DNA of 64,000 bases from an uncultured Bacteroidia bacterium. GTDB taxonomy: Bacteria > Bacteroidota > Bacteroidia > NS11-12g > UBA9320. The notes beneath the pieces were generated by a model. The model was not told the origin of the DNA and did not search any database. It saw nothing but the letters and a program-made list of their open reading frames with translations. The position numbers were made by a program, and so were the translations under genes. Shown in pieces: positions 1 through 64,000 of this stretch; the first letter of the stretch is position 1; each line of letters starts with the position of its first letter. Location of the stretch: the NCBI GenBank assembly GCA_943787465.1, contig CALSMN010000004.1, forward strand, positions 186,001 to 250,000. Reading direction: 5' to 3'.

Positions 1-700
1 AACCATCGGATGATAACAAATGTGAAACTTGTTCCAATAAAGCTCCTAGCTTTTGCTCCAACTTCCAGCGTTCCCCTTTTGCGCCAATTCCATAAGCAGG
101 AGGATCTAATATAATCCCATTATATTTTTTTCCACGTTTCACTTCTCTGCTTACAAATTTTAGAGCATCCTCAACCACCCAACGTATCCCTTTTAAATTA
201 CAATGAGTTTGATTTTCATTGGCCCAACTCACTACTTGTTTTATTGAATCCACATGAACAACATCCAGATTTGCAGCCTTTGCAGCAAGACTTGCCCCAC
301 CGGTATAAGCAAACAAATTTAATACGCTCCCTTTTCCCTCAAAAGCTAATGATTTTTCATAGATGTAATCCCAATTCGCAGCTTGCTCTGGGAAAATACC
401 TACATGCTTAAATTGAGTGAAATTCAACTTCATTTTAATTCTATTATCTTGAATTCTGTAGTTAATAAACCAAGGCTTCAATTTATTTTGATGTTCCCAA
501 TTTCCCTGATGACTGCCTTCTTGAATGAATTTTGCCGTTTGGAGATTCGCCCACTCTTCTTTTGATAATCTCGGAGCCCAAATAGCTTGAGGTTCTGGTC
601 TGGCTAAAATCTGACTAGCGAATTTTTCTAATTTGTATCCATTACCTGAATCAATTAATTCATAATCTGTCCAATTTTCAGGGAAAATGGCTTTTATCAT
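1..700 (-). CDS. Class I SAM-dependent rRNA methyltransferase (RlmI/RlmK-like), partial, runs off the left edge
   Basis: Hand translation of the minus strand from ATG at 700: MIKAIFPENWTDYELIDSGNGYKLEKFASQILARPEPQAIW...LNLFAYTGGASLAAKAA...VVHVDS...ILDPPAYGIGAKGERWKLE. SAM-binding motif (NLFAYTGG) and DPPAYG motif. Overlaps the next gene by ATGA. Confidence 0.8.
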   Translation of the reverse strand, partial: MIKAIFPENWTDYELIDSGNGYKLEKFASQILARPEPQAIWAPRLSKEEWANLQTAKFIQEGSHQGNWEHQNKLKPWFINYRIQDNRIKMKLNFTQFKHVGIFPEQAANWDYIYEKSLAFEGKGSVLNLFAYTGGASLAAKAANLDVVHVDSIKQVVSWANENQTHCNLKGIRWVVEDALKFVSREVKRGKKYNGIILDPPAYGIGAKGERWKLEQKLGALLEQVSHLLSSDG

Positions 701-1395
701 ATTATTATTATTTCTTGGGGTTGAAGAGGTTGTTGATTGATCATGTGCAAATATATGCTTGCAAGTGAGGCAACATCATTTTGGCAGTATTTTCGAATCC
801 TTTCCAAATTTCTATCCTGATAAAAAATATCGAAGACCATACTCCCATCTATGTCTTCTTTGGGTGAGGGAATATCAAATACAGCAGTCAATAGATCTAA
901 AGATGTGTAATTTTTAAAATCACCAAACTTCCATAGATTCATGGTATCAAGGTGCTTAACATCCCATGGCTTTTTACCAGCTAAATCTAACATATCTGGG
1001 ATAGGCAAACCCTGAATCATAATACGTCTACTCAAATAAGGAAAATCAAACTCTTTCCCATTATGTGCACATAAAAAATGATCTTTGGGGTTGTAATTTT
1101 TTTGCAACAATTCACAAAACTTAGTCAAAATTTCTTTCTCATCTTCTCCATAAAAACTAGTCATTCTAAACATCCTATCATCTTTTTTTAAGATCATAAA
1201 ACCTACAGAAATACATATAATTTTACCAAATTCTGCATAAATACCAGCACGTGGATATAGCGCTTCAGGCGACTCCTCATTTTGAGCAATCTGCTTTGCT
1301 TTTTTGTCCCATAATTTCTTCCATCGAGAATCCAGTGAATGATAATTCTCCTGTTGTGGAACTGTTTCTATGTCTAAAAATAAGATGTTTTCCAT
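697..1395 (-). CDS. 3'-5' exonuclease, predicted PolB-like (DEDDy-type) exonuclease
   Basis: FLDIETVP exo I motif, CAHNGKEFDFPYLSRR exo II, YCQNDVASLASIYL exo III. Confidence 0.8.
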   Translation of the reverse strand: MENILFLDIETVPQQENYHSLDSRWKKLWDKKAKQIAQNEESPEALYPRAGIYAEFGKIICISVGFMILKKDDRMFRMTSFYGEDEKEILTKFCELLQKNYNPKDHFLCAHNGKEFDFPYLSRRIMIQGLPIPDMLDLAGKKPWDVKHLDTMNLWKFGDFKNYTSLDLLTAVFDIPSPKEDIDGSMVFDIFYQDRNLERIRKYCQNDVASLASIYLHMINQQPLQPQEIIII

Positions 1396-1488
1396 ATGTA
1401 TTTGTCTCTATTACAATACAAAATTAGTTTTTGAAATAAGATGACACCCTATTTATCTGTTTAATAAATACCATAAATTTATAATTTT

Positions 1489-4085
1489 GTGTCTATGGAT
1501 TCTCTAAAAAATCAACTTTTATACCCCTCTACTATGGGTATATTTTTATTAACAAATATTTTATTTACCCTATGTCCGATTTCATCTTTTGGTCAATTAA
1601 GTGAACATTTTTCAGATGGTAATTTATCAAAGAATCCAACATGGCAAGGTGATGTTGAAAAATTTATAGTCACAAATAATTACCTCATTTCAAATAGTGA
1701 AACAACAAATGATATTTTCTATATCAGTACACCTAGTTATGCACTTGAAAAAACTCAATGGAATATCAAATTATCCATCGATTTTAAAACATCATCAGCC
1801 AATTATATCGATATATTTTTGGCCTCTGATAGTTCTAATCCAGCAAAAGAAACTCAAACGTATTTCATACGTCTAGGTGGCACAAAGGATGAAATCTCAT
1901 TATATAAAAAATCAGGAAACGAGACAAAGTTACTCATTGATGGTACTGACGGAAAGACAGAAAATATAACATTGGATTTAATAATTACGTTTAATCAAAA
2001 CATATGGGAACTTAAAGTAAATTATGATGATGGAAGCAACCCTGTAGTAGAAGGTACTTTTAGGGATAACCAGCCCATAGAATCCAATTATTTTAGCATA
2101 CTTATCAAACAAAGTACCCCAAGTTTTTTCTATAAGCATCGATTTCATGAAATTTATGTGGGACCCATTTTACGGGATATAAAACCGCCGAAAATTGACA
2201 GTACTCAAGTCATTAATTCAAATACACTGAAGCTATTTTTTAATGAATATATTGATACTACACAAACACTTTTTGAATTGAATCATCCAAAACAAAGACC
2301 TAATACTATAATTTTAAAAGACTCAACCGCAACCCTCACCTATCCGTATGAATTTTCAAATGGTAGGCACATACTACAGATAATTCATTTGAGAGATTTA
2401 GCAGGTAATAGGATAGATACCTTTGCATATATAACAATTGATAAAGCTCAAAAACCTAATCGGGGTGATGTTATTATCAATGAAATACACATAGACCCGT
2501 CACCACCTATTCACTTACCTGAAGCTGAATATATAGAATAATTAACCCTTCTTCCAGTGACATTGAATTAGAAAATTGTATTTTGTATGATGATAAATCA
2601 AGCATTAAACTACCCCAGCTAATAATACCCAAAAATACATATATGGTGCTTTGTGATGATTTAGACATCTCATTGTTCCAATCAATACCTCATACCGTTG
2701 GCATTAAAAGCCTTCCCACACTCAATAACACCAGCGATCAGCTAATCCTCAAAAATGAAAAAGGTGAACTTATAGACTCGCTGAGTTACACACAACATTT
2801 TTATGGAGATGAAACAAAAATGAATGGAGGATATTCATTAGAAAGAATCCATATGCAATCATCCTGCCCAGACCATAAAAACTGGATAGCCAGTCAACAT
2901 CCCGATGGTGGAACCCCTGGATTTGTAAACTCTGTATCCGATAAAATTATCGATTCATTACCTCCAAAAAATATTCAAATCACGAATGATAATTTAAAAA
3001 CAGTGACGCTTAAACTCGATGAAATAGCCGTAAATGAACAATTAGCAGAACCTAATAATTATCGTATTTTACCCGACAACCTATATCCAGAATATGTTTC
3101 TGTGCTTGACAATAATAAAGAAATACAGCTGACTTTTTCATCTACGCTACCCTCTCATTATATACTTCAATTATCCATAGCTGAACTTACGGATTGTTTT
3201 GGTAATATGGATTTTGACCAAACAGTTGAAATTATACCCATTCAAGAGCCCGTAACTGGGGATATACTGATTAATGAAATTTTATTTAACCCTTTACCCA
3301 AAGGTGTAGATTTTATTGAATTATATAATATTAGTGATAAATATATTTCGCTGAATACACTTCAATTTAAGGTATATAAAAATGCCCAACTCAGTCAAAA
3401 AATTACTTTAGAAACGTCGCAAGCAATTGGTCCAAAACAATATATCACCCTGACTATTGACTCTTTACTTCTAAAAAATGACTATCCCCTAGCAATACAA
3501 ATACAAGAGCTGCCAAAAATTCCAGAAATGAATAATACTGAGGGGATTATTAGTTTATATACTTCAGCTGATCATTTCATGGATTCCATTCATTATCACG
3601 AGAATCAACATTTCGCATTACTCAATGATTATGATGGTGTGAGTTTAGAAAGAATAAACTTCGGTGGTAAAGGCCATGACCCTCACCAGTGGCATTCCGC
3701 TAGTAGTGAAGTCGGATATGCAACACCTGGAAATAAAAACTCCCAATTTATTTCAGATGAAGAACAAAAGTTAGAATTCAATCTATCTTCAAAATTTGTA
3801 TCCCCTGATGGTGATGGCTATGAAGATTATTTAGCTCTTAAATACCATCTAAAAGCACTAGGATATATACTCAATGGTTATATTTACAACCTTTCTGGTT
3901 TTTTAATGCATCAACCCTTTAACAATATTTCTATAGGTTCTCATGGACTCCTAAAATGGGATGGGGTTTTAAATGATGGAAGTAAATTGCCCATTGGCAA
4001 CTATATCCTGCAGGTTGAAGCATTTAATTCTACTGGAGAAGTGATTCGAAAAAAAATAGCATTTGGAATCCTAGGAACTTTTTAA
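1489..4085 (+). pseudogene. Lamin-tail-domain secreted protein, split by an apparent -1 nt frameshift near 2539 (ORFs 1489-2541 and 2583-4085)
   Basis: The upstream ORF ends ...GDVIINEIHIDPSPPIHLPEAEYIE*. Frame +3 immediately continues INPSSSDIELENCILYDDKSS into the second ORF. A second in-protein repeat GDILINEILFNPLPKGVDFIELYNISDKYISL shows the expected continuity. C-terminal SPDGDGYEDYL FlgD-like domain. ATG at 1495. Confidence 0.75.
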
Positions 4086-4094
4086 AATACAATC

Positions 4095-4901
4095 ATGCTA
4101 ATCACTGAGAAACCATCCGATTATGATAACTTAGAGAAAAAATCTACACTTGAATTATTAATTGGCATCAATAAAGAAGACCAAAGTGTAGCTTTCGCCA
4201 TTGAAAAAGAAATATCCTCTATTCAAAAACTGATTGAAGCAGCTTATAAAACCATGCAAAATGGAGGACGTTTATTTTATGTAGGAAGCGGAACAAGCGG
4301 TCGAATTGGCATTATAGATGCTAGCGAATGCCCGCCAACTTATGGCGTAGATCCAGGATTAGTTGTGGGCATCATTGCCGGTGGGGATCAAGCGATCAGA
4401 AATGCGGTAGAAAATGCTGAGGATGATCTACTACAAGGATGGTATGACTTAGAAAAGCATCACATAAATTCATCGGATTTTGTAATTGGCATAAGTGCTA
4501 GTGGAACTGCACCGTATGTTATAGGTGCTTTAGAACAATGTAAAATTCATGGAATTATTACAGGCTCAATAGCATGTAACAAGCAAAGTAAAATTGGCAC
4601 AATAGCCCATCACCCTGTAGAGGCTGTAGTAGGCCCTGAATTTGTTACAGGCAGTACCCGAATGAAAAGTGGAACAGCTCAAAAACTCATTCTGAACATG
4701 ATAAGTACTACTCTAATGATTAAACTTGGACATGTTCAAGGAAATCAAATGGTAGACATGCAATTGAGTAATAAAAAATTGGTAAAACGTGGTACACGCA
4801 TGATTATGGAACAAACAGGTTTAGATGAATACACTGCTCATGATCTTTTAGTTAAATATAGAAGTGTTCGAAAAGCAGTTGAACATGCCGCTAATTGGTA
4901 A
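4095..4901 (+). CDS. murQ: N-acetylmuramic acid 6-phosphate etherase
   Basis: GGRLFYVGSGTSGRIGIIDASECPPTYG, GISASGTAPYV, EFVTGSTRMKSGTAQKLILNMISTT: SIS-domain MurQ signatures. Confidence 0.95.
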   Translation: MLITEKPSDYDNLEKKSTLELLIGINKEDQSVAFAIEKEISSIQKLIEAAYKTMQNGGRLFYVGSGTSGRIGIIDASECPPTYGVDPGLVVGIIAGGDQAIRNAVENAEDDLLQGWYDLEKHHINSSDFVIGISASGTAPYVIGALEQCKIHGIITGSIACNKQSKIGTIAHHPVEAVVGPEFVTGSTRMKSGTAQKLILNMISTTLMIKLGHVQGNQMVDMQLSNKKLVKRGTRMIMEQTGLDEYTAHDLLVKYRSVRKAVEHAANW

Positions 4902-4903
4902 TA

Positions 4904-6574
4904 TTATAATATCAAGACTTCATCTTTGGGATATTTGATAGAAAATCCATAATTAAATGATTTCTTTTCGTAACCTTTCAAATCAATTTCCCAGGATATT
5001 GTCCCTGAATTTTTATTGAGCTTGCCTCCACCATTAGTTGATTGAACTTCTATTTTATCATTTTTACTCACGGGTATATGATCCTCAATAATCAACGATA
5101 TATCGCCTCTATTTTTATTTTTTATTGATATCTCATAATCGGCTAAATACACCTTGGCATTTTCTATGAGCTTATTTTTAGTTTGAGTGTCAATCATTTT
5201 TCGTTCCACATAAATGCTTCTGTCCCTGCCCATTGATACATCCAGAGTATCCTCCAATATACTAGGATTTAGGACTGTTTTACCAATAAAAGTATTGCCA
5301 TAATATATATTAGCCTCCCCCATCAACAAATCTAGTGATTCCCATCCTGTTAAACGGGCTACCACAAAAGCGTCTTTATCCAGTTTTGGAACAAGGTATA
5401 ATTGAAATGAAGTTGGAATCGTTTCTTTTTTTAAATCCATGTAGTGAAATTTACCATTAGATGATACATGCATAGGAACATTGATTTCGAAAGCAACTGA
5501 ACTAAAGTTCTGAACCTTGTTCGTATATTCATATAGTAGATCTGCTTTTTCCTTTGCTCCTAAATCAAATTGAACATCCTCAAGAGATTCTGTTGCAACT
5601 TCTTTCACATATAATGCCTTTTTTACTCGATTTTGATTAACAAAACGTTGAAAATTAACAAACCAAACAGGTAGTACTGGTTTGGTATTCCCTTGATTTG
5701 GATTAGCGTTTGAAATTGTTATCTTCACATTTTCCCACTCCTCACCGGTATTTTGATATACTTGAGCTTTATAAATCAAAGTAATATCGGATTGGTGATT
5801 TTTTGCTATCAAATCATATTGTGGATTCCACCCCGCATTGCCTACTAAATAATTTAGTTTAATTATCCCTTTACTCGCAAGTTTACTATAAACCGTCACG
5901 ATCACTTGGTGGTGATACACTTGAGTAGGTTGTATATTGTGATTCTGTATCTGATCTTCAATAGACTTTAGTTCCTCTTTAAGCATTTGATGATGATCAT
6001 TCATCATTTTTGATTTCACAGAAAGTAAATATTTCATTTGCGCCAATTCATTAAGCTCTTTTCTTAATAATCGAATTGTCCCCTCCAAGAGTTCAATTGA
6101 ATCGTGATTAGAGTTTCCTTTCATCAACTGATGTCCCAAAATCAGATTTCGTTCTTTTTCAATAGCATACATCAAATCTTGATTTTTTTGTAAACGCAAA
6201 TTACTCAGGTAGATAGAATCTTCCAATGCTGTTTTTCGATTCAGAATTTGTTTGGTAACTACAGGTTTTTTGACACTTTGAGGCTGCATATAATACCTGT
6301 ATTGCGTGTTCAATATTGTGAAGTCTCCCTCACCTGAAGCTTGTATACTCGCTGTATTAATAGAAGGTGAAACATCATTAAAAATGAGGTATGACGTCCC
6401 TTGAGGAATGGAAACAGAGGACTCTTTAAATAGTTGGGCATTTTGCATAAATACCGTGACACTTTTCAAACGATCCTTTACAATAACCTCTTGATCTTCA
6501 GCTTTTAGTTGATTGATAAAGAATAGTGAGGTTAGAACGATATAAACTATTTTTTTCATAGTAGTTAATATCAA
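4904..6574 (-). CDS. DUF4139 (mucoidy inhibitor MuiA-like) domain protein with signal peptide
   Basis: N-terminal VTVFMQNAQLFKESSVSIPQGTSYLIFNDVSPSI; VGNAGWNPQYDLIA; C-terminal SINRGDISLIIEDHIPVSKNDKIEV-type core. Confidence 0.8.
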   Translation of the reverse strand: MILTTMKKIVYIVLTSLFFINQLKAEDQEVIVKDRLKSVTVFMQNAQLFKESSVSIPQGTSYLIFNDVSPSINTASIQASGEGDFTILNTQYRYYMQPQSVKKPVVTKQILNRKTALEDSIYLSNLRLQKNQDLMYAIEKERNLILGHQLMKGNSNHDSIELLEGTIRLLRKELNELAQMKYLLSVKSKMMNDHHQMLKEELKSIEDQIQNHNIQPTQVYHHQVIVTVYSKLASKGIIKLNYLVGNAGWNPQYDLIAKNHQSDITLIYKAQVYQNTGEEWENVKITISNANPNQGNTKPVLPVWFVNFQRFVNQNRVKKALYVKEVATESLEDVQFDLGAKEKADLLYEYTNKVQNFSSVAFEINVPMHVSSNGKFHYMDLKKETIPTSFQLYLVPKLDKDAFVVARLTGWESLDLLMGEANIYYGNTFIGKTVLNPSILEDTLDVSMGRDRSIYVERKMIDTQTKNKLIENAKVYLADYEISIKNKNRGDISLIIEDHIPVSKNDKIEVQSTNGGGKLNKNSGTISWEIDLKGYEKKSFNYGFSIKYPKDEVLIL

Positions 6575-6686
6575 AATTTTTCAAAAGGTAAATGCTCGGT
6601 AAAAAAAATAAAACCCACAATATTTTTTTAATGGAAAAAGCCTTAAAATTCGACTAGTATTATAGGGTCTATATTAAATTCGCAAG

Positions 6687-7019
6687 GTGAAAGATTTAAT
6701 CACGCTATTTGTTACAGATTTAAATGGCATCCAACATGAAATAACAGCACCTACAGACATGGGATTAAATGTCATGGAAGCTATACGACTAAATGAAATT
6801 CCAATTAAAGCAACGTGCGGAGGAATGGCCATGTGTGCAACATGTAATTGTATAATTAAAAGTGATCATGCTCTCGTTGAAATGAGTGAAGATGAGGAAG
6901 CAATGCTTGATGAAGCATTCGTTTTAGATATTAAAGGCAGTAGACTAATGTGTCAAATACCAGTTGCTGAAAATATCAATGGGTTAATTGTCCAAATGGG
7001 AGACCTCACTAGTGATTGA
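6687..7019 (+). CDS. 2Fe-2S ferredoxin (adrenodoxin type)
   Basis: CGGMAMCATCNCII Cys motif, RLMCQI; GTG start. Confidence 0.9.
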   Translation: MKDLITLFVTDLNGIQHEITAPTDMGLNVMEAIRLNEIPIKATCGGMAMCATCNCIIKSDHALVEMSEDEEAMLDEAFVLDIKGSRLMCQIPVAENINGLIVQMGDLTSD

Positions 7020-7183
7020 GAATTTATACTGATAAATGTCAAATAAATTTCAATTTACCATAGGAAGCATGATCTATACAAAGCCGTGGTAAAAGCAAAT
7101 TATTATTTGAATTTATTTATTTGAATTTAAACATCAAAAAGTTACATTTGCAGCCCTATTTTCAAGATTATAAACAAACAATT

Positions 7184-7627
7184 GTGGATACATTATCATA
7201 CAAAACCATATCAGCCAACAGCAAAACTGTTAATAAACAGTGGGTTGTAGTAAACGCTGAGGGAAAAACACTTGGTCGTTTTTGCTCTGAAGTTGCAAAG
7301 CTTCTTCGCGGAAAAAACAAAACAAATTACACTCCTCATGTAGATTGCGGAGACAATGTAATTGTAATTAATGCTGAAAAAATAACATTATCAGGAAACA
7401 AGATGGATACCAAAGAGTATGAAACTTTTAGTGGATATCCAGGCGGACGTCGAGTTACCCTTGCTAAAGATTTATTAGCTCGAAAACCAATCAATTTAAT
7501 TGAAAGAGGTGTTCGAGGCATGTTACCAAAAAATAGATTAGGTAGAAAACTATTTACCAATATGCATGTATTTGTAGGATCTGATCATCCACATGCTGCT
7601 CAAAAACCAATTCAATTAGAGATTTAA
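7184..7627 (+). CDS. rplM: 50S ribosomal protein L13 (start reassigned to GTG 7184)
   Basis: DTLSYKTISANSKTVNKQWVVVNAEGKTLGRFCSEVAKLLRGKNKTNYTPHVDCGDNVIVINAEKI. A TACATTTG promoter box at 7143-7150 lies inside the longer computed ORF (7121), supporting the downstream start. Confidence 0.93.
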   Translation: MDTLSYKTISANSKTVNKQWVVVNAEGKTLGRFCSEVAKLLRGKNKTNYTPHVDCGDNVIVINAEKITLSGNKMDTKEYETFSGYPGGRRVTLAKDLLARKPINLIERGVRGMLPKNRLGRKLFTNMHVFVGSDHPHAAQKPIQLEI

Positions 7628-7634
7628 TTAATAT

Positions 7635-8021
7635 ATGAACGTTATAAATACAATTGGGAGAAGAAAATCATCAGTAGCTCGTGTATACATGAGCGAAGGT
7701 AAAGGTGCTATAATGGTCAATGAAAGACCATTAGAAGAGTACTTTGCTTCTCAAGAATCTGTATATTATGTAAACCTTCCGCTCACTGTTTGTGATGCGA
7801 TTGGTAAGTATGATATACAAGTTAATGTGGATGGTGGTGGTACCACTGGACAAGCAGATGCCATTAAACTAGCAATAGCTCGAGCTTTGGTTGAAGCAGA
7901 TTCAGAAAATAAACCAGCCCTGAGAGCAAAAGGTTTAATGACAAGAGATTCTCGTTCTGTAGAACGAAAGAAACCAGGTCAACCAAAAGCAAGAAAGAAA
8001 ACACAATTTAGCAAGCGTTAA
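7635..8021 (+). CDS. rpsI: 30S ribosomal protein S9
   Basis: [17 protein letters not shown]...[24 protein letters not shown]. Confidence 0.97.
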
Positions 8022-8025
8022 TAGT

Positions 8026-8784
8026 ATGGGAATTAGTACAGAAAAATTATTAGAAGCAGGTGTTCATTTTGGTCACCTCACCAGTAAATGGAATCCAAAA
8101 ATGGCTCCATACATATTTATGGAGCAAAATGGTATTCACATCATTGATTTGAATAAAACCTCTGCAAAACTGGAAGAAGCTAAGCATGCTATTCAAAATA
8201 TTGCACGTACCGGACGCAAAGTGATGTTTGTTGCAACCAAAAAACAAGCTAAAGATATTTTAGAGGAAAATGCGACCCGCGTCAATATGCCTTTCGTATC
8301 TCAGCGTTGGTTGGGAGGAATGCTAACCAACTTTGCAACAGTTCGTAAATCTATCAAAAAAATGCAGGCCATTGAAAAAATGAAAACTGATGGTACATTT
8401 GATAATATGAACAAAAAAGAGCGATTAATGAAAACCCGTGAACAAGAGAAATTAAATCGTGTTCTAGGTGGAATTGAAAATCTTAATCGTATCCCATCTG
8501 CATTATTTGTTGTAGACATCAAACGTGAGCATATCGCTGTTAAAGAAGCACAGAAATTAAATATTCCAATCTTTGCAATCGTGGACACTAACTCTGATCC
8601 AACAAAAGTTGATTTCCCAATTCCTGGAAATGACGATTCTGCAAAATCGCTTCATATCCTATGTACAGAAATTACAGATGCAATTGCTGCTGGACTAGAA
8701 GAAAGAGCTCAAGCTAAGGAACAGGCCAAAAAAGATGAGCCTGTAACCCAAGAAGCGACACCTGATTCTTCAAGCCAAGCCTAG
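8026..8784 (+). CDS. rpsB: 30S ribosomal protein S2
   Basis: [52 protein letters not shown]. Confidence 0.97.
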
Positions 8785-8824
8785 TATTAGTTTTTAATTT
8801 TATTTTTTTAAATCAATATAAATC

Positions 8825-9658
8825 ATGACAACCATTACAGCGTCAACAGTTAACAAACTAAGACAAATGACCGGTGCCGGAATGATGGATTGCAAAAAAG
8901 CGTTGCAAGAATCTAACGGAGATATGGATACCGCAGTGGACATCCTAAGAAAAAAAGGTGCAGCAAAAGCTGCTAAAAGAGCAGACAGAGAAGCTGCTGA
9001 AGGCTTATCTATTGCAAAGTCTTCCTCTGACAACTCTTATGGTATTGTTGTAGAGGTAAATTGCGAAACTGATTTCGTTGCCAAAAATGAAGATTTTGTC
9101 ACATTTGCAAATCAAGTAGCAGATTTAGCCTTGACTTCTAAATTTGAAAATAAAGATGCACTTCTAGCTGCTCCATTTGAGGGAAAAACACTAGGTGAAA
9201 TATGTGTCGATAAAACTGCCGTAATTGGTGAAAAAGTAGAAATATCAAACTATGCATTACTTTCCTCTGAAGGTGTCGCCGCATATAATCATGGTGCAAA
9301 CCGTATAGGAGTTCTCGTTGCTCTAAATTCAGACTCAGAAGAAGCTCTTCAAGCGGGTAGAGATTTAGCTATGCAAATTGCCGCAATGAATCCAATTGCT
9401 GTTGACGAAAATGCAGTACCTCAAGAAGTTAAAGATAAAGAACTTGAAATTGGTAGAGACATTGCAAAACAAGAAGGAAAACCTGAGGATATGTTAGATC
9501 GTATTGCAGAAGGAAAATTAAAACGTTTTTATAAAGATAATACACTACTAAACCAGTCTTACGTAAAAGATAGCTCGATGACTGTTGCGGCTTTTCTCAA
9601 AACTGTAAATCCAGAATTATCAGTTAAATCCTTTGAGAGGTTCCAACTGGGAGCATAA
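8825..9658 (+). CDS. tsf: Elongation factor Ts
   Basis: VNKLRQMTGAGMMDCKKALQESNGDMDTAVDILRKKGAAKAAKRADREAAEG; VEVNCETDFVAKNEDF. Confidence 0.97.
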   Translation: MTTITASTVNKLRQMTGAGMMDCKKALQESNGDMDTAVDILRKKGAAKAAKRADREAAEGLSIAKSSSDNSYGIVVEVNCETDFVAKNEDFVTFANQVADLALTSKFENKDALLAAPFEGKTLGEICVDKTAVIGEKVEISNYALLSSEGVAAYNHGANRIGVLVALNSDSEEALQAGRDLAMQIAAMNPIAVDENAVPQEVKDKELEIGRDIAKQEGKPEDMLDRIAEGKLKRFYKDNTLLNQSYVKDSSMTVAAFLKTVNPELSVKSFERFQLGA

Positions 9659-9678
9659 TTTTAAATTAATCTATCTTT

Positions 9679-9712
9679 AAAAACCTTCTTTAATTAAAGA
9701 AGGTTTTTTTTA
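9679..9712 (+). terminator. Rho-independent terminator after rplM-rpsI-rpsB-tsf
   Basis: AAACCTTCTTTAATTAAAGAAGGTTTTTTTT: near-perfect inverted repeat followed by a T tract. Confidence 0.88.
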
Positions 9713-9760
9713 TTTCCAAAATAGCATTAATACGCTTAATTTTGGCTTTCTTAAATTGTC

Positions 9761-10468
9761 ATGGCATATAAAAGAATATTACTAAAACTTAGCGGAGAGG
9801 CACTACTTGGCGATAAAGAATTTGGGATTGATAGCCGTATCCTTTCTATGTATGCTAAAGAAATAAAATCAGCTGTTGATATTGGAATTGAGGTGGCTAT
9901 TGTTATTGGTGGCGGCAACATATTTAGAGGAGTAAGCGGTGTTGAAGGAGGTATGAAAGATCGTGCCAATGCAGACTATATGGGTATGCTTGCCACAATG
10001 ATAAATGCTATGGCTTTACAAGGAGCCCTTGAAAATGAGGGGGTATACACCCGACTGCTCAGCGCTATCAAAATGGAACAAGTAGCAGAACCTTTCGTTC
10101 GCAGAAGAGCCATAAGACACCTAGAAAAAGGGCGAGTGGTTATCCTTGGTGCAGGAACTGGAAACCCGTACTTTACGACGGATACAGCAGCAAGTCTAAG
10201 AGCGGTAGAAATAGAAGCAGATGTTATTTTAAAAGGAACTCGTGTGGATGGTATTTATACTGCAGATCCTGAAAAAGATACAACAGCTACCCGTTTTGAT
10301 AAATTAAGTTTTACTGAGGCTATTAGCCGAAATCTTAAAGTAATGGATATGACTGCATTCACATTATGTCAAGAAAACAATCTCCCTATTATAGTTTTTG
10401 ATATGAATAAAACTGGAAACTTAGTTGATCTAGTTAAAGGTATTGAAGTGGGCACATTAGTCAGTTAA
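9761..10468 (+). CDS. pyrH: UMP kinase
   Basis: [42 protein letters not shown]. Confidence 0.96.
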
Positions 10469-10615
10469 AATATTAGGTATATTACTAAAGAAAGTTTTTG
10501 TTTAACATTTCATTGCTTTTAGTCTGAACCTATAATTGACACAAGACCTCACGTAAACTTTAAAATCATCCCTTAAGTCAAATTTTCGATTCTATTTATT
10601 TCTGAGCTATTCTAT

Positions 10616-11152
10616 CTAAAACTTATTCTTCCACATCATGCTTTCAACAGGCTTGATTGTACGTTTGTTATATTTCGCATTCTTCTTTTTATTGTAAAAA
10701 GTCTCAATATCCCCTTCAACTGCAAAATAGATCAATTGTCCTATAGGCATACTTCTGTAAACCCGAACCGGCTGAGTAACGCTAATTTCTAATGTCCATG
10801 TATTACAAAATCCCACATCACCTTTACCTGCAGTAGCATGTATATCAATACCTAATCTTCCAGTACTACTTTTTCCTTCCAAAAAAGGAATGTGTGCATG
10901 CGTTTCCGTGTATTCTTCGGTAACACCCAAATACAAAACACCAGGTTGTAATTCAAAACCATCTAAAGGAATTTCAAAATGGTCAATTTTATTATGAGCT
11001 CTAGCATCAAGAACTCTATTAGAATAACAAGCTAAATGCTTACCCAAGTGAACATCATAGCTGTTCGTACCTAAATCATCACGATTGAATGGCTCAATCA
11101 AAATGGTTCCTTTTTCAATTTCCTCTAAAATTCGTTTATCACTTAGTATCAT
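10616..11152 (-). CDS. dcd: dCTP deaminase
   Basis: MILSDKRILEEIEKG; LGTNSYDVHLG; EGKSSTGRLGIDIHATAGKGDVGF. Confidence 0.93.
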   Translation of the reverse strand: MILSDKRILEEIEKGTILIEPFNRDDLGTNSYDVHLGKHLACYSNRVLDARAHNKIDHFEIPLDGFELQPGVLYLGVTEEYTETHAHIPFLEGKSSTGRLGIDIHATAGKGDVGFCNTWTLEISVTQPVRVYRSMPIGQLIYFAVEGDIETFYNKKKNAKYNKRTIKPVESMMWKNKF

Positions 11153-11180
11153 TGGCTTATATCTTGGGTCAAGTTTAGTT

Positions 11181-12083
11181 CTAATTTTCTATTTTCCAAA
11201 ACACAATACTTTTGTCATCACTACAACTTACAAACATATTTTCGTCTATCCATGCCGTTTTATTAATGCAATTAGTATGACCTAAATAACGTTCGTAATC
11301 AATTACCTTCAATAAGTTTAGTTGACTGTCCCAAAGTTTAATGGTTTTGTCCATGCTACAACTAAGGAGTATATGACCATTCCAGCTTAGATTTTTTGCC
11401 TGAAATGTATGAGCAAAAATAGTATGAACGGGCACATTGATTGTTAGATCATGCACTATAATCTGAGCATCTCTTCCCGTACTTACTAATGTATTTTTAT
11501 CCAAAAATGATAGACCAAATACTGAGTTTGTATGACCTTTAATTCTGTTTTTTACCGTTAAAGTATTTTTATCAATATGATAAATTAATGTATCGGATGC
11601 TCCAATATAATATCCATCATTATCAGATATACAGCAGCGCAAACTTTTTGTTGAAACGTTCAATTTTTGTTTGGTTGAAAAAATATATAAGTTTCCATCC
11701 TCTCCACCGCTGAAGCTATCATTTATAAAAAAAATACCCCCGGAATGGGCTTTTTGACTACCCAGCAACGTTTTAGTTTTTAAATTGATTGAATATATTG
11801 TTCCTGATCGGCTCCCTACCCTAAGGATATTCTCCGATTTGAATATACTATATATCGCCTCTCCAATTTGTATTATCAATAATCCATCTTTAGGATTATG
11901 GATATCCCATCGAATGACATAACCATCCGCTCCTACCGTATATAGATGCCCTTCATCCTTATCCAAAGCAAAATCATAAATAGCATCTTTATGACCATAT
12001 AATTGTGCTACATTTGTTATGTTAATTTTAGCTCGAATTGCCACTACATTCAAAGAAACACATAAAAAATGGAATGGTTGCAC
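11181..12083 (-). CDS. WD40 repeat beta-propeller protein (true start probably a GTG near 12045)
   Basis: Repeated GH..xxVF.LSF..xxLVSTGRDAQIIVHDL / LLSCSMDKTIKLWD / FVSCSDDKSIVFWK blades. Confidence 0.88.
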   Translation of the reverse strand: MQPFHFLCVSLNVVAIRAKINITNVAQLYGHKDAIYDFALDKDEGHLYTVGADGYVIRWDIHNPKDGLLIIQIGEAIYSIFKSENILRVGSRSGTIYSINLKTKTLLGSQKAHSGGIFFINDSFSGGEDGNLYIFSTKQKLNVSTKSLRCCISDNDGYYIGASDTLIYHIDKNTLTVKNRIKGHTNSVFGLSFLDKNTLVSTGRDAQIIVHDLTINVPVHTIFAHTFQAKNLSWNGHILLSCSMDKTIKLWDSQLNLLKVIDYERYLGHTNCINKTAWIDENMFVSCSDDKSIVFWKIEN

Positions 12084-12643
12084 TTTGGCGAATAGAGGAA
12101 TCTAAGGATGATTTATTTTCCATGCTACCTCAGCCCTGGAAAGACCAACTTAATTATAACCAGTTAAGCCCTCATAACATTGCTGCTCGAATTCTTGCTC
12201 ACAAGTTGTGCCCTGATTTTGATTGTTTTGAAAAAGATTCATTTGGTAAACCCTATTTTGAAAGTAAAAATCTCAAAATATCTATAACCCACTCAGGAAA
12301 TTTTGCTGGGTTTATGTATACCAGTGACGATAGCTGCGGAATAGATATCGAATTAATTTCTGACCGAATCAATCGTATCAAACATAAATTTTTAGGAGAA
12401 AAAGAAAATCAATTTGAATCCTTGGGCTTAAAGGGACTATATCTGGTTTGGTGTGCTAAAGAGGCTTTGTATAAATATTATGGGCTAAAGGGTCTAGATT
12501 TTAAAAAAAATTTAAAGGTTGATTATACTTCTATTCAAACATCAGGAGAGATTACTGGCAGAATTTCAAAAGAAGATTTTCAAATAACCTTAAATCTACA
12601 TTATCAATTTTTTGATGAATATTTGCTTATTCATACCTTATAA
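12074..12643 (+). CDS. 4'-phosphopantetheinyl transferase superfamily protein
   Basis: DSFGKPYFESKNLKISITHSGNFAGFMY; GIDIELISDRINRIKHKFLGEKE; LVWCAKEALYKYYG. ATG at 12074 preferred over 12038. Confidence 0.88.
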   Translation: MVALWRIEESKDDLFSMLPQPWKDQLNYNQLSPHNIAARILAHKLCPDFDCFEKDSFGKPYFESKNLKISITHSGNFAGFMYTSDDSCGIDIELISDRINRIKHKFLGEKENQFESLGLKGLYLVWCAKEALYKYYGLKGLDFKKNLKVDYTSIQTSGEITGRISKEDFQITLNLHYQFFDEYLLIHTL

Positions 12644-13417
12644 ATGAAAAAAATAATTTGGATTACTGGAGCAGGTAGTGGAATCGGTAAAGCATTAGCA
12701 ATTGCTTATGGAAAACAAGGGAATACTATCATTCTATCTGGTAGAAAGAAGGAGCAATTAGAGGAAATTTCAACATATATTGACCATTCATTTGTGCTAC
12801 CCCTTGATGTTTCTCAAGAAGATCAAATCACCAAAGCAACTCAAACCGTTGAAAAAAAATATAATCATATAGACGTATTAATTAATAATGCAGGGATAAG
12901 TCAACGATCACTCACACATGAGATAACTAATGATGTAGGGCGTACCTTAATGGAAGTTAATTTTTTTGGAAGTATCCATCTCACTAAAGCAGTCTTGCCA
13001 ATAATGATGAAAGTAAATCGTGGAACTATTGTAGCCATGAGCAGTGCTGCTGGTAAATTCGGTTTTCCATTGCGTTCCTATTATTCTGCTTCTAAGCATG
13101 CCATCCATGGTTTTTATGAATCCCTTAGTTTAGAATTAAAAGACACCAATATTAAAGTAACAGTGGTATGTCCGGGAAGAATCCAAACAGATATAAGTAA
13201 AAATGCACTAAATGGGGAAGGACAAACCCATGATAAAATGGATCAGGGACAACTTAATGGTATTCCTGTAGACCAATGTGCAAATCAGATTATCAGAGGT
13301 ATTGCAAAAAGTAAATCGGAAATATACATAGGTGGAAAAGAAATTATACTCATATACATAAAACGTTTTTTCCCAGCTTTGTTTCGCTTCATTGCCCAAC
13401 GAGTTGATCCTGAATAA
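12644..13417 (+). CDS. SDR family NAD(P)-dependent oxidoreductase
   Basis: ITGAGSGIGKALA; NNAGIS; YYSASKHAIHGF. Confidence 0.93.
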   Translation: MKKIIWITGAGSGIGKALAIAYGKQGNTIILSGRKKEQLEEISTYIDHSFVLPLDVSQEDQITKATQTVEKKYNHIDVLINNAGISQRSLTHEITNDVGRTLMEVNFFGSIHLTKAVLPIMMKVNRGTIVAMSSAAGKFGFPLRSYYSASKHAIHGFYESLSLELKDTNIKVTVVCPGRIQTDISKNALNGEGQTHDKMDQGQLNGIPVDQCANQIIRGIAKSKSEIYIGGKEIILIYIKRFFPALFRFIAQRVDPE

Positions 13418-13453
13418 TAAGAATAAAATTGAATTTGGGCAGACCCTTTTGAT

Positions 13454-14524
13454 TTGGTAAATTCGCATATCTTGGAAAAAGAAATAAGTGGAATCCAACA
13501 AATGGGGATTGGCATCCCTAATGTCCATGAAGCATGGACATGGTATAGGAAAAATTTCAGTATGAATATTCCCGTTTTTGAAGAGGCTGCAACTGCTGAA
13601 CTAATGCTCCCATACACAGGAGGTAAACCTCATGATCGACATGCTATTCTTGCATTGAATATGCAAGGAGGTGGTGGATTCGAAATTTGGCAATATACCA
13701 GTAGAACTCCCCAACCTGCATCATTCGAACCTAAATTAGGTGATTATGGTATTCATATTTGCAAAATTAAATCTATGGATGCTGTTGCCTCATTCAAAAA
13801 CTTTGACAAAAATTATCTCATTTCTTCTAACGTAGAACACTCCCCTAACGGTACAAAACACTTTTTTGTCAGAGATCCCTATGATAATATCTTTCAAGTC
13901 ATTGAGTCTGATAATCACTATATCAAAAATAAAAATGAAACAGGTGGTGTTTTTGGAGCAATTATTGGTGTTTCTGATATTGAAAAATCCATCGATTTTT
14001 ATAAAAATGTATTAGGATATGATGTTATTGATTGGCAAGGGGAAGGTCAATTTGAAGATTTTGATTCGATCAATACCTCTAAACACCTATATAAAAGAGC
14101 TATTCTATCACACAGCAATGTGAGAAAAGGCAGTTTTAGTCAACTACTAGGTCCATCACAAATTGAGTTAGTGCAAAATCTCACCGAAAACGGTCAAAAA
14201 ATATATAAAGATAGATATTGGGGTGATCTTGGATTTATCCATTTATGTTTTGATATTATTGGCATGAAAAAATTACAAGTGGCCTGTGAAAAAGCAGGAC
14301 ATCCATTTACTGTGGACAGTGCAAATTCATTTGATATGGGTGAGGCTGCAGGACATTTCTCATATATAGAGGATCCAGATGGAGCATTAATTGAATTTGT
14401 AGAAACACATAAAATTCCTATACTTAAAAAAATAGGTTGGTACTTGGATATCCGAAAACGCGACCCTCTAAAACCTCTTCCCAAATGGATGATTAAAAGT
14501 CTTGGGCTTAACAAAAAACAATGA
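13454..14524 (+). CDS. VOC (glyoxalase/dioxygenase) family protein, two tandem domains
   Basis: QQMGIGIPNVHEAWTWYRKNFSM; FFVRDPYDNIFQVIE; IIGVSDIEKSIDFYKNVLGYDVI; YIEDPDGALIEFVE. Confidence 0.88.
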   Translation: MVNSHILEKEISGIQQMGIGIPNVHEAWTWYRKNFSMNIPVFEEAATAELMLPYTGGKPHDRHAILALNMQGGGGFEIWQYTSRTPQPASFEPKLGDYGIHICKIKSMDAVASFKNFDKNYLISSNVEHSPNGTKHFFVRDPYDNIFQVIESDNHYIKNKNETGGVFGAIIGVSDIEKSIDFYKNVLGYDVIDWQGEGQFEDFDSINTSKHLYKRAILSHSNVRKGSFSQLLGPSQIELVQNLTENGQKIYKDRYWGDLGFIHLCFDIIGMKKLQVACEKAGHPFTVDSANSFDMGEAAGHFSYIEDPDGALIEFVETHKIPILKKIGWYLDIRKRDPLKPLPKWMIKSLGLNKKQ

Positions 14525-16947
14525 ATCGAATAAATATATATTTCCTTTTTTTTAGTATTTCACTCATATTATTTATTTCATGTAGAAATAATTCATCTGA
14601 ACTAGAATCTGAAGTTGATATTGACAATCATCCGGCATGGTTCAAACAATATGTTGAACTCAAAGGAGGTGAAGAAGCTAAAATCCCTAGTGGACTTGCG
14701 ATACGATGGTATAAAGCCGATATAAATAATCAGCTTTACTTAAAAAAGGCAAACAACGATCTAGAAAACATCAAGGAAATTGGACCTTTTAATGTTGGAG
14801 GTCGAACACGTTCTATATTAGTAGATTACAATAACAACAATAGGTATCTGTGCGCTGGAATTTCTGGGGGAATCTGGGTGAGTGAAAATAAAGGACAATC
14901 GTGGAATATTGTGGATGACTTCGCCCCTACCTTATCTGCAACTTGCATAACACAAAGTCCGTTTAATCCTGATCTATTGTACTATGGTACAGGCGAAAGC
15001 TATGGCAATAGTGCCGATTTAGGAGGTTTAGGAATGTTCAAGTCCGAAGATAATGCTCAATCGTTTGTGCATTTAGATCATACCATGACCACTGAATTTG
15101 CAGACGGTATTTGGGATATTGAACATTCACTTGTCTATGATAGCACCCTTTATGTTGCTACACATAAAGCTGGCTTGTGGAGGAGTAATGACGCTGGAAA
15201 CTCATTTAGCAGGATTTATGCCTCAAGTGTTCAAATCAACGAGATTGAGGTAAAAAAAGACAGTACCATTTTACTGTCACTAAATGGAGTTGGTATTATT
15301 GAACTGAATGAAGAAACTTTGAAAACAAGAAGCTTGAAAGGCGGCGAATGGCCTTCCAATGGCTATAATAGAATCAGTTTTGACTATTGTAAAGAATACC
15401 CAGATGTCATGTACGCTCAATTAGCAGGGCCAGATCGATATAGTCTTTATGGCATTTATAAATCCTCTAATGGAGGAGAAACATGGAAAAGATTATCCAA
15501 CCCACCAGGTAATGTCAGTTATGCTCAGGCATGGTATTGTTTCAAAATATCTACGGCACCAGCTGATACCAATTTTATTACCAGTTTAAGTGTAGACCCA
15601 ATTTATTCAAAAAATGGAGGAAATACTTGGCTATCTATGGCTGATCCCCATGCCGACTACCATGAAGTGACATGGATTAATAACAATGAATTCCTCATTG
15701 GAAATGATGCTGGCGTTAGTAGGTTTAATAAAAATTCAATGAATACCTATGAAGATTTAAATAACGGATTAAATATTACCCAATTTTATGCAGGTCATTA
15801 TTACCCTAACGGAGAATCAATAATAGGTGGCACTCAAGATAACGGAACCCGTTTTACAAACGAATCAAATCCTATTTTTAATAACATCAATGGTGGCGAC
15901 GGAGCATTTTGCGCAGTAAATCAGCAAGATGATAGAATCCGATACGTATCATCACAGTATTTAAATATGCGACGTCAAAGCTCCAGTGGCAATAAAACAA
16001 TAAGTAGTTTTATTCGAAGTCAAGTTGGCGGAAATGATGGTGTTTGGTTTATTAATCCATTTGAAATAAATAATCTAGACGGAAATCAACTCTATGTTCC
16101 TACACGAAGAGCTACCTATCGAACTAACGATGGAGGTGACTCATGGGTTGCACTTACCAGTGATTTACTAGGAGATTCCTATGCTGTAGGATTAAGTAAT
16201 GCCATAGATCCTATTGCATACATTGGAGGAACTGCCTCAAGACTTTACCGTGTAGAAAATGCGGCAACATCAGCTCCAGGTCAAGAAATTAGCATGTGGA
16301 CTACCAAATATCCTGGATTTTTAGCCAGTACAATTGGTTGTATTGAAGTAGATCCAAATGATGAAGGTACAATTTATTGTGGCCTAGTAAATGTATCTAA
16401 CAAACCACGCATTTGGAGAGTAAGAGACGCTAATACAGACGAACCTATCTGGGATGATATAAGTGCAAATTTACCCGAAAGTTTACCTGTAAACTGGATC
16501 GAAGTTGATCCAGATATGAGCGAACATATTCTAATTGGCACTGATTATGGCTTGTATACATCCCTTAATGCTGGGGCTAGTTGGCAAAAAGAAACTCGTT
16601 TCCCTAATGTACCTATTGATCAGATTCGATTGAGAAGCAAGGATCGAAAATTATTTATTTATACTCATGGAAGGGGAATTTGGACTGCAGATTTAATAAA
16701 AAATCCAGTAGCATCTGTCTCAGAAAAAATTAAAAATTCCATCCATGTTTACCCAAATCCAGCAAAGGATTATATCCATATTAATGGAAAAATTGATTAT
16801 GCTAATTTATATTCAATACGAGGTGAGAAAGTAGTGAGTTCTCCCCACAATAAAATAAGCATTGCAAAACTTCCCGAGGGTATCTACTTTCTAGAAGTAC
16901 AAATTGGAAACCAAAGAATGGTTCAAAAAATCATCATTACTCAATAA
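14521..16947 (+). CDS. VPS10/sortilin-like (BNR-repeat) secreted lipoprotein-like protein with T9SS C-terminal sorting domain
   Basis: Repeated SxNGGxTW motifs (KSSNGGETWKRL, YRTNDGGDSWVAL, TSLNAGASWQKE); C-terminal VYPNPAKDYIHI...GIYFLEV...KIIITQ; FISC lipobox. Confidence 0.85.
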   Translation: MNRINIYFLFFSISLILFISCRNNSSELESEVDIDNHPAWFKQYVELKGGEEAKIPSGLAIRWYKADINNQLYLKKANNDLENIKEIGPFNVGGRTRSILVDYNNNNRYLCAGISGGIWVSENKGQSWNIVDDFAPTLSATCITQSPFNPDLLYYGTGESYGNSADLGGLGMFKSEDNAQSFVHLDHTMTTEFADGIWDIEHSLVYDSTLYVATHKAGLWRSNDAGNSFSRIYASSVQINEIEVKKDSTILLSLNGVGIIELNEETLKTRSLKGGEWPSNGYNRISFDYCKEYPDVMYAQLAGPDRYSLYGIYKSSNGGETWKRLSNPPGNVSYAQAWYCFKISTAPADTNFITSLSVDPIYSKNGGNTWLSMADPHADYHEVTWINNNEFLIGNDAGVSRFNKNSMNTYEDLNNGLNITQFYAGHYYPNGESIIGGTQDNGTRFTNESNPIFNNINGGDGAFCAVNQQDDRIRYVSSQYLNMRRQSSSGNKTISSFIRSQVGGNDGVWFINPFEINNLDGNQLYVPTRRATYRTNDGGDSWVALTSDLLGDSYAVGLSNAIDPIAYIGGTASRLYRVENAATSAPGQEISMWTTKYPGFLASTIGCIEVDPNDEGTIYCGLVNVSNKPRIWRVRDANTDEPIWDDISANLPESLPVNWIEVDPDMSEHILIGTDYGLYTSLNAGASWQKETRFPNVPIDQIRLRSKDRKLFIYTHGRGIWTADLIKNPVASVSEKIKNSIHVYPNPAKDYIHINGKIDYANLYSIRGEKVVSSPHNKISIAKLPEGIYFLEVQIGNQRMVQKIIITQ

Positions 16948-16956
16948 TTTATCCAA

Positions 16957-18219
16957 CTAAGATACAGCTCGCATTATTTCTTTTCGTTTTTGAATTAAAC
17001 TCTCTTTTTTGTTAATATCGAGTCCCACCCAAGTAATTTTGTTCCAAAAATAAGGAAGAAGATCCACTAACCTGAACCAACATATTGCTCCATAAACAGC
17101 AAATATTAAAAGTATTATGGTCCATACCTTTGAAAAAAAGAAAGAGAGAAGAGTCCCAACTAATACTACTAGAAATAGAGAAAAAACCATTCCTAATCCA
17201 ACAGCAATGGAATCCTTAAATATTACATTTTTGATTTTAGTCCCCACAAAAGACATGATCCCCTTCCACATTAACCACCAGGTGACATATACAGGGAAGC
17301 TAATACCCAAAGTAAAAAGCGCAAAAAATACAGAAATTGCATCAAAGCTACGACCACCTACATTGGCATCGTCTACTTTATCATCAATTAAGGATTGTTT
17401 GTACAAAATCACTTTATCTGCCAAATCGGGATTCATTTTATTTAGCTTCGAAATGGATGATTTCCAGGTATTTTTGGACTTATATACAAATGCTTGATAA
17501 TGTTCATTAATCATCATTTCTTGCAAAAATTCTTTAGCTTCCGTATGATCACCTTTGGTAGTGACCACAGAATTATCCAAATAATCTTGAATTTGATTGG
17601 TTATCATTTCAGCCGCTTGTTTTTCGTCCTTTTGAATAGCGTCTTTATAATCTAAAACTCGAATTGGATCATCAAAAGATACCTGTATAGTCTGCATTAA
17701 AGTCCCAAATTTTGAATAATTAACAGCCGTAGGTATAATTAACAAATTCATACTATAATCACTTCTTTTGGCCATTTCAATTGCAATATGCCCTGTTCCT
17801 TTTCGTAATCTTCGGACCGCTTTTTCTGGGTATGAACTTCCTTCAGAGAAAATATGAATTTTTTCAGAATTTTTGAACCGATCAAATAATTCATCCATGG
17901 TATCAGCATTCCCTTTTCGGGCAATAGAAGAATCAGCATCCCTAGCCCGAAAAATAGGAAGTAACCGCATACTTCTAAAAATATAATTCTGAAATGGTTT
18001 TAAAAAGACATCCCCGCGTGTTAGGGTAGATATTATTTCTCCACTCATATGCTGATAAACCACCCCATCTAAAAAAGAATTGGGATGATTCCCTGCAAAA
18101 AGTATAGGGGTATCTTTAGGGATTTTATCTAAGCCATCAAAGTGAATTTTTCGCACAAAAGAACCCAAAGGAAGTCGCAATGAATTCCTACAAAAATGAA
18201 ACACCCAATCTTTTACCAT
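16957..18219 (-). CDS. 1-acyl-sn-glycerol-3-phosphate acyltransferase (PlsC) family membrane protein
   Basis: ILFAGNHPNSFLDGVV (NHxxxxD), FSEGSSYPE; C-terminal TM segments. Confidence 0.88.
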   Translation of the reverse strand: MVKDWVFHFCRNSLRLPLGSFVRKIHFDGLDKIPKDTPILFAGNHPNSFLDGVVYQHMSGEIISTLTRGDVFLKPFQNYIFRSMRLLPIFRARDADSSIARKGNADTMDELFDRFKNSEKIHIFSEGSSYPEKAVRRLRKGTGHIAIEMAKRSDYSMNLLIIPTAVNYSKFGTLMQTIQVSFDDPIRVLDYKDAIQKDEKQAAEMITNQIQDYLDNSVVTTKGDHTEAKEFLQEMMINEHYQAFVYKSKNTWKSSISKLNKMNPDLADKVILYKQSLIDDKVDDANVGGRSFDAISVFFALFTLGISFPVYVTWWLMWKGIMSFVGTKIKNVIFKDSIAVGLGMVFSLFLVVLVGTLLSFFFSKVWTIILLIFAVYGAICWFRLVDLLPYFWNKITWVGLDINKKESLIQKRKEIMRAVS

Positions 18220-18220
18220 A

Positions 18221-20185
18221 TTATATTATTACTGTACCTATTTGATCTGTGATCTTTTTTCTTATCTCCTGAAGCGTCCTGTGATTTTGTTGCAAGATGA
18301 TAATATCCTCCGTTGATTGAGCAGTTTTTATCTTTTCTTGATTTTCTCTCATCAAATTGTCTATATGCTTTAATTTTAAATAATTTAGATTATCAATAAC
18401 TTGACTTTTATAATTATCATTATCCGTCTTAACATACTTTTCATAAATTTTTTCCCAACCTTTACTTAAACTGTGTCTATCAGGATTTGCATCTGCAGCT
18501 AATTTTCCAGTTTCATAATTTTTATTAAAATATTCGCCGAATGTTCCATACTCTTTGAAATGAGAATATGCTTCTCTATAAATAGCACTAAATTCACTGG
18601 AGACTGGCCAAATTTCTTCATCCTCAAATTCTTTAAAAATAAATGCGGCTACGGATACCCCTTCCTCAAATTCTTTATCCGCGTGAAGAATCAAGGTTTT
18701 TAGTAATTCTTCTTCTTGATAATTTTTAGCGTCCTCATTTTTCGAACGCTCCCCAGAATGATAATCCGGTTGATATACAAAATCGGGTGGTGGACCATCT
18801 GGCGAAGAACTGCTGATATTGGATTGATTTCTACGTTCTTCACGATCTTTTAAATTTCGTGCACTTACCCGAAATTTATTCACTTCTTCAATAATAATTC
18901 GCTCGGGTATATCTAAAACATTAGATGTCTCCGTTATAAATGCTGCACGTTTTAGTGGATCGGGTAATGCCGCAATATTTTCAGCAATAGTTCTGGCTGC
19001 TTCGGCTTTCTTAATTGGATCTGTTGGATTATCGTTTAGCGTTACAGTTTGTATTAACCCAACAAAGTTTTTGGAATGTTCTTTTACATATGCATAAAAA
19101 TCTGAAATACCTCTTTTTTGAATGAAACTATCGGGATCTTCATCCGCAGGAAATAATACTACTTGCACATTTAAATCAGCAGCAAGAATTGTTTGTATAT
19201 GTTTTAAACTGGCATTAACTCCAGCAACATCCCCATCAAACAATAAAGTAACATTTTGCGAAAATCGTTTCAATAAACGAGCTTGATCTTCTGTAAATGC
19301 AGTTCCACTAACAGCTACTACATTTTCAACACCACTTTGGTACAAACTTACGACGTCCATGTATCCCTCCACTAGATATACCGTATCATTTTTTCGAATA
19401 GCTTGTTTACTATGACTTAAACCATAAAGTTCTTTTCGTTTCTCATAAACGATTGTTTCTGGACTATTTAAGTACTTTGGAGCCTTTGTATCTTTTTTGA
19501 TTATACGTCCTCCAAAACCCAATACCTTTCCTGAAATACTAAAAATAGGAAATACAATTCGATCTAAAAATGTATCTCGAAGATTGGATTCAATGATGCC
19601 TTGATTTTCATTAATTTTCTTCACCAATCCCGCATCAAAAAGTTGCTGAACAGAATACCCGTTTTTTATGCCTTCGTGGAGTAGATGGTCTTTTTTTAAA
19701 CCACTCAACCCAATATAAAATTCATCAATAGTTTGTTGATGTATGCCTCGCTCAGTCAAATATGGTTTAAAAATTATTTTTCCATCTTGACTAGAATTTA
19801 ACCGCTCATAAAAATGATTCTTTGCAAATTCAAGGCACGCAAAAACGCCATCTTTAACTCGTGCTTCTTCCTGGAGCTCATCTACATTTATTTGGCCTTC
19901 TTCAATTTCAATATTATATCTTTCAGCTAAAAATTTAATTGCCAGTGGATATGACAATCCTTCATGTTGCATGATGAAGTGGAAAATATTTCCCCCCTCT
20001 CCACAACTAAAGCATTTAAAAATTCCTTTACTAGGCGAAACACTCATACTCGGACTCTTATCATCGTGAAATGGACAAAGCCCTTTATAATTAGCTCCAG
20101 CGCGCTTGAGGGTTACGTATTCTCCTACTACCTCCTCTATGGGGGCTACATCAAATATCTTATCTATGATCTGTGGAGGTATCAA
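18221..20185 (-). CDS. dnaG: DNA primase (start reassigned to TTG 20185)
   Basis: IPPQIIDKIFDVAPIEEVVGEYVTLKRAGANYKGLCPFHDDKSPSMSVSPSKGIFKCFSCGEGGN zinc finger; VYLVEGYMDVVSLYQSG Toprim. Confidence 0.95.
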   Translation of the reverse strand: MIPPQIIDKIFDVAPIEEVVGEYVTLKRAGANYKGLCPFHDDKSPSMSVSPSKGIFKCFSCGEGGNIFHFIMQHEGLSYPLAIKFLAERYNIEIEEGQINVDELQEEARVKDGVFACLEFAKNHFYERLNSSQDGKIIFKPYLTERGIHQQTIDEFYIGLSGLKKDHLLHEGIKNGYSVQQLFDAGLVKKINENQGIIESNLRDTFLDRIVFPIFSISGKVLGFGGRIIKKDTKAPKYLNSPETIVYEKRKELYGLSHSKQAIRKNDTVYLVEGYMDVVSLYQSGVENVVAVSGTAFTEDQARLLKRFSQNVTLLFDGDVAGVNASLKHIQTILAADLNVQVVLFPADEDPDSFIQKRGISDFYAYVKEHSKNFVGLIQTVTLNDNPTDPIKKAEAARTIAENIAALPDPLKRAAFITETSNVLDIPERIIIEEVNKFRVSARNLKDREERRNQSNISSSSPDGPPPDFVYQPDYHSGERSKNEDAKNYQEEELLKTLILHADKEFEEGVSVAAFIFKEFEDEEIWPVSSEFSAIYREAYSHFKEYGTFGEYFNKNYETGKLAADANPDRHSLSKGWEKIYEKYVKTDNDNYKSQVIDNLNYLKLKHIDNLMRENQEKIKTAQSTEDIIILQQNHRTLQEIRKKITDQIGTVII

Positions 20186-20269
20186 ATTACTACAAATGAA
20201 ATAAATTGACTTTAATATAGAATAAGAATGTGGAGAGATATTAACATAAGTTGTAATAAAAGTATTATT

Positions 20270-20277
20270 TACCTTTG
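20270..20277 (+). promoter_or_regulatory. TACCTTTG -7 promoter box of the M20 peptidase gene
   Basis: TACCTTTG then aact then ATG 20282. Confidence 0.6.
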
Positions 20278-20281
20278 AACT

Positions 20282-21469
20282 ATGAATCTTCCCGAAAGGA
20301 TAAAGCAATTGGTAGCCTCACATTTTGATGAGATGGTAATTACTCGCAGACATCTTCACCGTCATCCAGAGTTAAGTTTTGAAGAATTTGAGACAACCAA
20401 ATACATTGCAAATACCCTTAATAAATACGGTTACGACCTCCAAAAGATTACTGAAACTGGAGGATATATTGATATTCAAGGGAAAAATCCACTTAAAAAA
20501 ATAATTGCACTCCGCGGAGATATTGACGCATTACCTATTCATGAGAAATCAGATCAAGAATACGCTTCTATACATGACGGCAAAATGCACGCCTGTGGTC
20601 ACGATGTGCATACCACTTGTCTTTTGGGTGCAATTCAAGTGCTCCACTCATTAAAAGAAGAATTCGAAGGGACCATTCGCTGCATATTCCAACCTGGGGA
20701 AGAACGATTACCTGGAGGAGCTAATATGATGATTCAAAATGGAGTTTTAAAAAAACCAAAAGTAGAAAAAATACTTGGCCAACATGTAATGCCACTCATT
20801 GATGCAGGTAAGGTTGGATTTAGAAGTGGTTTATATATGGCTAGTGCTGATGAAATTTATATTAAAGTCATTGGTAAAGGAGGGCATGGTGCACATCCTC
20901 ACCAAAATATAGACCCAGTTGCTATTGCTGCTCAAATCATTACACAATTGCAAACTATTGTTAGTAGGCATGCAAAACCTAGTATCCCAAGTGTATTGAG
21001 TATTGGAAAAGTAATAGCTAATGGAGCAACTAACATTATTCCAAACGAAGTATATATGGAGGGTACATTTAGAACTTACGATGAATATTGGAGAAATCGG
21101 GCTCATAAACTGATAGAAAAAATGTGCCAAGAAATAGCTCGAATGCATGGAGCATCTTGTGAAGTAGAAGTTAGAAAAGGCTATCCATTTTTAAAAAATG
21201 ATGAAGTATTTACAGATCAAGCAAAAGAATGGGCCAAAAACTTCCTTGGAGAAGAGAATGTTGAAGAATTAGAAATATGGCCTGCTGGCGAAGATTTTGC
21301 CTATTTTTCTCAAGAAATACCGGCCTGTTTCTATCGATTAGGCGTTCGAAACGAACAAAAATTCAATCAAACCATGTTACATACGCCAACATTTGATATC
21401 GATGAGGAAGCCTTGAAAGTAGGTGCCGGACTAATGGCCTATCTCGCTCTCAAAGAATTAGAACTATAA
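20282..21469 (+). CDS. M20 family metallopeptidase / amidohydrolase
   Basis: RHLHRHPELSFEEFETTKYI; ALRGDIDALPI; MHACGHDVHTTCLLGA; GGHGAHPHQNIDPV. Confidence 0.93.
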   Translation: MNLPERIKQLVASHFDEMVITRRHLHRHPELSFEEFETTKYIANTLNKYGYDLQKITETGGYIDIQGKNPLKKIIALRGDIDALPIHEKSDQEYASIHDGKMHACGHDVHTTCLLGAIQVLHSLKEEFEGTIRCIFQPGEERLPGGANMMIQNGVLKKPKVEKILGQHVMPLIDAGKVGFRSGLYMASADEIYIKVIGKGGHGAHPHQNIDPVAIAAQIITQLQTIVSRHAKPSIPSVLSIGKVIANGATNIIPNEVYMEGTFRTYDEYWRNRAHKLIEKMCQEIARMHGASCEVEVRKGYPFLKNDEVFTDQAKEWAKNFLGEENVEELEIWPAGEDFAYFSQEIPACFYRLGVRNEQKFNQTMLHTPTFDIDEEALKVGAGLMAYLALKELEL

Positions 21470-21479
21470 TCCGTGATGC

Positions 21480-21848
21480 ATGAAAACTCAAAAACAGATT
21501 TTAGGACAAGAAGGGGAGAATATCGCTATTCGACATCTTATCAACCAAAAATACAAAATTCTTGCACGGAATTTTAGGGACGGTTATGCCGAAATAGATA
21601 TCATCGCCACTGACAATCATGAACTAATTGTCGTTGAAGTAAAAACTCGAAACTCATCAAAATATGGCGAACCTGAGGAAAGTGTATCCACAAAAAAACA
21701 ACAGTTACTCTCTCAGGCTATTGAAGCTTATATGGAAATCCATGAACTAAAAATCCCCGTACGATTTGATATTATTTCGATTATAAAAAATCAGTACAAA
21801 ACAGATTTAAATCATATTAAAGACGCATTTTGGCCAGGACTCTACTGA
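21480..21848 (+). CDS. YraN family (UPF0102) endonuclease-like protein
   Basis: GQEGENIAIRHLINQKYKILARNFR...AEIDIIATDNHELIVVEVKTRNSSKYGEPEESV. Confidence 0.93.
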   Translation: MKTQKQILGQEGENIAIRHLINQKYKILARNFRDGYAEIDIIATDNHELIVVEVKTRNSSKYGEPEESVSTKKQQLLSQAIEAYMEIHELKIPVRFDIISIIKNQYKTDLNHIKDAFWPGLY

Positions 21849-21849
21849 A

Positions 21850-23136
21850 CTAGAGCTTTACTATTTTCCTGCGAACAACCTGTTTATTATTTGAGCTAAC
21901 AATGGCCATATAGATACCGGGGGTCAACATTGAAACGTTTATACTATTCCATGACTCTGAAGCAATAATTTTCTCATGAATAACCTGTTGCCCATGCAAA
22001 TCAACAATATCTAAAAAACCTTCCATAGGTAGTTGCATCTTCCACCTCAAAAAAGAACCTATTGGATTATTAATCATCAGATGATTGCTATGTATTCCTC
22101 TTAAAGTGCTGGCTGTAGTTCGATTTACTTTGATTTGCATGGCTACAGGTAAATGATCACTCATGCCATACAATGCACTTAATACAGATGCAGGTACAGC
22201 ATTGTTGATCCCAGAGTTGATGTCACTATTGAAATGCTGACCATCATTACCTAGGGCTTTATAGCTACCATTGACATAGCCATAACCCCGTTCATTGCTC
22301 AAAATTTCTTGGCCACATAAAATAAAATCAAATCGATCATCTAAACCTCCTCCACTATGGCAACTTCCACTTACTCGTGTACTTTGAGTGTGAATGGAGG
22401 CAAATGAACCATTATTATTCCATGAACCGGATTGTTTTACTGGGTCCTTAAAACGAATGGAACTGTTGGGATCTCCAACTAGATGAATAAATCCTTGTTC
22501 ATTACTCGTATACATATTAAAATCACCGGCAAATACATAACTATGTTTTTCCGAATAATGAGTGTCGTGATAATCCATAACCGCTGCTGTAGCTTTAGCT
22601 CTATCGGAAACATCTGAATTTGTATTACCAGCTTTTAAATGCGCCACATAAACAGTCAGAAAATTGGTGTCTCCCATTTCCAATTGAGAATTATCTAAAT
22701 AATATAAAGTATACACATCAATTTGACGTACTAACATGGTATTATTCAATCCACGATCAATTTTATCTTGAGTATATAACGCGAATTTATTGGCATTGTA
22801 ATATAACATATTACATAGACTAGAATTAGCAGAATAATTACTTTGCTTGTAATAATTCCTACCGTTTTGATTTAGAGCATTAGTAAGAAGTCGATTGGCT
22901 CCTGTACCTCCATCGCCTACCATTTCATTTACGGTGATAATATCTGGCAGAAGATAGCTCACAATTGTATTCATATAATTATCTTTATTCGCAGGGTTAT
23001 TATTACTAGCCGTACAATAGCTTGATATATTTCTATACATCAACAGATTATAATGCATCATTTGCACAGTATCTGTTATGGACTGACCCCAACTTAAAAT
23101 AAAGCTGAATAGAAAAAACAAGGTGATTATACGCAT
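21850..23136 (-). CDS. Secreted endonuclease/exonuclease/phosphatase-family protein with T9SS C-terminal sorting domain
   Basis: YNLLMYRN, VNEMVGDGG, FAGDFNMYTSNEQG, DRFDFIL, GMSDHLPVAMQI; C-terminal GFLDIVDLHGQQV...LTPGIYMAIV...RRKIVKL. Confidence 0.85.
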   Translation of the reverse strand: MRIITLFFLFSFILSWGQSITDTVQMMHYNLLMYRNISSYCTASNNNPANKDNYMNTIVSYLLPDIITVNEMVGDGGTGANRLLTNALNQNGRNYYKQSNYSANSSLCNMLYYNANKFALYTQDKIDRGLNNTMLVRQIDVYTLYYLDNSQLEMGDTNFLTVYVAHLKAGNTNSDVSDRAKATAAVMDYHDTHYSEKHSYVFAGDFNMYTSNEQGFIHLVGDPNSSIRFKDPVKQSGSWNNNGSFASIHTQSTRVSGSCHSGGGLDDRFDFILCGQEILSNERGYGYVNGSYKALGNDGQHFNSDINSGINNAVPASVLSALYGMSDHLPVAMQIKVNRTTASTLRGIHSNHLMINNPIGSFLRWKMQLPMEGFLDIVDLHGQQVIHEKIIASESWNSINVSMLTPGIYMAIVSSNNKQVVRRKIVKL

Positions 23137-23369
23137 AAGAGTTCGAAGATATGATTTGATACTTTATTATGTAGCATATTTTGTTGAAGGTCAATAAATA
23201 CACAATTTAGATTTCATTTACTGTATATACAAAATGCTGAAAATCAATATTTTGCAAAAATAAGTATGATTATTTTTTTATCTTAAATGAGCCATTCATT
23301 AAAAAACTTCATTTCATTCTTGCCTTATTCCATTATTGGTTGATTTTTGCAGTATACAAGATAAAATTC

Positions 23370-23714
23370 ATGGAAAATATTTTAATCGTTATCGCTATTT
23401 TAATTATTGGATCTGCATTAGGAGGCACACAATTACCTAAATTACCGGGAGCTATACTATCTTTAGGAGCATTAGTTCTTGCCTTTTTCAATTCACATGC
23501 ACGCGAAAATATGGAGAGTATATTATACTCCGTTCCAATTTTACTGACTATTGTTGGTATTATGACTTTTATAGCAGAGAAAAAATTAGTATCTGATGGA
23601 GAACATGCATCGCCCATGATTAAACGAATTGGAGGGTCTATTTTCCAAGTAATCTTCATACTCGTTCTTACCGTATACTTTTTATCTACTTTTTTCTTTC
23701 CACACTGGAGCTAA
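23370..23714 (+). CDS. Small integral membrane protein
   Basis: MENILIVIAILIIGSALGGTQLPKLPGAILSLGALVLAFFN; multiple TM segments; ATG at 23370. Confidence 0.65.
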   Translation: MENILIVIAILIIGSALGGTQLPKLPGAILSLGALVLAFFNSHARENMESILYSVPILLTIVGIMTFIAEKKLVSDGEHASPMIKRIGGSIFQVIFILVLTVYFLSTFFFPHWS

Positions 23715-23750
23715 TCAATTGACAATTAAGCTCCTAGTCTTATCATTTAC

Positions 23751-24260
23751 ATGGAGTTAGTATTGATTTTAATAGGCATGTTTTTATTAATAATTGGTGT
23801 CATGGGTTGTATAATCCCTGCTATTCCAGGCCCTCCAGTTGCTTATTTAGCTTTAATACTATCATTATTTATTGATCAAAGTTTAAATACCATATCAGAA
23901 AACAACTATATACTTCTGACCATATTGGGCATCCTAACCTTAAGTATAACTGTAATTGATTTCTTATTACCCGTCTGGGGTGCAAAAAAATTTGGAGGCA
24001 CATCATCAGGAAGAAAAGGAAGTACAATGGCTTTAATTATTGGTGTTGTCATCACACTTACCACAGCTGGATTTGGCGCATTATTAATCGTGATAAGCCC
24101 TCCTATTGGAGCTTTTATTGGTGAAAAAGTAGCTGGAGGATCAACCCAAACTGCCATTAAATCGGCTAAAGGATCCTTTATTGGATTTTTAAGTGGACTA
24201 TTTTTAAAACTGGCTTTAGTTATCGCAATGGCAGTTTATTTTTTATATCTACTCTTCTAA
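23751..24260 (+). CDS. DUF456 domain membrane protein
   Basis: GVMGCIIPAIPGPPVAYLALIL; DFLLPVWGAKKFGGTSSGRKGSTMALIIGV; PIGAFIGEKVAGG. Confidence 0.85.
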   Translation: MELVLILIGMFLLIIGVMGCIIPAIPGPPVAYLALILSLFIDQSLNTISENNYILLTILGILTLSITVIDFLLPVWGAKKFGGTSSGRKGSTMALIIGVVITLTTAGFGALLIVISPPIGAFIGEKVAGGSTQTAIKSAKGSFIGFLSGLFLKLALVIAMAVYFLYLLF

Positions 24261-25445
24261 AAATACCATATCAGCAATGGTTTTACCAATACTCAAAGAA
24301 GACGTTGCCGCAGGACTTGGAGCATTAATCACATGAATAGCTCGCTTTTCTGTAATTAATTTAAAATCATCCAACAATCCACCTGTTCTATCACATGCTT
24401 GAGCTCGAACACCCGCTGGTGCCTCTACCAAATGTTCTTCTTTTAATTCAGGTATTAGCCGTTGCAGTGCTTTCGTAAATGCTTTTTTACTAAACGAGCG
24501 GTACATTTCACCTAAACCTGTTTTCCAATACTTGAACATTACCTTTTGAAAACCAGGCCACAATAAACTAGAGAAGAGCTCCTTAAGGTTAAAATCTGTA
24601 CGTTTATACCCTTCTTTCTTGAAAGCAAAAACAGCATTAGGACCTGCTTCTATTCCTCCAGAAATCATCCGTGTAAAATGCACCCCTAAAAAAGGAAAAG
24701 CTGGATCTGGAACAGGATAAATTAAATGTTTGACTAAATGTTCTGCCTCAGGTCTAAGTTCATAATATTCCCCTCTAAAAGGAATAATTTTTGTATCTAT
24801 TTTACCCATATGCATCGATGCAATATTATCAGAATATAAACCTGCACAATTAATTACTAACTTACCTGTTATTCGTTGATTAGATGTAGAAATAATAACA
24901 TTGATGTCCGATTCTTCGATTGCATTCACACGTGTGTTTAAGTGGATTTCTCCTCCATTTTCTTCAATTTTTTTGGCTAATTTAGTACACACGTCTTTAT
25001 AATTAATAATGCCTGTTTGAGGAACTCGAATACCTTGAATTCCAGCAAGATATGGTTCAATGGCTTTGAGTTGCTTTTCATCCAACAATTCCAATCCCTC
25101 TAATCCATTTTCTATACCTCGATTATACAGATCATGTAACCGATCTATCTCAGATATTTCCGTTGCTACGACAACTTTACCACACAGGTCATAGGCTATG
25201 TTATTTTCGTCACAAAATTTAAGCAACATATGATATCCTTCGATACAATTTTTAGCTTTTAAACTACCGGGTTTATAGTATAAACCTGAATGGATAACCC
25301 CACTATTATTACCCGTTTGGTGATAGGCAAGTTCCCCTTCTTTCTCAAGCAACAGTAACTTCTTAGTTGGATATTTTTGAACTAAATGGTATCCCGTAGC
25401 TAAACCAACAATCCCTCCACCTATAATGACTATATCTGCATTCAT
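24249..25445 (-). CDS. lhgO: L-2-hydroxyglutarate oxidase
   Basis: DIVIIGGGIVGLATGYHL FAD motif; QTGNNSGVIHSGLYYKPGSLKAKNC; FPFLGVHFTRMISGGIEAGPNAVFAF. Confidence 0.93.
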   Translation of the reverse strand: MNADIVIIGGGIVGLATGYHLVQKYPTKKLLLLEKEGELAYHQTGNNSGVIHSGLYYKPGSLKAKNCIEGYHMLLKFCDENNIAYDLCGKVVVATEISEIDRLHDLYNRGIENGLEGLELLDEKQLKAIEPYLAGIQGIRVPQTGIINYKDVCTKLAKKIEENGGEIHLNTRVNAIEESDINVIISTSNQRITGKLVINCAGLYSDNIASMHMGKIDTKIIPFRGEYYELRPEAEHLVKHLIYPVPDPAFPFLGVHFTRMISGGIEAGPNAVFAFKKEGYKRTDFNLKELFSSLLWPGFQKVMFKYWKTGLGEMYRSFSKKAFTKALQRLIPELKEEHLVEAPAGVRAQACDRTGGLLDDFKLITEKRAIHVINAPSPAATSSLSIGKTIADMVFLEE

Positions 25446-25600
25446 CTTACATGCAAATAAAACAGATGTTCCAGTATTGGATAGTTGATCCTCTGACTAA
25501 TTATCCCCATTTTTTATGTGATATCATTTAAGAATGAGAAAATATTTAAAAAACACTTTGTTTCATTAAAACCAAACAGATTAAAATTACCTTCGTGGCT

Positions 25601-26605
25601 ATGCATAAAATTGAGGAATTACTTGCTGAAAAAATCCTTTTCTTGGATGGTGCCATGGGGACTATGATCCAAAAACATAATCTTTCTGAAGAAGCCTATC
25701 GTGGTGATCGTTTTGCAGATTATGATCATCCTTTGAAAGGGAATAATGATTTACTATCGATTACACAACCGAAAATTATTACAGATATTCATCATCAATT
25801 TTTGGAAGTAGGTGCAGATATTATTGAGACCAATACCTTCAATAGCACCACTGTATCCATGGCCGATTATTTCATGGAAGATTTGGTGTATGAGTTGAAT
25901 GTAACCTCCGCGCAATTAGCACGAGAATGTGCAAATCATTACACCGATAAAAACCCAAACAAACCTCGATTTGTTGCTGGAAGTATTGGCCCCACCAATA
26001 AAACAACATCCCTTTCTCCCGATGTTAATAACCCCGGATATCGGGCTATTGATTTCGATGCCTTGGTTATTGCCTATAAAGAACAAGCTTCCGCACTGGC
26101 TGAAGGTGGAGTTGATATTTTTTTGATAGAAACGGTTTTTGATACGCTCAATTGCAAAGCTGCTATTTATGCTATCCTTGAACTGAAAGAAGAAAAAGAC
26201 TTAAATATTCCCATTATGATTAGTGGAACAATCACCGATGCGAGTGGGCGAACACTCAGTGGTCAGACTGTAGAGGCATTCTGGTATAGTATCAGTCATG
26301 CTAACCCACTAAGCGTTGGACTAAACTGTGCACTAGGTGCAGATCAAATGCGACCGTTTATTAAAGAGTTAAGTGATAAAGCTTGGTGTAGAGTTTCTGC
26401 TCATCCCAACGCTGGTTTACCTAATGAGTTTGGAGAATATGATGAAACACCTGAAAGCATGAGTGCTGTAGTAGGCGAATTTGCATCAAATGGATTCTTA
26501 AATATTGTTGGGGGGTGTTGCGGAACAACCCCTGAACACTTAAAAGCAATTATCGATCGGGTAGAACAAGAAAAACCAAGAGCGGTCCCTCAACTAATGC
26601 ACTAG
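25601..26605 (+). CDS. Homocysteine S-methyltransferase domain protein (stand-alone N-terminal MetH module)
   Basis: [59 protein letters not shown] 25601 preferred because TACCTTCG box 25588-25595 overlaps the upstream GTG. Confidence 0.92.
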
Positions 26606-26616
26606 AATTTTATAAA

Positions 26617-27486
26617 TTAACCGAGAATTTCAATCATTTTTGATCCAATACCTGCAGGAGAATCAACCACATGAATGCCACAGTCTCGCATGATTGCCTT
26701 TTTGGCTGATGCGGTATCCTCATCTCCACCAACTATAGCTCCTGCATGTCCCATTGTGCGTCCTGCTGGTGCTGTTTCTCCCGCTATAAAACCAACCACT
26801 GGCTTGGTGCCTTCCGCTTTGATATAGCGAGCAGCTTCTGCTTCCATACCACCGCCTATTTCACCAATCATTACAATGCCATGTGTATCTTTATCATTCA
26901 TCAATAATTCAACAGCTTGCTTCATGGATGTTCCAATAATAGGATCTCCGCCTATACCAATAGCTGTTGTCACACCCATTCCTGCTTTCACGACTTGATC
27001 AACAGCTTCATAGGTCAATGTACCTGATTTGGACACAATTCCAATATTCCCTTTTTTGAATATAAAACCAGGCATAATCCCTACCTTAGCTTCATCTGCC
27101 GTGATGATACCTGGACAATTTGGCCCAATTAATCGGCAAGTTTTATCCGACAGATACGCTTTTACTTTGACCATATCAGCAACAGGGATTCCTTCAGTTA
27201 TACAAACAATAACTTGAATACCGGCTTCCGCCGCTTCCATAATGGCATCACCTGCAAATGGGGGTGGTACGAATATGATGCTAGTATCTGCTCCTGTTTG
27301 ATTAACTGCTTCCTCAACCGTATTAAATACGGGTTTATCTAGGTGTGAAGTTCCCCCTTTACCAGGAGTTACGCCCCCAACAACCTGAGTTCCGTAGTCT
27401 ATCATCTGTCCTGCATGAAAACTTCCTTCACTACCGGTAAACCCTTGAACAATAATTTTAGAATTTTTGTTGACTAATACTGACAT
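26617..27486 (-). CDS. sucD: Succinate--CoA ligase subunit alpha
   Basis: [59 protein letters not shown]. Confidence 0.97.
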
Positions 27487-27631
27487 AATTTTTCGATGTG
27501 CAAAGGTATTTTTTTTGTTAATATCTAAAAGCTAAAACTTGGTTATAACCCATGAAAGGATAGCTATTTTATTGCTAATTCTTTGATCATTGTGTTCGTG
27601 GTGTAATATTAGGACATTAGATAACAAAGTT

Positions 27632-27639
27632 TACCTTTG
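27632..27639 (+). promoter_or_regulatory. TACCTTTG -7 promoter box of the biotin carrier gene (divergent from sucD box 27508-27501)
   Basis: TACCTTTG, 8 nt before ATG 27648. Confidence 0.55.
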
Positions 27640-27647
27640 CACATTCA

Positions 27648-28142
27648 ATGGCTAAGATAAGTATTGAAAATAGTTCATTTAACATTGAAAAGAAAGAACA
27701 TTTTCTTTCTTTAAATGGGAAGGAAATCTCCCACGATTTGCTCAAGAATCCCAATGGGAAGTATCATCTTATCGTTGATAACCTTTCTTATCAAATTCAA
27801 GTTCTTCAAAAAGAAACTTCCTCTGGTAAACTAATACTTCGTATTAACAACCGTGTTATTACGACAAATCTGGATAATAAATTAACAGAACTACTCAAAA
27901 AAATGGGTATGGAAAGTGGTAAAAAGAAACTTAAAGACCTCAAGGCTCCAATGCCAGGTTTGGTATTAGATATTCTTACAAAGGAAGGCGAACAAGTTAT
28001 TGAAGGCCAAGAACTGATAGTACTTGAAGCTATGAAAATGGAAAATGCTATTAAATCGCCTCAAGATGGTGTTATTCGTTCCATAAATGTTCAACAAAAA
28101 GATAAAATAGACAAAAATCACACTTTACTTTCATTTGAATGA
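27648..28142 (+). CDS. Biotin/lipoyl attachment domain protein (acyl-CoA carboxylase biotin carrier subunit)
   Basis: LKAPMPGLVLDILTKEGEQVIEGQELIVLEAMKMENAIKSPQDGVI (EAMKM biotinylation motif). Confidence 0.93.
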   Translation: MAKISIENSSFNIEKKEHFLSLNGKEISHDLLKNPNGKYHLIVDNLSYQIQVLQKETSSGKLILRINNRVITTNLDNKLTELLKKMGMESGKKKLKDLKAPMPGLVLDILTKEGEQVIEGQELIVLEAMKMENAIKSPQDGVIRSINVQQKDKIDKNHTLLSFE

Positions 28143-28211
28143 CTCATATTTAATTAATTGACTTAAAGACCCTTACTGATTGACTAAACTTAACTTAAAT
28201 AAAATACAACC

Positions 28212-29246
28212 ATGAAAAATTTAATCACAGGATTAATCCTAACCCTCACTGTAATGCAAGCTTTTGCACAAAACACACTAACACAAAAACAACAAGAATT
28301 AGAAAAAGCCAAGACATCATTAAAAACAGCTCAAGAAAAAATCAAAACCATTGAAAACGAAATTGCTCAACTCACACCACCAGTATATTGGCAAAAAGGT
28401 GGTTTTGGTGCACTCAATTTTAACTCTTTAGGACTAACTAATTGGGCTGCTGGAGGTGTCTCTGCCAACTCTATTACTGCTATTGGTAACATTTACCGCA
28501 ATTTCAAAAAAAATCGCATCGAATGGCGAAACAATATTGATTTAGCCTACGGTTTAATCAAAAATGAAGGCGAAACCCTTCGTAAAAATGAGGATAAAAT
28601 AGACTTTTTAATGAAAGGAAATTATGGGATTACGGATAAGCTAAGTTATTCCAGTTTACTTAATTTTAAGTCCCAATTTGCACCTGGTTTTGATTTTTCT
28701 GATCCAACGATTGAGGATAAAGATCGAAAAGAAATTTCAAAATTTATGGCTCCTGGATATTTAACAACATCTCTAGGGCTCAATTACAATATCACCGATT
28801 ATTTTTCGATATATGCTTCGCCAGCCACAGGTAAGTTCACTTTTGTGAGTGATGACTCTATTGCTGCTCAAAACATATATATTCCTGCGACATTAAATGA
28901 TGAAGGTATTCAATTTTATAATGATAAGTATAGAGCTGAGTTTGGAGCACTAGTGAATGCTCAGTTCAAAAAGGATTTGACTAAAAAAATTAACTTAAGC
29001 TCTACCTTAAATTTGTTTATTAACTTCACGGATGTAAATACGGCTAATCGAAAAAATATAGACGTAAACTGGGAAACCATGGTCAATATGAAATTAACAG
29101 AATACATAGGCATGAGTTTAATGCTTAATCTTATTCATGATAACGATGTTGCTGTACCAATTTATGAAGGAAATACTATTGTTAGTTCTGGTCCTCGTAC
29201 ACAGATGAAACGACTTTTAGGTATCGGATTTTCTTATAAATTCTAA
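28212..29246 (+). CDS. DUF3078 domain outer-membrane-like protein
   Basis: Signal peptide; coiled coil; YWQKGGFGALNFNSLGLTNWAAGGVSANSITAIGN; MKRLLGIGFSYKF C-terminus. Confidence 0.85.
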   Translation: MKNLITGLILTLTVMQAFAQNTLTQKQQELEKAKTSLKTAQEKIKTIENEIAQLTPPVYWQKGGFGALNFNSLGLTNWAAGGVSANSITAIGNIYRNFKKNRIEWRNNIDLAYGLIKNEGETLRKNEDKIDFLMKGNYGITDKLSYSSLLNFKSQFAPGFDFSDPTIEDKDRKEISKFMAPGYLTTSLGLNYNITDYFSIYASPATGKFTFVSDDSIAAQNIYIPATLNDEGIQFYNDKYRAEFGALVNAQFKKDLTKKINLSSTLNLFINFTDVNTANRKNIDVNWETMVNMKLTEYIGMSLMLNLIHDNDVAVPIYEGNTIVSSGPRTQMKRLLGIGFSYKF

Positions 29247-29296
29247 TACCTTAGACTAGGAGTAAGAAAGATGATTATCCTTTGTTAGTATTGTAT

Positions 29297-29304
29297 TAAC
29301 TTTG
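29297..29304 (+). promoter_or_regulatory. TAACTTTG -7 promoter box of the copper island operon
   Basis: Bacteroidota consensus TAnnTTTG, 7 nt before GTG 29312. Confidence 0.5.
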
Positions 29305-29311
29305 CTGTATT

Positions 29312-29683
29312 GTGAAATTAGTATCCATCATTTTATTATCTTTCTTACTCACTATTCCGAGAGTTGGATTTAGTATAGTTATTGATGCATGTTGTATTAC
29401 AACACTATATGATTGCTGTGATGATCCTGTCACTTTTGACGATGATTGTTGTCAAACATTAACTGATGAGGCTTGTAGTGATATTTTTTTTCTTGAACTC
29501 CCACCCCTTCATCTGGATTATACAGTTCAACAATCCACTCATATACCTTTAACTGTTTATTACAGGGAATATGATCCAGTCATATTTAGCAGTCTCATTT
29601 ATAAAAAAGGAACTACTCCCCGACAACATCAACCCATTCATCTACAAAAACATCCGAGTTTTTTTCAAGTATTTTTATGTTAG
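29312..29683 (+). CDS. Small secreted Cys-pair protein (HYC_CC_PP-like) heading the TonB receptor operon
   Basis: Signal peptide then DACCITTLYDCCDDPVTFDDDCCQTLTDEACSDIF; located 50 bp upstream of a TonB receptor; GTG start, TAACTTTG box at 29297-29304. Confidence 0.65.
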   Translation: MKLVSIILLSFLLTIPRVGFSIVIDACCITTLYDCCDDPVTFDDDCCQTLTDEACSDIFFLELPPLHLDYTVQQSTHIPLTVYYREYDPVIFSSLIYKKGTTPRQHQPIHLQKHPSFFQVFLC

Positions 29684-29732
29684 TAAGCCATAGACTAAAT
29701 GCTATACTTACCCTTAAAAATTACTAATACCC

Positions 29733-32021
29733 ATGAAAAATATTCTTTTATCTCTGAGCATTCTGCTCAGTATTCTAGCTAATGCACAAAATCTTGATTC
29801 CCCTCTCATAAAAGGGAAGGTCGTAGTCGTAACTTCTGATGGCACAAATCCTGTGTCTGGAGCTTTTGTCCATTGGGAAAATGAAAAAACAGGCATTTTT
29901 ACAGACAACAATGGAACGTTTGAAATCAAACTTGAAACTCAAAAAATATTGATTGCTTCATTTGCCTCGTACACCACAGACACCATCAATATATCTTCCC
30001 CAGATTCGTTCTACATATGTACCGTATATGAGCAAAATAATTTAAAAACTGCTACCGTTTTGGCAAAACGATTGAACTATGGTTTATCCCGATTAAGTCC
30101 AAGAACAACCATCTATATGGGAGAACGAGAATTTCAAAAAGCAGCGTGTTGCAACTTATCTGAAAGTTTTGAAAATGCTCCTGCTATTGATGTTAGTTTT
30201 AGTGATGCTGTCACGGGAACCAAGCAAATTAAGATGTTAGGTTTGGATGGCTTCTACACACTAATAGGCAGAGAATACATGCCTTCTGTACGTACATTAA
30301 ATGCCTACTATGGATTATCCCATATACCCGCAGCATGGGTAGATGGCATTCAAATAACCAAAGGGGCTGGAAGTGTTGTGAATGGATTTGAAAGTATCGC
30401 AGGTCAAATTAACGTAGAACTAAAAAAACCCTTTGGAGATGAAAAATTTTTATTGGACCAATTTGCTAGTTCTGGAGGTCGATTTGAAACGGATTTGATG
30501 TATACCAAAGACCTAAATAAACAGCTAGCTAGTTCGCTTTTGGTTCGCTACGGAACTCGAACAACTGAATTTGACCGAAACAATGATGGCTTTTTGGACA
30601 TGCCCCTCAATGAAGATTTTAAAATCATGAATCGTTGGCAATTTTTTATGGACAATGGACTTGAAGGGACTGCAAATATGAGTTATCATAAAAATAATCA
30701 AGATGCAGGTCAAGCGGCATTTTTTTCACCAAATCCTGATGCGTATGGCATCAATATTAATTCTGAAATCATAGACTTTTTTGCAAAAATTGGTAAAGCT
30801 TCAAAGAAAAATGATTACAGTAGTTTTGGATCGCAGTACAACCTTAACCAATCCAAAATGACAAGCACCTATGGTTCTTCGAAGAATCAAAAAAAATACA
30901 TTGCTCAAACCAATCAAGGCTATGTGAACTTGCTATACGAAAGTATTATTGGCACTACATTTCACACGTTTCAAACAGGCGTATCATTTTTAATTGATGA
31001 AACCCAGGAAACCTATGATGGATTCCGATTTGAACGTACAGAGGCCGTTCCTGGATTATTTTTTGAGTATACCTTCAAGCCCAAGGAAACTTTTAGTTTG
31101 GTTGGAGGTATACGAACGGATTATAATACCATTTATGGCTGGTCTGTAACGCCAAGAATACACAGTAAATATCGCTTTAATAACGATAAAACTTCTATTA
31201 GACTATCTGCAGGAACAGGAAGAAGAACTAGTAATCCACTGGCACAAAATCAAATGTTATTCGCATCTGGGAGAAGCCTTTCTTTTCAAATGGACAATCC
31301 GAATTTGCCTTATGGTTTTAACCAAGAAGTTGCCATTAATGCTGGATTCAGTTTTGATCATCAATTCAAATTGAGCTATATGCCTGCCACCATTGCTTTA
31401 GATTATTTTAATACGACCTTTTTATCTGAAGTAGTTCTAGATCGAGAAGTTGAAGGACAAGCTCATTTTTATTCAATGAAAAACGGTACTAAGGCAAACA
31501 GTTTTCAAACTCAACTTGATTTACAACCTGCTCGAAGAACAGAAATAAGACTCGCCTATAGAATGTTTGATGTCACAACTACGTATCAAAATCCTACCCA
31601 AAATACAACGTATATTTCAATGCAAAAACCCTTTATATCCAAACACCGTGCATTTGTTAATATCACGCAAAATACACGATCCAATTGGCAATTTAATTCC
31701 ACTGCAACATGGTACGGACCTCAACGAATTGCTGGAGCAAAAGATACAGCCTTCAGCTCTGGGGTATTCATCTATGACATCCAAGACAAATATTCTCCCC
31801 ATTTTATTTTACTAAATGCACAAATAAGTAAAATTTTAAATAAAGAATTTGAGATATACGTAGGTGCAGAAAATATCTTGAATTACCGACAAGATAATCC
31901 AATACAAGAAGCTGCCAATCCATTTACAGAGAAATTTGATGCTGGACTTGTTTGGGGTCCGATTTTTGGAAGAATGATTTATGGTGGATTTCGATGGAGA
32001 ATAAAATCAAATAAAGAATGA
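29733..32021 (+). CDS. TonB-dependent receptor with N-terminal carboxypeptidase-regulatory-like domain (putative copper or copper-chelate receptor)
   Basis: IKGKVVVVTSDGTNPVSGAFVHWENEKTGIFTDNNGTFEI; plug ...REFQKAACCNLSESFENAPAIDVSFSDAVTGTKQIKMLGLDGFYTLI...VDGIQITKGAGSVVNGFESIAGQINVELKKP. Confidence 0.93.
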   Translation: MKNILLSLSILLSILANAQNLDSPLIKGKVVVVTSDGTNPVSGAFVHWENEKTGIFTDNNGTFEIKLETQKILIASFASYTTDTINISSPDSFYICTVYEQNNLKTATVLAKRLNYGLSRLSPRTTIYMGEREFQKAACCNLSESFENAPAIDVSFSDAVTGTKQIKMLGLDGFYTLIGREYMPSVRTLNAYYGLSHIPAAWVDGIQITKGAGSVVNGFESIAGQINVELKKPFGDEKFLLDQFASSGGRFETDLMYTKDLNKQLASSLLVRYGTRTTEFDRNNDGFLDMPLNEDFKIMNRWQFFMDNGLEGTANMSYHKNNQDAGQAAFFSPNPDAYGININSEIIDFFAKIGKASKKNDYSSFGSQYNLNQSKMTSTYGSSKNQKKYIAQTNQGYVNLLYESIIGTTFHTFQTGVSFLIDETQETYDGFRFERTEAVPGLFFEYTFKPKETFSLVGGIRTDYNTIYGWSVTPRIHSKYRFNNDKTSIRLSAGTGRRTSNPLAQNQMLFASGRSLSFQMDNPNLPYGFNQEVAINAGFSFDHQFKLSYMPATIALDYFNTTFLSEVVLDREVEGQAHFYSMKNGTKANSFQTQLDLQPARRTEIRLAYRMFDVTTTYQNPTQNTTYISMQKPFISKHRAFVNITQNTRSNWQFNSTATWYGPQRIAGAKDTAFSSGVFIYDIQDKYSPHFILLNAQISKILNKEFEIYVGAENILNYRQDNPIQEAANPFTEKFDAGLVWGPIFGRMIYGGFRWRIKSNKE

Positions 32022-32707
32022 AAAAAGAATTTATGATTACAGGTATCTCATGCATGAGTTGTGTGAGTAAAATCGAAAAGACACTCTATTCGAGTATTGA
32101 AATAAAGAAAGTCTCAATCGATAAGAATAGCGGACAAACAATTTTAGAAGGTGATCCAATTCCAAAAGATAGTATCATCCAAGGACTCTTAAGTGAAGCA
32201 GGTAATTATGCTCTAACCCAAAATACTAAAACCCATTTTTTAACACCTTACAAACCGTTATTGATCATATTGGGGTATTTGCTTGCTGTAACGCTATCCA
32301 TAGCATTTAGCTCTGGAAAGTTTGATATTCACAGTTGGATGGGTAATTTCATGGCTGGTTTCTTTTTGGTATTTTCATTTTTCAAATTACTTGATGTTGC
32401 TGCTTTTGCTAATGCCTATCAATCCTATGATATTATCGCTTCAAAATTTAAGATTTATGGCTATGTATATCCTTTCATAGAGTTACTATTGGGATTTGCT
32501 TATCTGTTTTTTTATGACTACACTATAACAAATAGTATCACTGCAATTATTATGTTTGTAAGTATAATTGGTGTTATTCGATCCGTATTGAGTAAATCTG
32601 AAATACAATGTGCATGCTTAGGAACTGTTTTTAATCTCCCCATGAGTTATGTAACAATCATAGAAGATGCTATCATGCTGATTATGGCATTATTTATGCT
32701 ATTTTAA
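32018..32707 (+). CDS. Heavy-metal-associated (HMA) domain fused to MauE/DoxX-like membrane domain
   Basis: N-terminal MITGISCMSCVSKIEKTL (CxxC HMA); C-terminal four-TM-like LVFSFFKLLDVAAFANAYQSYDIIASKFKIYGYVYPFIELLLG...IQCACLGTVFNLPMS. Confidence 0.85.
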   Translation: MKKEFMITGISCMSCVSKIEKTLYSSIEIKKVSIDKNSGQTILEGDPIPKDSIIQGLLSEAGNYALTQNTKTHFLTPYKPLLIILGYLLAVTLSIAFSSGKFDIHSWMGNFMAGFFLVFSFFKLLDVAAFANAYQSYDIIASKFKIYGYVYPFIELLLGFAYLFFYDYTITNSITAIIMFVSIIGVIRSVLSKSEIQCACLGTVFNLPMSYVTIIEDAIMLIMALFMLF

Positions 32708-32714
32708 ATTAAAG

Positions 32715-33479
32715 ATGAAAAAAACATTCTTTTACATATCCTTAATAATAAGTGTCCTAATCTTTGTTGGTCCAGGATGTACTAGTGAAATTCCAGAACC
32801 TGTGCCTGAATCTGCACCAGAGAATCCGAGCATCACTCTCCAAATAAACCATACATTCAATGCAGATTCATTTGAATTAGATAACGATTATATTATCCCT
32901 AGTTCTGAAGTAGTTAGGTTCAGCAGATTGGCATATATACTCTCCAATTTTTATTTAATTCAAGAAGATGGCAGCAAATTATTCGTGGACAACACCTACC
33001 ATTATGTTGATTTAAGAAGCTCAAATCCAAGCTTACTTCTCTCTAATATTAAAAAAGGGAATTACCAAGGTATTGGGTTTTCAATTGGATTGGACTCAGC
33101 TACCAACCATGGCGATCCCAATAAATATGTTTCTGATCATCCATTAGCACCCATAAACAATTCACTCCATTGGAACTGGCAAGGCGGCTACATTTTTACT
33201 GCAATTGAAGGAAAAACACTGGTCAATAACAAAAGCTTTTTATTCCATTTAGCCGGCACTAAGAATAGAGTGGATATTGAACTTCCCTTATCATTTACCA
33301 AAAATGAAAAATCATTGAATGCTCAACTTAATTTTAAAGTAGAAGAACTATTTATTAATCCCAATACCTATAGCATTGCAAATGATGGATCAAGTACTCA
33401 CAGTATTGATGATCCCGTAACTTTAAAACTCTTCGAAAATTTAAGTACTGTATTTTTATTAGAATCCGTTATAGAATAA
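32715..33479 (+). CDS. MbnP-family (methanobactin-partner-like) lipoprotein
   Basis: Lipobox FVGPGC; LQINHTFNADSFELDNDYIIPSSEVVRFSRLAYILSNFYLIQEDG; SLHWNWQGGYIFTAIEG. Confidence 0.83.
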   Translation: MKKTFFYISLIISVLIFVGPGCTSEIPEPVPESAPENPSITLQINHTFNADSFELDNDYIIPSSEVVRFSRLAYILSNFYLIQEDGSKLFVDNTYHYVDLRSSNPSLLLSNIKKGNYQGIGFSIGLDSATNHGDPNKYVSDHPLAPINNSLHWNWQGGYIFTAIEGKTLVNNKSFLFHLAGTKNRVDIELPLSFTKNEKSLNAQLNFKVEELFINPNTYSIANDGSSTHSIDDPVTLKLFENLSTVFLLESVIE

Positions 33480-33480
33480 A

Positions 33481-34590
33481 ATGAAGAAATTATTGATCAT
33501 ATCGCTCATTACGCTCGGCATATTTGCTTGTAAAGATGTAATCAATGAAATCCCGGATAATCCCTATCAAACTACTCCCTATGCCTTTGATTATGATCGG
33601 ACTTTGCTACCTCCTCCAAGAATACCCTCGGACAATCCATTAACTGAAGAGGGAGTATTGCTTGGGAGAATGTTGTTTTACGACCCAATTCTGAGCGCAG
33701 ATAGTACACAAAGCTGTAATTCATGCCACAATCAGTCCAATGCATTCACCGATAACGGGCTTCAATTTAGTACCGGAATTGAAGGCATTACAGGCAAAAG
33801 AAATTCCATGCCTATTTACAATCTTATGTGGCATTTGGACGGCTTTTTTTGGGATGGAAGAGCAGATATTCTTCGTCATCAAGCCATATTACCCATTATC
33901 GATGCAACAGAGATGAATGAGACCATTGATCATGTATTGTATAAGCTTAATCGATCTAATAGTTATAAAGAACAAGTAAAAAAAGCTTTTGGAGAAGAAG
34001 AATTAAATGAAGAAATAATAGGTAAAGCACTTGAGCAATTTATGTTTTCTATCGTTTCCGCAGATTCAAAATTTGATCGCGTCATGTTAGGAATCGAAAC
34101 ATTTACACCTGAAGAAAAAATCGGTCAAGTAATCTTTAACTCAGAAGCCATACCTATACAGGAGGAAGCAGACCCAAATAATCCACAAAATTTTGGTGCC
34201 GACTGTTTTCATTGCCATGGGAATAGTCTATTCATGCGTAGAGAATTTTTAAGCAATGGATTATCAGGCAATGGAGATCTTGGATTAGCAGAATTTACTG
34301 GAGTTAGAAGAGATGAATTTAAGTTTAAGACACCTTCATTGCGCAATGTAGAAAAAACGGCTCCATACATGCATGATGGACGCTTTGAGACGCTTGAGGA
34401 AGTGGTACAATTTTACCTAAGTGACATGAATGCATCCAGTGCTGTTGATTTTTCAAATGCCCCCAATATGCATGCGCTAAAAGATTCCGTATATTTGAGT
34501 CCAACTCATAAAAAAGCACTCATCGCCTTTATGAAAACATTAACAGACGAAAAATTATTAACAAACGAAAAATATAAATCACCATTTTAA
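33481..34590 (+). CDS. Di-heme cytochrome c peroxidase, MauG/MbnH-like lipoprotein
   Basis: Two CxxCH motifs (CNSCH, CFHCH); GRMLFYDPILSADSTQSCNSCHNQSNAFTDN; TPSLRNVEKTAPYMHDGRFETLEEVVQFY. Confidence 0.92.
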   Translation: MKKLLIISLITLGIFACKDVINEIPDNPYQTTPYAFDYDRTLLPPPRIPSDNPLTEEGVLLGRMLFYDPILSADSTQSCNSCHNQSNAFTDNGLQFSTGIEGITGKRNSMPIYNLMWHLDGFFWDGRADILRHQAILPIIDATEMNETIDHVLYKLNRSNSYKEQVKKAFGEEELNEEIIGKALEQFMFSIVSADSKFDRVMLGIETFTPEEKIGQVIFNSEAIPIQEEADPNNPQNFGADCFHCHGNSLFMRREFLSNGLSGNGDLGLAEFTGVRRDEFKFKTPSLRNVEKTAPYMHDGRFETLEEVVQFYLSDMNASSAVDFSNAPNMHALKDSVYLSPTHKKALIAFMKTLTDEKLLTNEKYKSPF

Positions 34591-34603
34591 CCATTAATTT
34601 ATC

Positions 34604-35044
34604 ATGAAAAATATCATCATTATCGCATTATTTTTATTTACTAACTCATTATTTGCCAAGAATGTTACTACTACATTTAAAATAGACGGAAACTGCCAAC
34701 TTTGTAAGGACAGAATAGAAAAATCATTGGACATCTCAGGTGTAACATTTGCAGAATGGGATCCTGAAACTAAACTGATAACCGTCAGATTCAACGACAA
34801 TAAAATAACCTTAGAAGAAATTCATGCTGCTGTAGGAAATGTAGGTCACGCAACAGAAAAAGTTAGTGCAAATCCAGATAAACAAGCAAAACTTCCAGCT
34901 TGTTGTCAACCTAAAAAACCAGTAAAGGCATGCAGTTCATCTACCCAAAAAGGGTGTTGTGCAAAAACACCACAAAAAGCTTGCGATACGAAGGAAAAAC
35001 AAGCTTGTAGCACAGAAAAAAAGAAAGGTTGCTGCTCAAAATAA
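34604..35044 (+). CDS. Secreted HMA-domain protein with Cys-rich metallothionein-like tail
   Basis: Signal peptide; FKIDGNCQLCKDRIEKSLDISGV; tail PACCQPKKPVKACSSSTQKGCCAKTPQKACDTKEKQACSTEKKKGCCSK. Confidence 0.85.
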   Translation: MKNIIIIALFLFTNSLFAKNVTTTFKIDGNCQLCKDRIEKSLDISGVTFAEWDPETKLITVRFNDNKITLEEIHAAVGNVGHATEKVSANPDKQAKLPACCQPKKPVKACSSSTQKGCCAKTPQKACDTKEKQACSTEKKKGCCSK

Positions 35045-35193
35045 ACTGATTTACATATTATTCTGGTTATACCAACACTAACTATTTATTGAGAACATAG
35101 GACTCTAATATTTGACGTCTAAAAAAGGTGTCCATTGAAAGTCTATTACTTATTTATAATCTTATTTTTGCAAACGTTTAATCAAATAGAATT

Positions 35194-36174
35194 ATGGCAA
35201 GACAACTTCAAATACGCGAAGCCCTCCGAGAAGCAATGAATGAAGAGATGAGAAAGGATGAGAATATCCTTTTGATGGGCGAAGAGGTAGCTGAATATAA
35301 TGGAGCGTATAAAGTAAGTCAAGGGATGCTTGACGAGTTTGGAGATAAACGAATTATTGATACACCCATCGCAGAACTTGGTTTTGCGGGTATAGCTACA
35401 GGAGCTGCCATGAACGGACTAAAACCGATTGTTGAATTCATGACATTCAATTTTAGTTTAGTAGCCATTGATCAAGTAATCAATGCCGCTGCAAAAATGA
35501 ATAGTATGAGTGGTGGTCAATTTACATGCCCTATGGTTTTTAGAGGCCCTACAGGAAGCGCTGGTCAATTGGGAGCTCAACACTCACAAGCATTTGAAAA
35601 CTGGTATGCCAATTGTCCCGGGCTTAAAGTTGCTGTATTATCCAATGCATACAACGCCAAAGGGTTGTTAAAATCCGCCATTATCGATCCTGATCCTGTA
35701 ATTTTTATGGAAAGTGAGCAGATGTACGGCTTAAAACATGAAGTTCCTGAAGAAGAATATTACATTCCATTAGGACAAGCGAATATTCAAAAATCAGGCA
35801 CCGATGTAACTTTAGTTTCTTTTGGGAAAATGATGCGTGTTGCAGAAGAATCTGTAAAAGTATTGGCTGAGAAAGGCATCGATGTAGAACTCATCGATTT
35901 ACAGTCTGTAAGGCCTATTGATTACCATACTGTTGCTGAAAGTATTAAAAAAACAAATCGATGTGTAGTACTTGAAGAAGCGTGGCCATTAGCTTCTATA
36001 TCCTCTGAAATAAGCTACATGATGAGTCAAATGGTCTTTGATCATCTTGATGCCCCAATCAAACGAGTAACAACACTAGACACCCCACTACCCTATGCTG
36101 CAACTTTAGTTGAAACATGGTTGCCTAATGTAAAGCGAGTTGTTGATGCAATTGATGCTGTTATGTACCGATAA
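35194..36174 (+). CDS. pdhB: Pyruvate dehydrogenase E1 component subunit beta
   Basis: ALREAMNEEMRKDENILLMGEEVAEYNGAYKVSQGMLDEFG; DTPIAELGFAGIATGAAMNGLKPIVEFMTFNF. Confidence 0.95.
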   Translation: MARQLQIREALREAMNEEMRKDENILLMGEEVAEYNGAYKVSQGMLDEFGDKRIIDTPIAELGFAGIATGAAMNGLKPIVEFMTFNFSLVAIDQVINAAAKMNSMSGGQFTCPMVFRGPTGSAGQLGAQHSQAFENWYANCPGLKVAVLSNAYNAKGLLKSAIIDPDPVIFMESEQMYGLKHEVPEEEYYIPLGQANIQKSGTDVTLVSFGKMMRVAEESVKVLAEKGIDVELIDLQSVRPIDYHTVAESIKKTNRCVVLEEAWPLASISSEISYMMSQMVFDHLDAPIKRVTTLDTPLPYAATLVETWLPNVKRVVDAIDAVMYR

Positions 36175-36184
36175 CAGCCTTCGG

Positions 36185-37198
36185 CTAATTCTTGAAACGT
36201 CCTTTACTGAATATTCTAACACCGGTGTCTTTCCCTTTGCGAAGTTCTTTTTGTTCTTCTTCTGGTAAGGAGGCTATATGCTGACAAGTTTCAGAACAAG
36301 TTCGGGAATACTTCTCCGCACATTGGGGACATTGAATAAACAATAAATTACATGCTTTATTTAAACAATTTGTGTGATGATCAAATGGTTCTCCACACTG
36401 ATGACAATGAGCGATGATATCGTTGGTGATCCGCTCATTGAGACGATCATCAAAAACAAAATTTTTACCAACAAATTTATTTCGCACACCCAATTGTTTG
36501 GCATCTCTGGCATATTTAATAATCCCACCTTCTAAGTGATATACGTCTCTAAACCCTTTGTGCTTGAGATAAGCACTTGCTTTCTCACACCGAATACCAC
36601 CCGTACAATACATGACAATGGGCTTATCTTTTTTATCTGATAATTCGTCTATAACTAGTGGCAGTTGGTCTCTAAATGTATCTACATCTGGACACCAAGC
36701 ACCCTCAAAATGACCTACTTCACTTTCGTAATGATTTCGCATATCAATAAGTATCGTATCTTCTTGATCTGTCAAAGCATTAAATTCCTCTACTTGAAGG
36801 TAATTTCCTGGTGTAGAAACATCAAAAAGATCATCATTTAATCCATCCGCTACAATCTTATCCCGAACTTTAATGGCTAACTTAAAAAATGATTTTCCAT
36901 TATCCTCTACCGCATAATTCAGGCGAATGTTTTCTAGGAAAGATATAGAATCTAGATTCGCTTTAAAAGCACCTATATTTTCGGTGGGGACACTTATTTG
37001 CGCATTGATTCCTTCCTTAGCCACATATATTCTACCCAGGACTTGTAATTTACTCCAATAAAAAAAAAGGTGGTCTCTAAATAGTTGAGGATTCGCAATT
37101 TTTGCGTATTTATAAAAGGAGATAGTAGCCCGAGATTCCTGACTGTTCCTAATTTTTTCCTTTAATTCTTCCCCATTAATTGTATTATGCAATTTCAT
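36185..37198 (-). CDS. trhO: tRNA uridine(34) hydroxylase / rhodanese-related sulfurtransferase (TrhO/YceA)
   Basis: YVAKEGINAQISVP; IDMRNHYESEVGHFEGA; VMYCTGGIRCEKASAYLKHKGF. Confidence 0.9.
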   Translation of the reverse strand: MKLHNTINGEELKEKIRNSQESRATISFYKYAKIANPQLFRDHLFFYWSKLQVLGRIYVAKEGINAQISVPTENIGAFKANLDSISFLENIRLNYAVEDNGKSFFKLAIKVRDKIVADGLNDDLFDVSTPGNYLQVEEFNALTDQEDTILIDMRNHYESEVGHFEGAWCPDVDTFRDQLPLVIDELSDKKDKPIVMYCTGGIRCEKASAYLKHKGFRDVYHLEGGIIKYARDAKQLGVRNKFVGKNFVFDDRLNERITNDIIAHCHQCGEPFDHHTNCLNKACNLLFIQCPQCAEKYSRTCSETCQHIASLPEEEQKELRKGKDTGVRIFSKGRFKN

Positions 37199-37328
37199 GT
37201 TACACTCATCTTAATGTTATTACAAAGGTAACTTGTCAGTTGATTTTTTAATTTTTGAAATGGTAAAGCAATAAAATTAAAATCATTACAAATAAATCAA
37301 AACAGGGTGCTCATTCGTATATATAAGT

Positions 37329-38351
37329 ATGAAACATATTCATCTTATGTTATTTCTATTTTTAGTTATTTCTTGCAATGCTCAAATAGATAAAAATTCA
37401 TCCGATATTAACCTAGATCACAAAAATACCATGCCATTTAATCCCCTAACCGAATCTGAAAAACGTGTGATCCTTGAAAAAGGAACAGAATATCCGAATA
37501 CCGGCGAGTATAACAACCATTATAAAAAGGGCACCTACGTATGTAGACAGTGTAATCAACCGTTATACACATCTTCCGATAAATTTAAAAGTAACTGCGG
37601 TTGGCCTAGTTTTGATGACGAAATCCAGGGTGCCGTTAAGCGAGTAATCGATGCCGATGGTCGAAGAACAGAAATCATTTGCAGCAACTGTGATGGACAT
37701 CTGGGGCATGTTTTTGAGGGAGAACAATTAACAAAAAAAAATACGAGACATTGCGTAAATAGTATATCATTACAATTTTATGAAGAAGGAGACAAACTCC
37801 CGTCTACCATTACATCACTAGAAACGATTACTTTAGGTGCAGGATGTTTTTGGTGTGTTGAAGTATTATTTCAAAAATTAAAAGGCGTATCCCACGTAGA
37901 AAGTGGCTATGCCGGTGGTAAGATTAAGAATCCAACCTATAAAATGGTATGTGACGGAAACACTGGTGCTGTCGAAGTAGCACAAATTACCTATAACCCT
38001 TCCATTATTTCTACAGAAACACTTATAGATATTTTTTACCATGTGCATGACCCAACCACATTAAACCGTCAAGGAAATGATGTTGGAGATCAGTATCGAT
38101 CCGTTATTTTTTACAACTCTGACGAACAACAAATTATTGCAGAACAAGTTACCCAAAAAATCAAGGATAGTAATTTATGGGATGACCCGATTGTTACATC
38201 GATTGAGGCTTTATATAATTACAGTAAAGCTGAAGATTATCATCAAAATTATTACTCCAATAATGCCACCACCAATAGCTATTGTAGTCTTGTCATTCGC
38301 CCTAAAGTAGAGAAGTTTATGGCTAAGTATTCTAATTTAATAAAAAAGTAA
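37329..38351 (+). CDS. Bifunctional methionine sulfoxide reductase MsrB-MsrA, lipoprotein
   Basis: Lipobox LVISC; MsrB: YVCRQCNQPLYTSSDKF..GWPSFDDEI..CSNCDGHLGHVF..RHCVNSISLQF; MsrA: LGAGCFWCVEVLFQKLKGVSHVESGYAGG. Confidence 0.94.
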   Translation: MKHIHLMLFLFLVISCNAQIDKNSSDINLDHKNTMPFNPLTESEKRVILEKGTEYPNTGEYNNHYKKGTYVCRQCNQPLYTSSDKFKSNCGWPSFDDEIQGAVKRVIDADGRRTEIICSNCDGHLGHVFEGEQLTKKNTRHCVNSISLQFYEEGDKLPSTITSLETITLGAGCFWCVEVLFQKLKGVSHVESGYAGGKIKNPTYKMVCDGNTGAVEVAQITYNPSIISTETLIDIFYHVHDPTTLNRQGNDVGDQYRSVIFYNSDEQQIIAEQVTQKIKDSNLWDDPIVTSIEALYNYSKAEDYHQNYYSNNATTNSYCSLVIRPKVEKFMAKYSNLIKK

Positions 38352-38397
38352 TGTAATATTTGTATAAGTACAAATCCCCGCTTGAAATAGGGATGTC

Positions 38398-40365
38398 ATG
38401 ATTATGAAAAATTTATTTACATCTAGTTTTATTGTTTTTATATTAAGTCTTAACACTGCTACTCATGCAGCAAATTACTTTGTGTCTCCAACTGGAAATG
38501 ATAACAACAGTGGAATAATTTCTCAGCCATTTTTAACCTTCGAAAAAGCTTCTAGTCTTGTTAACGCTGGGGATACAGTTTTTGTTCGAGGAGGTATTTA
38601 TTCATCCAGACAAAAAATAAATGGCTCTAGTGACGGAACTTCATCAAACCCCATTGTGTTTATTAATTATCCGAACGAAACTCCGATTATAGATGGATCT
38701 TCCTTAACACTATCTTCTAATCAGGCCTTGTTATCAATTGTACGTTGGACCACAAATCCTGAGATGAAGTTCTATGAAGTTATAGGTATGACGATTCGAT
38801 ACTCTAATGAACGTGGGATTTACTTTTATAAAGTCAATCAATTAAAAATTAAACAATGTTTGGTTCATGATATTGAAACTCGAGGAATTGGGGGATACGG
38901 GAAGTACGTCACCATAGAAGATAATGAGGTATACAATGCTGTATTAGAGAACATAAATAATGCATATGGTAATAATGGTGGCTGGGCTATGGGCATAAGT
39001 TTCACTTATGATTATCAAACCAATGAAGGCGTTATTAAATCAACTATACGAAATAATTATGTTCATGATTGTTGGGGAGAAGGTATGGCTCCAGGAAGTA
39101 CTAGCAATGATATGTTGATTGAAGGGAATACCGTTGTAAACTGTTTTAGTGTTGGAATATATCTCAATAAATGTACGAATGTTACGGTTAGAAATAATCA
39201 TGTATATAATACAGACCCAACCTATTATAGGTTCTCTCAACCAGCGAATGGAATAGCCATGGCTAACGAAACGAGTTTTTCAAGTCTTGCAAAACCACTG
39301 GACAGCATTTACATTTATAATAATATTTTGAGTCATGTTCGAAAAGGCATTAGTTTTTGGCATGACTTATCTAACACAAGTACTCAAAATAGCTATCATA
39401 ATGTGGAGATTTATTATAATGTTATTCTCAATCCAACATCAAAATCTGTGGATTTTGATTTATTGCCTAATGGAAATGTTCAACCTTATAATTGTATTCT
39501 AAAAAATAATATTTTTTACTACGGAACCACTCAGTCGGATATACATAATCCAAATGGATGGCAAGTTTCAAACAACAATTGGTTTGGGGCTGGCGGATAT
39601 CCATCATTTGCTGGACAGGGTGCCATTAATGCAGACCCACTTTTTGTCAATGCTAACAACCCAGGCAATCCTCTAAATTATAAATTAACATCATCTTCCC
39701 CGTGTATTGGAAAAGCAATTGCTACCACTAGAGTTGCTACTGATTATTTTGGCAATTCGCGAGTCAACCCATCATCTATTGGAGCTCACGATTATTCAGC
39801 ATCCGTACCATTGACACTTATCGATTTTCGATTGATGAAAAATAAAAATGTAATAGATATCAATTGGACAACCGCATTCGAAATAGATATCAATCACTTC
39901 ATTTTAGAGAGATCTACTCAAAATAAAGGGTGGGAGACGATCTATACACCATTGCCAATGGGAAATTATCACGCAAAAGCTTACTATTCCTATCGCGACT
40001 ACGAGGCTCCTCATGAGTTGGTATTTTATAAACTATCTGAAAAAACTATCCATGGAGAATCTATAGAAATAGCTCAGTCTACAATAAACAACACGCTATT
40101 TAATTCAGAATTAGAACTATTTCCAAACCCCGTCAACGATTACTTATACTTCAAGAATTCAACTGAACAGGAGCAATCAAACATTCTTACAGGAAAATTA
40201 TCCATCTACAATAGTTGGGGTAAACTCGTGCTTGAAAAAACAATAAAAAATACACCCCTTATAAAAATTAATCTTGCAGATATTGCAGCAGGGATATATA
40301 CGGTAAGAATTGAATCATATACTCCTTTGGCATTTGAAAAAGTTTCGAAAATATTAAAGTATTAA
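38398..40365 (+). CDS. Secreted right-handed parallel beta-helix repeat protein with T9SS C-terminal sorting domain
   Basis: NYFVSPTGNDNNSGIISQPFLTFEKASSLVNAGDTVFVRGGIY; beta-helix NNYVHDCWGEGMAPGSTSNDMLIEGNTV; C-terminal LFPNPVNDYLYF...AAGIYTVRIE. Confidence 0.88.
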   Translation: MIMKNLFTSSFIVFILSLNTATHAANYFVSPTGNDNNSGIISQPFLTFEKASSLVNAGDTVFVRGGIYSSRQKINGSSDGTSSNPIVFINYPNETPIIDGSSLTLSSNQALLSIVRWTTNPEMKFYEVIGMTIRYSNERGIYFYKVNQLKIKQCLVHDIETRGIGGYGKYVTIEDNEVYNAVLENINNAYGNNGGWAMGISFTYDYQTNEGVIKSTIRNNYVHDCWGEGMAPGSTSNDMLIEGNTVVNCFSVGIYLNKCTNVTVRNNHVYNTDPTYYRFSQPANGIAMANETSFSSLAKPLDSIYIYNNILSHVRKGISFWHDLSNTSTQNSYHNVEIYYNVILNPTSKSVDFDLLPNGNVQPYNCILKNNIFYYGTTQSDIHNPNGWQVSNNNWFGAGGYPSFAGQGAINADPLFVNANNPGNPLNYKLTSSSPCIGKAIATTRVATDYFGNSRVNPSSIGAHDYSASVPLTLIDFRLMKNKNVIDINWTTAFEIDINHFILERSTQNKGWETIYTPLPMGNYHAKAYYSYRDYEAPHELVFYKLSEKTIHGESIEIAQSTINNTLFNSELELFPNPVNDYLYFKNSTEQEQSNILTGKLSIYNSWGKLVLEKTIKNTPLIKINLADIAAGIYTVRIESYTPLAFEKVSKILKY

Positions 40366-40441
40366 TATTTTCAGTATCAATTCACATTAATTAAAATATT
40401 TTCGTGTAGCATATCTTTATTAAAAGAAATGTTATTTAATT

Positions 40442-41812
40442 ATGAGTAAAATAATCGTTGGTAGTGAAGAATGGTGTTCTTTACCCGAACTTGGAATCCC
40501 AGCCATAAAAGCTCGAGTTGATTCAGGAGCAAAAACATCAGCTTTACATGCCGTTAATATTGTCCCTTTCCAAAAAGGAGGTAATCCATGGGTTAAGTAT
40601 GAGGTTCACCCACTACAAAATGATGGAAGAACTACCATTCAGTGTGAGTCCCCCGTCATTGGTAAACGAAGAATAAAAAGCTCCATCGGAAATGGCGAAC
40701 TTCGCTATGTAATTCGATCAATACTTGCCATCGGAACTACATCATGGGAAATTGAACTCACCCTTACTAATAGAGATTCCATGGGATACCGTATGCTGTT
40801 AGGAAGACAAGCTATGTCTGGCAAAATGTTAGTTGATCCAGAGGCATCTTTTCAACTGGGAGAACCTTCTCAACATATTTTATTTGAACATTATCAACTC
40901 CATTCCAGAAAGCCAACAGGACTTAAGATCGGTTTATTGGCTAGTAATTTGAATCTATACAGTAATCGAAGAATCATTGAAGCTGGTGAAGAGCGGGGTC
41001 ACGACATTGAGTTTCTAAGTATTAAAGACTGCTATATCAAACTCGATGGCAAAAATCCAGAGATGCACTATAGGGGAGGAAGAATATTAAGTGGTTTTGA
41101 TGCCATTATCCCCAGAATAAGACCTAGTGTAACCTTTTACGGGTGTGCTCTTACCCGTCATTTTGAAGCACTGGGTGTGTATACCCAAAATTCAGCCGCA
41201 TCCATAACTCAATCTAGGGATAAATTATATTCACTCCAATTACTCATTAATAGTGGCTTACCCATTCCCACAACAGGATTTGCTAATTCACCTTTAGATA
41301 CCAATGATTTAATTAAAATGGTAGGCGGAGCACCACTTATAGTAAAGCTACTTGAAGGAACACAAGGAAAAGGTGTTGTTTTAGCTGAAACTAAAAAAGC
41401 TGCTGAAAGTTTAATCAATGCTTTTAAAAGTTTAAAAGCCAACATATTAGTTCAAGAGTTTGTCCAAGAAGCTAATGGTCAAGATATCCGCTGTTTTGTT
41501 ATCAATGGCAAGGTAGTTGAAAGTATAATGCGAACAGCTCCTCCAGGAGAGTTCAGAGCTAATATTCATTTGGGAGGTACAGCAAAAACTGTTAAAATAA
41601 CTCGGGAAGAACGAAAAATTGCAGTTTTAGCTGCTAAAACACTAAATCTTAAAGTTGCAGGTGTAGATATTATTCGCGGTCAAAATGGCCCCTTATTACT
41701 AGAGGTTAATTCATCACCTGGTTTGGAAGGTATAGAGGGTGTCTCTCAAAAAAATATTGCTCGACTCATGATTGAATCCATCGAAAAGGATTTAAAATTT
41801 ACACCTATTTAG
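40442..41812 (+). CDS. RimB-like (ATP-dependent zinc protease / retropepsin-like) domain fused to RimK-type ATP-grasp ligase
   Basis: N-term IIVGSEEWCSLPELGIPAIKARVDSGAKTSALHA...GYRMLLGRQAM; C-term KIGLLASNLNLYSNRRIIEAGEERGHDIEFL...TQSRDKLYSLQLLINSGLPIPTTGF...LLEGTQGKGVVLAETKKAAESLI. Confidence 0.92.
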   Translation: MSKIIVGSEEWCSLPELGIPAIKARVDSGAKTSALHAVNIVPFQKGGNPWVKYEVHPLQNDGRTTIQCESPVIGKRRIKSSIGNGELRYVIRSILAIGTTSWEIELTLTNRDSMGYRMLLGRQAMSGKMLVDPEASFQLGEPSQHILFEHYQLHSRKPTGLKIGLLASNLNLYSNRRIIEAGEERGHDIEFLSIKDCYIKLDGKNPEMHYRGGRILSGFDAIIPRIRPSVTFYGCALTRHFEALGVYTQNSAASITQSRDKLYSLQLLINSGLPIPTTGFANSPLDTNDLIKMVGGAPLIVKLLEGTQGKGVVLAETKKAAESLINAFKSLKANILVQEFVQEANGQDIRCFVINGKVVESIMRTAPPGEFRANIHLGGTAKTVKITREERKIAVLAAKTLNLKVAGVDIIRGQNGPLLLEVNSSPGLEGIEGVSQKNIARLMIESIEKDLKFTPI

Positions 41813-42893
41813 GATCTATAGATGCACGGATACTAAATACGTGAGAATATTGAGCTGCACTTTGATCTGCAATATCTGTTAGGGCATAGTCCAAAACCAA
41901 TTGTTTTAATTTTATTCCCACACCAATATTCGGCATTACTGTCCATTGATTCTCAAAATCTAGGGTTTTTTGTTGTTGAATATTTCCAATACCCGTTCGT
42001 ATAAAAATAGCATCTTTATACCCACACTCTATTCCTAAATGAGGGTCCCCACTGATTAGATCAGATTGTATCAATGTATTCCTTCTGCCATCTGTATTCA
42101 AATCCAAATTAAGTTCAGTTAGAAGACTAAAATTATTATCAAATTGAACTTTTTTGGCAACACCAAGAATAAGCTTAGGCAATGTGAGTTCTAAAGAATT
42201 CTGTGGAATTTGATTATTGGTTTGTGCGAAAACTTCTTCTTCTTCAGGTGTAAAACTATATTTCCAAGCGTTAAATGTTGTAGTAATATCTCGCGCTACG
42301 ATAGCATAATTCCAATCATTCTTGGACTGATACTGAGTACTCAAATCTATGCCAAAGCCCCAAGATGTTGCAAAATCTCCAGCCTGGCGATGGACCACTT
42401 TAGCACTTCCTCCAAAGCTTAATCCTGATTTGATAGTTTGCTGAGCATAACTAACGTAAAAGCCATAATCTACCGCACTAAAACTTTTAATCCGATCATA
42501 ATTTATTTGTCCGTTTCGAATTAAATCGAGTGTATTGGGGATATTGTCAACTCCAAAACGAACCATAGAAAAGCTCAAAGCGGCATTATCTTTTACACGG
42601 GTACTTACACCCAAGTAGTCATAATTTGCTAATCCACTAAAATAGTTAGAGTGCATAAATCCTACTTGCAATTTCTCTTCTTGATTGACTAGACCCGATG
42701 GATTCCAATATCCAGCCGTCACATCGTCTACAGAAGCAACAACTGTATTTGCCATTCCGAAAGCTCTTGCCCCAACTCCAATTGATAAAAATTCATTACT
42801 ATATTTAGGGATAGATTGCCCAAAAGAATCAAAAGCAGTTAAGCTTAAAATAGATATCACAAAAAATATTGTCCTGTTTTGTGACTGGTTCAT
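41805..42893 (-). CDS. PorV/PorQ family (type IX secretion/outer membrane) protein
   Basis: YSNEFLSIGVGARAFGMANTVVASVDDVTAGYWNPSGLVN; beta-barrel pattern. Confidence 0.85.
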   Translation of the reverse strand: MNQSQNRTIFFVISILSLTAFDSFGQSIPKYSNEFLSIGVGARAFGMANTVVASVDDVTAGYWNPSGLVNQEEKLQVGFMHSNYFSGLANYDYLGVSTRVKDNAALSFSMVRFGVDNIPNTLDLIRNGQINYDRIKSFSAVDYGFYVSYAQQTIKSGLSFGGSAKVVHRQAGDFATSWGFGIDLSTQYQSKNDWNYAIVARDITTTFNAWKYSFTPEEEEVFAQTNNQIPQNSLELTLPKLILGVAKKVQFDNNFSLLTELNLDLNTDGRRNTLIQSDLISGDPHLGIECGYKDAIFIRTGIGNIQQQKTLDFENQWTVMPNIGVGIKLKQLVLDYALTDIADQSAAQYSHVFSIRASIDPK

Positions 42894-42904
42894 GGTAATT
42901 TGAA

Positions 42905-43561
42905 TTATAGTAGTTGAATTTCTAAAGCATCAATAGAACGCTCCAATTGAGGTTCTATTGTCTCACAAATTTCAATCAATAAATTTCGTTGATCTTCATT
43001 GAGTTCAATCATGCCTAAATTAGCACAAACACCTTCAACAGCACCTACCACATTTTCCAGACTTGTATACGTTTTTAAAAAAGCAGCTTTCATAAACCTG
43101 CGGTGTTGACCTTTCCAAAGTTCATCATCTTGCAAACCAGCATACCGCATAAACTTAAGAATCCAATCCATTTCAACACTATTGATCATGGCATAAAAAT
43201 CATCAGCTAAAGTTGGATTTTTATCCAATAAAATTTTATCCAATAAAATTTCAACCATGATATGGGTTATGAAATAATCACGATTAATATCCTTATCGCC
43301 ACTTTCACGAATTAAATCAGTCGCTTTATTGGTGAGTTCTACAAAAGTCATCCAATTATGAAACTTTCTATCACTGGCAAAATGCTTATTACATCCATCA
43401 TTGATGGATGATATTTCTTTGGTGGTAAAAGTGATGTTTTTGTATGGATTTATACGAAGCTTAGCAATGTGTGCTCTGGCTAAGTCGGGGAGTATTAAAC
43501 CCAAGTTGTAATACTTATTGTTTTCGTCTCTATCGAAATAATAATGACTTAAATAATTCAC
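42905..43561 (-). CDS. Conserved hypothetical protein, remotely reminiscent of ACP phosphodiesterase (AcpH)
   Basis: MNYLSHYYFDRD...NLGLILPDLAR...HFASDRKFHNWMTF; fold inference only. Confidence 0.45.
   Translation of the reverse strand: MNYLSHYYFDRDENNKYYNLGLILPDLARAHIAKLRINPYKNITFTTKEISSINDGCNKHFASDRKFHNWMTFVELTNKATDLIRESGDKDINRDYFITHIMVEILLDKILLDKNPTLADDFYAMINSVEMDWILKFMRYAGLQDDELWKGQHRRFMKAAFLKTYTSLENVVGAVEGVCANLGMIELNEDQRNLLIEICETIEPQLERSIDALEIQLL
43221..43250. repeat. Perfect 15-bp tandem duplication (2 copies) inside a CDS
   Basis: TTATCCAATAAAATT TTATCCAATAAAATT; gives KILLDKILLDK in the protein, frame preserved. Confidence 0.9.
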
Positions 43562-43677
43562 TACTGCAAATCAACGTTTTTTTTTTCATTTAGCGTAATC
43601 TAGCTGACAGGTATTCTGATTGTTTCTCCAATATTCCTTAACTACCGGTTAAATTTATACTTTCGTGACACGCAACC

Positions 43678-45057
43678 TTGAAGCAATCTACTAAAACATC
43701 CGATAAACTCGGCACCGAAAACATCGGTAAATTATTACTGCAACAGTCACTCCCAGCATCCATTGGATTTTTAGTGATGTCATTTTACCAAATGGTAGAT
43801 GTTTTTTTTGTAAGCAAGTATGCTGAAGGCGAACTTGCCATTGCTGCTATAACAGTTGTATTACCCATCACCTTTCTAATTTCCTCATTTGGGATGGCCA
43901 TAGGAGTTGGAGGTGCGTCTGTTCTTGCCCGAGCTCTAGGAGAAGGTCATACAGAAAAGGCTCAAAAAACATTTGGAAACCAGATTATTCTTACCTTAGG
44001 TTTTATTTTGTTTTTTGTATCCATGGGGTATCTTTTTCAAGATCAGCTGCTACGCGTATTTGGGGCCAATCCGGAAATCATGCCCTATGCCAAGCGTTAT
44101 TTTAATGTTCTTTTGATCGGATTACCATTTTTAGGTTGGGCCATGATGACCAATAACGTAATTCGAGCTGAAGGAAAACCCAAAGTAGCTATGCTTACCA
44201 TGGTCATTCCAGCTGTATCTAACATTATTCTTGATTTTGTGCTCATATACCATTTTAATTTTGGCATATACGGAGCAGCAATAGCTACATCTTCGGGCTA
44301 TATCTTAAGTGGATCGTTCACGCTTTGGTTCTTTCTTTCTGGCAGAAGTGAATTAACATTTACCCCTGAATTTTTGAAACTAGATTTTTCTTTGGTAAAA
44401 GAAATTACATCCATTGGCTCTATCACGCTTGTGAGGCAAAGTATGTTTAGTTTGCTTGCCGTAGTATTATACAGTCAACTTAACAAATGGGGGCATGTAG
44501 CTTTCGCTGACACAATGGGTTCTAGCGGCGGATCACATGCCATTGCTATATATGGACTTATTCGTGGGTTCACGCTATTTGTTGCATTCCCTATTATTGG
44601 AATAATGCAGGGATTGATGCCTATTGTGAGCTATAACTTCGGCGCTCAAAATGGACAACGTGTAAAACAATCCGTATGGCTTGCCATTCAATGGACTACG
44701 GGTATCTCTGTTTTATTATTCTCCATCATTGCACTATTCCCCCATCAACTCATTGCCATTTTTACCCATGATCCTGATCTATTGGAACATACACCCCGTG
44801 TGTTGCAACTGATTTTTATTTCCTTGCCTGCCATGGGTATAGGTTTTATTGGCGGGGCATTTTTTCAAGCTATTGGAAAACCTGTGCCTGCTTTAATATT
44901 AACCCTCGCTAGGCAGGGGCTTTTTATGATTCCATTGATGTATATACTCTCACATTTTATGGGCTTAGATGGTGTTTGGATTTCCATGCCCTTAGGCGAA
45001 ATATTAGCGGGTACCTGGGCCGGAATCTGGTTGTTTTTGAGGGTAAATAGATTGTAA
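43678..45057 (+). CDS. MATE family efflux transporter
   Basis: LLQQSLPASIGFLVMSFYQMVDVFFVSKY; GMAIGVGGASVLARALGEG; GIMQGLMPIVSYNFGAQN; TTG start. Confidence 0.94.
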   Translation: MKQSTKTSDKLGTENIGKLLLQQSLPASIGFLVMSFYQMVDVFFVSKYAEGELAIAAITVVLPITFLISSFGMAIGVGGASVLARALGEGHTEKAQKTFGNQIILTLGFILFFVSMGYLFQDQLLRVFGANPEIMPYAKRYFNVLLIGLPFLGWAMMTNNVIRAEGKPKVAMLTMVIPAVSNIILDFVLIYHFNFGIYGAAIATSSGYILSGSFTLWFFLSGRSELTFTPEFLKLDFSLVKEITSIGSITLVRQSMFSLLAVVLYSQLNKWGHVAFADTMGSSGGSHAIAIYGLIRGFTLFVAFPIIGIMQGLMPIVSYNFGAQNGQRVKQSVWLAIQWTTGISVLLFSIIALFPHQLIAIFTHDPDLLEHTPRVLQLIFISLPAMGIGFIGGAFFQAIGKPVPALILTLARQGLFMIPLMYILSHFMGLDGVWISMPLGEILAGTWAGIWLFLRVNRL

Positions 45058-45115
45058 GTATACTATAAAAAGTATTTGGTTTTTTAAGACAACTAAAAAT
45101 AGGGTTTATATAAAA

Positions 45116-47833
45116 CTACACATCAAATGCCTCATCCACAATGGCTTGTTGTTCCCTTACATGAACCGCTGCATACCCAGTTGCTGGACTAGCACTACTC
45201 CTTCGGGTAATTTCTTTGAAATTTCGAGCCCAATCGTAACGCAATACATGCATCCAAGCACCCATATTTTTAGGTTCTTCTTGCACCCAACAAAATTCTG
45301 CTTTAGGATAGTGTTTGAATAGCTTTTGAATTTGAGATTCTGGCATAGGATAAAGTTGTTCTATACGAACAATAGCAACATCCTTTCGTTGATCTGTTTC
45401 TTGTTTTTGAAGTAAATCAAAATAGATTTTCCCACTGCAGAGGTTCACTCGTTTTACCTTTTTAGCATCTACAAAGTTGTCTGTAATCACTTCTTGAAAG
45501 CCTTGTTTGGTAAAATCATCCACTGTGCTGACACATTTTGGGTGTCTTAGTAAACTCTTAGGACTCATAATGACCAGTGGTTTTCTAAAATCACGATGGA
45601 TTTGTCGGCGTAATGCATGAAATAAATTAGCCGGTGTTGTCAAATTCATCACTTGCATATTCGCAGAAGCACAAAGTTGTAAGTAACGCTCTAATCGTGC
45701 ACTACTATGCTCTGGGCCTTGTCCTTCATATCCATGAGGCAATAACATAGTTAAACCACTATATCTCCCCCATTTCGTCTCACCGCTAGCAACAAACTGA
45801 TCGACCATCACCTGGCATCCATTGGCAAAATCACCGAATTGTGCCTCCCATATGGTTAATCCTTGAGGATTCGTAATTGAATACCCATATTCAAATCCAA
45901 GAACGGCATATTCCGATAGTAACGAATTGTAAATCTGGAATTTAGCTTGTTCTTTAGAAATATGATTTAGTGGGACATATTTATCTAATCTGTCTTCCAT
46001 ATTAATAACGGAGTGGCGATGTGAAAATGTGCCTCTTTCTACATCCTGACCACTCATTCGAACTGGATGACCCTCTTCGAGTAATGTCCCGTATGATAAT
46101 AACTCTCCCATGGCCCAATCATAAACTCCCGATTCAATCATCTGTTTACGATCGTTATATAGCTTGGTAACTTTTTTAATGGGCGTATGTTTATCCGGTA
46201 TTGACGTAATAGCGTTAGCCACTTTTTTTAATTGACTTGCTGACACTTGAGTTTTAAACGAACGTTCAAAATCAGCTTTGGTCCCTGATTTTATACTACT
46301 CCACGTATTTTTGGGAAGATTGTTGTTCTTGGGTTTTTTATCTGCTCTTACATCCTCTAAATCTTGTTGAAGCATTTTTTTGAATTCACGCTCCATTTCT
46401 TTGGCTAGATTCGCTTCTATACTTCCTTGTTCACTTAATTTTTGAGCATAAATTTCCCGAGGATTAGGGTGTTTAGCAATAGCCTTGTACAATACGGGTT
46501 GAGTAAATTTAGGCTCATCTCCTTCGTTATGACCATATTTACGATAGCCCAAAATATCAATAAATACATCCGAATTGAATTTTTGTCTATACTCAAGAGC
46601 TAATTTAATCGTGTAAATAACAGCTTCTACATCATCACCATTTACATGAAAAACAGGGCTTTTAGTTGTTTTAGCAACGTCAGTGCAATAAATAGAAGTT
46701 CTCGCGTCAGTATAATTTGTCGTAAATCCGATTTGATTATTGGTCACAAGATGCAAGATCCCTCCTACATTATACCCCTCTAAACCAGCCATTTGAATCA
46801 CTTCATATACAATACCCTGACCAGCAATGGCCGCATCACCATGAATAAGAATAGGTGTTATTTTAGAAAAATCATTTTGATAACTTTTATCTAATTTTGC
46901 TCGAGACATCCCTTGAACAACAGGATTAACTGCTTCTAAATGACTTGGATTAGGACATAAATTTAGCTTTACTTTTTTACCTAAACTCGTGGTAATAGAA
47001 CTTGTATACCCTAAGTGATATTTTACATCTCCCTCAAATATGGATTCTTCATATGCTTTTCCTTCAAATTCATTGAAGATTTCGGCATAACTTTTTTGCA
47101 TAATATTAGCCAATACATTTAATCTGCCTCGATGAGCCATGCCAATAACAAATTCTTGAACCCCATGACTCGATCCTAACTCGATAGCCGCATCTAATGC
47201 GGGTATTAATGACTCTAATCCTTCTAATGAAAATCGTTTTTGTCCAACATACTTGGTATGTAAGAAATTTTCAAACGCTACGGCTTGATTCAATTTCTCT
47301 AGGGTTAACTTTTTTTGTTCAATGGTGAAGTCAGGGGTATTTTTCTTCAATTCCATTTTGGATTGCAACCACTCTATCTGTTCGGGATTGGTCATGTACA
47401 TATATTCTACGCCAATACTCCCGCAGTAAGTTGTTTCACAATGAGCTATAATATCTTTGAGCTTTGCTGCCCCTATCCCTAATGCTACGCCAGCATTAAA
47501 TTTTTTTTCTAAGTCAGTTTTGGTAAGTCCAAAATTCTCGATAGACAAATCTGGACTATACTTTCTTCGCTCACGAACCGGATTAGTTTTGGTAAATAAA
47601 TGCCCTCGCGAACGATATCCTTTGTTAATGAGATTTAATACATTGATTTCCTTCAACATATCTTCAGAGACAACATCACCAGAGTTTAGTCCTAAATCTC
47701 CATAAGCCAAGTCAAACCCTTCAAAAAAGCGTTGCCAACTTTCGTCTAATGAATATTTATCGGTTTTGTACTGTTCGTAAAGATGCTCTATAGAATCTAC
47801 ATCTGCATTGCTGAGGTATGAATGATTTAACAT
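45116..47833 (-). CDS. sucA: 2-oxoglutarate dehydrogenase E1 component
   Basis: YLSNADVDSIEHLYEQYKTDKYSLDESWQRFFEGF; FVIGMAHRGRLNVLANIM; GDAAIAGQGIVYEV; HGYEGQGPEHSSARLERYLQL. Confidence 0.97.
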   Translation of the reverse strand: MLNHSYLSNADVDSIEHLYEQYKTDKYSLDESWQRFFEGFDLAYGDLGLNSGDVVSEDMLKEINVLNLINKGYRSRGHLFTKTNPVRERRKYSPDLSIENFGLTKTDLEKKFNAGVALGIGAAKLKDIIAHCETTYCGSIGVEYMYMTNPEQIEWLQSKMELKKNTPDFTIEQKKLTLEKLNQAVAFENFLHTKYVGQKRFSLEGLESLIPALDAAIELGSSHGVQEFVIGMAHRGRLNVLANIMQKSYAEIFNEFEGKAYEESIFEGDVKYHLGYTSSITTSLGKKVKLNLCPNPSHLEAVNPVVQGMSRAKLDKSYQNDFSKITPILIHGDAAIAGQGIVYEVIQMAGLEGYNVGGILHLVTNNQIGFTTNYTDARTSIYCTDVAKTTKSPVFHVNGDDVEAVIYTIKLALEYRQKFNSDVFIDILGYRKYGHNEGDEPKFTQPVLYKAIAKHPNPREIYAQKLSEQGSIEANLAKEMEREFKKMLQQDLEDVRADKKPKNNNLPKNTWSSIKSGTKADFERSFKTQVSASQLKKVANAITSIPDKHTPIKKVTKLYNDRKQMIESGVYDWAMGELLSYGTLLEEGHPVRMSGQDVERGTFSHRHSVINMEDRLDKYVPLNHISKEQAKFQIYNSLLSEYAVLGFEYGYSITNPQGLTIWEAQFGDFANGCQVMVDQFVASGETKWGRYSGLTMLLPHGYEGQGPEHSSARLERYLQLCASANMQVMNLTTPANLFHALRRQIHRDFRKPLVIMSPKSLLRHPKCVSTVDDFTKQGFQEVITDNFVDAKKVKRVNLCSGKIYFDLLQKQETDQRKDVAIVRIEQLYPMPESQIQKLFKHYPKAEFCWVQEEPKNMGAWMHVLRYDWARNFKEITRRSSASPATGYAAVHVREQQAIVDEAFDV

Positions 47834-48014
47834 TGCTTGAGTGTTGCAACAAAAATAGAAATGTGATTTATTCTAACTCACTTTATTTATGAAAGATTTA
47901 TCCATAATTATTCTGACATCCTCCCTGCAATTAGAAAGCCTGTAGCTGTGTTCAATAAACCGATAAATTTTTACCCTAACGTTAACCAAAATAATACATT
48001 TGCGTTCTACTAAA

Positions 48015-51000
48015 GTGAATAGCAAGGATTTCGTTCAACGCTTCCATCAATATCCGATTTTTACGGAATTGGAACGTGAACTTATGGCCGGAAAAAGACG
48101 TTTTGGAATTCAACAATGCATAGGATCAGCCAAATCTATCTTAATCGCCAAATTATTAGAAAAAAATCAACGTAGTATCTTAGTACTTTGTGAAAACCTT
48201 GAACAGGCTGAAAATACATACTCTGATCTTACCGTTTTTACCGACCATAATTATGTTTTTTTATGGAAAGACTCCTTTCGAAAGCCCTTTAACTTATCCA
48301 CTTCAGATAGTAGCAAAATTCAGAGTAAAGCAAGCGTTTTGGATGCTTTGACAGATATTGATCAACCTAAAATTGTTGTAACGTATCCCGAAGCTATTGC
48401 TGAAAAAATAGTACGTCAAGAAGAATTCGAAAAAAGTAAATTTACCTTTAGAGTAGGTGAAGAAGTGGATTTAGATTTTCTCATTGAATTGCTTAATACC
48501 TATCATTTTTACAGAGAAGATTTCGTATACGAGCCAGGACAATTTTCTATTCGTGGAGGGATAATAGACTTATTTTCTTTTGCTAATGATTTGCCTATCC
48601 GTCTTGAACTTTTTGGACGCACCATTGAGAGTATTCGAGAATTTGATCCATTGAGTCAGTTGAGTACTAAAACACTAGTTCGCGCAACTGTTGTCCCTAA
48701 TGTATCTGAGGGTATTCAATCACAGGATAGCACCCATATTTTTGACTACTTAGGTCAAAAACCAGTCGTTTGTTCCATAAACTTACCCCACGCCATAGCC
48801 TTCCTAGAAAAAGGATTAGAAAAAGCATCCAATCAAGATTCTGAAAACTATGTGTCTGATCGAATTTTCTTCACGTTAGAAGATATTTTAGAGCAAATAT
48901 CGAAGACTGTTGTGCTAGAATTTAGTAGCCAAACGCATTATAGACCCGCTGTAAAATTGAAGTTGAATCAGAGCCCTCAAGCCTCTATCAATAAAAACTT
49001 TAACCTACTGATAGACACCTTTAAGGCATACGAAAAACAGGGTTATCAACCTTTAATTTTTTCAGAAAGCACCAAACAAATTGAACGATTAGAAAGCATT
49101 TTTGATGATTTGAATGCGGGATATCAATTGCAACCTATATATAAAAGTTTGAGTGAGGGTTTTATTGATCATGACTTAAAAATAGCAGCCTACACAGAGC
49201 ACCAAATATTCAATCGATATTACTTGGCCCGATCTGGTAAATCTGTTTCTACTAGTGGCACCATCACCTTAAAAGAATTACAGGATTTAAATCCTGGTGA
49301 TTTTGTAGTTCATATGGATCATGGCATTGGTCAATTTAAAGGATTACAGCGAATAGAAATGGCTGGCAAAATGCAAGATGCAATTCGAATTGAATATAAA
49401 AATAATGACTTATTATATGTCAATATTGGTTCGCTCTATAAGATTAGCAAGTACAAAGGAAGTGAGGGAGCACCGCCTAAAGTAAATAAATTGGGTGGAG
49501 ATGCATGGACTAATCTAAAACGAAAAACAAAAGCTCAGGTTAAAGATATTGCTAAAGATTTGATAGAGCTATATGCTAAGCGAAAAGCTGAAAAGGGGTT
49601 TCAATTTCAACCAGACACGTATCTTCAAACAGAATTAGAGGCAAGTTTTTTGTATGAAGACACACCAGATCAAGCCAAAGCAACTGAAGATTTTAAGGCC
49701 GACATGGAAAGTCCCAACCCAATGGATCGACTGATATGCGGTGATGTAGGTTTTGGGAAAACAGAAATTGCCATTCGTGCTGCGTTTAAAGCTGTAACCG
49801 ATAGTAAACAAGTAGCCATTTTAGTACCTACCACTATATTGGCTCAACAGCATTACAAAACTTTCAAAGAACGACTCCGTGATTTTCCGTGTACAGTGGA
49901 TTACGTCAACCGATTCCGAACAGTAAAACAACAAGCGCAAACGTTAAAAAACCTTGCAGAAGGCAAACTAGACATCATCATTGGAACGCACAAACTACTG
50001 AGTAAAAAAACAGTATTCCGTGACCTAGGACTCCTCATTATTGATGAGGAGCAAAAATTTGGCGTAAGTGCCAAAGAGCGATTAAAAGCGTTTAGGGCCA
50101 ATGTTGATACACTCACCCTTACGGCAACTCCTATACCACGAACACTACATTTCTCTCTAATGGGTGCCCGTGATTTAAGTATTATCCAAACACCTCCTCC
50201 TAACAGAAGACCCGTCCAAACTGAAGTTCAGGTGTGGAACGATGAGATTTTAAAAGAGGCCATTCATGCTGAAATTAATCGAGGTGGCCAAGCCTTTGTC
50301 ATTCACAACAGAGTAAAAGACATTCAAGAAATTGCACAACGAATTCGAAATCTTGTTCCACAAGCCAATGTGATTGTAGGTCATGGACAGATGAAGGGAG
50401 ATGATTTAGAAAAGGTCATGGTACAATTCATCGAAGGAGAATACAATGTGTTGGTAGCTACCACTATTATCGAAAGTGGGCTGGATATCCCCAATGCCAA
50501 TACTATTGTCATCAACAATGCTCACATGTTTGGATTGAGTGATTTGCATCAAATGCGAGGCAGAGTTGGTCGAAGCAATATAAAAGCTTATTGTTATCTT
50601 CTGGCACCTCCCTTATATACCCTCCCAGATGAAGGCCGAAGGAGACTTATTGCTATTGAAGAATTTTCTGACTTGGGCAGTGGTTTTAATGTAGCTATGC
50701 GTGATTTGGATATTCGTGGAGCTGGAAATCTATTGGGAGCAGAACAGAGTGGTTTTATTGCAGAAATAGGATTCAATATGTATCATAAAATTTTGGACGA
50801 AGCCATTCAAGAACTTAGAGATGGAGAATACAAGGATTTACTTGAAGAAGTAGACGGCAAACCGGCACCTAAAAAATTAGAGGTAAGTACTACTGTTGAA
50901 ACCGATTTTGAGGCTCGAATCCCTGAGAATTACGTGAGTAATGTTGCTGAGCGAATCAATTTATATACCGCATTAAGTGGCATGAATAATTTGGAGGATT

Positions 51001-51332
51001 TAGAACTCGCTATGGAAAAAATTATTGATCGATTTGGTAAACTTCCACCCCAGGTCAATCAGTTATTCTTAAGCATTCGTCTTAAAATAGCAGCTCAACA
51101 GATTTATGCTGAAAAACTAAAAACAAAAGGAACTGATTTGTATTTGTTTTTTAACAATGATTTAGGTGAAGAATTCTACCAAGAAAAAACATTCGCAAGC
51201 ATTATGAATATGGTGCAACTCAAGCCTCAGCATTATAGTTTTAAACAATCCAACAAACATCTTATTTTAACTATCAAGGGATATGGTTCTATTCAGAATG
51301 GTTTAATTGAAATCCAATCTCTCGCTCAATAG
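48015..51332 (+). CDS. mfd: Transcription-repair coupling factor (start reassigned to GTG 48015)
   Basis: LICGDVGFGKTEIAIRAAFKA; DEEQKFGVSAKERLKAFRANVDTLTLTATPIPRTLHFSLMGARDLSIIQTPPPNRRPVQTEV; TACATTTG box 47995-48002 overlaps the computed TTG start. Confidence 0.97.
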   Translation: MNSKDFVQRFHQYPIFTELERELMAGKRRFGIQQCIGSAKSILIAKLLEKNQRSILVLCENLEQAENTYSDLTVFTDHNYVFLWKDSFRKPFNLSTSDSSKIQSKASVLDALTDIDQPKIVVTYPEAIAEKIVRQEEFEKSKFTFRVGEEVDLDFLIELLNTYHFYREDFVYEPGQFSIRGGIIDLFSFANDLPIRLELFGRTIESIREFDPLSQLSTKTLVRATVVPNVSEGIQSQDSTHIFDYLGQKPVVCSINLPHAIAFLEKGLEKASNQDSENYVSDRIFFTLEDILEQISKTVVLEFSSQTHYRPAVKLKLNQSPQASINKNFNLLIDTFKAYEKQGYQPLIFSESTKQIERLESIFDDLNAGYQLQPIYKSLSEGFIDHDLKIAAYTEHQIFNRYYLARSGKSVSTSGTITLKELQDLNPGDFVVHMDHGIGQFKGLQRIEMAGKMQDAIRIEYKNNDLLYVNIGSLYKISKYKGSEGAPPKVNKLGGDAWTNLKRKTKAQVKDIAKDLIELYAKRKAEKGFQFQPDTYLQTELEASFLYEDTPDQAKATEDFKADMESPNPMDRLICGDVGFGKTEIAIRAAFKAVTDSKQVAILVPTTILAQQHYKTFKERLRDFPCTVDYVNRFRTVKQQAQTLKNLAEGKLDIIIGTHKLLSKKTVFRDLGLLIIDEEQKFGVSAKERLKAFRANVDTLTLTATPIPRTLHFSLMGARDLSIIQTPPPNRRPVQTEVQVWNDEILKEAIHAEINRGGQAFVIHNRVKDIQEIAQRIRNLVPQANVIVGHGQMKGDDLEKVMVQFIEGEYNVLVATTIIESGLDIPNANTIVINNAHMFGLSDLHQMRGRVGRSNIKAYCYLLAPPLYTLPDEGRRRLIAIEEFSDLGSGFNVAMRDLDIRGAGNLLGAEQSGFIAEIGFNMYHKILDEAIQELRDGEYKDLLEEVDGKPAPKKLEVSTTVETDFEARIPENYVSNVAERINLYTALSGMNNLEDLELAMEKIIDRFGKLPPQVNQLFLSIRLKIAAQQIYAEKLKTKGTDLYLFFNNDLGEEFYQEKTFASIMNMVQLKPQHYSFKQSNKHLILTIKGYGSIQNGLIEIQSLAQ

Positions 51333-51405
51333 TGCTTTTGATATTGATTCCCATAGAGATTGATTAATTTTCATGTTTATTTGAAACCATAATTACCCTA
51401 GTACG

Positions 51406-52380
51406 ATGCGATTAATCACCCGAGATGATATTTTAGATATCCTTGCTAAAAGTAGGCAACGGGGCATTCGATTCTTATTGTCCAAGCTCACATTTAACCA
51501 GCTTGCAAGAACAAAAAGTGCATTTGACGAATCTGCTATTTTACATTCCAATTGGTGGATTATCCCAGCGGTTAAAGAACGTTGGAATGCATTAATTACA
51601 GGCGATCCAAAACAAACCTATGAGAAATTTATGATGGACCACTACTTCCAAAATTGTAAAAATATCAGACTCATCTCAATTGGAAGTGGATCATGTAGTC
51701 ATGAAATTACTCTAGCCCAATATCCTCAATTTGATGAAATTGTATGTGTAGACCTAGCCAAAAATAGACTAGAAGAAGCTAAAGCTATCGCTGAAAAAAA
51801 GGATATACATAATATGACTTTTGTATGTGCTAATATTTTGGATTACCCTTTTGAAGGTACTTTTGATATTGTTTTATTTCATTCCTCTTTGCATCACTTT
51901 GATAATCTCGCTCAACTAATTCCTGAAAAAATTATTCCAATTTTAAATCCTGGAGGTTACTTGGTCATCAATGAATATGTTGGTCCAACACGCCTTCAAC
52001 ATCCCAAACATCAAATTGATGCCATCAATCAGTCCATTCAGACCATTCCGTTGCTATTGCGAAAACGATTCAAAACCGATTGGATAAAAAATAAATACAG
52101 CGGCTCCGGACTTATACGCATGATATTAGCAGACCCTTCAGAATGTATTGATTCGTCCAGCATTTTACCATGCATTCATTTGCATTTCGAAACCTGCATA
52201 GAAAAGCCCTATGGGGGAAATCTACTGATGCATGTACTGAAAGATATCGCTCACCATTTTATTGAAATGGATGAAGAAAAAGAAAAAGTATTACGCCAAT
52301 TATTTGACATGGAAGATCAATACTTAATGACCCGATCCTCTGATTTTATATTTGGGATATATCAGCTCAAAACTGCTTAA
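51406..52380 (+). CDS. Class I SAM-dependent methyltransferase
   Basis: IRLISIGSGSCSHEITLAQYPQFDEIVCVDLAKNRLEEAK; FDIVLFHSSLHHFDN; LNPGGYLVINEYVG. Confidence 0.88.
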   Translation: MRLITRDDILDILAKSRQRGIRFLLSKLTFNQLARTKSAFDESAILHSNWWIIPAVKERWNALITGDPKQTYEKFMMDHYFQNCKNIRLISIGSGSCSHEITLAQYPQFDEIVCVDLAKNRLEEAKAIAEKKDIHNMTFVCANILDYPFEGTFDIVLFHSSLHHFDNLAQLIPEKIIPILNPGGYLVINEYVGPTRLQHPKHQIDAINQSIQTIPLLLRKRFKTDWIKNKYSGSGLIRMILADPSECIDSSSILPCIHLHFETCIEKPYGGNLLMHVLKDIAHHFIEMDEEKEKVLRQLFDMEDQYLMTRSSDFIFGIYQLKTA

Positions 52381-53626
52381 GCAACTCCCCGAATTCCCAT
52401 ACGTCCATAAATGAATTATAAAAAGGAACAGGAGCAAGCCGAATTACGTTAGGCTCTCGCCAATCAGCTATAACATCATTTAAAGTCAGATAATCAAACA
52501 ATGCTTTACCACTCTCATTGGTAAGTATACTTAGTTGACACCCTCTATCTTCGGGTGTTATAATTTCAAAAGCCAACTTTTGATTGAATTCTTGAGCATC
52601 TAATACAATTTGCTCTAAAAATGCATTTAAAGCTTTTCCTTTTTTAACCAAAGCATCCATACCTACTTCGTCAAATAAATCCAAAGCAGCTTTGTGAGTA
52701 GCCATCGAAATGATGGGAGCATTACTTAGCTGCCAACCTGCAGCACCTGGTTCGGGCTTAAAACCTCTTTTCATTTGGAAGCGCTCACTTTCTTTATACC
52801 CCCACCAACCAGCAAAACGAGGCATTTCAGGATTATTACCATGCTTTTCATGCACAAACACTCCACTAACACCCCCCGGTCCAGAATTCATGTATTTGTA
52901 AGTACACCAGGCTGCAAAATCCACACCCCAGTCGTGTAACTGTAATTTCACATTTCCCGCAGCATGAGCACAATCAATACCCACAAAAGCTCCCACAGCG
53001 TGAGCGGCATGGGTTAGTGCTTTAATATCAAAATATTGACCGGTATAATATTGAACGCCACTAAAAAAAAGTAAGGCCAACTGATCGCCATTCTCGTTGA
53101 TAGCCTGACATACATCTTCTGTTCTTAAATGATGTTCACCTGCTCTTGGCTTAATTTCTATTACTGCATCGTCATAATCTAACCCATGATGTTTTACTTG
53201 GCTCTCAATGGCATACATATCACTTGGGAAAGCACCTGCTTCCATAATAATTTTAAACCGAGAAGAGGTGGGTCTGTAAAAACTAACCAATAGTAAATGA
53301 AGATTAACGGTTAGATTATTCATCACCACTACTTCCTCTTTCTTGGCTCCAACCACAAGTGCTTCTTTTTCGAAAAAATGATGGTATTTAAACCATGGAT
53401 TTTTACCATGAAAATGACCTTCTACGCCTAAGTTTTTCCAATCGTCTAACTCTTGTTGAATGTATGACTGAACTGCTTTAGGCTGCAAACCCAACGAATT
53501 GCCAGTAAAGTATAACTGTTCTGATCTGGTTTTGCCCGGTGGAATAAAAAAATGATGACGATACTTTTTAAGAACATCCGCCTGATCTAAATCAACAGCT
53601 ACTTGTTTACTCGTGGTATTAAACAT
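52367..53626 (-). CDS. kynU: Kynureninase
   Basis: YFTGNSLGLQPKAVQSYIQQELDDWKNLGVEGHFHGKNPW; FFSGVQYYTGQYFDIKALTHAAHAVGAFVGIDCAHAAGNVKLQLHDWGVDFAAWCTYKYMNSGPGGVSGVFVHE. Confidence 0.96.
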   Translation of the reverse strand: MFNTTSKQVAVDLDQADVLKKYRHHFFIPPGKTRSEQLYFTGNSLGLQPKAVQSYIQQELDDWKNLGVEGHFHGKNPWFKYHHFFEKEALVVGAKKEEVVVMNNLTVNLHLLLVSFYRPTSSRFKIIMEAGAFPSDMYAIESQVKHHGLDYDDAVIEIKPRAGEHHLRTEDVCQAINENGDQLALLFFSGVQYYTGQYFDIKALTHAAHAVGAFVGIDCAHAAGNVKLQLHDWGVDFAAWCTYKYMNSGPGGVSGVFVHEKHGNNPEMPRFAGWWGYKESERFQMKRGFKPEPGAAGWQLSNAPIISMATHKAALDLFDEVGMDALVKKGKALNAFLEQIVLDAQEFNQKLAFEIITPEDRGCQLSILTNESGKALFDYLTLNDVIADWREPNVIRLAPVPFYNSFMDVWEFGELLKQF

Positions 53627-53680
53627 GCTACAAATAAAGTGACAAATTGGTGGTCCAAAAGCATTCCTTGGAATTTAGAA

Positions 53681-54274
53681 TTAAAATAGAAAAAATAAAA
53701 ACACAATGAATAAGGCGATTGCAGCAAGAATGATAACAGAAGATAGAATGGCCACAAATAGTGCAAGTCCATAATATTCTGGAACGCCTGGATTCATATA
53801 TTGTCGATAAATACGAATCGCTTTTAAGGAGGCCCATAAGGCAAAAAACACGCCTATCCCTGTTAGTATGGTCGTCACAAGCAATACAAAAGAAATCCAT
53901 GCATTGGTATTGGCTTTTCGGTATTGGTCTTTGATATATTGATTTTGCCAGTCTATGGGTGGAACAGAATCCCGTGGTTCAACTAAAATAACCCGAGGTG
54001 CCATTGATTTTATACGTTTCTCCTTATTTATTTTTTGAGCAATCTTGTCTTCTATTGGTAAAAGAACAACTTCAGGCTGAACAGGATTTTCTTCTACTGA
54101 CTGATGAACAGAAACTGCAACTGTAGATTTATTTCGGTCTGATTGGGGTACATCAAGGGTAGAAACCTGCTGAGGCTGACTCTTAACTCGTATCATTCTC
54201 GATCGATAATTTGATTGACATGAGAATAGAAGGAAAGATAAAAAAATAAATACTAGTTGTTTGAATTTTCGCAT
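53681..54274 (-). CDS. Hypothetical lipoprotein with C-terminal TM pair (DUF4190-like)
   Basis: Lipobox LLFSC; ANTNAWISFVLLVTTILTGIGVFFALWASLKAIRI. Confidence 0.6.
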   Translation of the reverse strand: MRKFKQLVFIFLSFLLFSCQSNYRSRMIRVKSQPQQVSTLDVPQSDRNKSTVAVSVHQSVEENPVQPEVVLLPIEDKIAQKINKEKRIKSMAPRVILVEPRDSVPPIDWQNQYIKDQYRKANTNAWISFVLLVTTILTGIGVFFALWASLKAIRIYRQYMNPGVPEYYGLALFVAILSSVIILAAIALFIVFLFFLF

Positions 54275-54292
54275 AGTTATATTGATACAAAT

Positions 54293-54901
54293 TTAAAATA
54301 ATCGGAGATACTTGCCACTTTTGTAACCATAACCCGTTGGACTAATATATTGATAGGATGCATTGAAAATGGATTCATTATGGGCGTTGACCACACCATA
54401 TTCATCATTTAGGCGAACAATTATTTTATTTTTATTTAAAATCCGCGGTGGCAAAGCATACATTGGCGGAATTAACTCAGAGCCTGACGTGTCATAAGCC
54501 CCCCATAAACCTTCATGAGACTGAACCAGAATGAGTCCGTTGTAGGGTAATTTGACGCGAGCAAATTGGCTGGGAAGAAGCAGCTTCATTGCTGTATTTA
54601 GAATATTTTGATTGATACTATCTCCCACTATAGCATAACCATCCTTAAAATTAGTTGCAATTACAAATTGATATGACGTTTCTAATCTCCCATTTTCATT
54701 GATATACCCATATAAATCACCTTCTGCAACAAATGCTTTACCTTGAGACAGTTCTCCTACTTCAGAGAAACGATAACTACTGATTTGTTTGCTATTATTA
54801 AAAATTGCCATTTTACCATTATTGGGATGATTTTTCACTTCCCATGACTGAGCGTTCCCGGTTATACTTATGATTATAAAAAGAAATCCTACTATTTTCA
54901 C
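54293..54901 (-). CDS. Secreted WG-repeat-like protein
   Basis: Signal peptide; GDLYGYINENGRLETSYQFVIATNFKDGYAIV; GLWGAYDTSGSELIPPMYA; EYGVVNAHNESIFNASYQYI. Confidence 0.7.
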   Translation of the reverse strand: MKIVGFLFIIISITGNAQSWEVKNHPNNGKMAIFNNSKQISSYRFSEVGELSQGKAFVAEGDLYGYINENGRLETSYQFVIATNFKDGYAIVGDSINQNILNTAMKLLLPSQFARVKLPYNGLILVQSHEGLWGAYDTSGSELIPPMYALPPRILNKNKIIVRLNDEYGVVNAHNESIFNASYQYISPTGYGYKSGKYLRLF

Positions 54902-55431
54902 TCTACTATCTTTAATTCAAGTTTGTCTCCCACAAACCAATGATCATTTAATACAATGGCAATATACGAAATTGTAAATTGATTTTTTCGCTTTGAATAA
55001 TGATGCGTTACATAGCAATACTTATTGTTATTGTCGTCTGATCCATAACGATAGGAAATTGAATCAAAACCAAGTTTGAGGAATTTGATACCTAAAGCGT
55101 CCAATTTCTTCTGTATTTTACGATAATCTCTTTGCAAACCACGCAAGATCATCTGCTGTTTGACAATTACTTGGTCGGCTCTAAAATCTAAAGCTAAAGT
55201 ATCAAAGGTCATTTTCAGATAATTGACATCTGGTACAAAGTCTTTTATTGAAGATGCGTCTTTTCTTGTCAACATTGTATGAAAGGAATCGCATAATACA
55301 GGTAAATCTTGAAACAAAACTGGTTTCATGGATCGGCTATCTGATGAGGTATTTTTCAATACATAAAGTTGTGCTTTTGAAAAAAACCCCGATAAAAAAA
55401 ACAATGACATCAAAAAGATTCTAAAGTTCAT
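54898..55431 (-). CDS. Hypothetical secreted protein (start reassigned to ATG 55431)
   Basis: MNFRIFLMSLFFLSGFFSKAQ signal peptide; TACCTTTG box on the minus strand at 55449-55442. Confidence 0.55.
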   Translation of the reverse strand: MNFRIFLMSLFFLSGFFSKAQLYVLKNTSSDSRSMKPVLFQDLPVLCDSFHTMLTRKDASSIKDFVPDVNYLKMTFDTLALDFRADQVIVKQQMILRGLQRDYRKIQKKLDALGIKFLKLGFDSISYRYGSDDNNNKYCYVTHHYSKRKNQFTISYIAIVLNDHWFVGDKLELKIVE

Positions 55432-55533
55432 GTAACCGTTACAAAGGTATACCGATTTTATGTTCAAGTTCATTCCTAGACCTTCTAATGAATCAACTTT
55501 ATACCGTTCTATTCTGAGGTATTTTAAAATAGG

Positions 55534-55541
55534 TACCTTTG
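55534..55541 (+). promoter_or_regulatory. TACCTTTG -7 promoter box of the troA-like operon
   Basis: TACCTTTG then tggc then ATG 55546; a divergent TACCTTTG lies at 55449-55442 on the minus strand. Confidence 0.6.
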
Positions 55542-55545
55542 TGGC

Positions 55546-56457
55546 ATGAAAATTTGCAGATTTATATTCAGTGCTATTCTATTAATAAACCTACATGGGT
55601 GTACAACCAATACACAAAATAACCAACCTACAATAGTAACCACAACTGGAATTATTGGTGATTGTATCGCTGAATTAGTAGGTGATCAGGCAAATGTAAT
55701 ATCCATCATGGGCCCTGGCGTGGACCCCCACTTATACAGAGCTTCTCAAGGTGACATTGAAAAATTATCCAAAGCAGACATCATTATATACAATGGTCTA
55801 CATTTGGAAGGTAAAATGGCTCAAATGCTTCAGAAATTAGCAAAACAAAAGCCTGTATTTGCAATCGGGGACTACATTGAGGATCGTTATTTAAAAAGGG
55901 TAGATAAAACATCTGATTTACATGATCCACACATCTGGTTTGATCCAACAGTTTGGCTAAAAGGTCTAGAAGGCATTGCTCAGGAATTAGATAAACAAAA
56001 AGGATTAAATCAAGTAGCTGCTCAATTTAAAACATATGAAACAAAAATTTTACAAACACAAAAAATGTTGCAAGACACCTTGGATAAACACCTTGACAAT
56101 AACACTCGAATATTAATAACAAGTCACGATGCCTTTGAATATTTTGGTGATGCCTTTAACTTTAAAGTTCGTGGACTTCAAGGGGTATCAACCTCCGCTG
56201 AGTATGGAACAAAAGATGTGAAAGATTTAACTGATTTTATTATCGATCATCAAGTTCGGTCTATTTTTGTAGAATCAAGTGTTTCCAATAAAAATTTAGA
56301 GGCGGTAGTCGCAAGTGCTCAAGCAAGAGGCTACACTATTAATATTGGAGGCACACTATTTAGTGATGCACTTGGCGATAAAAATACGCTCCCTGGGACA
56401 TATGAAGGAATGCTAATTGCTAATGTAAATACCATTTTAGAAGGATTAAAAGAATGA
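55546..56457 (+). CDS. Metal (Zn/Mn/Fe) ABC transporter substrate-binding lipoprotein, TroA/ZnuA-like
   Basis: LHGC lipobox; TTTGIIGDCIAELVGDQANVISIMGPGVDPHLYRASQGDIEKLSKADIIIYNGLHLEGKM; HDPHIWFDP; ITSHDAFEYF. Confidence 0.94.
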   Translation: MKICRFIFSAILLINLHGCTTNTQNNQPTIVTTTGIIGDCIAELVGDQANVISIMGPGVDPHLYRASQGDIEKLSKADIIIYNGLHLEGKMAQMLQKLAKQKPVFAIGDYIEDRYLKRVDKTSDLHDPHIWFDPTVWLKGLEGIAQELDKQKGLNQVAAQFKTYETKILQTQKMLQDTLDKHLDNNTRILITSHDAFEYFGDAFNFKVRGLQGVSTSAEYGTKDVKDLTDFIIDHQVRSIFVESSVSNKNLEAVVASAQARGYTINIGGTLFSDALGDKNTLPGTYEGMLIANVNTILEGLKE

Positions 56458-57230
56458 CTGACCCCATCATAGAAGCGCACAACCTTACTGTTTTATATGG
56501 AAGAAAACCTGCTATTTGGAATGTTGACTTTAAGCTCCCTGAAAAACAAGTAATTGGAATAATGGGACCCAATGGTAGTGGCAAGAGTACCCTTCTCAAG
56601 ACCATTATGGGCATCATACCCCCCAGTACAGGTTATACTAAGGTATATAATCAAGAACTAGATCGGGTTCGAGATAAAATTAGCTATGTACCTCAGCGTC
56701 AGGAAATTGATTGGGATTTCCCAGCAAGTGTTTGGGATATTGTCGCCATGGGAAGATTTCATAAAAGGGGTCTGTTTAAAAGATTAACTTCGGAGGATAA
56801 TGATATTATTAGCGATAGCTTACAAAAAGTGAATATGTTGGGGTATGCAAAACGACAAATTAGTCAGCTTTCAGGAGGGCAACAACAACGTATTTTTCTC
56901 GCTAGGGCCATTGCACAACAAGGTGATCTTTTTTTGATGGATGAACCATTTGCTGGCGTTGATATAGCAACTGAAGAAATGATAATTGCATTACTCAAAG
57001 AAATGAAAAGTCAAGGCAAAACGTTGATTATTGTTCATCACGATTTGCATACCGCTCAATCGTACTTTGATCACTTAGTTCTAATGAATACCCGACTTGT
57101 AGCTTGCGGAAAAATAGCCGATGTATTTACGGATCAAGTGCTCACCGATACCTATGGTGGTAAATTAACGACCATATCTAAAATAAGTCAAGAATTAGAA
57201 AATAAAGAATTCCCAATTCGACATAAATGA
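56454..57230 (+). CDS. Metal ABC transporter ATP-binding protein, TroB-like
   Basis: GIMGPNGSGKSTLLKTIMG Walker A; QLSGGQQQRIFLARAIAQ; LFLMDEPFAGVD. Confidence 0.96.
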   Translation: MTDPIIEAHNLTVLYGRKPAIWNVDFKLPEKQVIGIMGPNGSGKSTLLKTIMGIIPPSTGYTKVYNQELDRVRDKISYVPQRQEIDWDFPASVWDIVAMGRFHKRGLFKRLTSEDNDIISDSLQKVNMLGYAKRQISQLSGGQQQRIFLARAIAQQGDLFLMDEPFAGVDIATEEMIIALLKEMKSQGKTLIIVHHDLHTAQSYFDHLVLMNTRLVACGKIADVFTDQVLTDTYGGKLTTISKISQELENKEFPIRHK

Positions 57231-58507
57231 TATTCTTGCAATCTATATCTACTTTATTTTCAAATGATTATTACACCTTTTGGGTAGTGGCAGCTGGTGC
57301 AGGGATCATCTGTTTTGCAGCTGGAACTGTTGGTACCTTTTCTTATCTTCGAAAAAGAGCTCTTTTGGGCGATGTTATTTCACATGCTGTTTTGCCTGGA
57401 GTAGTAATATCTTTTATGTTAACCGGTGTAAAAGATTCTCTTTACTTTTTAACTGGAGCTACAATTTCAGGTTTAATTTCCATAGCTATTGTAGACTATG
57501 TTCAGAGTAAATCAAAATTAAAACCCGACACTATTCTTGCGTTAACACTCAGTGTCTTCTTCGGAGTTGGGATAGTCCTTCTTACAAAAATTCAACATAG
57601 TGGCAATGGTGCACAAAGTGGTTTAGATAGTTTTCTGTTTGGTAAAGCAGCGAGTATGTCACTCCATGATGTTACGTTGTTTTCTATAATTGCTATTATT
57701 AATACCATTTGTATTGTCCTATTTATCAGACCTTTTAGTTTGATTAGTTTTGATGAAGAGTATGCAAAGGGAATTGGGTTTAATGTTAAGTTTATTAAGT
57801 ATTTTCTGGCTATGCTCACCGTTATCACAGTTAGTATTGGCATACAGTCCGTGGGGATTGTATTAATGGCCGCTCTTCTTATAACACCAGCAAGTGGTGC
57901 ACGATTTCTAACCAATGCTATTCCTAAGATGATATTTTATGCAGGTTTTTTTGCTTGTATAAGTGGGATTATTGGAGTCTTTATCAGCTCTACAGGAACC
58001 TCTATGCCAACAGGACCATGGATAGTGGTTGTATTGTCTAGTTTTACTTTATTAGCTATTTTCTTCGGAAAAGAGAAAGGAATTTTTGCTAGAATGCAAA
58101 CCAGAAAATCTAATCAAATAAAAATCAATAATGAGAATATTTTAAAGATCGTATACAAAACTTCTAAAGAAGGAACAATAAGTGTCCCTATCCAAGATAT
58201 CTTTAAAGAGAGTTCGGACAAATCGATACGATTGACACTAAAACGATTAGAAAAAAATAATATAATTAGCCGTGTCAAAGGCATGATTGTTCTCCATGAA
58301 AATGGGAAAATTGCAGCCCGAGAAGTCATTCGAAAGCATCGATTATGGGAAATTTATTTATCCAAGTATTTTCAATTAGAAGCTGATCATTTACATGATG
58401 ATGCTGAGGGAATAGAACATATCATTACTCCAGAGATTGAAAAACATCTTATCACCCTTTTAGACCGACCTGAAAAAGATCCACATCAAAGTGAAATACC
58501 CTATTAA
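57227..58507 (+). CDS. Metal ABC transporter permease (ABC-3, TroC-like) with C-terminal DtxR/MntR-like regulator domain
   Basis: Permease: FAAGTVGTFSYLRKRALLGDVISHAVLPGVV; C-term: SIRLTLKRLEKNNIISRVKGMIVLHENGKIAAREVIRKHRLWEIYLSKYFQLEADHLHDDAEGIEHIITPEIEKHLITLLDRPEKDPHQSEIPY. Confidence 0.93.
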   Translation: MIFLQSISTLFSNDYYTFWVVAAGAGIICFAAGTVGTFSYLRKRALLGDVISHAVLPGVVISFMLTGVKDSLYFLTGATISGLISIAIVDYVQSKSKLKPDTILALTLSVFFGVGIVLLTKIQHSGNGAQSGLDSFLFGKAASMSLHDVTLFSIIAIINTICIVLFIRPFSLISFDEEYAKGIGFNVKFIKYFLAMLTVITVSIGIQSVGIVLMAALLITPASGARFLTNAIPKMIFYAGFFACISGIIGVFISSTGTSMPTGPWIVVVLSSFTLLAIFFGKEKGIFARMQTRKSNQIKINNENILKIVYKTSKEGTISVPIQDIFKESSDKSIRLTLKRLEKNNIISRVKGMIVLHENGKIAAREVIRKHRLWEIYLSKYFQLEADHLHDDAEGIEHIITPEIEKHLITLLDRPEKDPHQSEIPY

Positions 58508-59367
58508 TGAATGATCTTTATATCATAATAACCGCTTGTCTTGTCGCCATAAATTGTGCCATTGTGGGTAGTTTTTTGGTCATGAGAAAAATGGTCATGA
58601 TTGGCGACGCTATATCCCATGCCGTATTACCAGGAATATTCTTCGCGTATTTATTATCTGGATCGACTTCAAGTCTACCCATACTTATAGGAGCTGCAGC
58701 AAGTGGTATTTTTGCAACTATTCTTATTGAATGGTTCACTCAAAAAGCACGACTCCAAAGTGATGCATCTATTGGTGTTTCTTACACATTACTTTTTGCT
58801 ATTGGAATCATTTTAATATCCAAGTTTGGTGAAAATGCAGATATTGATCAACAATGTGTATTGTATGGAGAGTTGGAGTATGTTTGGTTGTGGTTAGTTC
58901 CTATTGGGAATCACTTTTTTATCCCCCAACAAACATTAATCCTACTTTCCTTGACACTGATAATAATCACGGGGGTAATGATTGGCTTTAAAGGCCTTTT
59001 TATCACCACATTTGATCCAAATTTTGCAATTTCTACTGGAGTTGCTATTGGATTTTGGCACTATTTTCTAATGGGTGGTGTTTCATTGACTACTGTTGTT
59101 TCTTTTGAGTCTGTAGGCGCTATTTTGGTTGTTGCATTTTTATCTGGGCCTCCTGCTATTGCCTATCTATTAACAGAAAATTTAAAAAAGATGATTATTT
59201 TATCCTGTTTCTTTGGAATTTTATGTGCAATTATTGGCTTTTATACGGCTAAATTATTCGATGTTTCTATAGCAGGTGCTATATCAACTATCATTGGTCT
59301 TGTTTTTACGGTTGTTTTCATCATTTCTACTCAAAAGAAAAGTAAGATAGATGTAATATCTTACTGA
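58507..59367 (+). CDS. Metal ABC transporter permease (ABC-3, TroD-like)
   Basis: NCAIVGSFLVMRKMVMIGDAISHAVLPGIFFAYLLSG; SFESVGAILVVAFLSGPPAIAYLLT. Confidence 0.94.
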   Translation: MNDLYIIITACLVAINCAIVGSFLVMRKMVMIGDAISHAVLPGIFFAYLLSGSTSSLPILIGAAASGIFATILIEWFTQKARLQSDASIGVSYTLLFAIGIILISKFGENADIDQQCVLYGELEYVWLWLVPIGNHFFIPQQTLILLSLTLIIITGVMIGFKGLFITTFDPNFAISTGVAIGFWHYFLMGGVSLTTVVSFESVGAILVVAFLSGPPAIAYLLTENLKKMIILSCFFGILCAIIGFYTAKLFDVSIAGAISTIIGLVFTVVFIISTQKKSKIDVISY

Positions 59368-59447
59368 TTTAGGAAATTTGTTCCTATTATTTTCTTTATG
59401 ATATTTATCATTGTATTGTATAACAATCATTTTAATAATTAATTACA

Positions 59448-61331
59448 TTGTATTGCCTTCGCATTTTTTTGTTGCTATTTGTATTTACTTTTACCTATTT
59501 ATCTCAAGAGGTTCAAGCTCAAAATAATGAACATACATTTCTCTTATCTTTCGAAGATATTCAAACAGCTAATCTTCAAAATTTAGAGGAGGCAATGGCT
59601 ATAATTCCTTTTTTTAATAGGTATACAGAACAGGGAAATACTGTTATCACATATGGTACGATAGGTATACAAACAATTGCCATATACAAAGATGGCTTTC
59701 CTGTAGCATTGGATCAAAACATCAATTACAATTTAAAAACTATCCCTCTATGGGATATCGAAAGGATTGAAGTTCGACTCACCCCGATGAATACGTCCTC
59801 AAAAAATAGTTCTATTACAATCCATATGTTTTCGCATAAAATCCCTAAAAAACCAATTTGGAGCAATGTTAATGTAACAAATACATCACTCAATGATTTG
59901 CATAGCTCGGTTTCTGTGGGGTTAAGCAATGTAAAGCACAGTGGTCAAATAGGGTTGAGTAGAAGTTTTACCAGAGAATTATATGACCAGACTGGCCTAC
60001 GATCTACAGCAATAGGCGCCTTTGAACGATATGATATAAATCTTAAATACACCTACAAAATACTTCCTGGCATTACACTTCATGTTCAAAGTGATCATTC
60101 TTCAATGAAAACTCAAAATAAAGGTGACATCATTTTGGGCACATCAAGAGTTAGTGATTCTCATCAAGATTTTAAAAAAAATAATCTATGGGGATATCTA
60201 CAATTAAAGGCTTCCAAAAATCACACGATACAGCTCGATGGTATGATTCATAGGTTTAATAACGATGTCAAAGACATTGATAAAGATCTTCATACAGGAC
60301 AACAAACCACCTCCGAGAATTTTGATAGAATCCCAAGTATTGGATATGATCAGGGATTAATCAAGCTCTCCATTTCATCTCAAAGCAAACCACTTCAATA
60401 CACTTTTGGCATTGAATTAAGTCACACCAGAGATAACAAATATCCTTTTATCAATGCCGTATCTACTTCGTATAATGACTATGATGCCTTTGGCCTAATT
60501 TCTTATCAGTACAAAAAAACTGTACTCTTAAGTGGAGGGATAAATCTATGGCATAACAACTTGTCTGGAAGTTATTTACTTCCTAAATTTCAAATAAAAA
60601 TTGCCCCAAAAAAAGTATTAGAGTTAAATTTTACATCTCATTCATCAGTTTCATATGCCCCATTTACTCAATTATTTTACCCCTCATTTCTGAATAATGG
60701 TTCCAATAATAACATATTACTTAAACCTATAAAAAAACAAGTTAATCATGCACACATCAGTTTTCATCAAGGAAATATATGGGTAAATAGTGGTATGCTC
60801 CTTATTAATCAGAATAACATTCCTCAAGTTGGCAACAATAAAACCCTTATTTCTAAAGGCAAGACATCGAATTTTACCACCTATGCTAGTATGCAATTCA
60901 CACTTAATAATATTACTATAAGACCGAGTGCTATGATGCATGCTGTAAATCATCTCAGAGACTCAGGTAATCTTACTTTTTTTTATCCGGAACTAAATTT
61001 AAATGCATTTATCAAAATACCCCATACCAAAATGGCTTTTGGAATTACATCTAAGTTCCTAGGAAAAATGACGAAATCTTTTATTGTAGATAATGAGATT
61101 TATTTGTCTGAACAAAAAAGAATACGATATGTCTCTCTAAGACTTCAACGAAGTTTTATGGATAACAAATTCAATATATCTCTCGGATTGAATAATGTTT
61201 TTCAATCTTCGTTCTTGTCAAATGACATCTTCCAACTAAACGACATTGACAAAACACGTATAGGTAATCAAAATATCATTTGTGGTTATCCAAAATCTTT
61301 CACAATAAAATTAAGCTATTCCTCCTTTTGA
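59448..61331 (+). CDS. TonB-dependent receptor-like outer membrane protein (plug and barrel)
   Basis: Signal peptide; plug QTIAIYKDGFPVALDQNINYNLKTIPLWDIERIEVRLTPMNT; repeated beta-strand pattern to terminal LSYSSF. Confidence 0.8.
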   Translation: MYCLRIFLLLFVFTFTYLSQEVQAQNNEHTFLLSFEDIQTANLQNLEEAMAIIPFFNRYTEQGNTVITYGTIGIQTIAIYKDGFPVALDQNINYNLKTIPLWDIERIEVRLTPMNTSSKNSSITIHMFSHKIPKKPIWSNVNVTNTSLNDLHSSVSVGLSNVKHSGQIGLSRSFTRELYDQTGLRSTAIGAFERYDINLKYTYKILPGITLHVQSDHSSMKTQNKGDIILGTSRVSDSHQDFKKNNLWGYLQLKASKNHTIQLDGMIHRFNNDVKDIDKDLHTGQQTTSENFDRIPSIGYDQGLIKLSISSQSKPLQYTFGIELSHTRDNKYPFINAVSTSYNDYDAFGLISYQYKKTVLLSGGINLWHNNLSGSYLLPKFQIKIAPKKVLELNFTSHSSVSYAPFTQLFYPSFLNNGSNNNILLKPIKKQVNHAHISFHQGNIWVNSGMLLINQNNIPQVGNNKTLISKGKTSNFTTYASMQFTLNNITIRPSAMMHAVNHLRDSGNLTFFYPELNLNAFIKIPHTKMAFGITSKFLGKMTKSFIVDNEIYLSEQKRIRYVSLRLQRSFMDNKFNISLGLNNVFQSSFLSNDIFQLNDIDKTRIGNQNIICGYPKSFTIKLSYSSF

Positions 61332-62326
61332 GTAAATACATTCATATATCATTCATACTACTTTGCCTCGGTTGTTTTAGACCTGATGAATATTTACCTA
61401 AAATCGATTCCCAAAAACTAAATACTTCCATTGAATTAAGTCAAGCAAACTATTATATTCAACTTGATTATCCTTCCACATTAAATCGTAATCCCAATCT
61501 AAAATGGCAATTAAAATTTGAAAATTCTTCCCATGAATGGGGAATTTACACTAACTCAGCTACACCAATAAAAATATGGAATACTCAATTAAATAGATAC
61601 GATAAAATTGATTCAAATATTCTTAATCAAGGTATTCCAAAATATGATCGCATTCTCCCTAATGCCATGCAAAGTGCCATTGGTCAGTGGGGTGATTTCA
61701 GTTTCTTAACCCCTGAATCATTCAAAGATGTATATATTATATCATGGAATGATGATACTTCCAACCAGTATTACAAATTCCAACTTTTAGATGTGTTAAT
61801 CGATAAAACATACCGTTTTAAATATGGTCCTCTCAACGAAAAAGAAGGTGAGATAAGCGAAATCACTAAAGATCCTAATTTTCTTTATTCCTATTTTAAC
61901 TTATCTGAAAAAAAAAGTATCTCATTTGTTGAATATCCAATTAATTTATGGGATTTCCAGTTGCATTATCAAATAGACTCTATCTCGAAAAACTCTAAAA
62001 TACCCTATTCATTAACTCAGAATCGTGATTTGGGATTATTCCCAATGGTATCATTTAATCACCAAAAAGTAACCGTGTATCTAGATACTTTAACTGCATT
62101 TGAAGATATAAACTATTTTCATGCAAAGAATCTTCCTTTCTATGAGGCAAAACACATAAGAGGAGTCTTTTTTGATTGGGACCCTATTCTTAATCTAATT
62201 CGTAAAAATCCGAAACATCAACTTATCATTAAAAAAGAGGACAACTATTTTGCCATACGTGCCCTTACCCTCGAAGGAAAAGACTTTGATAATTTGTCTA
62301 TAGAGCTAGAAATTAAAAAACTTTAA
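61328..62326 (+). CDS. HmuY-like lipoprotein (start reassigned to TTG 61328, overlapping the receptor stop as TTGA)
   Basis: LSKYIHISFILLCLGC lipobox; YYIQLDYPSTLNRNPNLKWQLKFENSSHEWGIYTNSATPIKIWNT; AIGQWGDF; LWDFQLHYQ...LFPMVSFNHQKVTVYLDT. Confidence 0.65.
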   Translation: MSKYIHISFILLCLGCFRPDEYLPKIDSQKLNTSIELSQANYYIQLDYPSTLNRNPNLKWQLKFENSSHEWGIYTNSATPIKIWNTQLNRYDKIDSNILNQGIPKYDRILPNAMQSAIGQWGDFSFLTPESFKDVYIISWNDDTSNQYYKFQLLDVLIDKTYRFKYGPLNEKEGEISEITKDPNFLYSYFNLSEKKSISFVEYPINLWDFQLHYQIDSISKNSKIPYSLTQNRDLGLFPMVSFNHQKVTVYLDTLTAFEDINYFHAKNLPFYEAKHIRGVFFDWDPILNLIRKNPKHQLIIKKEDNYFAIRALTLEGKDFDNLSIELEIKKL

Positions 62327-63723
62327 CTAAAGGAAAAGTCCGCCTTTTCAAAAGTACCTGAACTCATGAGTAATATGTTATTCCCTGCTCGGAACGAAGC
62401 ATTCACTTTGGCTTGCAACTGAGCTACATCATGAATAATCCTTACATCACCGAAACAAGTTTGCACATAAGATGCATCCAAATATTCCATTTTTTTGTGC
62501 GTAAAAATGGTGTCATTATAAAAAATAATTGCCTCATCTGCAGCCTTCATTGTGTTTTTATATAGCGGAATAAAATCCTTGGTTAAACTACTAAATGTAT
62601 GCAATTCAAAAACGGCTAAAAGCCTACCCGAATGCGTTTCTTTAATAGCCTCAGTGGTTGCTTTTAACTTACTTGGAGAATGAGCAAAATCTCGATAAAC
62701 AACCTGTCCATTAAGATCTATAATTTTTTCCATTCGACGACCAGCGCCAGTAAAATCAAAAGCAGCAGTATAAAAATCATGGCCTGAAATTCCTATCTTT
62801 CCACAGACTTTTTGAGCAGCACACAAATTTTCTAAATTGTGTTTTCCTACAATTGAAAGAGGATACCATTGACCCTCAAAGTATAAATTGGTCCCAGTTG
62901 GGGTATTTTTAAACATAGGAGTATTATAGGTTTGGTTTGATGTACCCGTTTTTATACTTAACTGCGAAATATGTTCATCTTTTTCAAACCAAAAAAAATG
63001 TCCGTCTTCAGTATGACTATCCATATACCTTAAAAAAGTGTCCAGATATAAATCAAATGTTGGAAAAACATTTATATGGTCGTAGGCAATTCCTGTAATT
63101 ATTGAAATATGAGGATTGTACCAAAGAAATTTAGATTTCATATCTAATGGTGAACTCAAATATTCATCCCCTTCGATAATGATCAGTGGGGCATCTGAAA
63201 TCCTTACAGAAAGATCAAAACCATCAATAGAGGATCCTACAAGATAATCAAAATCGAGATTATGTTTCGATAACACATGCATGATCATGGCTGTTGTTGT
63301 TGTTTTACCATGGCTACCTGCAATAACAATTCGTTTTTTATCACGACTTTCTGATGCGATAAATTCTGGGAATGATTGTATCAATATACCCAATTCTCTT
63401 GCCTTTAATAACTCCGGATTATCTTCTTTTGCATGCATCCCCAATATGATTATATCTATATCTGAGGTTATAACATCTGTATTCCAACCCATAGATGGAA
63501 GCAAGTTGTGGTTATCCAAATTGGTCTTGGCTGGATCATAGATAATGTCATCAGATCCCGAAACCTGAAAACCTTTTTGTTTAAGCGCTATAGCAAGATT
63601 GTGCATTATCGCACCTCCAATTGCTATCAAATGAATACGTTTCAATTCTCTATCATTTACAGGTTTATGATTAGCGAATTTATTGAGAAATCCGTTTAAA
63701 AGATAAACTTGAACACGTAACAT
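62323..63723 (-). CDS. mpl: Mpl-type Mur ligase (UDP-N-acetylmuramate : murein peptide ligase-like)
   Basis: RIHLIAIGGAIMHNLAIALKQKGFQVSGSDDIIYDP; IVIAGSHGKTTTTAMI; IEGDEYLSSPLDMKSKFLWY; DFAHSPSKLKATTEAIKE. Confidence 0.88.
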   Translation of the reverse strand: MLRVQVYLLNGFLNKFANHKPVNDRELKRIHLIAIGGAIMHNLAIALKQKGFQVSGSDDIIYDPAKTNLDNHNLLPSMGWNTDVITSDIDIIILGMHAKEDNPELLKARELGILIQSFPEFIASESRDKKRIVIAGSHGKTTTTAMIMHVLSKHNLDFDYLVGSSIDGFDLSVRISDAPLIIIEGDEYLSSPLDMKSKFLWYNPHISIITGIAYDHINVFPTFDLYLDTFLRYMDSHTEDGHFFWFEKDEHISQLSIKTGTSNQTYNTPMFKNTPTGTNLYFEGQWYPLSIVGKHNLENLCAAQKVCGKIGISGHDFYTAAFDFTGAGRRMEKIIDLNGQVVYRDFAHSPSKLKATTEAIKETHSGRLLAVFELHTFSSLTKDFIPLYKNTMKAADEAIIFYNDTIFTHKKMEYLDASYVQTCFGDVRIIHDVAQLQAKVNASFRAGNNILLMSSGTFEKADFSFS

Positions 63724-63784
63724 TTGATTAGTGGCTCTTTTTGTTTACATACAATTAAATTAATTAATGGCTTAATTTGCATTT

Positions 63785-64000
63785 ATGGTATCCATCATTT
63801 TACCCATTTTCAATGAAGAGAAAGGATTAGAATCTTTCGTGAAAGTATTATATGATGTCATCAAAGACAAAGTAAATAAATTTGAAATACTATTGGTGAA
63901 TGACGGCAGTTCTGATGAATCGTTGACTATAATTAAATCTCTAAGTACTGATTATAGTGAAATAAAATATATAAATCTAAGTAGAAATTTTGGACATCAA
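63785..64000 (+). CDS. Glycosyltransferase family 2, partial, runs off the right edge
   Basis: Hand translation: MVSIILPIFNEEKGLESFVKVLYDVIKDKVNKFEILLVNDGSSDESLTIIKSLSTDYSEIKYINLSRNFGHQ. Confidence 0.9.
   Translation, partial: MVSIILPIFNEEKGLESFVKVLYDVIKDKVNKFEILLVNDGSSDESLTIIKSLSTDYSEIKYINLSRNFGHQ

Follow-up and report, generated by a model that had tools for sequence, protein, structure and literature searches.

The window, a stretch of 64,000 nucleotides from an uncultured Bacteroidia bacterium, harbours six open reading frames at 29312-35044, all on the plus strand and with 49, -4, 7, 1 and 13 nt, respectively, between consecutive genes, just as the preliminary description had spoken of six same-strand genes, several of which overlap or lie a few nucleotides apart. 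The head gene (29312..29683, GTG start), a probable, divergent member of the HYC_CC_PP family and a proposed copper-sensing leader (uORF), is followed by a TonB-dependent receptor (TBDT; 29733..32021) with a CarboxypepD_reg_2 domain, a Plug domain and the plug motif KAACCNLSESFE. Further downstream are an HMA domain (CMSC) fused to a MauE membrane domain with a CAC motif (32018..32707), an MbnP-family lipoprotein (C22; 32715..33479), an MbnH/MauG-family di-heme lipoprotein (33481..34590) and an exported HMA domain (CQLC) with a Cys-rich tail (34604..35044). The stretch described earlier, beginning at 29297, does contain the six genes, but its first base is that of the Bacteroidota sigma-A -7 box TAACTTTG (29297..29304, plus strand, 15 nt 5′ of the head-gene start) and not of a start codon; a head-gene start at 29297 was ruled out, as the orthologs align at the GTG at 29312.

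The MbnP gene product matched the Pfam profile PF20243 at 1.5e-36 (126.5 bits, against a gathering cut-off of 27), and all six significant PDB matches of its predicted model are chains of 7l6g, the solved MbnP (E about 1e-9 to 1e-8; TM 0.53-0.58). A phmmer search of the single MbnP sequence against PDB returned no match, and the relationship emerged from profile and predicted fold. Within the WNW motif (W153/W155), W153 is invariant in all 67 relatives, as is H178, and W155 is present in 56 of the 67. Residue 151 is Leu in the window copy and all operon orthologs, and Met in most relatives; 7l6g reads GMAWNW, and the Met two before WxW is presumably a possible Cu ligand, not clearly a family-defining one. 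The MbnH product, which carries FWDGR and two hemes at C79NSCH and C242FHCH, matched PF03150 (CCP_MauG) at 9.3e-51, with MbnH 6e1c as its top PDB match (1.7e-39); its Tyr312, aligned with a Tyr of 6e1c, is a candidate for the Tyr that takes the place of Met on the second heme. Profile searches for both families thus recovered the MbnP-like and the MauG/MbnH-like di-heme lipoproteins that had been proposed. With 43 bits against the 140 required by the NCBI equivalog TIGR04052 (MbnP) and 218.5 against 362.85 for the hypothetical equivalog TIGR04039 (MbnH, for which this is still the best NCBIfam model), both are below the cut-offs and should therefore be regarded as relatives, not near-identical MbnP and MbnH. 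That MbnPH occurs outside methanobactin operons is already known: a 2013 paper remarked on MbnP-MbnH pairs well away from Mbn producers (PMC3621798). In the uncultured order of the source genome, MbnP is carried by 63 of 64 good genomes.

The AACC plug motif, the HMA-MauE fusion and the HMA domain with Cys-rich tail were all confirmed. The Cys pair of the receptor plug is C139-140, within KAACCNLSESFE; the fusion protein harbours CMSC as C12-C15, a MauE match (PF07291, 1.4e-12) and CAC as C198/C200; and the last gene adds nine tail cysteines to its CQLC motif. Among the 80 best TBDT relatives, 70 have an HYC_CC_PP gene no more than two genes upstream; as judged from these relatives, the receptor belongs to a phylum-wide HYC-(HMA)-TBDT cassette, in which MbnPH is usually missing. 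A special non-methanobactin ligand, suggested earlier, is therefore not required. A complete outer- to inner-membrane relay, as proposed, goes beyond what the gene set supports: a known copper permease was not found among the six operon genes, and for HMA-MauE the likelier role is that of a redox/metallochaperone protein in the membrane.

The six-gene order is kept uncut in 10 relatives, one other genus among them, and such recurrence is more than would be expected by chance; a separate HYC-MbnP-MbnH-HMA-TBDT arrangement occurs in L217 and L226. MbnB-type (MNIO, PF05114) genes are absent from the source genome and 19 relatives, which extends beyond the window the earlier statement that no methanobactin genes were in view. 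Neither COX1 nor clade II NosZ was detectable in the source genome, and clade II NosZ was thus ruled out as a copper client here.

The head protein features a signal peptide, three Cys pairs (C27-28, C35-36 and C46-47), a hypervariable linker and a C-terminal QVFLC-stop. The Cys pairs of the previously described mini-protein are thus present, but it is probably a leader gene rather than a carrier of copper. The window protein alone did not match the HYC_CC_PP profile NF047658; of 12 orthologs of the head gene, 7 did (best 2.7e-6). An iterative HYC_CC_PP profile, of which the window protein is itself one seed, takes this protein in at 3e-8. No Pfam match, DUF2946 included, was found among the 12 orthologs, and the head protein contains neither CxxC nor RAPP. 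A literature search on the HYC_CC_PP family found no paper. Its genes head copper/TonB, MbnP and RND operons across Bacteroidota, and in at least 107 of 117 cases the next gene is on the same strand, mostly a TBDT, MbnP or HMA gene or one of RND size.

Like the window protein, HYC_CC_PP members carry a stop-anchored C-terminal motif: among 75 nonredundant members, each of the last five residues holds 1.5-2.3 bits, versus 0.25-0.47 at positions -23 to -40. The final residue is Ile in most members and Cys in this genus. Furthermore, the distance between CC and the stop is fixed. In 180 of 184 members CC is located 66-79 residues from the C-terminus, and across 136 nonredundant aligned members the distance is 72 ± 2 residues (sd 2.2), versus an sd of 8-12 for similar spacings in control families, yet the linker in between is just 10.5% identical. 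In the window protein, CC lies 76-77 and C55 68 residues before the C-terminus, which is at the upper limit of this spacing. Structure prediction gave no fold with confidence (pLDDT 59, and under 50 at the C-terminus), a further leader-like feature of the family. Arrest motifs adjoining the stop codon are known in Bacteroidota (PMC10987492), and none of the proven arrest motifs was found to resemble that of HYC_CC_PP.

In flavobacteria, the -7 box spans -12 to -5 of the transcription start (PMC9723704), and the position of TAACTTTG predicts a head-gene 5′-UTR of about 3 nt. A TAnnTTTG box is located 12-17 nt before the start of 87 of 180 HYC_CC_PP genes (48%), versus 67 of 1172 other genes (6%) and none of 120 TBDTs, which implies near-leaderless mRNAs for the family; its start codons are weak (GTG in the window copy). 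The interval between head gene and TBDT contains no site resembling an intrinsic terminator. Over the leader 3′ end and the 49-nt intergenic region (29657..29732, plus strand), the last codons of the leader form base pairs with the stretch directly preceding the TBDT ATG (leader end with RBS). A swap permutation over 13 orthologs gave p = 5e-5 for this pairing, and third codon positions covary. The pairing is weak in the window copy (recoding p = 0.26) and, across the phylum, barely above control (p = 0.04; 68 pairs versus 191 control pairs), therefore it is claimed for the genus alone.

Family assignments, predicted fold and synteny, together with the lack of MbnB-type genes, lend good support to a putative operon for copper uptake built around MbnP and MbnH. 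Copper, presumably the metal handled here, would be carried by the TBDT, free or complexed, over the outer membrane, probably inward. MbnH would oxidise W153, the first Trp of the MbnP WNW, to kynurenine, which would create a Cu(I) site on the membrane-anchored lipoprotein, and the two HMA proteins, one of them MauE-fused, would receive copper in the periplasm or at the inner membrane. The first gene would switch the operon, as the Bacteroidota counterpart of CruR/CutF: near-leaderless and weakly started, it would yield an exported Cys protein, the CC motif of which leaves the translocon as the stop-anchored C-terminus sits in the ribosome. Copper on the nascent Cys motif would alter ribosome dwell and hence expression of the downstream TBDT genes; both ribosome stalling and the sign of the response are what we infer. 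On our analysis there is about an even chance that the head gene encodes a leader whose nascent chain senses copper, in the manner of CruR/CutF of proteobacteria; the whole explanation, a copper-uptake operon around MbnPH under such a leader, we rate a shade above even. Its extension to HYC_CC_PP as a phylum-wide family of copper-sensing leaders is tentative and somewhat short of an even chance. In that reading, each leader would be exported co-translationally, its featureless 72-residue linker would reach through both the ribosome tunnel and the Sec channel, such that the Cys-Cys motif samples periplasmic copper while the C-terminal motif is in the ribosome, and downstream TBDT, MbnPH, HMA or RND genes would thereby be switched.

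A small periplasmic protein poorly modelled by AlphaFold might show such a constant spacing and conserved tail as well. Within an uptake operon, the head protein may be a secreted periplasmic or surface chaperone that gives Cu to the receptor or MbnP, its C-terminal tail serving folding or partner binding. The signal peptide, up to eight cysteines and the constant vicinity of copper genes fit such a role, and the C-terminal Cys of this genus could bind metal; however, the Ile that ends most family members provides no metal ligand at that position. A linker of fixed length at about 10% identity, weak start codons on near-leaderless mRNA, the want of a confident fold and a head position kept whatever comes next, RND efflux pumps included, likewise speak against a chaperone, which we consider rather unlikely. 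Sensing might instead follow export, with the hydrophobic C-terminus as a ligand of a PDZ-type periplasmic protease or as a degradation tag and copper controlling stability and signalling. PDZ class II ligands are hydrophobic-x-hydrophobic-COOH, a pattern that the C-termini FLI, FRI and YLI fit, and the nonpolar CruR C-terminus was suggested to cause fast degradation (PMC9426467). Yet this accounts neither for the set distance between CC and stop nor for the head position that never changes, nor for a promoter so close to the start codon; its probability is low.

The direction of the pathway is questioned by copper detoxification, where MbnPH and the HMA/Cys-tail proteins would bind surplus copper and keep it outside the inner membrane. 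Both the Cys-rich tail and the HMA domains might act as copper buffers, and HYC_CC_PP also heads operons of RND-type (ACR_tran) pumps. However, a TonB-dependent receptor is an energised importer, copper represses a Bordetella TBDT operon whose leader is analogous (PMC9426467) and the kynurenine copper proteins MopE/CorA are produced at low copper (PMC3912023), thus we regard detoxification as improbable, if less so than a degradation tag. A small Cys-rich exported product beside TBDT and MbnPH could, finally, be the precursor of a ribosomal chalkophore that is secreted and re-imported via the TBDT. That precursor was rejected for want of a PF05114 protein in the source genome and 19 relatives; moreover, the conserved block includes no exporter gene and HvfX was matched by just 1 of 12 orthologs (E = 0.12), which leaves it hardly any likelihood.

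According to a 2025 survey, RAPP-type copper uORFs occur in many bacteria, Bacteroidota not among them (PMC12992588). If the leader reading is true, a separate family would fill this gap with another, stop-anchored motif and a periplasm-length ruler, a switch not described before in Bacteroidota, and sensing compartment and arrest mechanism would be open to direct test in tractable strains, for example Flavobacterium johnsoniae. Kynurenine copper proteins would gain a new setting, and, given MbnP in 63 of 64 good genomes of the order and no MbnB-type gene in the 20 tested, the MbnPH module would serve copper handling in general and not be a methanotroph speciality.

Compared with MbnP/MbnH of Methylosinus trichosporium (7l6g, 6e1c), the operon has in common adjacent genes, WxW, two CxxCH, the invariant His and a TBDT alongside. 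Here, however, they are Bacteroidota lipoproteins with HMA and HMA-MauE partners, with Leu replacing the Met that precedes WxW by two residues and scores below the NCBI equivalog cut-offs, and HYC_CC_PP stands at the operon head without MbnI/R regulators. In CorA/CorB and MopE/SACCP of methanotrophs, a copper protein with Trp-derived kynurenine likewise adjoins a di-heme partner gene (PMC3912023), but its sequence is without marked similarity to MbnP (PMC3621798) and a TBDT/HMA block is not described. CruR-BfrG-Bp2921 of Bordetella pertussis (DUF2946 uORF) is also a TBDT operon headed by a small exported Cys protein with a conserved C-terminal motif and fixed Cys-to-C-terminus spacing, and DUF2946 operons can contain MbnPH-like genes (PMC9426467). 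Unlike CruR, the head gene neither matches DUF2946 nor encodes RAPP, and it has CC where CruR has CXXC; the HYC_CC_PP motif is directly at the stop, spacing is 72 versus about 45 residues and the start is near-leaderless. In CutF-CutO of Rhodobacter capsulatus, a nascent exported Cu sensor acts with a stem-loop that shields the downstream ribosome-binding site (PMC9973294); CutF activates an oxidase rather than a TBDT operon, and in place of its Pro-rich end there is here a hydrophobic motif anchored at the stop, with a PP some 17 residues from the C-terminus. The Bacteroidota HYC_CC_PP-(HMA)-TBDT cassette is usually without MbnP, MbnH and HMA-MauE and often has its HMA gene before the receptor and not at the operon end, yet shares with the operon the leader family, the TBDT subfamily (EREFQKAACCNLSESF) and the HMA family.

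Six plus-strand ORFs occupy positions 29312–35044, with intergenic gaps of 49, −4, 7, 1 and 13 nt; the head gene (29312–29683) starts with GTG and the other five with ATG. By profile search, the TonB-dependent receptor (TBDT) contains CarboxypepD_reg_2 (2.2e-9) and Plug (2e-4) domains, and the following HMA-MauE protein matched PF00403 and PF07291. The MbnP-like and MbnH-like proteins named in the preliminary description were both confirmed by such searches: the former matched PF20243 (1.5e-36), and the latter, a di-heme protein, matched CCP_MauG PF03150 (9.3e-51), with MbnH TIGR04039 as top NCBIfam model (1.2e-64) and MbnH 6e1c as closest solved structure (1.7e-39). Each opens with a lipoprotein-like signal (Cys22 in MbnP, Cys17 in MbnH), and the last gene encodes an HMA domain with a Cys tail. 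In the TBDT plug (30123–30170), the Cys-Cys-containing motif EREFQKAACCNLSESF is conserved in this TBDT subfamily across Bacteroidota (at least 590 stretches in genome contigs), and its cysteines may handle copper.

No match was found when the single window MbnP was searched against the PDB by phmmer. A 28-sequence MbnP profile brought the WxW of this protein into register with the one in 7l6g (E = 0.011), and the significant matches of the predicted structure (pLDDT 76) were all 7l6g chains. W153 and H178 are unchanged across 67 relatives, and W155 is kept in 56 of the 67. In M. trichosporium, kynurenine is reportedly formed from the first Trp of WxW, with His and Met as Cu(I) ligands. Two positions ahead of W153, 7l6g and most relatives have Met, and the window protein and all operon orthologs have Leu; if that Met is a ligand, the window-operon clade would carry an altered copper site.

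PF20243 was present in 93 of the 97 genomes searched in the taxonomic order (63 of the 64 good ones). MbnP is frequently multi-copy per genome there and occurs in several contexts: beside an M1 peptidase gene, together with a pair of MbnH genes, or as part of the six-gene block. Two sister-family loci (L077:7569-10274 and L089:7400-10100) have MbnP-MbnH preceded by a secreted M1-family peptidase bearing a Por secretion sorting tail, with no TBDT there. The suggested conservation of the six-gene order held in ten relatives (genomes G003, G004, G006, G008, G009, G011, G012, G016, G017 and G023; gene calls in the loci being automatic), counting G012 though its first and last operon genes sit at contig ends, and including G023 from a different genus. 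G001, G014 and G018 agree with the order but are interrupted by contig or fetch ends, while G002 (L037:11499-14657) and G015 (L050:1815-5695) are without HMA-MauE, G015 having MbnP twice in tandem instead. In many same-genus genomes, two genes (27648–29246), one biotin-carrier-like and one of DUF3078 type, share the location ahead of the operon, with no evident copper connection.

A TBDT profile was also run over 84,980 named species genomes. Among the best 80 relatives, nearly all Bacteroidota records (one is labelled Ignavibacteriae), 70 have a HYC_CC_PP (HYC) family gene no further than two genes upstream. An HMA/MauE protein is encoded close by in 53, and only 4 have MbnP and MbnH (MbnPH) downstream. 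From these gene neighbourhoods, the window operon is the common HYC-TBDT-HMA cassette of the phylum with MbnPH and HMA-MauE incorporated. Loci L217 and L226 carry the same components arranged HYC-MbnP-MbnH-HMA-TBDT.

PF05114, the MbnB-type family of methanobactin biosynthesis, was found neither in the own genome of the window (99.5% complete) nor in 19 relatives, in line with the lack of chalkophore biosynthesis genes noted earlier for the window. MbnPH without methanobactin is expected in kind, as such pairs were known outside methanobactin operons in 2013, some close to TBDTs (PMC3621798), and MbnPH-like genes were reported in 2022 in operons headed by DUF2946 (PMC9426467). The own genome holds a second locus, HYC-MbnP-MbnH-MbnH (L004:7789-11540; contig C4, ~31.8–35.5 kb), in which each gene is broken: HYC and MbnP are each split between two frames, and the two di-heme genes are in fragments. 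G002 and G009 contain intact relatives of this locus. A further HYC_CC_PP gene (C4:28449-28853; L004:4449-4853) precedes a shortened AcrB-type RND gene (671 aa), thus HYC also leads an operon of efflux type in the own genome. For subunit I of the haem-copper oxidases (PF00115), which 36 of 40 genomes searched possess, the own genome (99.5% complete) gave no match, through either true loss or a missing stretch; clade II NosZ likewise was not found there.

The head-gene orthologs have little in common beyond a signal segment, Cys positions and a QVFLC-stop end (QVFKC and QQFRC in two). Codons at this end vary synonymously (GTA/GTG/GTT, TTA/TTG/CTT, CAA/CAG); therefore the terminal peptide is under selection. 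The HYC_CC_PP profile NF047658 was reached by 7 of 12 orthologs, and an iterative profile gathered 140 ORFs, including the window protein at 3e-8, itself one of the seeds. Across the family the last five residues carry 1.5–2.3 bits each, versus 0.25–0.47 bits at −23 to −40, with the consensus [QRE][VTS][FLY]LI-stop; as the iterative profile covers the C-terminus, this tail result is possibly part-circular, while the promoter and spacing tests are independent of the tail. PP lies ~17 residues ahead of the C-terminus in 107 of 136 members (2% in controls).

Four traits make the HYC family resemble leader genes: its place ahead of co-oriented genes, its transcript start, its C-terminal motif and the constant distance from CC to the end. 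Of 117 members, 107 to 114 have a co-oriented next gene, the figure varying with the treatment of tiny ORFs; that gene is a TBDT in 40, MbnP in 19, HMA or HMA-MauE in 11 and of RND size in 11 (AcrB-type in the two tested). Among 180 HYC genes, 87 have TAnnTTTG starting 12–17 nt ahead of the start codon, and the distribution cuts off sharply at 12 nt (25 cases); the motif has this position in 67 of 1,172 other genes and in none of 120 TBDTs. Since the flavobacterial promoter box spans −12 to −5 relative to the start site (PMC9723704), this spacing implies that HYC_CC_PP mRNAs are near-leaderless, as judged from sequence. Leaderless mRNAs make up just 5.5% in flavobacteria (PMC9723704), and 5′-UTRs of <10 nt ~3.7% in B. 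thetaiotaomicron (PMC7366714). GTG or TTG starts 73 of 182 HYC genes, under a start choice that favoured ATG.

The HYC CC motif lies 72 residues from the C-terminus (sd 2.2; 136 nonredundant members) across a linker of merely 10.5% identity, while control spacings in the HMA, MbnP and MbnH families have an sd of 8–12. The window protein is at the edge of this range (CC at 76–77 and C55 at 68 residues from the end), and AlphaFold gave no confident fold past its signal helix. The ribosome tunnel (~35 residues) and the translocon (~30 residues) together roughly equal the CC-to-end length.

In genus orthologs, the terminal leader codons can pair in the mRNA with the segment immediately 5′ of the TBDT start codon (p = 5e-5 by swap permutation; 13 orthologs), and the third positions of Val and Leu codons there alternate between G-C, U-A and A-U pairs. 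Recoding tests gave p ≤ 0.03 in 8 of 13 orthologs and p = 0.26 for the window, kinship among the 13 weakening both sets of p values. Phylum-wide the pairing is marginal (p = 0.04).

In CruR, a DUF2946 uORF of Bordetella pertussis, arrest was proven in vitro (PMC12992588) and a Cys-to-motif spacing of ~45 residues has to be kept (PMC9426467); end motifs of Bacteroidota arrest peptides of Sec genes sit directly at the stop (PMC10987492). On these precedents, we propose that the HYC head protein would sense copper as a nascent chain, and, because its 72-residue ruler is longer than the ~45 residues of CruR (PMC9426467), on the periplasmic side. The leader-end pairing of the genus, for its part, resembles the CutF stem-loop of Rhodobacter capsulatus, which covers the cutO ribosome-binding site (PMC9973294).
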